Positions 1 to 39,494 of a DNA stretch of 39,494 nt are shown piece by piece. The translations under genes and the position numbers were made by a program. The notes beneath the pieces were generated by a model, which saw nothing but the letters and a program-made list of their open reading frames with translations, did no database searches and had not been told where the DNA came from. Every line of letters begins with the position of its first letter. The stretch's first letter is position 1. The DNA is from an uncultured Bacteroidota bacterium (GTDB lineage Bacteria; Bacteroidota; Bacteroidia; Chitinophagales; LD1): positions 1 to 39,494 of the forward strand of contig CAIXBT010000154.1 of assembly GCA_903917755.1 (NCBI GenBank). Direction: 5' to 3'.

Positions 1-75
1 GCGCTCTTTTAGTGCCTCCAGCACTACTTTGGACTTGAAGTCCCCTTTGAATTTTCTACGTGTTTGTTTAGCCAT
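1..75 (-). CDS. IS3-family transposase OrfA, N-terminal fragment
   Basis: Only the first 25 codons are present. They read MAKQTRRKFKGDFKSKVVLE and then ALKER, which matches the start of the helix-turn-helix OrfA proteins of IS3/IS150-type elements (family knowledge). OrfA binds the element's ends and is normally fused to the DDE-domain OrfB by programmed frameshifting. The ATG at 73-75 sits just inside the terminal inverted repeat, as expected for such elements. The gene is cut by the window edge, so nothing can be said about whether the element is intact. Confidence 0.8.
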   Translation of the reverse strand, partial: MAKQTRRKFKGDFKSKVVLEALKER

Positions 76-135
76 TTGACGGTAATTTAAGATGAAAAAA
101 TCTATCTTAACTACCTGTCCTAATTTTGGGGGGCA
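1..135 (-). mobile_element. Left end of an IS3-family insertion sequence (truncated by window edge)
   Basis: The minus strand starts near 135 with TGCCCCCCAAAATTAGGACA, which has the form of an IS3-family terminal inverted repeat (5'-TG, C-run, AAAATT, GGACA). It is followed after about 60 bp by the start of a transposase orfA. The exact outer base is uncertain: a second TG lies 3 bp further out, near 138. The rest of the element, including orfB and the other terminus, lies outside the window, so target-site duplication cannot be examined. Confidence 0.7.
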
Positions 136-212
136 TCATAATATTAGGCAAAGGGAAAATCCGCTGCCTTGCTATTATACAAAGTAACGAAATTACGGTT
201 TGTACATAGATT

Positions 213-998
213 TCAGTCGGTTTCCACCGTTTCAGTCAGACCTTTTTGAAACAACTCTATCCGGTCTTTCAGACTCATGGTGTATTCATATCCTGCCTTG
301 AATATCTCATCCGCATCGCTGATGTCAAACATCCCGAATCGGCTCATAGAGGGCGGTTCAATAAACAGATCGCATTTGTCTTCCTTTTCCTTCACAGAAC
401 CGCTCAGCACCAGATGAAAACTCCTGTCGATCATGTCTTTGGTATGAACATGGCTGACCGTTTTATCTATCGAATTGACATGCACACCTATTATCGCCTC
501 GCATTTCCCCTCCAGTATTTCCACAGGCAAATTATTCAAAATACCTCCATCCAGATACTCCGTGCCCTCGTAGGTCACAGGCTGAAACGCCACCGGCACG
601 CAGGATGTAGCCATCAGTGCTACCGCCAGTTCGCCGCTAGAGAAATAAACCGTTTCGCACTTCAGGATATCTGTGGCGGTGACATAGAGAGGCATATTCA
701 GCTGCTCAAAAGAATTGTGCGGTATATGTTTGAGATATATCTTTTCAAAGGCATTCATTGAAAAAATACCCTGATAAAATTTCAGGTCAAAGATATTGAA
801 CAGATTCGCATGTCTGGTGATGTCGAGTATCTCTTCCGGGCTATATCCCGCTGCATACAATCCGCCCACGATCCCGCCGGCACTGGACCCGGCTATGATA
901 TCAGGCCTGAGCCCAAATTCTGCCAGTGCCTTGAGTACCCCCAGATGCGCTATGCCTCTCGCACCGCCGCCCGACAGGGCCATTCCTATTTTCTTCAT
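213..998 (-). CDS. Patatin-like phospholipase (RssA-type)
   Basis: This 261-aa protein has every hallmark of a bacterial patatin-like acyl hydrolase. The glycine-rich oxyanion loop GGGARG is at residues 10-15. The nucleophile elbow GSSAG is at 37-41, making Ser39 the likely nucleophile. The DGG motif at 150-152 carries the dyad aspartate. Such enzymes hydrolyse acyl ester bonds of phospholipids with a Ser-Asp dyad. The length is typical of the small RssA/YchK group, which has no outer-membrane porin domain. No signal peptide is seen, so it is probably cytoplasmic. The physiological substrate cannot be told from sequence. It is divergent from the YhcH gene, with 110 bp between the two starts; a possible minus-strand promoter there (TTTG, 21-bp gap, TACATTAG) is imperfect. 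Confidence 0.9.
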   Translation of the reverse strand: MKKIGMALSGGGARGIAHLGVLKALAEFGLRPDIIAGSSAGGIVGGLYAAGYSPEEILDITRHANLFNIFDLKFYQGIFSMNAFEKIYLKHIPHNSFEQLNMPLYVTATDILKCETVYFSSGELAVALMATSCVPVAFQPVTYEGTEYLDGGILNNLPVEILEGKCEAIIGVHVNSIDKTVSHVHTKDMIDRSFHLVLSGSVKEKEDKCDLFIEPPSMSRFGMFDISDADEIFKAGYEYTMSLKDRIELFQKGLTETVETD

Positions 999-1108
999 AA
1001 TTGTACGATCAGTATTTGAAACTAATGTAGTAAATAATCTAACCCCAGTTCAAAGCTATCTCACATCTCTCGTCTATTCTATATATTCGCAGCCTAAATG
1101 ATACTGAT

Positions 1109-1567
1109 ATGGTGATAGATGACCTTAGCAATGCTTCAAAATATTACGGCATGAGCAGCCATGTGACCAAAGGCCTGCAATGGCTGGAGCTGCATCGCCA
1201 CGAGCTCTCAAAAATGGAAAACGGTCGCTATGAGATAGACGGCGAAAACGTCTATGCCATCGTCAACAGTTATGATACAAAGCCTGTGGGCGACTGTGGC
1301 TGGGAGGCTCATATCCGCTACTGCGATATACATTACAGCGTATCGGGTAGTGAGCGAATAGGATACTCACACAGATCACACATGCTCGAGATACAGGAGT
1401 ACAACCCTGACAAGGACTATGCTCTCTATACCGGTGCCGGAGACTGGCTCACGGTTCGCGAAGGCTCCTTCTGTCTGCTCCTGCCCGAAGATATCCATGC
1501 ACCCGGAGCTATAGCCGGCGAGCACAGCACTCATCTCAAAAAGGTCGTGATCAAACTGCTGGCCTGA
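1109..1567 (+). CDS. YhcH/YjgK/YiaL (DUF386) family protein
   Basis: This 152-aa protein matches the YhcH/YjgK/YiaL family, a compact cupin-like beta barrel that also includes EbgC and TabA. Recognisable family features are the early WLELHRHEL helix, the central EAHIRYCDIHY strand with its conserved His and Asp, the LLLPEDIHAPG segment, and the terminal KKVVIKL strand. Family members are linked to handling of sugars and sialic-acid derivatives and to biofilm behaviour, and several bind a metal through conserved His/Glu residues. No sugar-catabolic genes lie next to it, so a specific role is not supported. The start ATG at 1109 gives the normal family length. The following gene begins 63 bp downstream and has its own promoter-like sequence. 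Confidence 0.85.
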   Translation: MVIDDLSNASKYYGMSSHVTKGLQWLELHRHELSKMENGRYEIDGENVYAIVNSYDTKPVGDCGWEAHIRYCDIHYSVSGSERIGYSHRSHMLEIQEYNPDKDYALYTGAGDWLTVREGSFCLLLPEDIHAPGAIAGEHSTHLKKVVIKLLA

Positions 1568-1593
1568 TCGCCACATGTCTCCATTCCGCAGGT

Positions 1594-1624
1594 TTTGTGT
1601 TGCCTGACATATAAATTATATTTG
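1594..1624 (+). promoter_or_regulatory. Bacteroidota-type promoter, near-leaderless
   Basis: TTTG at 1594-1597, a 19-bp spacer, and TATATTTG at 1617-1624 exactly match the -33 TTTG / -7 TAnnTTTG consensus known for Bacteroidota. The -7 box ends only 6 bp before the ATG at 1631, so the transcript would have almost no leader if this promoter is used. Confidence 0.5.
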
Positions 1625-1630
1625 TCGGCA

Positions 1631-4270
1631 ATGAAACAAGCTATCACTCTTTCGCTGCTTTTATGCTGCATCTTGTCTTTTGGCAAAAACCCCAAACACA
1701 AACATAAAGACAAGGACGTAGCTGCCTATCACAGCCGCTTCGACGACAGTACGCTGCTGGCTCATGCAGGGCCGATCCTCATGCCATACAACCGCTACAT
1801 AGACCCCGCCGGAGATGTGGTGCGCTTCGGCAATGCCGACAAAGAGTGCCATGCACTGGACTGTGTACTGCTGCCTGATGGCAAAACACTGGCTGTCGAA
1901 GAGCGCTTTGGTCTGGCTTTTATCAATATTCAAAACAAAGAACTGGTATCTTATCTCGAGTTTGGCTCAGACAAGAATTTCAAACAGATGCGCAGCACTT
2001 ATTCCGGTATCAAAACACTGCGACTCGATGGTGTCATGCACATATACTGGAGTGCCGCAGATGCTGACCAGCGCCGCTCTCTGGTGCTCGATGCCATATG
2101 GGACGGCCACCATGCCAAGATCTCTGACACGATCAGCTTTCGCCCTTTCATTCCCGCACCGGTGGCCCTGCCCAACGAGATAGTGATCAACAATGAAGGC
2201 GGCGAAAACTTCATCTATGTGGTCCTCAACGGCAATAACCAACTGGTCAAACTCAGGCTGCGAGACAAGCAGGTGATATGGACACTGATGGTAGGCATGG
2301 CACCTTACGGTATCGCTATCAGTGGCAGCAAGGCCTATGTGACCAACTGGGCAGGCCCCTACCCCAGCGACCCTAACAAGGAAACCGCGGGCATTCCCTA
2401 TGGCAAGGTCTATATCGATCATCGCACGGGTGGCACCCTGCCCGGCACTGTGTCTGTGATCGACATCCACAGCGCAAACATACTCCGCGAGATACCTGTC
2501 GGTCTGCACCCTAACGCCGTGATAGCAAGCCCTGACGGAAAGTCTGTCTATGTATCAAATGGCAATAGTGATGAGGTCCATGTGATAGATACCAAGACGG
2601 ATGCCGTGAGACAGGTCATTTCGCTTCGACTCAACGATACGCTGAATCCCTTTGTCGGCGATGCTCCCAATGCACTGGCCATAGACCCGAAAGGCACGAC
2701 GCTCTATGTCTCAAACGGCATGGACAATGCAGTAGCAGTAGTATCGCTCATAGGTACACCTGCGGTGAAAGGCTTCATTCCCACAGAGGCATATCCCGCC
2801 GGGCTGGCGCTGGGCAATGACAAACTCTATGTCTGCAATCTCGAAGGCGAAGGCGCTCGCGTCAAACAAAAAGATGCCTACAATGCCCACCATGATGCAG
2901 CTACGGTCTCCATCATTCCTCTGCCTAAAGAGACTGAACTACCCGCACTGACCAAACGGGTAGAAGAAGCCAACATGCAGTTTCGCAGCAAACTTTCTCA
3001 ACTGCTTCCTCGCCCTGATGCAGCCCCGAAGCCTGTGCCTGACAGGATCGGAGAGCCATCGCTTATCAAACATATGATCTACATTATCAAAGAGAACCGC
3101 ACTTACGATCAGGTGCTCGGCGATATGAAAGAAGGCGATGGTCGCAGTTCGCTGTGTATCTTCGGAGACTCTGTCACTCCTAATGAACACAGCATAGCAC
3201 GAAATTTCCTCCTGCTTGATAACTATTATGCCTCCGGCAAATCATCTGCCGAGGGCCATCAATGGGCTGATGCAGCTATGACATCCGACTATGTCGAGAA
3301 GTCCGTCCGTGCCTGGTTTCGCAGCTATCCGCATGTGCAGGATGATGCATTGGTCGAAAACAAAGAGGGTTTCATCTGGAATGATGCCCTCGACCACGGC
3401 AAGTCCGTGCGTGTGTACGGCGAGGCCTGTCTGCCCGAATGGGATGGCAAGCACGAATGGAGATCGGTGTATGATCTTTTCAAAAACAAACAGCCTTTCG
3501 TGTTTAAGAATAAGACCACCATATCCCGTGTGCAGCCCATCATGTCTGACTCCTACCCTTGCGGCGATGTGATCGAGATACCTGACCAGCTGCGCGCAGA
3601 TGCCTTCATCAGAGAGCTGAAAGAGTGCGAATCAAAGCCCGGCGACTCATGGCCTCAGCTCATGATCGTAGCACTGCCTGACGACCACACGGCGGGCACG
3701 AATCCTAACTTCCCCACACCGAAAGCGATGGTGGCTGACAATGATCTCGCGCTGGGTCGCATCGTCGATGCCGTGTCGCGCAGTCGATTCTGGGACAGTA
3801 CTGCCATATTCGTGACAGAAGATGACTCGCAGGACGGATGGGACCATGTGTCGGCCTATCGCACTACGGGCTTTGTGCTGAGTCCATACTCACGTCTCCA
3901 AAAGACCATCCGCACTAACTATAATCAGACATGTATGCTGCGTACCATCGAGCAGATACTCGGCATACCGCCCATGAATACCATCGATGCTACCGCACTG
4001 CCCATGTTCGACTGCTTCGCGGGGACCTTTGACCGGGCGCCCTATTCATTTGTGCAGAATCTCATTCCGCTCGATCAGATGAATAAACCCGAAAGCAAAC
4101 TTCACGGTCAGGAGCTCAACTACGAGCGGCTTTCATCCACACCTCAGTTCGCACATGTGGACGCAGGCGACGATGACCTGATGAACCGCATACTCTGGTT
4201 CTATGCCATGGGCAAAAAACCTTATCCTCATCGGCTCACGCTTTCCAAAAAGGATAAGGATGATGATTGA
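1631..4270 (+). CDS. Secreted YncE-type beta-propeller / phosphoesterase fusion protein
   Basis: This 879-aa protein starts with a clear signal peptide (MKQAITLSLLLCCILSFG). A possible longer N-terminus from a TTG at 1595 would bury that signal, so ATG 1631 was chosen. Residues about 45-440 form a YVTN/YncE-like beta-propeller, with repeated blades such as PDGKSVYVSNGNSDEVHVID and DPKGTTLYVSNGMDNAVAVV. Residues about 480-790 match the phosphoesterase (phospholipase C-like, PF04185) fold of the alkaline-phosphatase superfamily: KHMIYIIKENRTYDQVLGD, then AEGHQWADAA, PDDHTAG, and VTEDDSQDGWDHV, which carry Asn/Asp/His residues suited to metal binding. The fusion is usually annotated as a bifunctional YncE/alkaline phosphatase protein. 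It probably acts in the periplasm or outside the cell; the substrate is unknown. It ends in a Lys/Asp-rich tail. Confidence 0.85.
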   Translation: MKQAITLSLLLCCILSFGKNPKHKHKDKDVAAYHSRFDDSTLLAHAGPILMPYNRYIDPAGDVVRFGNADKECHALDCVLLPDGKTLAVEERFGLAFINIQNKELVSYLEFGSDKNFKQMRSTYSGIKTLRLDGVMHIYWSAADADQRRSLVLDAIWDGHHAKISDTISFRPFIPAPVALPNEIVINNEGGENFIYVVLNGNNQLVKLRLRDKQVIWTLMVGMAPYGIAISGSKAYVTNWAGPYPSDPNKETAGIPYGKVYIDHRTGGTLPGTVSVIDIHSANILREIPVGLHPNAVIASPDGKSVYVSNGNSDEVHVIDTKTDAVRQVISLRLNDTLNPFVGDAPNALAIDPKGTTLYVSNGMDNAVAVVSLIGTPAVKGFIPTEAYPAGLALGNDKLYVCNLEGEGARVKQKDAYNAHHDAATVSIIPLPKETELPALTKRVEEANMQFRSKLSQLLPRPDAAPKPVPDRIGEPSLIKHMIYIIKENRTYDQVLGDMKEGDGRSSLCIFGDSVTPNEHSIARNFLLLDNYYASGKSSAEGHQWADAAMTSDYVEKSVRAWFRSYPHVQDDALVENKEGFIWNDALDHGKSVRVYGEACLPEWDGKHEWRSVYDLFKNKQPFVFKNKTTISRVQPIMSDSYPCGDVIEIPDQLRADAFIRELKECESKPGDSWPQLMIVALPDDHTAGTNPNFPTPKAMVADNDLALGRIVDAVSRSRFWDSTAIFVTEDDSQDGWDHVSAYRTTGFVLSPYSRLQKTIRTNYNQTCMLRTIEQILGIPPMNTIDATALPMFDCFAGTFDRAPYSFVQNLIPLDQMNKPESKLHGQELNYERLSSTPQFAHVDAGDDDLMNRILWFYAMGKKPYPHRLTLSKKDKDDD

Positions 4271-4320
4271 GAAACAAAGGGAAACAGCAAAACCACAAAG
4301 AACATTTTTAAAACAACAAA

Positions 4321-4344
4321 TGCAAATTTAGCAAACTATTTGCA
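4321..4344. repeat. Inverted repeat, 7-bp arms
   Basis: TGCAAAT at 4321-4327 and ATTTGCA at 4338-4344 are perfect inverted arms around a 10-bp centre. The repeat lies 50 bp after the phosphoesterase gene and has no T-run. It could be a protein-binding site or chance in AT-rich DNA. Confidence 0.35.
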
Positions 4345-4597
4345 ATGCACAAAATCTGAATCCTTTTCCGAAACCACCATTTTGCTCACTATAAAAAAAG
4401 GGTTTGTTTTTCGATAGTTGATTTACGCAATAATAAAAAAAATCCCGTGCGAAGCTTTATATGTCAAGGGTTTCAGGTGATTGATTTTCGATTAAGATTT
4501 GGTTTTCGGGTTGTTTTCAGATCATGATTTTAGGCTATCATTGATACCGGAATATGCTATTTAACCGCTGAGACGCAAAGGCGCTGAGAATAGATCT

Positions 4598-4624
4598 TGC
4601 TATGTGTCTCTTCAACACATAGCA
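4598..4624. repeat. Perfect 10-bp hairpin with 7-nt loop
   Basis: TGCTATGTGT at 4598-4607 and ACACATAGCA at 4615-4624 are perfect complements separated by CTCTTCA. No T-run follows on either strand, so this is not a standard intrinsic terminator. It sits 10 bp after a pair of CGCTGAG words (4566-4572 and 4582-4588) separated by ACGCAAAGG, which resemble degenerate genomic repeats. A non-coding RNA, a repeat-element palindrome or a protein-binding site are all possible. Confidence 0.5.
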
Positions 4625-4752
4625 GATTGAATCGGCATTTATAAATCTAATGCCTTGTATCTCACACTACATCCTTTGTAAATACAAAAACGCTGAAACC
4701 ATTGCCAGTCAAAAGGCGTAAGACTATTCAAGACATAAAAATCTTCGAGGAT

Positions 4753-4875
4753 ATGAAATGGTTTTTAGCAATAATACTTCTGATCATCATGTATCTCGCA
4801 GCACCTCGTATCATGGGATATGACGAAGCAAACGAGAACCCGAGGGCTCAAAACCAAATGTCCGAAAACAGATAA
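4753..4875 (+). CDS. Putative 40-aa single-span membrane peptide
   Basis: The frame starts MKWFLAIILLIIMYLAAPRI, a hydrophobic helix of about 16 residues, and ends in a short polar tail rich in Asn, Gln, Glu and Arg. A GAGG lies immediately upstream, closer to the ATG than usual. There is no known family match. The clean start-helix-tail layout and placement at the head of the small-gene run 4.75-5.8 kb favour a real gene, but an ORF of this size can arise by chance. Confidence 0.35.
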   Translation: MKWFLAIILLIIMYLAAPRIMGYDEANENPRAQNQMSENR

Positions 4876-5051
4876 ACACCATTAAACAGAAATAAACAGC
4901 AGTCATGGAAACAAGCATTATCATTTTTTAAATTCTACACTTAGCTCGTTCACGCTTACACACGGACGAGCTTAACTTTGTCCGGCTACTAACAGCAGTT
5001 GACAATTAATGTCGCATACTCGCTGATATCCTTTTATCATTGATCATAAAT

Positions 5052-5264
5052 ATGTGCGGAGAAGAACATAAGACCTGCTCCCGCTGCCATGCGCCGTTTG
5101 TGTGCCGGGCAGGGTCGATACAGCGCTGCCAGTGCAACACCGTTGTATTAAATGATATGGAGCGGGCATATATCAAAGAACAATTTAGCGACTGCCTCTG
5201 CGCCCGCTGTCTGAATGAGATGAAGGCCGAATACATCAGGAGCCGGCCGTCACTTGAATTATAG
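5052..5264 (+). CDS. Cysteine-rich CWC family protein
   Basis: This 70-aa protein has the spaced cysteine pattern of the cysteine-rich CWC family: CSRCHAPFVC, then RCQC, then CLCARCL near the C-terminus. The paired CxxC and CxC motifs suggest zinc or another soft metal held by four or more cysteines. The family's function is unknown. A TTG start at 5040 would add four residues, but ATG 5052 places the protein start where family members usually begin. It has no signal peptide or membrane span and is probably cytosolic. The next gene starts 37 bp downstream on the same strand and is also rich in cysteine, so the two may be co-transcribed. Confidence 0.7.
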   Translation: MCGEEHKTCSRCHAPFVCRAGSIQRCQCNTVVLNDMERAYIKEQFSDCLCARCLNEMKAEYIRSRPSLEL

Positions 5265-5301
5265 ATATTTTTCTATCTTGCACATTCAAAATCAAACAAT
5301 C

Positions 5302-5823
5302 ATGGTAGCAATAGCAATTTCTTTTTTAGCCCTCGCGGCTGGTGTACATCTGCTTATTCAGGTCAAACAGGCAGGATTCGGATCAATATACAAATACCTT
5401 TCATGGCTGGTCGTACTGCTTTCGCTGGCGTTCATCACCTGCGGTATAGTGAGAGGTGCGATGCATATCAAACATATGCGTGAATGTATGGCCTCAGGAA
5501 AATGTGATATGAAAAACGGTGCCTGCCCGTATATGAAGGGATCTGACTGCTGCAAAATGAGTGGCGATGGCGACTGCAAGATGGAAGGCAAGGGTGAGTG
5601 CAAAATGGAAGGTCACGGAGACTGTAAGATGGAAGGTAAAGGCGAATGCAAAATGGATAAGGATGGTGAAAAGCCTGCCTGCTGCAAAAAAGATGCTGAC
5701 GGCGCAAAACCTGGCTGCTGCAAAGACAATGAAAAAGCTGCCTGCTGCAAAAAAGAGGCTGAAGAGGCTCCAATGAAGGCCTGCTGCCACAAACACGCTT
5801 CTGACAGCACTGCTAAGAAGTAA
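5302..5823 (+). CDS. Membrane-anchored Cys/Met/Lys-rich repeat protein, possible metal binder
   Basis: This 173-aa protein has two predicted membrane spans (about residues 2-20 and 32-50) and then a soluble tail of about 115 residues with 17 cysteines. The tail holds four 8-residue repeats of the form G-[DE]-C-K-M-[ED]-x-x (about residues 90-121), followed by repeated CC motifs (PACCK, PGCCK, AACCK, KACCH). Many Met and some His residues accompany the Cys. No family is recognised. The composition resembles metallothioneins and Cu(I)-binding tails, so metal binding at the membrane is an inference. ATG 5302 was chosen over an upstream ATG at 5254 because it begins directly with the hydrophobic helix and avoids overlapping the CWC gene. 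A strong terminator follows. Confidence 0.75.
   Translation: MVAIAISFLALAAGVHLLIQVKQAGFGSIYKYLSWLVVLLSLAFITCGIVRGAMHIKHMRECMASGKCDMKNGACPYMKGSDCCKMSGDGDCKMEGKGECKMEGHGDCKMEGKGECKMDKDGEKPACCKKDADGAKPGCCKDNEKAACCKKEAEEAPMKACCHKHASDSTAKK
5569..5664 (+). repeat. Tandem 24-bp coding repeat, 4 copies
   Basis: Four in-frame 24-bp units encode G-[DE]-C-K-M-[ED]-x-x. Copies 1-3 are closely similar at both DNA and protein level, differing mostly at third positions. The fourth ends in KMDKD. This suggests expansion by slippage or unequal recombination followed by drift. Confidence 0.85.
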
Positions 5824-5849
5824 TAAAATACAATAAGAGATCAATCAGA

Positions 5850-5879
5850 GCCTTGCAATAATATTGCAGGGCTTTTTTT
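5850..5879 (+). terminator. Rho-independent terminator after the Cys-rich gene
   Basis: A 9-bp stem (GCCTTGCAA with TTGCAGGGC, one G-T pair), a 5-nt loop, and then seven T residues. It lies 26 bp after the stop codon of the Cys/Met-rich gene and closes the small-gene run. Confidence 0.85.
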
Positions 5880-5895
5880 ATTGTACCTTCATTCA

Positions 5896-6194
5896 GTAGG
5901 GGCAGCCCTTGCGGTTGCCCGAAATCAGAAACATGGGCGCCTCTACTGGACCATATCGGTATTTCTTTTTGCCAGATGTTTCGCTTCGCTCAACATGACA
6001 CAAATGTTAGCCTAAATACCAAGACATTTGTCATCCGGAGCCTTCAGCGAAGGAACTGTGCTATCAAACGTAACATGTGGACAAGGATTCATCTTGTGGC
6101 CAATACACGAGCGGGTTTTAGTAGTAGGTGATCACACAGATAAGAATGTGCATCAGCCTGTTACTGTTCGGGCTACCGCAAGGGTTACCCCTAC
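5896..6194. repeat. Nested inverted-repeat element between genes
   Basis: Outer arms at 5896-5923 and 6167-6194 are complementary over 28 bp with three mismatches (core ACCGCAAGGG). Inside lie imperfect inner arms: TTCGCTCAACATGACA near 5985-6001 faces TTTGTCATCCGGAGCCTTCAGCGAAG near 6027-6052 in inverted order. Similar strings (TGTCAT...GCGAAGG, GGGGCAACCCTTGCGG) recur between genes in Bacteroidota genomes, which is background knowledge and not checked here. No transposase is present. It occupies most of the 522-bp gap 5824-6345, in which no credible gene is seen. Confidence 0.6.
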
Positions 6195-6292
6195 GTGTGT
6201 ATCAATTTGTATGGCACATGAAATCCCTTTGGCCCCACTGATAAGGGGGAATAACAGCCAATACAATAAGCACCGGGGATTTTCCATCCAAT

Positions 6293-6319
6293 AAAAAAGG
6301 CGACCCGAGAGCCGCCTTT
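6293..6319 (-). terminator. Rho-independent terminator of the PKD-repeat gene
   Basis: On the minus strand a 7-bp stem (AAAGGCG with CGCCTTT, shared with the flanking A/T run) encloses an 11-nt loop and is followed by a T-run. It sits 27 bp beyond the stop codon at 6346. Confidence 0.8.
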
Positions 6320-6345
6320 CATTTTATCTGAAGTTTGGATTTAGC

Positions 6346-9300
6346 TTATTCCACACTCATTTTACCCTTGCCGATCATCACTCCGTTAGCCAGCACAGTA
6401 TAGAGATACATGCCTGAGGTGAGGTTTCCGCGAGCTATCATGATCGAGTTGTTTGTGGCTCTCTCTGTACGGACCAACTGGCCTATCATATCATATATCT
6501 GCACGTCATACACAGATGCCGGCCCGTCTATATTCATGATCGCATACTGGTTGAATGGATTCGGACTGAGATTGATGGTCGGATAGGTACTCAGTTCGCC
6601 GATGCCCAGTACAGTGCTTACGTCTTTGCAGAGTGAGTCGCTGCAGGTAGTATTTGGAATATACACATAGAGACATACATGATAGGTGCCACCTGTCGGG
6701 AAGGTATGCGCGGCATAAGAGCCGGATGCGCTGGCACCATCGCCGAAGGTCCAGATATGATGTGCGTTGGTATCAGGATCGAGCGCGTAGAACTGTATCG
6801 AGTCGTTGATACGGGTCAGCGATGCCCAGGCTGCAGTCACGGCACATGAGTTGCCGACGGTCACATCTATACACATCGAGTCTGTACATGGTGTACCTGA
6901 AATATAGGCGCGTACACATACATGATAGGTGCCCGGCTGCGGATAGCTGTGGATGACATATGAACCGGATGAACTGGTGCCATCACCAAAGATCCAGACC
7001 ATATACGTATTGCTGTCAGGTATCAAAGCATAGAAGTGGAATGTATCGCCACCGCTATGGATGAAGTTCCAGGCTGCGGTCAGGTTACATGGGCCTGCTA
7101 TAGTGATAGTATTGCAGGTAGAATCAAAACAGTTGGTGTTTGGCAGATAGACATAGTGACAAACATGGTAGGTGCCCGGCGCTGTATAGACATGCGAGAT
7201 GCCGAAACCTGAACCTCCCGATCCATCGCCGAAACTCCAGTAGTGATGTGCGGCAGTGTTAGAATCCAATCCGTTGAAATGAACCGAATCGCCATGCGCG
7301 GTGTAGGACCATGCAGAGGTGATAGTACATCCTGTGCCGATGGTCACGGTATTGCAGAATGAATCTATACATGGAGTGCCCGGTTTGTAAGCATAGAGGC
7401 AAATATGATAGGTGCCCGGCCCTGCATATAGATGTATCGGATGTGTACCGAAGACATAAGTGCCGTCGCCTGTATTCCAGTCATAATGTACGGTGGAGTT
7501 GGTATCTGATGCATAGAAGTAAACCGTATCGCCGTGGGTGTATGAATGCCATGCTGCATTGGTGATACAGCTGTCTACGATAGCGACATTATTGCAGGAA
7601 GAATCGACACAGTTGGTATTTGGAATATACACAAAGAGACAAACATGATAGCTGCCCGCTGCGGAATAGACATGTGTGGAAGTGGTTCCTGATCCGTATG
7701 TGCCATCACCGAAGTTCCAGATATGATGTGCCGTCGTATTGGTATCTACCGCTACGAAGTAAGCTGAATCTCCCTGCACGGTATATGACCATGTGGCAGT
7801 GATATTGCAACCCGAACCGATGGTCACGGTATTGCAGAAAGAATCAATGCAACGGCTATTTGGAATATAAGCATACAGACATACGCGATATGTACCGGGC
7901 TGTGTATAGACATGTATCGGGCTGATACCGCTGCCGTATGTACCATCTCCGAAATGCCAGCTCAGGTACACGTTGGTATTGTTATTAGCTGCATAAAAAT
8001 GTACCGAATCGCCGCGGGTGTATGACTGCCATACTGCATTGGTGCTGCAGGCGCTGTCTATCACGACGGTATTGCACGATGAGTCATAGCAGGTAGTGTT
8101 AGGAATGTAGACATAAGAGCAGACATGATAGATGCCCGGCCCTGCATAGACATGCGAAGGACTGACACCGGAGCCTGTAGACCCGTCGCCGAAATTCCAG
8201 TAATAATGTGCTGTAGTATTCGTACCGGCACTGGTGAAACGCACCGAATCGCCATAGGTCATATAAGACCATGCTGCTGTGATATTACATCCTGCCGCTA
8301 TGGTCACTGTATTGCAGAATGAATCGCTGCAATTGGTATTAGGAATATAGGCATAGAGACATACGTGATAGGTACCCGCCTGCGCATAGGTATGAGTAGG
8401 AGTTTTGCCCGAACCTGTATTGCCATCACCGAAATTCCATATCAGATGCACCAGAGTACTGGTATCATAAGCATAAAAGTGAGCTGTGTCGCCGCGTGTA
8501 TAAGATGTCCATGCTGCATTGGTCAGACAGCTGGTATTGGCTATCGTAATATTATTGCATGATGAGTCTGTGCAGGTAGTGTTCATTATATAGGCATACA
8601 AACATACATGGTAGGTGCCTGACTGAAGATAAACATGTGTCACTGTGATACCCGACCCGCCGTTGCCATCGCCGAAGTTCCAGTAGTGATGTGCTGCGGT
8701 GTTGGTATCTGCTGCGGTGAAATAGGCCGTATCTCCATGTGTGGTATAAGACCATGCCGCAGAGATATTACATCCTGAGCCTACCGTCACAGTATTGCAG
8801 AATGAATCTGTACAATTGGTATTGGGAATATACACGAAGAGACAAACATGATATGTGCCTACTGCTGCATATGTGTGAGTAGAATATACCCCGCTGCCGT
8901 ATGTGCCGTCGCCATAATTCCATATGTGATGTGCCACTGAGCTGGTATCGGCAGAATAAAAACGAACAGTATCGCCATGTGCGTATGACTGCCATGCTGC
9001 ACTGAGATGGCAGCCGCTGGTCACTACTATCGTATTGCAGGTAGAGTCAGAGCAGGTAGTGTTTGGTATATACACATACTGGCATACATGATAGGTGCCC
9101 GGTGTAGCATATACATGGGTAGGGCTTATACCCTGCCCTATGCCACCATCGCCAAATCTCCAATAATACACAGCAGTGGTATTGGTCCCCGCTCCGGTGA
9201 ATCTCACTGTATCGCCGCTGGTAGTATAGGTCCATGCAGAAGTGATGGTGCAACCCGAGCCTATGGTCACTGTACTACAGAATGAATCTCTGCAGTTGGT

Positions 9301-10563
9301 ATTGGGGATATAAGCATACAGACATACGTGATAAGTACCAGCTGTAGTATAGCCATGCCAAGGTGTCCTGCCTGATCCGTATGTGCCATCACCGAAGGTC
9401 CAGACCAGATGCACGGTACTGTCATTAGTAGCCGCATAGAAGTGTACCGAATCGCGTACGGTATATGACTGCCATGCTGCATTCGCAGTACAAGTGCTGG
9501 TGATCACGACATTATTGCAGGAAGAATCCGTACAGTTTGTATTGGGAATATAAACATAGAGGCAAACATGGTGTGTACCTGCGGTAGCATAGACATGGCT
9601 GATGGTCGTACCTGAGCCTCCTGTACCATCGCCGAAGCTCCAGTAGTGATGCGCTGTGGTATTGGTATCCGTTCCCACGAAATAGACAGTATCTCCATGT
9701 GTGGTATAAGACCATGTGGCCGTGATATGACAACCTGTGCCTATGGTCACATTATTGCAGAATGAATCCAGGCAGCTGGTATTGGGCACATAGGCAAAGA
9801 GACATACATGATATGTTCCTCCATTTGCATATACGTGTGATGGATGAGGCCCGAATACATAGGTACCATCGCCCATATTCCAATCCAGATGCACTGTTGT
9901 ATTAGTATCTGCAGCCGAAAAGAATACCGTGTCTCCATGTGTATAAGATGTCCAGGCTGCGTTTGTGACGCATGGTGCACCTACACTGATGGTGCTGCAC
10001 GAAGAGTCCACACAGTTATTATGATATACATGCAGGCAAACATGATAAGTGCCTGATGTGGTATAAGTATGCGATGGGCTGATACCACTGCCGCCTGTAC
10101 CATCTCCGAATGTCCAATAGTGTCCCACACTGCTGGCCGTGTCCACAGCATAGAAATGCACCGTATCGCCCGAGCGGTTTGAATAGGTCCATGTGGCTGT
10201 CAGCGTGCATGGATAGGTGCCCGACAGTGTCACATTCTGACACAGCGAATCACTGCAACTGGTATTAGGAATATAATCGTAAAAACATACATGGTAGGTG
10301 CCATAGTTAGGATAAATGTGCAGGGCAGATGAGCCCGAAACTACCGCACTTCCATCACCGAAATTCCAGAAATGATGTGTGGCAGAGTTGGTATCTTGGG
10401 CTGAGAAGAGCACCGTATCTCCGTGGATACTGAATGTCCATGCTGCGGTAAGATTGCAGGTGGCATGTGCTGCATTCGTAAAAAATAATACCAGGGCAAG
10501 AAAAAACAAATTGCGCCAATACCTGAAGGGTTGAGGTCTACAGAGGGGTAATGATGTATTCAT
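6346..10563 (-). CDS. Secreted 16 x PKD-domain repeat protein with T9SS sorting domain
   Basis: This 1405-aa protein has an N-terminal signal peptide (hydrophobic residues about 18-33, cleavage near NAAHA) followed by 16 consecutive PKD domains of about 80 aa up to about residue 1320. Each domain has the core W-x-[FYMT]-GDG, the H-x-Y strand, GTYHVC, and a fixed set of four cysteines (YHVC, NTxC, DSxC and one at the domain border), suggesting regular disulfides. The last 80 residues, with NLSPNPFNQYAIMNI, IYDMIGQLV and GMYLYTV, form a T9SS type A sorting domain. Domains 3-14 alternate between two subtypes: NAAW-type with DSFCN and ITAxWSY-type with DSSCN or DSTCN. It is probably exported across the outer membrane and either surface-attached or released. 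An adhesin or structural role is plausible; no catalytic domain is visible. Confidence 0.9.
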   Translation of the reverse strand: MNTSLPLCRPQPFRYWRNLFFLALVLFFTNAAHATCNLTAAWTFSIHGDTVLFSAQDTNSATHHFWNFGDGSAVVSGSSALHIYPNYGTYHVCFYDYIPNTSCSDSLCQNVTLSGTYPCTLTATWTYSNRSGDTVHFYAVDTASSVGHYWTFGDGTGGSGISPSHTYTTSGTYHVCLHVYHNNCVDSSCSTISVGAPCVTNAAWTSYTHGDTVFFSAADTNTTVHLDWNMGDGTYVFGPHPSHVYANGGTYHVCLFAYVPNTSCLDSFCNNVTIGTGCHITATWSYTTHGDTVYFVGTDTNTTAHHYWSFGDGTGGSGTTISHVYATAGTHHVCLYVYIPNTNCTDSSCNNVVITSTCTANAAWQSYTVRDSVHFYAATNDSTVHLVWTFGDGTYGSGRTPWHGYTTAGTYHVCLYAYIPNTNCRDSFCSTVTIGSGCTITSAWTYTTSGDTVRFTGAGTNTTAVYYWRFGDGGIGQGISPTHVYATPGTYHVCQYVYIPNTTCSDSTCNTIVVTSGCHLSAAWQSYAHGDTVRFYSADTSSVAHHIWNYGDGTYGSGVYSTHTYAAVGTYHVCLFVYIPNTNCTDSFCNTVTVGSGCNISAAWSYTTHGDTAYFTAADTNTAAHHYWNFGDGNGGSGITVTHVYLQSGTYHVCLYAYIMNTTCTDSSCNNITIANTSCLTNAAWTSYTRGDTAHFYAYDTSTLVHLIWNFGDGNTGSGKTPTHTYAQAGTYHVCLYAYIPNTNCSDSFCNTVTIAAGCNITAAWSYMTYGDSVRFTSAGTNTTAHYYWNFGDGSTGSGVSPSHVYAGPGIYHVCSYVYIPNTTCYDSSCNTVVIDSACSTNAVWQSYTRGDSVHFYAANNNTNVYLSWHFGDGTYGSGISPIHVYTQPGTYRVCLYAYIPNSRCIDSFCNTVTIGSGCNITATWSYTVQGDSAYFVAVDTNTTAHHIWNFGDGTYGSGTTSTHVYSAAGSYHVCLFVYIPNTNCVDSSCNNVAIVDSCITNAAWHSYTHGDTVYFYASDTNSTVHYDWNTGDGTYVFGTHPIHLYAGPGTYHICLYAYKPGTPCIDSFCNTVTIGTGCTITSAWSYTAHGDSVHFNGLDSNTAAHHYWSFGDGSGGSGFGISHVYTAPGTYHVCHYVYLPNTNCFDSTCNTITIAGPCNLTAAWNFIHSGGDTFHFYALIPDSNTYMVWIFGDGTSSSGSYVIHSYPQPGTYHVCVRAYISGTPCTDSMCIDVTVGNSCAVTAAWASLTRINDSIQFYALDPDTNAHHIWTFGDGASASGSYAAHTFPTGGTYHVCLYVYIPNTTCSDSLCKDVSTVLGIGELSTYPTINLSPNPFNQYAIMNIDGPASVYDVQIYDMIGQLVRTERATNNSIMIARGNLTSGMYLYTVLANGVMIGKGKMSVE
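7090..9975 (-). repeat. 480-bp higher-order tandem repeat inside the PKD gene, about 6 copies
   Basis: The same [AT]TGCAGAA[AT]GAATC-like word recurs at 7351, 7831, 8311, 8794, 9274 and 9754, giving spacings of 480, 480, 483, 480 and 480 bp. Each unit encodes two different PKD domains (about 160 aa). The single 3-bp excess corresponds to one extra residue in domain 8. The unit of duplication was therefore a domain pair. Confidence 0.85.
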
Positions 10564-10712
10564 TGTTTGTATTTATTTGATTTATATATTCCTATGACGC
10601 ACCAATATAGGCTATAGTTGTATGGGGCAGAAAAATAATTTGTTAATGTTTATATGTGATAACATTGATTCACAATGAATTATTGTCCGCAAAGTGCACC
10701 CCAATAGGCCCT

Positions 10713-13214
10713 TTATTTTTTCCGCAGTATCAGCTTATATAATTCAAACCATATCACTGTCACCGTCCCTACCAGCGCAGCAATGCCAAACTGCATCAGC
10801 GAAAGCGGCGCAAATCCGAAGAATTTACTTAGAAAAGGTACATACAGAAGCCCCAGCAGCAATGCTATGGTCACAGAAAGCGCGATGACCAGCAGATTGT
10901 TTTTGTAGCTGAAAGCCGTGATGATAGAATAGTAAAATGACCTGTCTACCAGCGTCAGGATTATATTGGCGATGACCAGGGTAGTAAAAACCATAGTCCG
11001 GGTCAGGTTTTCATCATAATGAGATAAGACTGCATACTGATAGATACCCATGGTGCCGCAGGCTATGATCAAGCCCTGCACCACACTGATCGAAAGTTCT
11101 CGCCACTGCAGAAAGGTAGCCGTCATCCGGCGGGGCGGACGGGTCATGCTGTACTTTTCGAGTGGCTCATTTTCATAGACCAGGCTGCAAGTAGGCCCCA
11201 TGATCAGTTCCAGAAAAATAACATGCAGCGGCGAAAATATATTCGGGTATTTCCAGCCCAGTATCAATGGCAATGTGACCGTCAGGATGATGGGGATGTG
11301 AATAGAGATGATATACTGGATGGCTTTTTTGAGGTTGCTGTATATCTTCCGGCCCATGCCTATAGCATCTATCATTTTGCCGAGATCATCATCTGTCAGT
11401 ATGATCGATGCGGCCTGTCTGGCTATCTCGCTGCCGCGTTTGCCCATCGCGATACCGATATTAGCGGCCTTGAGTGCAGGTGCATCATTGACCCCGTCGC
11501 CGGTCATTGCCACGATGTGATTTTCAGCTTTGAGTGCATTGATGATACGCAGTTTGGCTTCGGGAAACATCCTCGTGAAAATATTGGTGTTCTTGACCAC
11601 TGCTTTCAGTTCCTCATCACTCATCTTGAGCAGGTCTTCGCCATTCAGGCATTTGTCTGCGCCAATGAATCCCGCCTGCTTGGCTATAGCTGCTGTAGTA
11701 ATGGCATTATCGCCCGTTATTATTTTGACATCGATACCTGCTCCGTAAAACTTATGAAGTACCTCTCCGATATTGGGTTTAGGAGGATCGTAGAAAGAGA
11801 CAAAGCCGAGAAAATTAAATACATATTCCTGCTGCTCTTTTTTAAAATCATTCCCTTCGAAGGCCGTTTCTCCGACACCCAGCACGCGGTAGCCTTTAGC
11901 CGACATCTTCTGTGCAATATCCATCGCCGCAGCCTGATCTGCTGTCGACAGATCGGAATGTTTCAGCACACTCTCCGCAGCACCCTTGCAGGCTATGATG
12001 CGGTGGCCTGATTCATTTTCAAAAAAATGCGTCATCATAGGTGGCTTGCCGGAGAGCGGATACTCATGTATCAGTTTATAGTGCGGCCTTTTATCTTCCT
12101 TCACGAATTTTTCGTAGGTATCATGCAGGGCCAGCTCCATCGGATCAAAAGGCACGGGCTCACTGGCCCACATCGCTATGGTGAGCAGGTGCTGGGTCTC
12201 GGGTGTATCCCAGGGCTGGGACTCGAGCAGTTGTTTGGTGCTATGCACATAGATACTCGCCAGCTCCATTCTGTTCTCCGTGATCGTGCCTGTTTTGTCC
12301 GTACAGATCACACTGGCAGAGCCGAGGGCTTCGACGGTTTTGGTGTGCTTTACGATGATGCCCAGTTTCATCAGGCGCCATGCCCCAAGCGCCATAAAGG
12401 AAGCAAAGGCCACAGGTATCTCTTCGGGCAGGATACTCATGGCCAGCGTCAGGCCCTTCAGAAGGCTATCCAATATCTTATGGCTTTGATAATAATTCAC
12501 TGCCCAGATAAGCAGAAACACTACTCCGCCTATGATGGCCATATTTCTGACGAATTGCCCTATCTGTATCTGAAGCAATGTTTTTTCTTCGGTGATGCTT
12601 TCGAGAGACTTGCCGATCATTCCCAGTTGGGTATTTCGGCCCACTGCACTCACTCTGTAGACTGCGAGCCCCAGTATGGTCAGCGTACCCTGAAAGACCT
12701 TATTGTTTAGCGGGTCGCTTTCATCCTTGCTGATCGAAAAAGATTCTCCAGTCAGAATTGATTCATTGACGGCAAAGTCATGGGCGTGTATGATCTCACC
12801 ATCTGCAGCCAGCAGGCTTCCTTCTTCAGCCACCACCAGATCGCCCACCACGATTTCTTCTGTGGCCAGTTCCACCAGCTCATTGTTTCTTATCACCTTA
12901 GCTTTAGCCTGCGTAAAGGCCTTCAGGGCGGCCAGCGCCATACGGCTACGCGAATCCTGATAGATAGAAATAGCGGAGACCAGAATGACCGCACCGAGCA
13001 TGAATGCACCTTCTGAGATTTCGCCCATCAGAAAGTAGATCAGGGCGGCTATGACCAGTAGGATGAACATGGGCTCGGTGACTGTCTCTTTCAGCGATAG
13101 CCAAAATGTACCACCCTCTTTATCCTCATTGGTATTGCTACCACCGATCAACCGCGAGGCCAGCACGTCGGCATCGGATAAACCTGAATAAGGAAATGGA
13201 TTGTTTTTGGTCAT
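10713..13214 (-). CDS. P2-type cation-transporting ATPase
   Basis: This 833-aa P-type ATPase has the family motifs in order: actuator TGES at 155-158, transmembrane-4 motif PEEIP at 263-267, phosphorylation site DKTGT with Asp306, and the hinge TGDGVNDAP. Paired membrane spans lie near residues 48-85 and 225-275, with a hydrophobic C-terminal third. The overall layout is that of calcium-type (P2A) pumps, moving a cation across the inner membrane at the cost of ATP. However, the TM4 motif is PEEIP, not PEGLP, and the TM6 segment reads FLELIMGPTCS, lacking the Asn and Asp that bind calcium in SERCA. The ion is therefore uncertain. It has no heavy-metal (CxxC) domain, so a copper or zinc P1B pump is unlikely. 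Confidence 0.9.
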   Translation of the reverse strand: MTKNNPFPYSGLSDADVLASRLIGGSNTNEDKEGGTFWLSLKETVTEPMFILLVIAALIYFLMGEISEGAFMLGAVILVSAISIYQDSRSRMALAALKAFTQAKAKVIRNNELVELATEEIVVGDLVVAEEGSLLAADGEIIHAHDFAVNESILTGESFSISKDESDPLNNKVFQGTLTILGLAVYRVSAVGRNTQLGMIGKSLESITEEKTLLQIQIGQFVRNMAIIGGVVFLLIWAVNYYQSHKILDSLLKGLTLAMSILPEEIPVAFASFMALGAWRLMKLGIIVKHTKTVEALGSASVICTDKTGTITENRMELASIYVHSTKQLLESQPWDTPETQHLLTIAMWASEPVPFDPMELALHDTYEKFVKEDKRPHYKLIHEYPLSGKPPMMTHFFENESGHRIIACKGAAESVLKHSDLSTADQAAAMDIAQKMSAKGYRVLGVGETAFEGNDFKKEQQEYVFNFLGFVSFYDPPKPNIGEVLHKFYGAGIDVKIITGDNAITTAAIAKQAGFIGADKCLNGEDLLKMSDEELKAVVKNTNIFTRMFPEAKLRIINALKAENHIVAMTGDGVNDAPALKAANIGIAMGKRGSEIARQAASIILTDDDLGKMIDAIGMGRKIYSNLKKAIQYIISIHIPIILTVTLPLILGWKYPNIFSPLHVIFLELIMGPTCSLVYENEPLEKYSMTRPPRRMTATFLQWRELSISVVQGLIIACGTMGIYQYAVLSHYDENLTRTMVFTTLVIANIILTLVDRSFYYSIITAFSYKNNLLVIALSVTIALLLGLLYVPFLSKFFGFAPLSLMQFGIAALVGTVTVIWFELYKLILRKK

Positions 13215-13405
13215 TATTATTCTTCAGCAATGAAACATTCAGCTCATATCAAACATTAATGAGAGACAAATATTTTTTGCCATTATTAAACATAAATATG
13301 ACTGCTATTATCCATTCGGTTTTATGATTTAAATCAACCTCTATCATAAGACTGATCAGTTAATTAAACTTCATGAAAATTCTTCGCTTAGATATCCGCC
13401 CCGAT

Positions 13406-15121
13406 TCAGAGCCCCATCCCTATCGTAAAGACAAAAGAACTACCCAGACCCGGTGCAGAGAGCACTTGTATGGTACCATTATGCTGCTCGACTATCTTCT
13501 TGCAGGTGGCGAGTCCTATGCCGCTGCCCTCATATTTGGCCCGGTTGTGCAGTCGGTGAAAAATATGAAATATACGCTCCTGATATTGAGCCTCGATACC
13601 GATGCCGTTATCTTTCACCTCAAACTGATGGACACCATTATGCAGGCTGTATTGAATACGTATCTTAGGTATCTCACCGGGCGTATGAAATTTGATGGCA
13701 TTACTGATCAGGTTTTGAAAAAGCTGGATCAGCCTTGATCGGTCTGCTACTATCGTCTGTGGCATATCAAACCACTGTATGTCCGCTTTCATCTCACTGA
13801 TGGCGCCTCTCAGATTGTCTCTCACCTGTGCTATCACCTCAGTCATCAGCACATTCTGAAAATGGATAGAGTCGGTATTGACCCGCGAAAAAAGAAGCAG
13901 ATCGGAGATGAGCATATTCATGCTCTTGGTCGAATTGATCAGGTGGGTGATATACTCCCGCCCTTCGCTGTCCAGTATCTGGCCATAACGCCTCTCAAGC
14001 AGCTGAGAATAGCCGATGATAGAACGCAGTGGTTCACGCAGGTCATGTGAGGCGATATATGCGAAGTTTTCGAGCTGCAGATTGGACTCGATGTATTTAG
14101 CCATTTGCACGTTTTTCTCCTGCAGTGACTCCTGCATTTTTTCCATCTCCTTCTGTATCTCTATCCTGTCGGTGATGTCTGTCGCCACACCGAGTATCTG
14201 ATTGGCCGGGCCTGTACCGTCGTCTATAGGTGTCTTGACCGTTTGCAGATATCGCTTTTTGCCCGATGCATCAGTTATCTCTTCTATCGGTATGAACTTG
14301 ATGAGCTTTGAATCCATGACATTCAGATCATCATCTCTGAAATGCTCCACTTCGTCACGATTTGGATTAAAATCAGCATCCGTTTTACCGATCAGATCGG
14401 TGGCCGTGGTGCCATAGGTCTTTGCCACAGCCTCATTGGCCAGTGTAAACTCACCCTTGCGGTTCTTTGCAAAAATAAAATTGGGATTGAGGTCTATGAT
14501 CTTGCGCAGGTATCTCTTCTGCTCCTCCAGCTTAGCGATATACTCATCGGTGACATGAAATACATACAAAAACCGCATGGTAGTGACCGGTATGATGAGG
14601 ATATTTACAGCAGTTCTGAAGAAAGAGATGATGGCAGGTGAGCCATAAGGAGCCTCTTTCATCCCGATCACCTCGTTGGAAAGCAGAATAAAAAGTGCAA
14701 TGCCGGTCAGCATCATGCCATATGAGAGCCACTTGCGTTTATGCAGCATGAATAGCGGGGTCATGCAGATGGAAATGATAAAGAAATATACATGCGACTC
14801 AATGCCGATACGAATATCGACGATGGCCACCGCCGCCAGCAGGCCCAGATTGATAATGATGGACGAAAGGACATGATAGCCCCTGCCGCTCAGGTAGAAA
14901 CACAGGCATATGAGCAATACATACAAAAAACCCATGACGTGCAGGAAGAGACGGATCTCGGGAGGCAGCAAAAAAACTATAGGGATAGACAATACGGCAA
15001 AAGCCATATAGCCCAGAAGATCAAAGTTAAAGTATTGGATATAAGCACGTCTGGAGAGATCCTGCTCTGAGGTGACCCCAAGATTCATAAAAGAATTAAA
15101 GAACTCGTTCAGATACTTCAT
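13406..15121 (-). CDS. PAS-domain sensor histidine kinase
   Basis: This 571-aa membrane kinase has about six N-terminal transmembrane helices (residues about 35-190), a PAS domain (about 205-320, with FIFAKNRKGEFTLANEAV and the GVATDITDR closing strand), a short coiled linker, a HisKA domain with ASHDLREPLRSI (phospho-acceptor His359), and an ATPase domain with an N-box (NLISNAIKF), the G1 box DNGIGIEAQ and GSGIGLATCK. It should autophosphorylate in response to a membrane or PAS signal and pass the phosphate to a response regulator, but none is encoded nearby. The phytochrome-like HDLREPLR dimerisation helix is typical of Bacteroidota orphan kinases. It is divergent from a second kinase gene. 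Confidence 0.9.
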   Translation of the reverse strand: MKYLNEFFNSFMNLGVTSEQDLSRRAYIQYFNFDLLGYMAFAVLSIPIVFLLPPEIRLFLHVMGFLYVLLICLCFYLSGRGYHVLSSIIINLGLLAAVAIVDIRIGIESHVYFFIISICMTPLFMLHKRKWLSYGMMLTGIALFILLSNEVIGMKEAPYGSPAIISFFRTAVNILIIPVTTMRFLYVFHVTDEYIAKLEEQKRYLRKIIDLNPNFIFAKNRKGEFTLANEAVAKTYGTTATDLIGKTDADFNPNRDEVEHFRDDDLNVMDSKLIKFIPIEEITDASGKKRYLQTVKTPIDDGTGPANQILGVATDITDRIEIQKEMEKMQESLQEKNVQMAKYIESNLQLENFAYIASHDLREPLRSIIGYSQLLERRYGQILDSEGREYITHLINSTKSMNMLISDLLLFSRVNTDSIHFQNVLMTEVIAQVRDNLRGAISEMKADIQWFDMPQTIVADRSRLIQLFQNLISNAIKFHTPGEIPKIRIQYSLHNGVHQFEVKDNGIGIEAQYQERIFHIFHRLHNRAKYEGSGIGLATCKKIVEQHNGTIQVLSAPGLGSSFVFTIGMGL

Positions 15122-15149
15122 ATTCCATCACACATTAATTAGCAGACGC

Positions 15150-15169
15150 TTATGCAATATAGTGCATAA
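15150..15169. promoter_or_regulatory. Perfect inverted repeat upstream of the PAS kinase (putative operator)
   Basis: Arms TTATGCA (15150-15156) and TGCATAA (15163-15169) flank a 6-bp centre, 28 bp upstream of the minus-strand ATG. The size and symmetry fit a dimeric repressor or activator site. There is no T-run on either side, so it is not a terminator. Confidence 0.4.
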
Positions 15170-15327
15170 TACGGATTTGGTCTCAGGCAGATTCATTCAA
15201 ATATTGTTTTTTGATAAAATGAATTCAATCCCTGCTCACACAAGATAAGTTTTACATATAAAATATCAAAATGCGGGTAAATTGACACATTCTGTCCCTG
15301 TACAAATCTAACATTGTTACAATTCCT

Positions 15328-15351
15328 GGGGTTTCAGACCGGGTTTCAGAC
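15328..15351. repeat. 12-bp direct repeat, 2 copies
   Basis: GGGTTTCAGAC occurs at 15329-15339 and again at 15341-15351, a 12-bp period. Tandem sites about one helical turn apart are typical for response regulators that bind as head-to-tail dimers, but chance cannot be excluded. Confidence 0.35.
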
Positions 15352-15549
15352 ATTTTTCATCTTTTTTGAAACATCTCTGTAAGCATCGAATTTCATTGCT
15401 ATATCTACGTTTGAGCCATCATACGCGGATAGTCATTTGAAGCAGTACAATAAACGTCTTTTAAAATACAAGTCGATGTAAAGCCTTATTGCTGTAACAA
15501 TTATAGATGTTTGAGGGTATGACCTAAGACACAATAAACCCCCTTGAAT

Positions 15550-16950
15550 ATGACAACAGATTTTTACCAACACTCTATGGATGTCCCTCTGAGAGGGATA
15601 ACTATAAAATCTCTCAGAGAGAAGCGAGCTTCTTTTACTGAGCAATTAGTGGCTTCATATCTGGTCATGCTCAATCTGGGTACTGACACTATAAAAGAAA
15701 CCAAACAGATCAAGTATATCAAGATATGCAACTTTGTGACCATGACGTCTTTTGCAGCATCGCTAATGTACACGATCCTGTCTATCGTATGGGCCAATCC
15801 ACTCTGGTTCATAGCTGTAAACAGCCTCCTCATCACCAGTGTAGCTGTATTATATCTGAATAAAATAGGACACGTCAACACATCTCGCCTGCTATACCTG
15901 CTATCGGTCAATTCTCTGCTTTTCATTATAGCCCTGATAGTCGGGCCGCATACTTACGCCGAAAACTTCCTACTGGTAGCTGTGCTGATCCCGTTTCTGA
16001 TGTATGACCTCGACCACATCAAAATGATTCTCGTAGGTATCATCCTACCGCTTATATACATGATGTCCTATCAATTTGTAGAACCATATTTCGCACAGTA
16101 TCACCTCAGCATCGAACATCAGAACATCATGCGCCTGGTCGGCAACCCTATGGAAATAGGACTGGCAGTCACCGCCCTTTTTCTATATGTTTTCTACAGC
16201 CGCCAGACGGAACTGGAGCTTGAGTCTACCAATAGTCAAATGACGCTTCATACTACTGAGCTCAAACGGTCTAATGCCGATCTTGAGCAGTTCGCATATG
16301 TGATATCTCATGACCTTAAAACTCCTGTCAGAAATATCTCCTGCTTCATGAGACTACTGTCAAACAAGCATGCAGAAAATCTCGACAGCGAGGCCAAAGA
16401 GTTCGTTGAGTTTGCGGTCAGTGGTGCTAAACGCATGGAGCGCCTGATAGATGATGTGCTCGCATACAGCAGGATAGGCAGAAACCTATCGACCCCTACA
16501 CCGGTCAATGTGAATGATGTGGTAAACACCATACGCTATGAACTCGAATGCAAAAGCGAAACATCTCATGCCACGATCAATATAACCAGAGAGCTGCCGA
16601 TAGTCAACAGCGTGCATTCATCTCTGATGTATCATATATTCCAAAACCTGATCAAAAACGGTCTCAAGTTCAATAAGACCGAGCATCCTGAGATCAATAT
16701 ATCATGGAATGAAAATACGGACTTCTACACCTTTGCGGTGAATGATAACGGAATAGGTATCTCGCAGAAATACTCAGGGCAGATATTTCAGATGTTCAAA
16801 CGTCTGCATACCGAAAATGAATATGATGGTACCGGTATAGGTCTGGCTATCTGCAAAAAAATAGTCGAGCACTACAACGGGCATATCTGGTACGAAAGTC
16901 CGGGCCCGGACAAAGGAACAACTTTCCTGTTTACGATCAGGAAATTCTAA
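15550..16950 (+). CDS. Membrane sensor histidine kinase
   Basis: This 466-aa kinase has about six transmembrane helices (residues about 60-215), a short coiled segment, a HisKA domain with VISHDLKTPVRNI (phospho-acceptor His254), and a HATPase domain with N-box NLIKNGLKF, DNGIGISQK and GTGIGLAICK. Unlike its divergent neighbour it has no PAS domain, so sensing is likely to be by the membrane region. The HDLKTPVRN helix and the ATPase domain resemble those of the neighbour, suggesting related but separate kinases. ATG 15550 was preferred over the TTG at 15544. No response regulator is adjacent. A strong terminator follows. Confidence 0.88.
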   Translation: MTTDFYQHSMDVPLRGITIKSLREKRASFTEQLVASYLVMLNLGTDTIKETKQIKYIKICNFVTMTSFAASLMYTILSIVWANPLWFIAVNSLLITSVAVLYLNKIGHVNTSRLLYLLSVNSLLFIIALIVGPHTYAENFLLVAVLIPFLMYDLDHIKMILVGIILPLIYMMSYQFVEPYFAQYHLSIEHQNIMRLVGNPMEIGLAVTALFLYVFYSRQTELELESTNSQMTLHTTELKRSNADLEQFAYVISHDLKTPVRNISCFMRLLSNKHAENLDSEAKEFVEFAVSGAKRMERLIDDVLAYSRIGRNLSTPTPVNVNDVVNTIRYELECKSETSHATINITRELPIVNSVHSSLMYHIFQNLIKNGLKFNKTEHPEINISWNENTDFYTFAVNDNGIGISQKYSGQIFQMFKRLHTENEYDGTGIGLAICKKIVEHYNGHIWYESPGPDKGTTFLFTIRKF

Positions 16951-16982
16951 CAAAATAGTCTTCATGTTTTTTCATATGGGTT

Positions 16983-17013
16983 ACCCTGCGGTAGAGAGGC
17001 CGCGGGGTTTTTT
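16983..17013 (+). terminator. Rho-independent terminator after the kinase gene
   Basis: A 9-bp stem (ACCCTGCGG with CCGCGGGGT, one G-T pair), an 8-nt loop, then an unbroken T-run. It begins 32 bp after the stop codon. Confidence 0.85.
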
Positions 17014-17097
17014 ATTTGTAAGAAATCCTGCCCATCATAAACTAGCGCTTTACTTTTTTCTATCTTTAAAAAAATAAAGCGAGGCGGGAGATACATT

Positions 17098-18456
17098 ATG
17101 CGAAGGAAAGAGTTACTGCTCATCATCTTATTGCTTGTAGCACTCGCTCCATATTTTTTTCTATGTCTATATGCACTGCCATTCGCAGATGACTTCTGCT
17201 ATGCATGGACCAGTGCAGATCGGGTCTCCTTCGCACATAGGTTTCTACGGCAGTATCTGGGCTGGAGCGGACGCTATTCGGCACATGTGCTGCTCTGCAA
17301 TCATCCACTGGCTCTCGGCGGCTTGCAGCTCTATCAGTCAGCCATACTGGCATCGCTGGTGGCTACATTGGGGGCTATATTTTTTCTGGTATATCGCACT
17401 ATCCGAAAGGTATGGGTATCGATCATCGCCTCGCTCGTCATGCTACTATTCTATCTCACTTTTATGCCGCAGCTGGCAGAGGGTGTTTATTGGTTCACCG
17501 GTATCAGCAATTATCAACTGAGTAATGTAAGTTTCATCCTGCATCTTGCTTTGTTTCTGCTGTGGCTCGATAGTCGAAGTTCTTTGAGGTTCATATTTTA
17601 CATCATGGCTTCCCTCCTGCTCATCATATCCATTGGGTTCAATGAGGTAGGTGCGGCACTGATACCGGCCTACTATCTGATGGCTGTCATCGTACTGCAT
17701 AGATTCAAGGTCCATTCTCCCTTAGCCCAAAAGACTTATCCGGCAGTACTTACGTTTTTCATTATTGCCTTTATCGCATCGGCATTTCTGATCTTCGCCC
17801 CCGGCAATCTGGTTCGCGGCAATAAATTTCACGCTAATTTTCACATGCTGCATTCTCTTTTTTATGCCTCCCTGCAGACGGTCAGATTCATCGGCACATG
17901 GCTGCTCACATTGCCTGCCATAGCTCTGAGCCTGTTTGTACTTTCTGAAGCAAACAGGCTGCCCGACACACCGATACTGAGGTTCAATTACTGGTTCATA
18001 CTGCTGCTGCTGATCTTTACGGTCTACATGAGTGCCTTCATGCCCTATCTCACCACGGGCATATTAGGTCAGCATCGCACCATCAATTATTCTTTCTTTT
18101 ATTTCATCATCCTATGGGTATGGATGCTTATTTCTTTCAGCAAGGAGCATCTGGAGTACAAAAGGGCATCGCTGAATTTCATCAGTGTCAATCCATTTTC
18201 GATCATTGCAGTTTGTATTGTGGCGATGGTGTTTACAGGCAATGGCGGTCGAGTGTTGCGTGACCTGCGCAAGGATAATTTCACTACTTATCGAAAAGAA
18301 TTCATGGCACGTCAGGACAATGTCATCAGGCATCCTGAGATAGTGATCCCTGCACTCAAAACCGTACCTGAATGTTTTATAATAGTCGATGCCCGTGGCG
18401 ACAGCACCTGGTGGGTCAATCAATGCATGAAGTATTCTAAAATAGAAATCAAGTAG
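17098..18456 (+). CDS. Polytopic membrane protein, GT-C/DUF6056-like
   Basis: This 452-aa protein is almost entirely hydrophobic, with roughly ten membrane spans. After the first helix it has an acidic pair in PFADDFCYAW, followed by a GWSGRYSAH motif. The first extracytoplasmic loop of GT-C membrane glycosyltransferases and of the DUF6056 group often carries such an Asp-Asp pair and an xGRY motif, so a lipid-linked sugar transferase is the best guess, not a firm assignment. The C-terminal part (about 60 residues) is soluble and ends in a short polar segment. GGCGGGAG lies 8 bp before the ATG, an unusually clear ribosome-binding site for this window. The gene stands alone, facing hppD. Confidence 0.55.
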   Translation: MRRKELLLIILLLVALAPYFFLCLYALPFADDFCYAWTSADRVSFAHRFLRQYLGWSGRYSAHVLLCNHPLALGGLQLYQSAILASLVATLGAIFFLVYRTIRKVWVSIIASLVMLLFYLTFMPQLAEGVYWFTGISNYQLSNVSFILHLALFLLWLDSRSSLRFIFYIMASLLLIISIGFNEVGAALIPAYYLMAVIVLHRFKVHSPLAQKTYPAVLTFFIIAFIASAFLIFAPGNLVRGNKFHANFHMLHSLFYASLQTVRFIGTWLLTLPAIALSLFVLSEANRLPDTPILRFNYWFILLLLIFTVYMSAFMPYLTTGILGQHRTINYSFFYFIILWVWMLISFSKEHLEYKRASLNFISVNPFSIIAVCIVAMVFTGNGGRVLRDLRKDNFTTYRKEFMARQDNVIRHPEIVIPALKTVPECFIIVDARGDSTWWVNQCMKYSKIEIK

Positions 18457-18475
18457 AATTTTTCTTAGCGAACCA

Positions 18476-19636
18476 TTACAGCGTTCCTCTTCTGGCCTGC
18501 TCTGCTTCTATAGATTCAAACAATGCCTGAAAATTTCCCTTGCCGAAAGATCTCGCACCCTTGCGCTGTATGATCTCAAAAAACATAGTAGGACGGTCCT
18601 CTACCGGCTTGGTGAATATCTGAAGCAGATAGCCTTCTTCATCGCGATCCACCATGATACCCCAGCGCTTCAGCACATCGAGGTCTTCGCTTATCTTTCC
18701 TACCCTCTTGGTCACTGTATCATAATATGATCCCGGTACGTGCAGAAACTCCACACCGCATTTTTTCATTTCAGATACGGTGAAAACTATATCATCAGTC
18801 GCCACGGCTATATGCTGGCAGCCGGGGCCTTTGTAAAAGTCAAGATATTCCTGTACCTGAGATTTTTTCTTGCCCATAGCCGGCTCATTGATCGGAAACT
18901 TGATGAAGCCGTTGCCATTGGTCATCACTTTGCTCATCAGCGCGGTGTATTCTGTCGAGATATCCTTGTCATCAAAGGTGACCAGATTAGCAAAGCCCAT
19001 CACATTCGCATAAAAATCGGCCCATTTATTCATCTCGCCCATTTCTACATTTCCGACCATGTGATCGATATATTTCAGGCCCTTGGTACCGGGGCTGTAT
19101 CCTGTTTCGAGTTTCTCATAGCCCGGCAGAAACAAACCACTGTAATTGGTCCTCTCTACAAAGACATGCACCACATTTCCATAAGTATGGATGCCGCTCA
19201 TGCGTATCAGCCCCATTTTATTCTTGTCTTCTATGATCTTAGGGATCATATATGGACGCGCACCTCGCTTCACGGTCTGCTCGTAGGCATCGTATGCATT
19301 GTCTACCGCCAATGCTATCACTCTTACGCCATCGCCATGCACACGCAGGTGCTCAGCGGCTTCGCTATCCGGGTCGAGTGGAGTGGTGAGCACCAGTCTG
19401 ATCTTGCCCTGCTGCAATACGTATGAGGTCAGATTGCGCTGACCTGTCTCCAGACCTGCATAGGCCAGATCTTCAAATCCAAACGCAGTCTTGTAATAGT
19501 GTGCTGCCTGCTTGGCATTGCCCACATAGAGCTCGACATAATCTGTGCCGTAGATGGGCAGAAAGTCCTGCGCCTTGTCAAATATTTTTTTGTCAGAGTA
19601 GGCAAAGTTTGATACTGATGTCAGATCGTTATACAT
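18476..19636 (-). CDS. hppD: 4-hydroxyphenylpyruvate dioxygenase
   Basis: This 386-aa enzyme converts 4-hydroxyphenylpyruvate to homogentisate, the second step of aerobic tyrosine degradation. It has two vicinal-oxygen-chelate halves. The iron-binding triad is visible: His192 in YIDHMVGNV, His275 in GCQHIAVATDDI, and Glu354 in MFFEIIQRKGARSFGKGNF, the last being the signature end of the family. The length is normal. It lies 37 bp downstream of hmgA on the same strand and is almost certainly co-transcribed with it. Fumarylacetoacetase and maleylacetoacetate isomerase are not in the window. Confidence 0.95.
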   Translation of the reverse strand: MYNDLTSVSNFAYSDKKIFDKAQDFLPIYGTDYVELYVGNAKQAAHYYKTAFGFEDLAYAGLETGQRNLTSYVLQQGKIRLVLTTPLDPDSEAAEHLRVHGDGVRVIALAVDNAYDAYEQTVKRGARPYMIPKIIEDKNKMGLIRMSGIHTYGNVVHVFVERTNYSGLFLPGYEKLETGYSPGTKGLKYIDHMVGNVEMGEMNKWADFYANVMGFANLVTFDDKDISTEYTALMSKVMTNGNGFIKFPINEPAMGKKKSQVQEYLDFYKGPGCQHIAVATDDIVFTVSEMKKCGVEFLHVPGSYYDTVTKRVGKISEDLDVLKRWGIMVDRDEEGYLLQIFTKPVEDRPTMFFEIIQRKGARSFGKGNFQALFESIEAEQARRGTL

Positions 19637-19673
19637 GAATAATCCTTTATTTTAAAATTCAATAAATAAAATA

Positions 19674-20852
19674 TCAAAGTGCCGGTTCGGGCTTTTTGGT
19701 CAGCCAGCTCTGGTAATATTGTTCCAACTCTATTTTTACTGCTTCGGTAGTGATCTTGACCGGATTGAATGGGTCTATCATCACTGCGAGTTCGTTGGTG
19801 GCTTTCTTGCCTATGCTCCTCTCTATAGCGCCCGGATGCGGACCATGCGGTATGCCGCCCGGATGCAGGGTGATCTGCCCTTTCTGAATATTATTCCGGC
19901 TCATAAAATCGCCATCTACATAATACAGCAACTCATCGCTGTCTACATTGCTGTGATGATATGGCGCGGGGATAGCATCAGGATGATAGTCGTACAGACG
20001 CGGCACGAAAGAACATATCACAAAGTTCCTGCCCTGAAAGGTCTGATGTATCGGGGGCGGCATATGTATACGCCCAGTGATCGGCTCAAAATTGAAGATC
20101 GAAAAGGCATAGGGATAGCTGCATCCGTCCCAGCCCACCACATCGAATGGATGAGTCTCATATACGTATGGATATATCAGGCCGCGCTTCTTGATCTTGA
20201 CCACGAAATCGCCCAGCTCATCATGGGTCTCCATATCTTTAGGTAGCTTGAAGTCGCGCTCACAGAAAGGTGAATGCTCCAGAAACTGTCCATAGTTATT
20301 GCGATAGCGGGCGGGGGTCTCGATAGGGCCGTTTGACTCTACGATCAGCAGTCGATTCTTTTCACTTTCGAATTTCAACTGATAGACCGTTCCTCTGGGC
20401 ACGATCACATAGTCTCCATATTTGAATTCGACAGTACCATACATGGTTTTGAGTTCGCCCGAACCTTCATGTACGAAGATCATTTCATCGGCATCGGCAT
20501 TTTTATAAAAGTAATCTTTCATACTTTTCTTTGGTGCTGCCACACCTATGGTCATGTCATTATTTATGAAAAGTGTCTTGCGGCTATCCAGATAATCATC
20601 TTCAGGTGTAGTCTTAAAACTCATATAGCTGCGTGCCTGCAGATTATCTTCTATGGCAATGGTAGGACGTACGGAATAGGGCGTGCCATGTTCCTTGACC
20701 ATAGTGGGTGGATGCAGATGATATACCAGAGATGACATTCCTGCGAACCCTTCTGTCCCGAATAGCTCTTCATGATACAATGAGCCATCAGGTTGTCTGA
20801 AAACGACATGTCTTTTAGACGGAATAAGCCCTACTCGTTGATATACCGGCAT
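19674..20852 (-). CDS. hmgA: Homogentisate 1,2-dioxygenase
   Basis: This 392-aa protein matches the bacterial homogentisate dioxygenase group. This cupin-fold iron enzyme opens the homogentisate ring to maleylacetoacetate. Features seen are the GFAGMSSLVYHLHPPT N-terminal strand, the cupin segment with YGDYVIVPRGTVYQL, the HPFDVVGWDG motif, and the C-terminal metal cluster in PYHHSNVDSDE (about 297-307) plus HPGGIPHGPHPG (330-341). It is shorter than the human and Pseudomonas enzymes (about 430-445 aa). The spacing of the His/acidic pair also differs slightly (HHSNVDSDE instead of HRNCMSE), which is typical of the shorter bacterial subgroup. It is the first gene of the hmgA-hppD pair, and an inverted repeat lies 98 bp upstream. 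Confidence 0.88.
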   Translation of the reverse strand: MPVYQRVGLIPSKRHVVFRQPDGSLYHEELFGTEGFAGMSSLVYHLHPPTMVKEHGTPYSVRPTIAIEDNLQARSYMSFKTTPEDDYLDSRKTLFINNDMTIGVAAPKKSMKDYFYKNADADEMIFVHEGSGELKTMYGTVEFKYGDYVIVPRGTVYQLKFESEKNRLLIVESNGPIETPARYRNNYGQFLEHSPFCERDFKLPKDMETHDELGDFVVKIKKRGLIYPYVYETHPFDVVGWDGCSYPYAFSIFNFEPITGRIHMPPPIHQTFQGRNFVICSFVPRLYDYHPDAIPAPYHHSNVDSDELLYYVDGDFMSRNNIQKGQITLHPGGIPHGPHPGAIERSIGKKATNELAVMIDPFNPVKITTEAVKIELEQYYQSWLTKKPEPAL

Positions 20853-20950
20853 AGTTATTTTTAAGCGATGAAATGATTCGCATAAAAATATTTTTTTCGG
20901 CTCTCTTAAAATATGACCTTGCTCATATAAAAGCAGCTATTCTGTTGATT

Positions 20951-20972
20951 TTGTTGACGTAGGAGTCAACAA
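20951..20972. promoter_or_regulatory. Perfect inverted repeat upstream of hmgA (putative operator)
   Basis: Arms TTGTTGAC (20951-20958) and GTCAACAA (20965-20972) flank a 6-bp centre. The site is 98 bp upstream of the hmgA start and 40 bp beyond the end of the MORN-like gene. No T-run follows on either strand, so an operator is more likely than a terminator. Tyrosine-degradation operons are commonly repressed by dimeric regulators, but none is encoded here. Confidence 0.45.
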
Positions 20973-21012
20973 GTGGGGTAAAATTGTAGGTATCCCAAAA
21001 ATCACTATCGGG

Positions 21013-21501
21013 TTACATCTTTGTCTTGCGGAGCAATTTTCCGTCTTTGTACAATTCCATTTCAGTTATTTTCCCTGACATGTTGTAGTAATTCCACATG
21101 CCATCTTTCACACCGCAGGCATTGTTTTTATACTGACCGGTCACCTTGTATTTCCCATTAGGAAAAAATTCAGCATCGGAACCCACTGTGCATTTTTTGT
21201 TTTGCAGGCCAATGGAAACCAAAGTGTCATTTGAATCATATGTTTTCACTACACAGGGTGTGCAGGTTTTTATCTTAGATGCCCCCATCGTCATTTTTTT
21301 CCATTGCCGCTCGGAGACTATCTTATCATTTACTTTATATACAGCACCACCACTCGACAGCGAGATGCTTTCATTGTTGACCACATAATAGCTGATGGTA
21401 TCAAGACGTGGGGCGGGAGATGGCTTCTTAGCTGCGCTATCGGGCTGACAGAAGACTGTCGGGGAGTTGAGGATCAAAACTAAAAAGATAAATTTTTTCA
21501 T
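21013..21501 (-). CDS. Secreted MORN/YwqK-like repeat protein
   Basis: This 162-aa protein has a signal peptide (MKKFIFLVLILNSPTVFCQ). The C-terminal half carries two short repeats of the MORN-like type found in YwqK-family proteins: AEFFPNGKYKVTGQYKNN and GMWNYYNMSGKITEMELYKD. The pattern is [YF]xxGxxxxxGxY/W with alternating hydrophobic residues. The cysteine may also be read as a lipobox, but the residues before it (TVFC) are not ideal. YwqK-like proteins are widespread in Bacteroidota without a proven function. It is read in the same direction as hmgA but separated by 160 bp that contain the inverted repeat at 20951, so it is probably a separate unit. Confidence 0.6.
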   Translation of the reverse strand: MKKFIFLVLILNSPTVFCQPDSAAKKPSPAPRLDTISYYVVNNESISLSSGGAVYKVNDKIVSERQWKKMTMGASKIKTCTPCVVKTYDSNDTLVSIGLQNKKCTVGSDAEFFPNGKYKVTGQYKNNACGVKDGMWNYYNMSGKITEMELYKDGKLLRKTKM

Positions 21502-21538
21502 TGTTCAATTTGTGTTTTAGATCCTGTTTGATTTAAGG

Positions 21539-21853
21539 TTATATATCCTGGTCTTCGGCTAGATCCATACGATAATGTCCTCTGATGCTTTCCTCCTCGA
21601 GGTCGATCACGATGGCTATAAAAATATTCTCATCGTCAGTAGGCAGCAATATGTGATCGAAGGTTTCTTCTTCATTTCTATAGATGATCTCGATCAGATC
21701 TTCCTCGATAGTATCGGGCAGAACAAGGCCTGCAGCAATGAGTTCGGCTACATACCCAGTGATATCCACCGTGGGATCAGCGGTCTCTGTCACGTCCTGC
21801 ATCTCAGCAGACATGGTACTTATAAATTCCTCGGGACTGAGTTCGATCAACAT
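21539..21853 (-). CDS. Small acidic protein, unknown function
   Basis: This 104-aa protein is very acidic (many Glu and Asp, few Lys or Arg), begins MLIELSPEEFISTMSAEMQD, and has no signal peptide or membrane span. The alternating segment NIFIAIVIDLEEESIRGHY suggests beta strands. No family is recognised. The frame stays open upstream to 22009, but that part would overlap the divergent gene and carries an unrelated basic composition, so the ATG at 21853 was chosen. It is divergent from the PepSY-like gene with 82 bp between starts and ends 37 bp before the MORN-like gene on the same strand, which may be co-transcribed. Confidence 0.6.
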   Translation of the reverse strand: MLIELSPEEFISTMSAEMQDVTETADPTVDITGYVAELIAAGLVLPDTIEEDLIEIIYRNEEETFDHILLPTDDENIFIAIVIDLEEESIRGHYRMDLAEDQDI

Positions 21854-21909
21854 TTCAGCATGATTTGGGTGGTAAATATATGAGAACTGCTCTAAGTTTA
21901 GAATAATCT

Positions 21910-21917
21910 TATTTTTG
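21910..21917 (+). promoter_or_regulatory. Possible -7 promoter box of the PepSY-like gene
   Basis: TATTTTTG matches TAnnTTTG exactly and lies 18 bp before the ATG at 21936. No good TTTG is found 19-21 bp upstream, so support is partial. Confidence 0.3.
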
Positions 21918-21935
21918 AATAAATAAACTACCCTG

Positions 21936-22394
21936 ATGAGAAAGACAATACTCGGCCTTTCGTTGATCCTTTTGAGCATATTCACCCTTGATGCCCAGAC
22001 CCTCACCATGAATAAGGTGCCGCCTGCGGTATCTCATGCCTTCCGTGCCAAATATGCCGCCGCACAGCAGGAGAGTTGGGAACTGGTAGCATCTAACACC
22101 TATCAGGTAGGATTCTTTAACGCCAAGAAGCGCCAGACCGCACGTTTTGACAATACGGGCAAATGGCTGGAGACAGAAACCGATGTGACCAATGGCCAGA
22201 TACCACGCCCTGTGTCTAATGCGATCCCTAAGAATTTTCCGGGTTTCGATATTCAGATCATGTCGCAGATAGAGGCGGCAGATGGCACCATCACTTATGA
22301 AGTAGTGCTTTTCAAAGGTCGCGAGAACTATGATGTTGTCTTCTCTGTCAAGGGGGAGATACTGAAAAAAGAGGCCGGCCAGCCAAACGAATAA
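21936..22394 (+). CDS. Secreted PepSY-like (PF11396-type) protein
   Basis: This 152-aa protein begins with a signal peptide (MRKTILGLSLILLSIFTLDAQ). The mature part resembles the PepSY-like domain once described as beta-lactamase-inhibitor-like and common in Bacteroidota periplasmic proteins. It has the VPPAVSHAFRAKYAAAQQESWE helix, the YQVGFFNAKKRQTARFDNTGKWLETET strands, and the second half with VSNAIPKNFPGFDI. One and a half such repeats are visible. The function is unknown; an inhibitory or chaperone-like role is only speculation. The 51-aa YqaE gene starts 20 bp downstream. Confidence 0.75.
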   Translation: MRKTILGLSLILLSIFTLDAQTLTMNKVPPAVSHAFRAKYAAAQQESWELVASNTYQVGFFNAKKRQTARFDNTGKWLETETDVTNGQIPRPVSNAIPKNFPGFDIQIMSQIEAADGTITYEVVLFKGRENYDVVFSVKGEILKKEAGQPNE

Positions 22395-22413
22395 TACTTC
22401 AAAAATTACACCT

Positions 22414-22569
22414 ATGAGTCTGCTCCGGGTTTTATTATGTATCATATTCCCTCCCCTTGCGGTGCTGGACAAGGGTTGCGGCAGCGTACTCATCGTCCTG
22501 CTTCTCACGCTCTGCGGATGGGTACCGGGTATGATAGCCGCACTGATCATCACTACACGAAAGGTCTGA
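22414..22569 (+). CDS. YqaE/Pmp3 family membrane micro-protein
   Basis: This 51-aa frame reads MSLLRVLLCIIFPPLAVLDKG and continues with two hydrophobic segments separated by a short Gly/Cys turn, then LCGWVPGMIAALI. The FPPLAVLDKG motif and the GW[IV]PG motif are diagnostic of the YqaE/Pmp3 (UPF0057) family, whose members are 50-60 aa with two membrane helices. Plant and yeast members are tied to salt and cold stress and membrane potential. The bacterial role is unclear. It starts 20 bp after the PepSY-like gene and may be co-transcribed with it. Confidence 0.88.
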   Translation: MSLLRVLLCIIFPPLAVLDKGCGSVLIVLLLTLCGWVPGMIAALIITTRKV

Positions 22570-22661
22570 TCATAGCCGCTGATCAGCCTAGAACTATTAT
22601 TAACACAATCTATGCGTTAAATCCTCCGGGCTGATTACCTTTGACCTCGTTAACATCAACA

Positions 22662-23222
22662 ATGAAGACCTTAAAATGGATTTTGCTCGTGCTTTTACTG
22701 CTCCTTATGACAGGGGCTACCTGGCGCGGGGAATTGTACAGACTTTTTGTCAACTACAGATCCATAGGTCAGCGTATCAACTATCCCATCAGAGACACGG
22801 CGCTGATAGGCTATATAGAAAGCGAAGCTGCTGAAAAAAAGATCTCAGATGCCGAAGATGTCATCGCTTTGGCGCTATCGATCACATCCGGGCGACTGAA
22901 CTTTACCACCGACAAAAACTACAACGATCCGAATCTGCTGATACATACGGGCACGGCCAATTGTATCGGATATTCAGCCTTCTTTTCGACCACCTGCAAT
23001 CATCTATTGAAAAAGTACAATTATGCAGACACACTGGTCGCTACACCGCAGATCGGTCAGCTATATTTTCTCAAAAAGAATATTCATGAATATGTGAGTG
23101 ACCCGTTTTTTAAAGACCATGATTTTGTATTGATAGAAAATAAAAAAACAGGCGAAACCTATGCCGTGGACCCCACCGTCAATGACTGTCTGCTCATCAG
23201 ATATGTAACGTATAAAAAGTAA
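22662..23222 (+). CDS. Membrane-anchored transglutaminase-like cysteine protein
   Basis: This 186-aa protein has an N-terminal hydrophobic helix (residues about 3-18) that acts as a signal or anchor. The rest has a plausible transglutaminase/papain-like triad in the right order: Cys101 in GTANCIGYSAFF, His153 in KDHDFVLIEN, and Asp170 in GETYAVDPTVND. This order and the helix starting at the cysteine are typical of the transglutaminase-like fold. It is shorter than most proteins of that fold, and assignment rests on motif reading only. Such proteins may cleave or cross-link peptides. ATG 22662 was preferred over TTG 22641 because it opens directly into the signal helix. Confidence 0.6.
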   Translation: MKTLKWILLVLLLLLMTGATWRGELYRLFVNYRSIGQRINYPIRDTALIGYIESEAAEKKISDAEDVIALALSITSGRLNFTTDKNYNDPNLLIHTGTANCIGYSAFFSTTCNHLLKKYNYADTLVATPQIGQLYFLKKNIHEYVSDPFFKDHDFVLIENKKTGETYAVDPTVNDCLLIRYVTYKK

Positions 23223-23251
23223 AAGGCATTTTGCCGCCAAACGTTAATTAA

Positions 23252-23280
23252 TTGCATTATAGAAATTGGTTTTATATTAG
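23252..23280 (+). promoter_or_regulatory. Possible Bacteroidota promoter for the YD-repeat lipoprotein
   Basis: TTG at 23252-23254, an 18-bp gap and TATATTAG at 23273-23280 (one mismatch to TAnnTTTG), with the ATG 20 bp downstream. The spacer is slightly short, so support is moderate at best. Confidence 0.3.
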
Positions 23281-23300
23281 CATCATACTATAATACAATC

Positions 23301-24014
23301 ATGCGGGCCAAACACCATCTCACTTCGATAATTGCTTTCATAGTCATTGCCGCTTTTCTCGGCGGATGCCATAAAGATGCCAGTGTCATTGTAACCCATA
23401 CCAGCAAGGTGAAATCTGAGAGTACGACATCTCCCTCAGGCATTCCCTATACTGTCACTTACACATACGACAGCAGCGGCAGGCAGGTCGTTTCGCAGAC
23501 AGACACTGTGGTCACTACATACGTCTATGGCCCTGACACCATCACTAAGACCATTGACCTCGCTAATCATTTTTATGTAACGAAATATGCTGTCAATGCT
23601 GCCGGCATGATACTGTCTGACTCTAAATTTTACGTTTACAATTATGATAACAACGGTTATCTGAGCACACTGTCATATACAGGCAATGGCAATTATGACT
23701 CTACGGTGTACACTATCTCCGGTGGTAATGTGATGAGCGCAGTACTGCATCAGGTCGACTCCGGCACCAATAATCTGGTCACTACTACTTATACCTATAT
23801 GTCGAATACGGATAGCCGAAACTATGGCATGAGTTGTATGGGCAAACAAAATAACAATCTCATCAGTACACAGACCGTCACTCAGGTCATCAATGGTTCG
23901 ACCTATAGTGAGTCTTATACCTACACCTATTCATTTGACTCGCAGGGCAGGGTGACACAACAGGTCAGAAGCAGCGGCACTGCTATGTATACAACCACTT
24001 ATACCTATTATTGA
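23301..24014 (+). CDS. YD-repeat-like lipoprotein
   Basis: This 237-aa protein has a lipoprotein signal peptide ending in the lipobox FLGGC, with Cys23 as the probable lipidated residue. The mature part is rich in Thr, Ser and Tyr and contains YD/RHS-like strands: YTVTYTYDSSGRQV, FYVYNYDNNGYLSTL, and YTYSFDSQGRVTQ. Bacteroidota have many such short YD-repeat lipoproteins. They lack the toxin domain of true RHS proteins, as this one does. It is probably surface- or periplasm-attached, possibly as a beta-sheet module. The gene ends only 4 bp from the convergent T9SS gene. Confidence 0.7.
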   Translation: MRAKHHLTSIIAFIVIAAFLGGCHKDASVIVTHTSKVKSESTTSPSGIPYTVTYTYDSSGRQVVSQTDTVVTTYVYGPDTITKTIDLANHFYVTKYAVNAAGMILSDSKFYVYNYDNNGYLSTLSYTGNGNYDSTVYTISGGNVMSAVLHQVDSGTNNLVTTTYTYMSNTDSRNYGMSCMGKQNNNLISTQTVTQVINGSTYSESYTYTYSFDSQGRVTQQVRSSGTAMYTTTYTYY

Positions 24015-24018
24015 CAGG

Positions 24019-25488
24019 TCAGCGGCGCAGCAGAACGAGCGCCTTCCCGCTATATTTATTATCAGTTGCTTTGATCAATATCAGGTATAGTCCATCAGTT
24101 CTTCCTGACAGATCAATGTATGACTTTGCAGCGTTTTGAATACCTGCATAGACTTTTTCTCCCAGCATATCATACACTTCTATCTCTGCACCCACTTCAG
24201 CCGCTTCAACCTGCACCGTGTATCTGCCGCTGCCGGGATTGGGATACACGAGCATATTATTATTGCTACCGGTTATGCCCGGGCATAATAATATATCGGG
24301 CAGCGTAGCATGGTCGCCGCGTTTGACCCAAAAACCCAAAGTATCTGTCCGGTACCCATCCTTTTCTGCTATCAGCCAATAGTGAGTGGAATCTGTATTT
24401 CTGTTTCCCGCCCAAAGACCAAACTGATAATGGCCATCAGTATCCGTTTTCTGATAGCTGCGCATAAGCGTATCGCCTGACACGCGGCCCTCGCAGAAGA
24501 CACGCACAGAAGCGCCGATCAGCACATTGCCGCTATGGCAGTCATATATCCGGCCCTGCCCTGCACCCAGATAGGGATAATAAATAGAATCCAGGCAGTG
24601 CGGGAGCGCAAAACCATTCCATATACTCAGGGGCATTCTATCCTTCATCAGATAGGGCCCTGCGAAGATCGTGAGCCCGTTGATATCGCCATCATCATAT
24701 CTGTCGAGGGCATGCTGGAGCAGGTATTGCACACTGGCAGGTGTGGTCCATCCGCCGAGATATGTATTATTGAGAAAAATGGCAAACATGATCTCTTTGC
24801 GAGGGAAATTGTTTCGCAAAGTGCTTATGTCTCCATCGAATGTAGTGTAGCAGCAATTTTGATCACGTATTGAATACACCACTCCATCCAGTACCGACAT
24901 AGCAGCTGGCACCGCATTGGTATTGTAGACCACACAGAAAAGTTTATTGTAGGGAGTTGTGGCCATGCAGTCGCTGTGCACGTTTCCGGTGGCATCTACA
25001 TATTTACCCTGCACTGCATCTCGCACCTGATGTGTGATGGATGTGTCACCGTTCCAGTCATCGAGTATCACACCGCAGAAACCGCCATAGAGCTGAGATA
25101 ATGCAGAGAAACGAGCGCCGCCCTGTATCATGCCGGGTCCACTCAGCTGCGGATATGGAGCATAGAGAGCGGTGTCGGCAGGTTGATCATAGACACCATG
25201 TTCTGTAGGTGGCTGAATGATACCGAACACCCTGTTGGCATTCCAACTGCGGCATGAATCAAGCTGAGGCACAAACCCGAAACCATTGTCAATACTCTGG
25301 TCAGGCATCTCCAGATCTCCGAATCTGAACTCACTCTGCATAGTGACCGAGTCAATACCCAGCGTATCGCTATAGGAATATCCTGCAGCGATATGATACA
25401 CACCGAGCGGGCCTGTGATCCGGCCTTGCGCGGCTGATCGCAGACAGAAGGCGAAAGCGATTAATAAAACGAGTATTGCTATTCTCAT
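24019..25488 (-). CDS. T9SS-exported protein, possible TIM-barrel hydrolase
   Basis: This 489-aa protein has a signal peptide (MRIAILVLLIAFAFCLRSAAQG; ATG 25488 chosen over 25515). The central part of about 300 residues contains GGFCGVILDDWNGD, PRKEIMFAIFLNN and GDINGLTIFAGPY, which look like strands of a TIM barrel with acidic ends, as in glycoside hydrolases. No named family is recognised. A carboxypeptidase-regulatory-like beta-sandwich follows (YDCHSGNVLIGASVRVFCEG to AEKDGYRTDTLGF). The last 80 residues, with LVYPNPGSGRYTVQV, IEVYDMLGEKVY and GLYLILIKA, are a T9SS type A sorting domain. It is therefore probably exported and surface-attached or released. Confidence 0.75.
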   Translation of the reverse strand: MRIAILVLLIAFAFCLRSAAQGRITGPLGVYHIAAGYSYSDTLGIDSVTMQSEFRFGDLEMPDQSIDNGFGFVPQLDSCRSWNANRVFGIIQPPTEHGVYDQPADTALYAPYPQLSGPGMIQGGARFSALSQLYGGFCGVILDDWNGDTSITHQVRDAVQGKYVDATGNVHSDCMATTPYNKLFCVVYNTNAVPAAMSVLDGVVYSIRDQNCCYTTFDGDISTLRNNFPRKEIMFAIFLNNTYLGGWTTPASVQYLLQHALDRYDDGDINGLTIFAGPYLMKDRMPLSIWNGFALPHCLDSIYYPYLGAGQGRIYDCHSGNVLIGASVRVFCEGRVSGDTLMRSYQKTDTDGHYQFGLWAGNRNTDSTHYWLIAEKDGYRTDTLGFWVKRGDHATLPDILLCPGITGSNNNMLVYPNPGSGRYTVQVEAAEVGAEIEVYDMLGEKVYAGIQNAAKSYIDLSGRTDGLYLILIKATDNKYSGKALVLLRR

Positions 25489-25568
25489 GATCCGTATCGA
25501 TGTACTAAAGATCAATAACGAGAAGTATCTTAACTTATTTCAAATGGGAAGAGAAGACAGTAAGTTTA

Positions 25569-26627
25569 TTATTTCAGTTCGGGATCATTGAACACGATAT
25601 TCATCACGGCGGTCACGAGATCATTGATCTGACCCACCAGCCCGTTGCTGCATATACATAGGGCGATCTCATCATCAGGAAAATATTCCAGCACTGAGTT
25701 GAAGCCATCTATACCGCCCGGATGCCCATAGGCAGTGCGATCGCCGAGTTTGAACTGAAACATCCCCATGCCATATCCATCCTGAATATTCTGCATCTTG
25801 GGGAGATAGCGCTGCTTCATCAGTTTATGAGCATACAGCGCTTCTATGAATCTAGTGAGGTCGGATGGAGTAGATACCAATGCACCTGCCCCTCCCAGCA
25901 CACTCATATCGGCCTCAGGCTCTTTGCTCCAGCCATTATTATAAACATAGGAATAGCTTTCGCCCTTGCCGATGTCTGTCTTGCCGCCATAGTAGGTGTT
26001 TTTCAAGCCTATCTTTGAAATAATACGATCTTTGACCACATCATGGTATGGTTTTTTGCAAACCTCCTCGATGATATAGCCCAGCAGGATATAATTAGAA
26101 TTGCTGTATGATGCCCGGCTGTCAGGTGTGAAGTCGAGCGGATATTTTGCGATCATCTGCACCATTTCTTCATCGGTTTTGGGTATCACCTTCCACGATG
26201 TGAAATCTGCATCATCGAGAATATTGTGCAGACCGCTGCGATGGTTAAGCATCAGTCCGATGGTGATGGTTTTAGCACCCTGTATCTCCGGGAAATATTC
26301 ATCAAGGGTAGTCGAAAAATCCAGCTTGCCCTCCTGTATGAGCTGAAAAATGATGGCCGCCGTAACCATCTTGGTGATAGAGGCGACGCGGTATTTTGTC
26401 TTTTCTGTAGCAATGACCTTAGTAGAGCCATCAATGACGCTATAGCCGAAAGCCCTGGAGTAAAAAGGTTTGCCGCTTAGCGATATATTAATACTGCCCA
26501 TAGCTTTATTGCCGGCTAGGAGCGCATCAAACAGGCTGTCGAGCCTGACTTTTGTGGTATTCTGTGCGGATAGCATAGTAGAAACTGTCATTAGCAGGCC
26601 GACACACCATATCATCTTTCTCTTCAT
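25569..26627 (-). CDS. Secreted serine hydrolase of the beta-lactamase (class C/PBP4-like) family
   Basis: This 352-aa protein has a signal peptide (MKRKMIWCVGLLMTVSTMLS) and the family's three motifs: SITK (Ser83-Lys86), YSN in SYSNSNYILLGYI, and HPGG in YGHPGGIDGFNSV. Such proteins are D,D-peptidases, esterases or amino-acid amidases; beta-lactamase activity itself is not implied. It is probably periplasmic. Several Met codons precede the chosen ATG at 26627 (up to 26657); the chosen one keeps the signal peptide compact. The C-terminus stops soon after the HPGG segment, so the lipocalin-like domain of longer relatives is absent. Confidence 0.88.
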   Translation of the reverse strand: MKRKMIWCVGLLMTVSTMLSAQNTTKVRLDSLFDALLAGNKAMGSINISLSGKPFYSRAFGYSVIDGSTKVIATEKTKYRVASITKMVTAAIIFQLIQEGKLDFSTTLDEYFPEIQGAKTITIGLMLNHRSGLHNILDDADFTSWKVIPKTDEEMVQMIAKYPLDFTPDSRASYSNSNYILLGYIIEEVCKKPYHDVVKDRIISKIGLKNTYYGGKTDIGKGESYSYVYNNGWSKEPEADMSVLGGAGALVSTPSDLTRFIEALYAHKLMKQRYLPKMQNIQDGYGMGMFQFKLGDRTAYGHPGGIDGFNSVLEYFPDDEIALCICSNGLVGQINDLVTAVMNIVFNDPELK

Positions 26628-26851
26628 CATTTTCATCATCTTGAGCAGTGCAAGCACAAAGCCCGCTAAAATTACTACAAGCTGTCAGTTTATTTAATTT
26701 TTTAGCACCTTTTAGGTGAATGATCTGAAAAGCTAGTCTAAATTGGGGCCCTCACTGTCCTTTTTTCGCAGATAAAATCCTTTATCCGTTTTTATATATT
26801 ATTCAACCGGAATGATTTTCCTCATGTTTCCTAAAATGAATTATGTTTTGG

Positions 26852-26883
26852 TTTGCGGGAGTTTATGCCTAAGGCTAATCTTG
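26852..26883 (+). promoter_or_regulatory. Bacteroidota-type promoter of the beta-helix lipoprotein gene
   Basis: TTTG at 26852-26855, a 20-bp spacer and TAATCTTG at 26876-26883 (one mismatch to TAnnTTTG). The ATG at 26928 lies 44 bp downstream. Confidence 0.45.
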
Positions 26884-26927
26884 CCTTGCAATTAGCACAA
26901 AATATCTGACCTCAAAAAAATCATACA

Positions 26928-28142
26928 ATGAAAAAACAGATCCTCTTTCTGATAGCAGCAGCACTGATACTGACCATCAGCTCCTGCACGAAAAACAACA
27001 ATGCTCAGTACACGTTCAACTGTTCAAACCTGAGCCACATCACTACCAACACGACGATCCCCGCCGGTATATACACCGTGAGCTGCAATATAGAAGTGGC
27101 AAACGGTGCGACCCTTACCATCGCTCCGGGCACCTCGCTTCTTTTCTCTCAGGGCAATAGCCTGACGGTAGATGCAGGTGGCAGTCTGATCGCTACGGGC
27201 ACTTCGGCTATGCCTATATCCTTCAAAGGAAACCAATCCACACCCGGATACTGGCAGGGTATTTTCATCAATTCTATTTCACTGAATAATACCTTTGCTT
27301 ATTGCACCATCAGCGATGCGGGTGCCAGTACCGGCGCTAAATTCGGGGCAGACGTGACCATCCAGGACGGGTCAGCGAGTTTTACAAACTGCACCATCAG
27401 CGGCAGCAGCGATGCTGGCATCTATCTCTCTACTTTCTATAATACGCAGGATGTATCCGCATTTTCATCTTTCAGCAATAACACTGTGACGGCAAACGGC
27501 AGCTACCCGATCATCGGTTATTGTCATGGTGTTTCTTCGATAGGTAGCGGCAATACTTTCACAGCCAATCAGAATAACTACATCGGAATATTATCTTCTG
27601 AAGTCAAAGTGAACGTGACACTCAATCCTCTGTCTGTGCCATATCTGATAGTACAGACCGGCAGCAATTCAGGTGTGACCATAGATAATAATCTGATCAT
27701 CAATGCAGGCACCACACTGGTCATGGGCAGCGGTACCAACATACTGTGTCAGACCACAGGCAGTATCAATGCAGTAGGTACCGCCGGCAACAGGATCACC
27801 ATAAAAGGGCTGCAGGCCACGGCAGGGTATTGGGGCTCGGTGATCGTACAGAGCAATAACACCTTGAACAATTTCCAGTATTGCACATTCTTTGATGGCG
27901 GCGGAATACCTGCCTACCCTATCGAAATATATGCCAATAGTGTCGGTGAGCTTTCTACTTATATGTATATCCCGGTGGCACGTAGTATCAATGTGCAGAA
28001 TTGCAGTTTTGCGAATAGCGGATCTGCGGGAATATATGTATCGGCCACTGATGGTCCGCCTACAGTGCCGCCTACCTATAACACATCGACCATAGTCAGT
28101 TCCAATACTTTCAGCGGGTGCAGCCCGAATGTGAAGATGTGA
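26928..28142 (+). CDS. Right-handed beta-helix lipoprotein
   Basis: This 404-aa protein has a lipoprotein signal peptide ending ILTISSC (Cys20). The mature part is a run of short Gly/Asn/Ser-rich strands typical of a right-handed parallel beta-helix. Repeated elements include GATLTIAPGTSLLFSQG with GGSLIATGT, matched later by GTTLVMGSGTNILCQ with GSINAVGT. The two halves (residues about 40-210 and 220-404) look like an internal duplication: GYWQGIFINS with NNTFAYCTISDAG in the first, GYWGSVIVQS with NNFQYCTFFDGG in the second. Such folds occur in polysaccharide lyases and in binding proteins. No catalytic residues can be assigned. It is convergent with the alpha/beta hydrolase, with a gap of only 10 bp. 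Confidence 0.75.
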   Translation: MKKQILFLIAAALILTISSCTKNNNAQYTFNCSNLSHITTNTTIPAGIYTVSCNIEVANGATLTIAPGTSLLFSQGNSLTVDAGGSLIATGTSAMPISFKGNQSTPGYWQGIFINSISLNNTFAYCTISDAGASTGAKFGADVTIQDGSASFTNCTISGSSDAGIYLSTFYNTQDVSAFSSFSNNTVTANGSYPIIGYCHGVSSIGSGNTFTANQNNYIGILSSEVKVNVTLNPLSVPYLIVQTGSNSGVTIDNNLIINAGTTLVMGSGTNILCQTTGSINAVGTAGNRITIKGLQATAGYWGSVIVQSNNTLNNFQYCTFFDGGGIPAYPIEIYANSVGELSTYMYIPVARSINVQNCSFANSGSAGIYVSATDGPPTVPPTYNTSTIVSSNTFSGCSPNVKM

Positions 28143-28152
28143 TAATACACTG

Positions 28153-29001
28153 TCAGAAGCGGCTCACATGTTCCGCTTTCCATCGCAGAAAGTCGAGGAT
28201 GGTCGTATTGACCACCTGATACTTTTCCTTATTGCAATAATGTGTACCCGCAGGTATGATGCTCAGGTATCCATCAGGAAGATTTTCGTAGATATAACTG
28301 ATGTGCGCCATCTTGATAAAGTCATGATCGCCTGCCATGATGAGAGTGGGGCATTTGATCTTGTTCAGATCATCGAGTTTAAGATTGGGCTGAGTGAGAA
28401 GCAGATGCTGCATCCTTTTTGCCAATAGTGGCAGTAGTTTCGGATTGGGATTCTCCTTAAATTTCACCTGAAGGTAAAATGCCATTTTATCAAAATCCCA
28501 TCCTCGTACTTTTTCGAGTACGGTGCGGTACACAGCATTCGTATCTGCACTGATATTGGAGCCGATCGCCACGAGTTTATGAATTCTGTAGGCTTGTTTC
28601 GTTGCCATAATCATACCGATGATCCCACCATCTCCGAAGCCCACCACATTGATACTGTCAATATTCATTTTAGCCAGCAGTGCGAGCATATCATCAGCGA
28701 ATAACTCATAACTCAGCTCCCTGTCCGTGAATGTCGACTGTCCGTGACCGCGCGTATCTACGGCTATCACTTTGTATTCTTTGGCGAGCGCTGGTATCTG
28801 GCGTTCCCATTCTCTCCAGTATTCCATAGCACCATGCAGGAGCAGTATGGGCTCACCTTTGCCCCAGACCTTGTAGTGAAGGCGTACATCATCTATTTTC
28901 ATGTAGTGGTCACGGGCTGTATCCAGCATCACTGCCTGTGCATGCGCTGAATGACCATAAAGCGAACATGCAAAAAACAAGAGAAATAGATTTCGTAACA
29001 T
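28153..29001 (-). CDS. Secreted alpha/beta hydrolase with Gly in place of the nucleophile
   Basis: This 282-aa protein has a signal peptide (LFLLFFACSLYGHSAHA) and a standard alpha/beta-hydrolase layout: oxyanion-hole LLLHGAMEYW at 53-62, AVDTRGHGQS at 80-89, acid in IMAGDHD (Asp225 or Asp227) and the C-terminal His254 in PAGTHY. The nucleophile elbow, normally GxSxGG, reads VVGFGDGG (119-126), so the Ser position is Gly123. Relatives of the valacyclovirase type have GWSDGG or GFSDGG at this point, so this is a Ser-to-Gly change within an otherwise intact motif. It may be inactive, may bind a ligand, or may use another residue such as Asp124. The gene is otherwise complete. Confidence 0.85.
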   Translation of the reverse strand: MLRNLFLLFFACSLYGHSAHAQAVMLDTARDHYMKIDDVRLHYKVWGKGEPILLLHGAMEYWREWERQIPALAKEYKVIAVDTRGHGQSTFTDRELSYELFADDMLALLAKMNIDSINVVGFGDGGIIGMIMATKQAYRIHKLVAIGSNISADTNAVYRTVLEKVRGWDFDKMAFYLQVKFKENPNPKLLPLLAKRMQHLLLTQPNLKLDDLNKIKCPTLIMAGDHDFIKMAHISYIYENLPDGYLSIIPAGTHYCNKEKYQVVNTTILDFLRWKAEHVSRF

Positions 29002-29102
29002 TCAGGTGATTTTGGCGAAATATATGGATTTGATAGCGAATCGATTGACTCTTTCAGTCAAATCAACTTTGATTCTTTTCAGTTTGAGACAGAAATACAG
29101 CT

Positions 29103-29134
29103 TTTGTCTTTTTACATATAAAACATTAGGTTTA
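29103..29134 (+). promoter_or_regulatory. Bacteroidota-type promoter of the M16 peptidase gene
   Basis: TTTG at 29103-29106, a 20-bp spacer and TAGGTTTA at 29127-29134 (one mismatch to TAnnTTTG). The ATG at 29153 lies 18 bp downstream. Confidence 0.45.
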
Positions 29135-29152
29135 ATTCAAAATTAAATATCC

Positions 29153-32053
29153 ATGAAACTTAAACTGGTCATTTTTGTTGGCTTGATAGCCCTGCTTTCT
29201 TCCTGTCATCGTGACAAACCTCTGGGTGGAGTCTCCGAATCCGGTGATTACTTTCCGGTAAAGGAATACAAACTGAAGAACGGGCTGACTGTATTCATTT
29301 CAGTCAATAAAAATGCACCTCGCATTCAGACAGCAATCACTGTCAAGGCCGGTTCTAAATTTGATCCGCCTCAGACCACCGGTCTCGCTCACTATCTGGA
29401 GCATATGCTGTTTAAAGGCACCTCGCATTACGGCACGGTAGATTATGCTCAGGAAAAACCCTATCTCGATGCACTGTCAGATCTCTTTGAGAAAAGAAGA
29501 CTCGAACCTGATGAAACAAAGAAAAAAGCCATCTACAAGCAGATAGACTCCATGTCTTATGAAGCTTCAAAATGGACCATACCGAATGAATATGACAAGA
29601 TGGTCTCCTCGCTCGGAGCTAAGGGTACCAATGCTTTCACAGATCGTGACCTGACCTGCTATGTCAACGATATCCCATCTACCAGTCTGGAGAAATGGCT
29701 CGCGATAGAGGGTGATCGTTTTCAGGATCTGGAGCTGCGTATATTTCACACCGAACTCGAAGCAGTGTATGAAGAATTCAATCGCAATACCGCCGAAGAT
29801 GCAGAGTGGTCGGGTCAGGCAGTGGACTCACTGCTGATGCCAAATCACCCATACGGTTCGCAGACCACTATCGGTCTCAGCAGCCATCTGAAGAACCCGT
29901 CTATGGTCAATATCCATAATTATTTCAACACCTATTATGTACCAAACAACTGTGCTATCGTGCTGAGCGGCGACCTCGATCCGGACAGTACCATTGCACT
30001 GATCGAAAAGTATTTTGGCTCATGGAAACAAAAAGAGGTACCTAAATTTACCGCCAATGCACCGGTGGAGATCAAGCAACCGCTCTATACGCAGACATTC
30101 GGGCATGAGCCGGAGCATGTGTACATCGGTTATCGCTTTGGTGGTGCTGATACCAGAGACTATCTGTATGTGAAACTCATCGATGCCATCCTCGCAAACG
30201 GCAAAGGCTCAGGCCTCATCGATCTCAATCTGAAACTGAAACAAAAGGTGATAGATGCCAGAAGTGAGTATCAGGACAACAGAGATTATACCGTTCAGAA
30301 ACTATATGGCCAGCCCAAAGAAGGCCAGTCGCTCGAAGAGGTCAGAGACCTGCTGCTCTCTCAGGTTGACTCTGTGAAACAGGGCAATTTCCCGGACTGG
30401 CTGCTGCCTGCCATCATCTCCAATATGAAACTGGATATGATGAAACAGGCTGAGTCTAATCAGGGCCGCGTATTTGATGTAGTGTGGGCTTTCGTAAAAG
30501 ACATTCCGCTCGAAAGAAGAAGGCAGGAAATAGATGTGCTCTCTCAGATCACCAAAGCTGATATTGTAAATTTCGCAAAGGCTCATTATGGCACCAACTA
30601 TGCGGTCTGCTACAAACGTATGGGCGAACCGAAACTATTCAAAGTCGAGAAACCGACCATCACACCTGTGGTCCTCAACAAAGATTCCGTGTCTGCATTC
30701 AGGGCGCATATTGACTCTATTCCTTTCGGCAAAGCAGTGCCTAAGTTCTGCGATTTCGCGAATGATATTCAGCATGGCAAACTCAGCAAAGGGGTGCAGG
30801 TCGATTATATCAGAAACGATGTGAACAAGACCTTCTCGATGAATTACATTTTTGATATGGGTACCGATAACAACAAAAAACTGGGCCTGGCTTTTGACTA
30901 TCTGCCCTATCTCGGCACTGATAAATATACTGCCGCACAGTTGAAACAGGAGTTTTATAAACTGGGCCTGAGCTTCGGTGTCAACTCATCCCGCGATCAG
31001 GTGTATATCACGCTCTCCGGTCTCGAAGAGCATCTGGATGAAGGCATCAAACTCTTCGAATATCTGCTGGCGAATGTAAAACCTGATCAGACCGTGTATG
31101 ACCATCTGGTGGCAGACCTGGTCAAAAAACGCGCAGATGCTAAACTCAGCAAGGAAACTATCCTCTTCTCAGGTCTGGTAAGCTATGGGCAGTATGGAGA
31201 GAAAAATCCTTTCAATGATGTACTGAGCAATGATGAGCTGCAGCATGTGAAAGCAGAAGACCTCGTATCACTGATCAAATCGCTCCATGAGTATAAGCAC
31301 AAGATATTCTACTACGGACAGAATGACCTGAGCCGAGCCACTGCATCTCTCGATCTTATGCATCTCGTATCAGATGCGCCTAAGGAATATCCGGCTGCGG
31401 TAAAATATCCTGAGCAGCCATCCGAGACTCAGGTCTACTATGCTACCTATCCGATGAAACAGGCCGAGATCATCATGTTCTCATGGGATGAGAAGTATAA
31501 CAAGGACCTCGTGCCAAGTCTGTCGATGTTCAACGAATATTATGGAGGCAATATGTCATCCGTGCTGTTTCAGGAGATACGTGAGAAGCAGGCACTGGCA
31601 TACTCGGTGTTCGGGCAGTATCGTATGCCGGCTAAAAAAGACGATAAATTTTCTGTGCTGGCATATGTAGGCACACAGGCAGACAAAATGCAGACAGCTG
31701 TGACAGAAGTGACCAAACTGCTCAATGATCTGCCGGAGGCGCAGAGAAACTTTGACCTGTCCCGACAGTCTCTGCTCAAAAACATAGAGAGCGACTGGAT
31801 AACCAGAGATGCTATCTACTGGGCCTTCCAGCGTGCTCAGAAACGCGGTCTCGACTACGATATCCGCAAGGACATCTATATGGATGCCCAATCTATGACA
31901 ATGAAAGACGTGCATGATTTCTTTGACAAGCATGTAAAAGGCAAAAAGTATGTCTATCTGGTGCTCGGCGGCAAGGGTGACCTCGACCTCAAAACCCTCG
32001 CTAAACTCGGCCCTGTCAAAGAGCTGACACTGGAGCAGATATTCGGATATTGA
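29153..32053 (+). CDS. M16-family zinc metallopeptidase lipoprotein
   Basis: This 966-aa protein has a lipoprotein signal (LIALLSSC, Cys18) and two tandem M16 (insulinase/pitrilysin) halves. The first half has the inverted zinc motif HYLEH at residues 80-84 and, about 80 residues later, the third ligand in ELEAVYEEFNRN. The second half (from about residue 530) lacks HxxEH but keeps the fold, including the Arg/Tyr-type substrate-binding segment QALAYSVFGQY. This is the usual catalytic plus non-catalytic pairing. It should degrade peptides in the periplasm. An intrinsic terminator lies 25 bp after the stop, so it is probably transcribed alone. Confidence 0.93.
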   Translation: MKLKLVIFVGLIALLSSCHRDKPLGGVSESGDYFPVKEYKLKNGLTVFISVNKNAPRIQTAITVKAGSKFDPPQTTGLAHYLEHMLFKGTSHYGTVDYAQEKPYLDALSDLFEKRRLEPDETKKKAIYKQIDSMSYEASKWTIPNEYDKMVSSLGAKGTNAFTDRDLTCYVNDIPSTSLEKWLAIEGDRFQDLELRIFHTELEAVYEEFNRNTAEDAEWSGQAVDSLLMPNHPYGSQTTIGLSSHLKNPSMVNIHNYFNTYYVPNNCAIVLSGDLDPDSTIALIEKYFGSWKQKEVPKFTANAPVEIKQPLYTQTFGHEPEHVYIGYRFGGADTRDYLYVKLIDAILANGKGSGLIDLNLKLKQKVIDARSEYQDNRDYTVQKLYGQPKEGQSLEEVRDLLLSQVDSVKQGNFPDWLLPAIISNMKLDMMKQAESNQGRVFDVVWAFVKDIPLERRRQEIDVLSQITKADIVNFAKAHYGTNYAVCYKRMGEPKLFKVEKPTITPVVLNKDSVSAFRAHIDSIPFGKAVPKFCDFANDIQHGKLSKGVQVDYIRNDVNKTFSMNYIFDMGTDNNKKLGLAFDYLPYLGTDKYTAAQLKQEFYKLGLSFGVNSSRDQVYITLSGLEEHLDEGIKLFEYLLANVKPDQTVYDHLVADLVKKRADAKLSKETILFSGLVSYGQYGEKNPFNDVLSNDELQHVKAEDLVSLIKSLHEYKHKIFYYGQNDLSRATASLDLMHLVSDAPKEYPAAVKYPEQPSETQVYYATYPMKQAEIIMFSWDEKYNKDLVPSLSMFNEYYGGNMSSVLFQEIREKQALAYSVFGQYRMPAKKDDKFSVLAYVGTQADKMQTAVTEVTKLLNDLPEAQRNFDLSRQSLLKNIESDWITRDAIYWAFQRAQKRGLDYDIRKDIYMDAQSMTMKDVHDFFDKHVKGKKYVYLVLGGKGDLDLKTLAKLGPVKELTLEQIFGY

Positions 32054-32077
32054 GATAATAATTGATCTTCACTTCAT

Positions 32078-32106
32078 AGCCTGCAGTTCATACTGCGGGC
32101 TTTTTT
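32078..32106 (+). terminator. Rho-independent terminator of the M16 peptidase gene
   Basis: A 9-bp stem (AGCCTGCAG with CTGCGGGCT, one G-T pair), the loop TTCATA and then a T-run. Confidence 0.85.
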
Positions 32107-32192
32107 GTGACTTTTATCATTGGCCTCTTTGACTACTGTCATGCATTCTTCTGTTGGCTGCAAGTACATTTAACGCTCAAAATCATTCTTTT

Positions 32193-33314
32193 ATGAAAAG
32201 GGGGACAGAAGAAATGGTGGGTGAAAAACTGCTTTTCACACCGGGGCCGCTTACTACCAGCCTCACCGTGAAACAGGCCATGCTGAAGGATTACGGCTCA
32301 CGTGATCTTCACTTTGTCAAAATAGTACAGGATATACGAAATGACCTGCTCAAACTGGCTGATGTGAGCAAAGAGGAGGGATATGAGACCGTGCTGATGC
32401 AGGGCTCGGGCACATTCGGGGTGGAATCTGTGATCAGCTCTGCCATCGGGCCAGACGATAAACTGCTGGTGGTCATAAACGGTGTCTATGGCGAACGAAT
32501 AGCAAAAATGGCAGCCATCCATCATATCAAATCTCACACCTTGATGTTTGAAGAAAATGAATGGCCTGACACTACTGCTGTCCGCGATGAACTGATGAAA
32601 GGCGGCTATACCCATCTGGCCATGATACACAGCGAGACCACGACGGGCATCATCAATCCGCTGGAGCCTATCGGTCATCTGGCTGAGGAATACCATTGCA
32701 CGTTTATCGTTGATGCGATGAGCAGTTTTGGTGCAGTGCCTATCGATCTCAAAAAATGTAAGATCGACTTTCTCATTTCATCGTCTAATAAATGTATCGA
32801 AGGCGTACCGGGATTTTCGTTTGTGATCTGCAAAAAAGACCTTCTCCAAAAATGTGAAGGACAAGCCCGCACATTATCTCTCGATCTCTATGCACAGTGG
32901 AAAGGACTGGAGAATGACGGTCAGTTTCGCTTCACACCTCCTACACACTCACTGGTGGCCTTTCATCAGGCACTGGCAGAACTCGAAAAAGAGGGCGGCA
33001 TAGAAGCTAGGGCAGCTCGCTATCGCAAAAATCATGAGTTCCTGAAACTGGGCATGCGTGATATGAGCTTCAAACTATACCTGCCCGAAGAAAAACAGGG
33101 TTACATCATCAGCACCTATCTATACCCCGCCAGCCCGCGCTTCAACTTTAAAACCTTCTACGAAATGCTCAACGATAGAGGGTTTATCATTTATCCCGGC
33201 AAGCTCACCAAAGCCAATTGTTTCCGCATCGGTAATATAGGTCATATCTTCGGCGGTGATATAGATGAGCTACTCATGGCAGTAGCAGAAGTGAAAAGAG
33301 AGATGGGGTTCTAA
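32193..33314 (+). CDS. phnW: 2-aminoethylphosphonate--pyruvate aminotransferase
   Basis: This 373-aa PLP enzyme matches PhnW, which interconverts 2-aminoethylphosphonate plus pyruvate with phosphonoacetaldehyde plus alanine. Signature segments are LLFTPGPLTTSLTVKQAML at the start, MQGSGTFGVESV for phosphate/PLP binding, HSETTTGIINP, the PLP-contacting Asp174 in FIVDAMSSFG, and the Schiff-base lysine Lys200 in SSSNKCIEGVPGF. The fold is class V aminotransferase. ATG 32193 is taken as the start; a TTG at 32154 would add 13 residues without family support. No phosphonatase (phnX), phosphonopyruvate decarboxylase (ppd) or PEP mutase is in the window, so whether it acts in breakdown or synthesis cannot be told. 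Confidence 0.92.
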   Translation: MKRGTEEMVGEKLLFTPGPLTTSLTVKQAMLKDYGSRDLHFVKIVQDIRNDLLKLADVSKEEGYETVLMQGSGTFGVESVISSAIGPDDKLLVVINGVYGERIAKMAAIHHIKSHTLMFEENEWPDTTAVRDELMKGGYTHLAMIHSETTTGIINPLEPIGHLAEEYHCTFIVDAMSSFGAVPIDLKKCKIDFLISSSNKCIEGVPGFSFVICKKDLLQKCEGQARTLSLDLYAQWKGLENDGQFRFTPPTHSLVAFHQALAELEKEGGIEARAARYRKNHEFLKLGMRDMSFKLYLPEEKQGYIISTYLYPASPRFNFKTFYEMLNDRGFIIYPGKLTKANCFRIGNIGHIFGGDIDELLMAVAEVKREMGF

Positions 33315-33426
33315 AAGAATTACAACAACCTGTTTGTTATTAGCATTTTCATAGATATTTAACATCATAAAAAGCAACTTAGCTAACATTATAACGTACT
33401 GAATTATAGTTCACCACAATTTCAGT

Positions 33427-34833
33427 ATGAAGATAAGCAGTGCCATTTTGTTGATGATTTTATTCCATATAAATGGAAATGCAAAAGTGGTGAGCCCTGA
33501 CACGGCGCAGATGGTAGCTATCAATTTCTATCAGACTGCCACCAATTCCCATTCTCCTCTCACAGCCACTCTTAATTTCACACAAAGCGAAAACGATGGC
33601 AACATCGATTTTTATGTTTTCGATATTGATAATGGCTTCGTGATCGTCTCGGCCACAGACCAAGTGACACCGGTATTGGCTTATTCCACAGAAACAAATT
33701 TCAGAGCGGACTATCCAGAGATCGGCATCAGTAGCTGGATCAAACATACAGCAGCAGGCATTCATCAGGCAGCGCTTCAGAATATTTCTGCTGCACAGGT
33801 TTCTGCTGCATGGTCTGTCTATCTCAGCGGGCAGCAGCCGGTACTAAGAAACAGCATCGTCAGCCCCATGCTCACGACTACCTGGGCGCAATCGCCCTTT
33901 TACAATTCCATGTGCCCATACGACAGCGCAAATCACGGCAGGTCTGTGACAGGATGTGTGGCTACAGCTATGGCACAGATCATGAAGTTCTGGTCATATC
34001 CTGCACAGGGCATTGGCTCCTACAGTTATGTTGATTCGCAGCATGCTGGCTATAGCTATAATATCGGCAGACTCAATGCAGATTTCGGGGCTACATCGTA
34101 TCTCTGGTCTCAAATGCCGCTCTCACTCACAGATGATAATGCACCCATTGCTACGCTCATGTATCAATGTGGTGTGAGTATGGCCATGAATTACAGTGCG
34201 CATGGTAGTGCCGCATATCTGGCATATCCCGGTCACCCATCTGCGCTGAATTCTTTCACAAGCTATTTCGGTTATGATGCACATACCATCAAATATGTAC
34301 AGAAGACCGACTACACTCCTGTGGCATGGCAATCTATGATCGAAAATGAACTGATGCTGGGTCGCCCTGTTTTATATTCCGGGCAGGACACAGGCAATAT
34401 CGGCGGCCACGCATGGGTTTGCGATGGTTATGATGCCACCGGGATGCTGCACATGAACTGGGGCTGGGGCGGCAGCGATAATGGATATTTTCTCACTACC
34501 GATCTCAATCCCGGTGCCGAAAACTGGGACCTGACTCAGACAGCATTGATCGGTATCCAGCCTGATCCGACCCTTGCTGCTATTACTAATGTCCCAACTG
34601 ATCCTGCTTTTAAATTATATCCGAATCCGGCAGTCAATAAGATCAATATATCAGGTACGAACAGTCCGACTGATTATATGATATTCGATCTCATGGGCCA
34701 AAGGATCTCAGCAGGACTTTTCACTGAAACAACAAACATTATTACTGTCAATGGCTGGGCACCCGGCGTATATTTCATTAAACTCCAAAGCGGCTCGCAG
34801 CAATCTACTCACAGGTTCGTTGTGGAGAGATAA
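33427..34833 (+). CDS. C10-family (streptopain-like) cysteine protease with T9SS sorting domain
   Basis: This 468-aa pre-pro-protease has a signal peptide, a pro-region of about 120 residues (including FYVFDIDNGFVIVSATDQ, typical of C10 propeptides), and a C10 peptidase domain. Catalytic Cys177 lies in VTGCVATAMAQIM and His328 in GGHAWVCDGY, with the NWGWGG segment following. The family includes streptopain SpeB and interpain A. The C-terminal 75 residues, with KLYPNPAVNKINISG, IFDLMGQRI and GVYFIKLQS, are a T9SS type A sorting domain, so the protease is exported across the outer membrane. It probably matures by removal of the pro-region. It is 73 bp upstream of the sigma-factor gene; a regulatory link is possible but unproven. 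Confidence 0.92.
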   Translation: MKISSAILLMILFHINGNAKVVSPDTAQMVAINFYQTATNSHSPLTATLNFTQSENDGNIDFYVFDIDNGFVIVSATDQVTPVLAYSTETNFRADYPEIGISSWIKHTAAGIHQAALQNISAAQVSAAWSVYLSGQQPVLRNSIVSPMLTTTWAQSPFYNSMCPYDSANHGRSVTGCVATAMAQIMKFWSYPAQGIGSYSYVDSQHAGYSYNIGRLNADFGATSYLWSQMPLSLTDDNAPIATLMYQCGVSMAMNYSAHGSAAYLAYPGHPSALNSFTSYFGYDAHTIKYVQKTDYTPVAWQSMIENELMLGRPVLYSGQDTGNIGGHAWVCDGYDATGMLHMNWGWGGSDNGYFLTTDLNPGAENWDLTQTALIGIQPDPTLAAITNVPTDPAFKLYPNPAVNKINISGTNSPTDYMIFDLMGQRISAGLFTETTNIITVNGWAPGVYFIKLQSGSQQSTHRFVVER

Positions 34834-34905
34834 AACACGATTTCAAAAAATATTTTATCCGAAAATGAATTAGATTTACCCTGCATAATGCGGTAAACTA
34901 CTTAG

Positions 34906-35508
34906 GTGGCAGAAGAAAAAGGACTAGATCTGGAACCCGAAAAATGGATAGAACGATACTCCGACTATCTGTATAGTTTCGCCTATGCCCGTCTGCGCAA
35001 AGAGGAAGTGGCGGAGGATCTGGTGCAGGATACATTTTTCTCAGCACTCAGGGCGCGCGATACTTTCCTCCACAATGCCTCTGAAAAAACCTGGCTCATC
35101 TCCATTCTCAAAAGAAAAATAATCGATCACTATCGCAAGAAATCCACTCAGAACGAGCTGAATATTTTTGATAAACCGGTGCAGGGAGCAGATGGCACGA
35201 GAGATCATTTCTTTGAAGAAACCACGATGAGTTCCGGCCATTGGACTGACACTGCATCTCCGAAGATCTGGAAAAAAGACTTTGAAACATCTGTTGATAG
35301 CGATGAATTTTATGCAATTTTGAAGAAGTGTTTGACCAAACTGCCCGAAAAAACAGCTGCGGCTTTCACCCTCAGAAATATGGAAGATCTGGATACGGAA
35401 GAAATTTGTAAAGAATTGCAGATCACCCCGTCTAACTTTTGGGTAATGATGCACAGGGCAAAACTGATGCTGAGAGAATGTCTGGAGAAAAACTGGTTCA
35501 CTGAATAA
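34906..35508 (+). CDS. ECF-type sigma-70 family RNA polymerase sigma factor
   Basis: This 200-aa protein has sigma region 2 (residues about 10-85, with YSFAYARLRKEEVAEDLVQDTFFSAL and the TWLISILKRKIIDHYRKK helix) and region 4 (about 145-195, with LPEKTAAAFTLRNMEDLDTEEICKEL and a helix-turn-helix ending in MMHRAKLMLRECL). The linker between them is about 60 residues, longer than in most ECF sigmas, and acidic. The start is GTG at 34906: a TAG stop immediately precedes it in frame, so no longer protein is possible, and no ATG lies upstream. The next gene starts 2 bp after its stop and encodes a likely zinc-finger anti-sigma partner. Confidence 0.9.
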   Translation: MAEEKGLDLEPEKWIERYSDYLYSFAYARLRKEEVAEDLVQDTFFSALRARDTFLHNASEKTWLISILKRKIIDHYRKKSTQNELNIFDKPVQGADGTRDHFFEETTMSSGHWTDTASPKIWKKDFETSVDSDEFYAILKKCLTKLPEKTAAAFTLRNMEDLDTEEICKELQITPSNFWVMMHRAKLMLRECLEKNWFTE

Positions 35509-35510
35509 TA

Positions 35511-35789
35511 ATGGCACTAAAGGGTAAAATAATGATGACATGCGAGCAGGCCACTGCTCTGGTCGAGAAAAAAAGAGATCAGAAACTCGATTTTTCCGAA
35601 CGGATAGGGCTATGGTTGCATATGGCCTATTGCCGTTTCTGTGCGCTGTTTGCAGAGCAGAGCAGGATCATTGACGAATGTACAAAAGCATATGCGGACA
35701 AAGCTTCTGACGAAAAAGGGATATACAAACTGGATGTGAAGCGCAAGGCGGAACTCAGCGAAGCCTTCGACGCAGAACTCAGGAAATAA
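35511..35789 (+). CDS. Small zinc-finger anti-sigma-like protein
   Basis: This 92-aa protein has the HxxxCxxC motif of zinc-finger anti-sigma (zf-HC2/ZAS) domains: His37, Cys41 and Cys44 in LHMAYCRFC, preceded by MTCEQATALVEKK with Cys11 as a possible fourth ligand. There is no transmembrane helix, so it would act in the cytoplasm. Its position, 2 bp after the sigma gene, strongly suggests translational coupling and that it binds and restrains that sigma. A second ATG at 35532 would remove seven residues and still keep the motif. The redox-sensitive type of ZAS control is possible but not shown. Confidence 0.75.
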   Translation: MALKGKIMMTCEQATALVEKKRDQKLDFSERIGLWLHMAYCRFCALFAEQSRIIDECTKAYADKASDEKGIYKLDVKRKAELSEAFDAELRK

Positions 35790-35795
35790 ATAATA

Positions 35796-35951
35796 TCAAT
35801 GTGCAGGTTTCTGCTCCTGAGGAGAGGTCAGATGAGTATGATGATGGTGATGATGGCCATGATGATGAGGTGATCTGTGAAAATGACCCATAGCACCGGC
35901 CGAGTATATGAACCCCGCGATCAGAAAGGAAACTATCAGTAATTTTTTCAT
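35796..35951 (-). CDS. Secreted His-rich micro-protein (51 aa)
   Basis: The frame reads MKKLLIVSFLIAGFIYSAGA, a textbook signal peptide, then MGHFHRSPHHHGHHHHHHTH and a short Gln/Lys/Pro tail ending in His. Fourteen of the 31 residues after the signal are His. The protein would bind zinc, nickel or copper in the periplasm. It lies 130 bp downstream of the CDF exporter gene on the same strand, and that exporter also has His-rich ends, which supports a shared metal role. Just upstream, 35963-35978, lies an AT-rich GATAATCATT-type sequence on the minus strand resembling half of a Fur/Zur-type box; this is only suggestive. It is easily missed by gene finders because of its size. Confidence 0.72.
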   Translation of the reverse strand: MKKLLIVSFLIAGFIYSAGAMGHFHRSPHHHGHHHHHHTHLTSPQEQKPAH

Positions 35952-36081
35952 CTCTATTATATTTTAATGATTATCAATAGGTGTGACCCTATAAATTTCA
36001 TAAAGTTTATCACAAAGCAAAAATTAACATCATCTATTGATGCTGATTTTCAACTAACAGCTATTTCTCTTCAGCAGAGGG

Positions 36082-37017
36082 TTAATGATGATGCACATCT
36101 TCTTCACATTCAGCAGTATCGCAGAGCTGTCCCATCTGTTCGGTCTCCAGAGTAGCATGCTGAATATTGATATGCGCCAGATCATGCCTTATCTTTTTCT
36201 TTATCTCAGATTCCCTGCCGGCAGAGGTGGCATCGTCTATCACCAGATGGGCCGTGAGTGCATTGACCGTAGTACTGATGGCCCAGATATGTATGTGATG
36301 AATATCTCTGACCCCCACCACTTTTTTGATCACCTCTCTGACCTGATCGATATCTATACCTTCAGGCACACCGTCGAGAGATAAGCGCAGACTGTCTCTC
36401 AGCAGTCGCCATGCACTGCCTACGATCACAGCCGCTACGATCAGACTGAGCACTGCATCTATCCTGAATATTCCAGTATAAAATATAATGATGCCGCCGA
36501 TCACCAGCGCCAGCGAAACCACAGCATCTGATGCGAGATGTATATAGGCAGCTCGTATATTGAGATCTTTGTCTTTCTGCCTCATGAAGAGCAAGGCTGT
36601 ACCCGTATTGATCAGGATGCCTATGCCTGCTACGATGGCTATGGTCATACCGGGCAGTGGCTCGGGATGAATGAAACGCTCCACCGCCTCATAGGCTATA
36701 GCACCGATAGATATGAGCAGCACGACTGCATTGAGCAATGCCACAAGTATAGACGTCTTGCGAAGGCCATATGTATAGCGGTCGGTCGGTTTGACATCTG
36801 CGAGACGATATGCCAGCAATGCAAGGGCCAGGGCCGCCACATCTGCCAGATTGTGACCTGCATCACTCAGCAGCGAGAGCGAATGGATAGATAGCCCCAC
36901 CACCACCTCGATGAGGACGAAAAGAAAATTGAAAATGATACCGATCACAAACGCAGTATTGACCCCGGTCAGAACCGGAGCATGATGATGATCGTGATGG
37001 TGATGGTCGTGTGCCAT
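36082..37017 (-). CDS. Cation diffusion facilitator (zinc-type CDF exporter)
   Basis: This 311-aa CDF protein has a His-rich N-terminus (MAHDHHHHDHHHAPV), six membrane helices (residues about 18-190), and a cytoplasmic metal-binding C-terminal domain. It ends in a CDTAECEEDVHHH tail. The intramembrane metal site is seen as HxxxD in TM2 (His55-Asp59, in DAGHNLAD) and HxxxD in TM5 (His160-Asp164, in HLASD). This HD-HD set is associated with zinc/cadmium selectivity. It would export zinc from the cytoplasm by proton antiport. It starts 3 bp after the bshB1 stop, so the two are translationally coupled. Confidence 0.93.
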   Translation of the reverse strand: MAHDHHHHDHHHAPVLTGVNTAFVIGIIFNFLFVLIEVVVGLSIHSLSLLSDAGHNLADVAALALALLAYRLADVKPTDRYTYGLRKTSILVALLNAVVLLISIGAIAYEAVERFIHPEPLPGMTIAIVAGIGILINTGTALLFMRQKDKDLNIRAAYIHLASDAVVSLALVIGGIIIFYTGIFRIDAVLSLIVAAVIVGSAWRLLRDSLRLSLDGVPEGIDIDQVREVIKKVVGVRDIHHIHIWAISTTVNALTAHLVIDDATSAGRESEIKKKIRHDLAHINIQHATLETEQMGQLCDTAECEEDVHHH

Positions 37018-37020
37018 TTT

Positions 37021-37737
37021 TTAGAAAATATCTTTCATGTTATAAACGCCGATCAGCCTCTTGCAGGTATATCCTTCGGCATAATTCACTCCCAGCGGCA
37101 CCCCGAAATGCGATGCACGGCTCTTGATGAACTCCAGAAAATCGGGTGAAGAAATAAAAGTCTCAGGGTCCTTTGAATCCGGATCATAAAACTGTGTCTT
37201 GTATGCCTTGATGGCCTCGATCTTCTTTTCGAAAAAAGGACTGATATCTACCGCCAGGTCAGGTGTGACATCGAGAGACTGAATATAGTGATATACGACC
37301 CTCGGGCGAAATGCCTTCTGGATCTCACCGTTCATCCGGGTCTCGATCTTAGACAAGCCACTGAGAAATACAGCATCCTCCGTCAGTTGTGCTGCACGAG
37401 CATGGTCAGGATGGCGGTCATGTATGGCATTGGTCAGTATGATATCGGGTTGATATTTTCTGATATATTTTATCAGCTCCAGCTGGTGTCCCTTGTCATT
37501 CTGAAAAAAACAATCAGCGAAACCGGCATTCTCTCTCACAGTAGCCCCGAGTATTTTTGCGGCGTTATCGGCCTCAGACTTACGTGATTCTGCCGTGCCT
37601 CTGGTGCCCATTTCACCACGGGTCAGATCGAGTATACCCACTTTGAGGCCCTGGGCTATATGAGATAGGATAGTGCCACCGCAGCTCAGTTCTATATCAT
37701 CCGGATGAGCACCAATGGCGAGGATGTCAAGCTTCAT
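37021..37737 (-). CDS. bshB1: Bacillithiol biosynthesis deacetylase BshB1
   Basis: This 238-aa PIG-L/LmbE-type zinc deacetylase has AHPDD (His11, Asp13, Asp14) near the start and HPDH (His112 at the end) in DRHPDHARAAQLTEDAVFLSGL. It matches BshB1, which removes the acetyl group from N-acetylglucosaminyl-malate to give glucosaminyl-malate, the second step of bacillithiol synthesis. Other signatures are LTRGEMGTRGT and NYAEGY near the C-terminus. Bacillithiol is the low-molecular-weight thiol of many Firmicutes and Bacteroidota and takes part in zinc buffering, which makes its coupling to the CDF exporter meaningful. bshA and bshC are not in the window. Confidence 0.93.
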   Translation of the reverse strand: MKLDILAIGAHPDDIELSCGGTILSHIAQGLKVGILDLTRGEMGTRGTAESRKSEADNAAKILGATVRENAGFADCFFQNDKGHQLELIKYIRKYQPDIILTNAIHDRHPDHARAAQLTEDAVFLSGLSKIETRMNGEIQKAFRPRVVYHYIQSLDVTPDLAVDISPFFEKKIEAIKAYKTQFYDPDSKDPETFISSPDFLEFIKSRASHFGVPLGVNYAEGYTCKRLIGVYNMKDIF

Positions 37738-37976
37738 CTATTATTAATTTTACGCGAAGATAAGCACATCTTCGACTTGCACCATTCCGAGGCTTATGTT
37801 AAAAAATAAGAGGTTATAGGATAATGGCAGCTAAAATATAGTGAATTACTCCCAAATGACAGACAGGAGTATGTTTTAGGCAAGGTCTTATATTACCTAA
37901 AATAACATGGAATCATCAGCAGCATTCCGATTTCGCTTTCTATTTTAACATTGCATGAAGAGAGTACAAAAAGATT

Positions 37977-38007
37977 TTTGCCAGCTTGTTCAGAATATCT
38001 ATATTAC
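37977..38007 (+). promoter_or_regulatory. Possible promoter of the WG-repeat gene
   Basis: TTTG at 37977-37980, a 19-bp spacer and TATATTAC at 38000-38007 (two mismatches to TAnnTTTG). The ATG is 17 bp downstream. The 287 bp between bshB1 and this gene hold nothing else recognisable. Confidence 0.3.
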
Positions 38008-38024
38008 TGAACAAATTACAAATC

Positions 38025-39050
38025 ATGGGAGGACAGAAAGAGAAGAACGGCACATATTCCCTCATACCCTATCGACGCGGAGATAAATGGGGCTATGTCA
38101 CTCCTGATCGCAAACCTGTGATCGATCCCGTCTATGATCTCCTGATCAGCAAATACTCTACCGACATCCCGCTACCTGTACGTCTATCCGAAAAATATAT
38201 TCTAGTCAGAAAAGACGGCAAGCTCGGCTTCATTGATACTGCTGGCAATGTCGTTTCTCCGTTTATCTACAAACTATCTCAATGCAAAACCGGCGGCCCT
38301 GTCTCTCCTTTTGCATACACACCTCACCTTCACGACAGCGATGGCCCGATAGCAGTACAAAAAGGTACTAAGTGGGGTTTCACTAATGAAAAGGGCGATG
38401 TACTCATACAGCCGCAATATGATGACGTGGTGAATTTCAGCGATGGTCTGGCAGCGGTCAAGATCGGCGACAAATGGGGTGCCGTCAATACTGCAGGTGA
38501 ACTGATGATTCAGGCACATTTCTGCGATCCTTTTTTCTTTGAAAATGGACTGACCATGGCACGCCATGAAAAATCGGGCAGCAGTCTGTACAATAAAAAA
38601 GGGGAAAAGCAATTCGATCTGCCGGGTTATGTATATGATACTATCGCCAAAGGTTTATATTCCTATCGAAAAAATGCTAAGTTCGGACTCATAGACAGCA
38701 AGGGCGAGATAGCCGTTCCCTGTGCCTATGACTGGATCTTCGAAGCAGATGAAATGGGCTGGATCAAGGTGCGAAAGAATGATAAGACGGGATTTATCTC
38801 TATAGACCAGCCAGTCCCCGAGGCGCTTCGCTTTCCGACTAAATTTGTGGCGATCTTTGGTTTTAGCGATGGTATCTCTCGGGTCAAAACCGACAGTATC
38901 AGCCACGCCTGGGTAGATCGTGCAGGAAACCAATTAGTACCGGGCGTATATGCTCAGGTGAATGATTTTCATGAGGGTCTGGCTGGCTATACAAACCAAA
39001 GATACGGGGTCGTGATCATCAAAGGCAGAAAAGAGATACCTCACGCCTAG
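38025..39050 (+). CDS. WG-repeat protein, ends at an in-frame TAG inside a repeat
   Basis: The 341-aa product is made of WG (beta-hairpin) repeats from end to end: GDKWGYVTPDRKPVIDPVYD, DGKLGFIDTAGNVV, GTKWGFTNEKGDVL, GDKWGAVNTAGELM, NAKFGLIDSKGEI and so on, about seven copies. There is no signal peptide, so it is probably cytoplasmic. WG repeats are found in Bacteroidota as presumed protein-interaction modules of unknown function. The frame stops at TAG 39048-39050 but continues in the same frame directly afterwards with GYMDSSGREVI, the rest of a WG unit. The full gene is therefore very probably 38025-39317, interrupted by one nonsense codon. ATG 38025 was chosen over a TTG at 37986. Confidence 0.85.
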   Translation: MGGQKEKNGTYSLIPYRRGDKWGYVTPDRKPVIDPVYDLLISKYSTDIPLPVRLSEKYILVRKDGKLGFIDTAGNVVSPFIYKLSQCKTGGPVSPFAYTPHLHDSDGPIAVQKGTKWGFTNEKGDVLIQPQYDDVVNFSDGLAAVKIGDKWGAVNTAGELMIQAHFCDPFFFENGLTMARHEKSGSSLYNKKGEKQFDLPGYVYDTIAKGLYSYRKNAKFGLIDSKGEIAVPCAYDWIFEADEMGWIKVRKNDKTGFISIDQPVPEALRFPTKFVAIFGFSDGISRVKTDSISHAWVDRAGNQLVPGVYAQVNDFHEGLAGYTNQRYGVVIIKGRKEIPHA

Positions 39051-39317
39051 GGTTATATGGACAGCAGCGGCAGAGAAGTGATCATGCGCGATTTTCTTGA
39101 AGTAAGGGATTTTTCGGAGGGACTGGCAGCCGTCAGAAAGAGCGACAAATGGGGATACATCGACAAAACAGGAAAGACCATCATCGACTTCAAATACACA
39201 AGGGTCGGCAATTTTGAAAATGGCCTCGCATGGGCTTTTTATGGTGATATGAATAAGTCAAAAAGCATCATTGGATTTTATATAGACAAAGAGGGCAACG
39301 AGTATTATCAGGCCTGA
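39051..39317 (+). pseudogene. C-terminal part of the interrupted WG-repeat gene
   Basis: These 88 codons lie in the same frame as 38025-39050, directly after the TAG. They encode GYMDSSGREVIMRDF, then DFSEGLAAVRKSDKWGYIDK, a perfect WG repeat, and end in a natural C-terminus (FYIDKEGNEYYQA). The first residues complete the repeat broken by the stop, where Trp (TGG) would be expected in place of TAG. An ATG at 39057 could allow separate translation, but nothing suggests it is a gene of its own. Confidence 0.75.
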
Positions 39318-39330
39318 TCAAAAACGGAAC

Positions 39331-39494
39331 ATGGCAACAAAATTAGGCAATATCAGCATCACAGATATCAAGGGTACTACCTTCACAGGAGATATAGAAA
39401 GTTTCAATCAGGGCACTGTATATCACGGCTCGCGTGACTATGGGATCAGCATCATTATCGATGCATGGCAGAATCTCGGCCTCGAACCGCCCGC
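39331..39494 (+). CDS. Unknown protein, N-terminal fragment
   Basis: ATG 39331 opens a frame that runs off the window. It starts MATKLGNISITDIKGTTFTG and continues with DIESFNQGTVYHGSRDYGIS. It has no signal peptide and a mix of beta-type segments. It starts 13 bp after the WG-repeat stop and may be co-transcribed. No family is recognised from 54 residues. Confidence 0.5.
   Translation, partial: MATKLGNISITDIKGTTFTGDIESFNQGTVYHGSRDYGISIIIDAWQNLGLEPP

Follow-up and report, generated by a model that had tools for sequence, protein, structure and literature searches.

A conserved His-rich micro-protein beside a zinc exporter

A 51-aa open reading frame on the minus strand (35796..35951 of the window, by which we mean the whole 39,494-nucleotide stretch of DNA analysed) is, on codon and synteny evidence, a genuine protein-coding gene for a predicted secreted His-rich micro-protein, and we see about an even chance (roughly 0.5) that its product would be a disordered periplasmic metal sponge beside a zinc-exporting CDF pump, SilE/PcoE-like and most likely for zinc. 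An earlier note on this DNA had described three minus-strand genes in a row, and an ORF check of the window reproduced their coordinates and spacings exactly: bshB1, for the bacillithiol biosynthesis deacetylase (37021..37737), is followed after 3 bp by the CDF gene (36082..37017), and the ATG of the peptide lies 130 bp past the CDF stop codon. On its other side, 6 bp separate the peptide gene from the end of a convergent plus-strand gene for a predicted anti-sigma factor of the zinc-associated type (35511..35789), which is itself preceded on the plus strand by an ECF sigma factor gene (34906..35508). Further out, the window holds a secreted peptidase of the C10 family that carries a type IX secretion tail (33427-34833; PF01640, PF18962) and, upstream of bshB1 and divergent from it, a WG-repeat protein (37986-39050; PF14903).

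The peptide (MKKLLIVSFLIAGFIYSAGAMGHFHRSPHHHGHHHHHHTHLTSPQEQKPAH) carries 13 His in its 51 aa, all of them in the predicted 31-residue mature part, for which the note had claimed 14. Reading of the sequence predicts a signal sequence at residues 1-20 with cleavage at AxA/M (AGA/MGHFH), and from this signal-peptide-like N-terminus we infer that the peptide is exported. A signal peptide followed by a short ligand-rich mature chain can be read in the same way in the ortholog of the related genome G006 as well as here, in the genome of the window (G000), while the N-terminus of a third ortholog, in G002, is cut off. The peptide has no match in Pfam and none above cut-off in NCBIfam, and when 1.15 Mb of related DNA was scanned for other short ORFs that pair a basic, hydrophobic N-terminus with a His content of at least 30% in the remainder, none was found.

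A family search placed the G006 ortholog in a slot immediately flanked by the CDF gene and the anti-sigma gene, both of them visible; that of G002 adjoins the anti-sigma gene, and a contig end hides its CDF side. Identity to the G000 peptide is about 50% for G006 and 80% over 35 aa for G002. Between the G000 and G002 mature peptides we counted 13 synonymous differences and 6 nonsynonymous ones (pS 0.74, pN 0.08), a constraint like that on the sigma factor gene of the same two genomes (pS 0.72, pN 0.09) and tighter than that on the anti-sigma gene (pS 0.90, pN 0.23), which clearly indicates strong purifying selection on the peptide codons, even if the estimate from only 31 codons is rough and, since synonymous sites are saturated, the dN/dS ratio is not quotable as an exact value. 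Purifying selection together with synteny excludes a chance ORF. The His codons are a mix of CAT and CAC that differs between orthologs and thus do not form a trinucleotide-slippage tract, so that a triplet-repeat artefact is excluded as well. The same-slot orthologs and the codon selection bear out the proposal of the note that the micro-protein is a real, conserved and unannotated gene with a signal-peptide-like N-terminus, and codon evidence alone can support micro-proteins of this kind.

The neighbouring genes and their transcription

The CDF protein, which has His-rich ends, lies above the cut-offs of PF01545 (Cation_efflux), PF16916 (ZT_dimer) and TIGR01297, and its HD-HD transport site (H55/D59 and H160/D164) is invariant among 8 relatives, in agreement with the zinc type assigned to it earlier. 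The closest solved structures are ZnT transporters, ZnT8 being the nearest. By these profiles and motifs it is a ZnT/ZitB-type zinc exporter and an ordinary member of its family; the best equivalog, NF002923 (ZitB), is reached with only 198 bits against a cut-off of 408, and we therefore do not claim the precise name ZitB.

The identity of BshB1, also proposed in the note, is secure at 292 bits against a curated cut-off of 182.5 (TIGR04001). Since G000 also encodes BshA (556.7 bits) and BshC (356.9 bits), both over cut-off, bacillithiol synthesis is likely in this organism; G006 gave no clear matches for bshA or bshC, perhaps because of assembly gaps. Bacillithiol has been documented as a labile-zinc buffer in Bacillus subtilis (PMC5189952, citing Ma et al. 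2014; PMC4554457), and the thiol has been predicted or found in Bacteroidetes (PMC6282198). We found no demonstration in the literature of zinc buffering by bacillithiol in Bacteroidota, and in the present case, unlike in B. subtilis, it is linked to zinc by gene adjacency alone.

The sigma factor belongs to the TIGR02943 family (177 bits against a cut-off of 162.2, with synteny in agreement), and the anti-sigma factor lies above the cut-off of NF052368 and retains an HxxxCxxC motif in 7/7 genomes of the genus, the pair being convergent to bshB1-CDF genus-wide wherever the contig reaches. HxxxCxxC is the motif of ZAS proteins, which bind zinc and in some cases respond to thiol oxidation (PMC2877774), and the two genes could possibly encode a thiol/zinc stress regulator pair. 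The anti-sigma neighbour gives the locus a stronger thiol/zinc look, but convergent adjacency does not show regulation. Since comparison by eye of the sequences upstream of bshB1 and of the sigma gene showed no common motif, we do not claim control of the operon by the sigma factor.

Alignment and pattern search point to TATCTTCG (37755..37762, minus strand), which precedes bshB1 and is conserved in the five genus genomes compared, as the likely -7 element of the promoter from which bshB1 is transcribed; it resembles the -7 consensus of flavobacteria, TAnnTTTG (PMC9723704), a pattern that is itself common by chance (49 occurrences in the window where 38 are expected). A search of the 130-bp gap before the peptide gene for TAnnTTYG gave no occurrence, and no terminator-like site was found between the CDF and peptide genes. 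Transcription of the peptide gene by read-through from bshB1-CDF would thus be plausible and perhaps probable, although the length of the gap allows room for a promoter of its own.

History and distribution of the peptide

No peptide is encoded in four of the seven genus genomes (G001, G003, G004 and G005), which retain bshB1-CDF and the anti-sigma gene with a gap of only about 75-120 bp from the CDF match to the anti-sigma match; behind the latter the sigma gene follows wherever the contig reaches, that of G001 ending first. A concatenated tree unites the four in a single, fully supported clade and groups G006 with them, apart from G000 and G002. In a CDF tree that includes outside sequences, the root falls between G000 on one side and G006 together with the four on the other, at a moderate support of 80. 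This topology suggests that the ancestor of the genus had the peptide and that a single loss followed, in the clade of the four.

A three-sequence profile of the peptide yielded nothing convincing in about 390 genomes of the order and 394 of a sample of the phylum, all outside the genus. The weak matches in the family that were inspected proved to be unrelated frames or other His-rich proteins, and weak matches that turned up in the order search led no further. The conserved C-terminal pattern, LTxxEEQKPxH, occurs in 396 genomes of the order in these three genes and at one chance site, in G025, which lies inside a 706-aa protein resembling a cytochrome c assembly protein. The conservation in related genomes that the note had looked to is limited to the same slot in two genus genomes and, in the genomes searched, does not extend beyond the genus; the peptide appears to be confined to only part of one genus of uncultivated Bacteroidota, a narrow distribution that limits the generality of any conclusion.

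In regards to the wider arrangement, the note had inferred a buffer-export-capture system, with bacillithiol buffering zinc, the CDF exporting it and the peptide capturing it in the periplasm. The pairing of bshB1 with CDF and the presence of bshA and bshC in the genome are in its favour, but the pairing is specific to the genus and the peptide is absent from four genomes that retain it. While bshB1 itself is near-universal (57/60 relatives), it stands beside CDF at 4 of 80 named CDF loci, all four from the genus and 0/76 elsewhere, and none of 24 bshB1 loci outside the genus has a CDF, sigma or anti-sigma gene within 1.5 kb on either side; nor was a convincing secreted His-rich peptide seen within 3 kb of CDF at any of the 80 named loci. 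Because the adjacency is confined to the genus, the three-part system would be at most a local arrangement, and these surveys of CDF and bshB1 loci rule out a general bshB1-CDF-peptide system across Bacteroidota.

A possible periplasmic metal sponge

If the peptide is a sponge, it would be expressed by read-through from the bshB1-CDF transcript, and removal of the signal peptide would release into the periplasm a mature chain of about 31-34 residues, disordered and rich in HxH and His-cluster motifs, which, serving as a sponge or buffer near the CDF pump, would take up excess zinc (or Cu/Ni). Disorder, metal binding, the identity of the metal, cooperation with the pump and co-transcription are what we infer here from sequence features. 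The sponge is favoured by the same-slot orthologs, the codon selection, the zinc type of the CDF, the conserved element before bshB1 with no such element and no terminator-like site found in the gap, and the precedent of SilE; it is weakened by the unconserved number of His, by the room for a separate promoter, by a tail made mostly of non-ligand residues and by the clade that keeps the exporter and has no peptide.

SilE is a disordered periplasmic His-containing sponge that is encoded with an efflux system and binds Ag+ through His and Met motifs (PMC5008109). Like SilE/PcoE, the peptide is small, probably secreted and disordered, His-bearing and encoded beside metal efflux; it differs in that a His chain, about 31 residues long, is paired with a zinc-type CDF. 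Pfam and NCBIfam profiles revealed no homology to known sponge families, and by analogy we would regard it as working like SilE/PcoE, not as a member of that family. Hpn-type proteins are cytoplasmic and, unlike them, our peptide bears a predicted signal peptide. The His-rich nickel-binding proteins of Helicobacter (PMC4671568) are likewise small and His-rich, and those bind metal. The neighbouring pump shares its two Pfam domains and its HD-HD site with ZitB/ZnT-type exporters. To our knowledge none of the ZitB systems described so far includes such a peptide, and we know of little on the periplasmic handling of zinc leaving via CDF pumps, above all in Bacteroidota. With its 31 residues, its codons under selection and a zinc pump as neighbour, the peptide makes a compact and easily synthesised test object.

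The best placed of the other explanations, though unlikely, is a secreted Cu or Ni chelator whose adjacency to the CDF is incidental. Its predicted mature N-terminus, M-G-H after AGA, reads as a Cu/Ni site of the ATCUN type, and all three orthologs retain GHxH unchanged; however, the usual cleavage sites in G002 (ASA/EPMGH) and G006 (ANA/RSGH) would leave no His at position 3, so that the ATCUN site is not conserved, and the adjoining pump is of the zinc type.

Rather doubtful, too, is a reading in which the C-terminal tail is the business end, docking to a partner such as the CDF or an outer-membrane receptor, so that the peptide would be a metallochaperone or transport modulator instead of a passive sponge and the His stretch would load or tune the tail. 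Among the three orthologs the invariant columns are G22, H23, H25, P28, H31, G32, H33, H35 and H36 and, in the tail (LTSPQEQKPAH in G000), L41, T42, E46, Q47, K48, P49 and H51; LTxxEEQKPxH is the best conserved stretch and consists mostly of residues that are not metal ligands, while the number of His drops from 13 in G000 to 7 among 54 residues in G006, which argues that the function goes beyond sheer His content. The near-absence of the tail pattern from the order beyond these genes also speaks for such a role, but only three sequences are at hand and the partner is hypothetical. A more speculative combination would make the peptide a new periplasmic metallopeptide family, genus-ancestral and placed in a thiol/zinc locus with a zinc-type anti-sigma/ECF sigma pair, in which the His segment takes the zinc of the CDF and the tail docks to a partner.

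It seems improbable that the gene is free-standing and only happens to neighbour bshB1-CDF, its product serving some other purpose, for instance as an antimicrobial or matrix peptide: the 130-bp gap and the loss in one clade with bshB1-CDF intact would fit, but the gene holds the same slot in both lineages that descend from the genus root and the composition is typical of metal binding. A spurious ORF without protein product is scarcely credible, since the orthologs and above all the codon evidence speak strongly against what its short length and lack of a family match might suggest.

Other small His-rich proteins

A second small His-rich protein, of about 114 aa and with a hydrophobic N-terminus, is present in 7/7 genus genomes (G000:C151:4692-5024, L161; L043:1474-1818, the latter copy with EAHDHSCDHHIHSTDKEDDCNIC; orthologs L156-L162), and a TonB-dependent-receptor-like gene is found close to it in G003, G004 and G005. 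G006 also has a small lipoprotein-like ORF (L044:1483-1653, G006:C101) that is not an ortholog of the peptide and ends in a His-rich tail, CAKKVVIESDHRHPHIHHRHPHERP.
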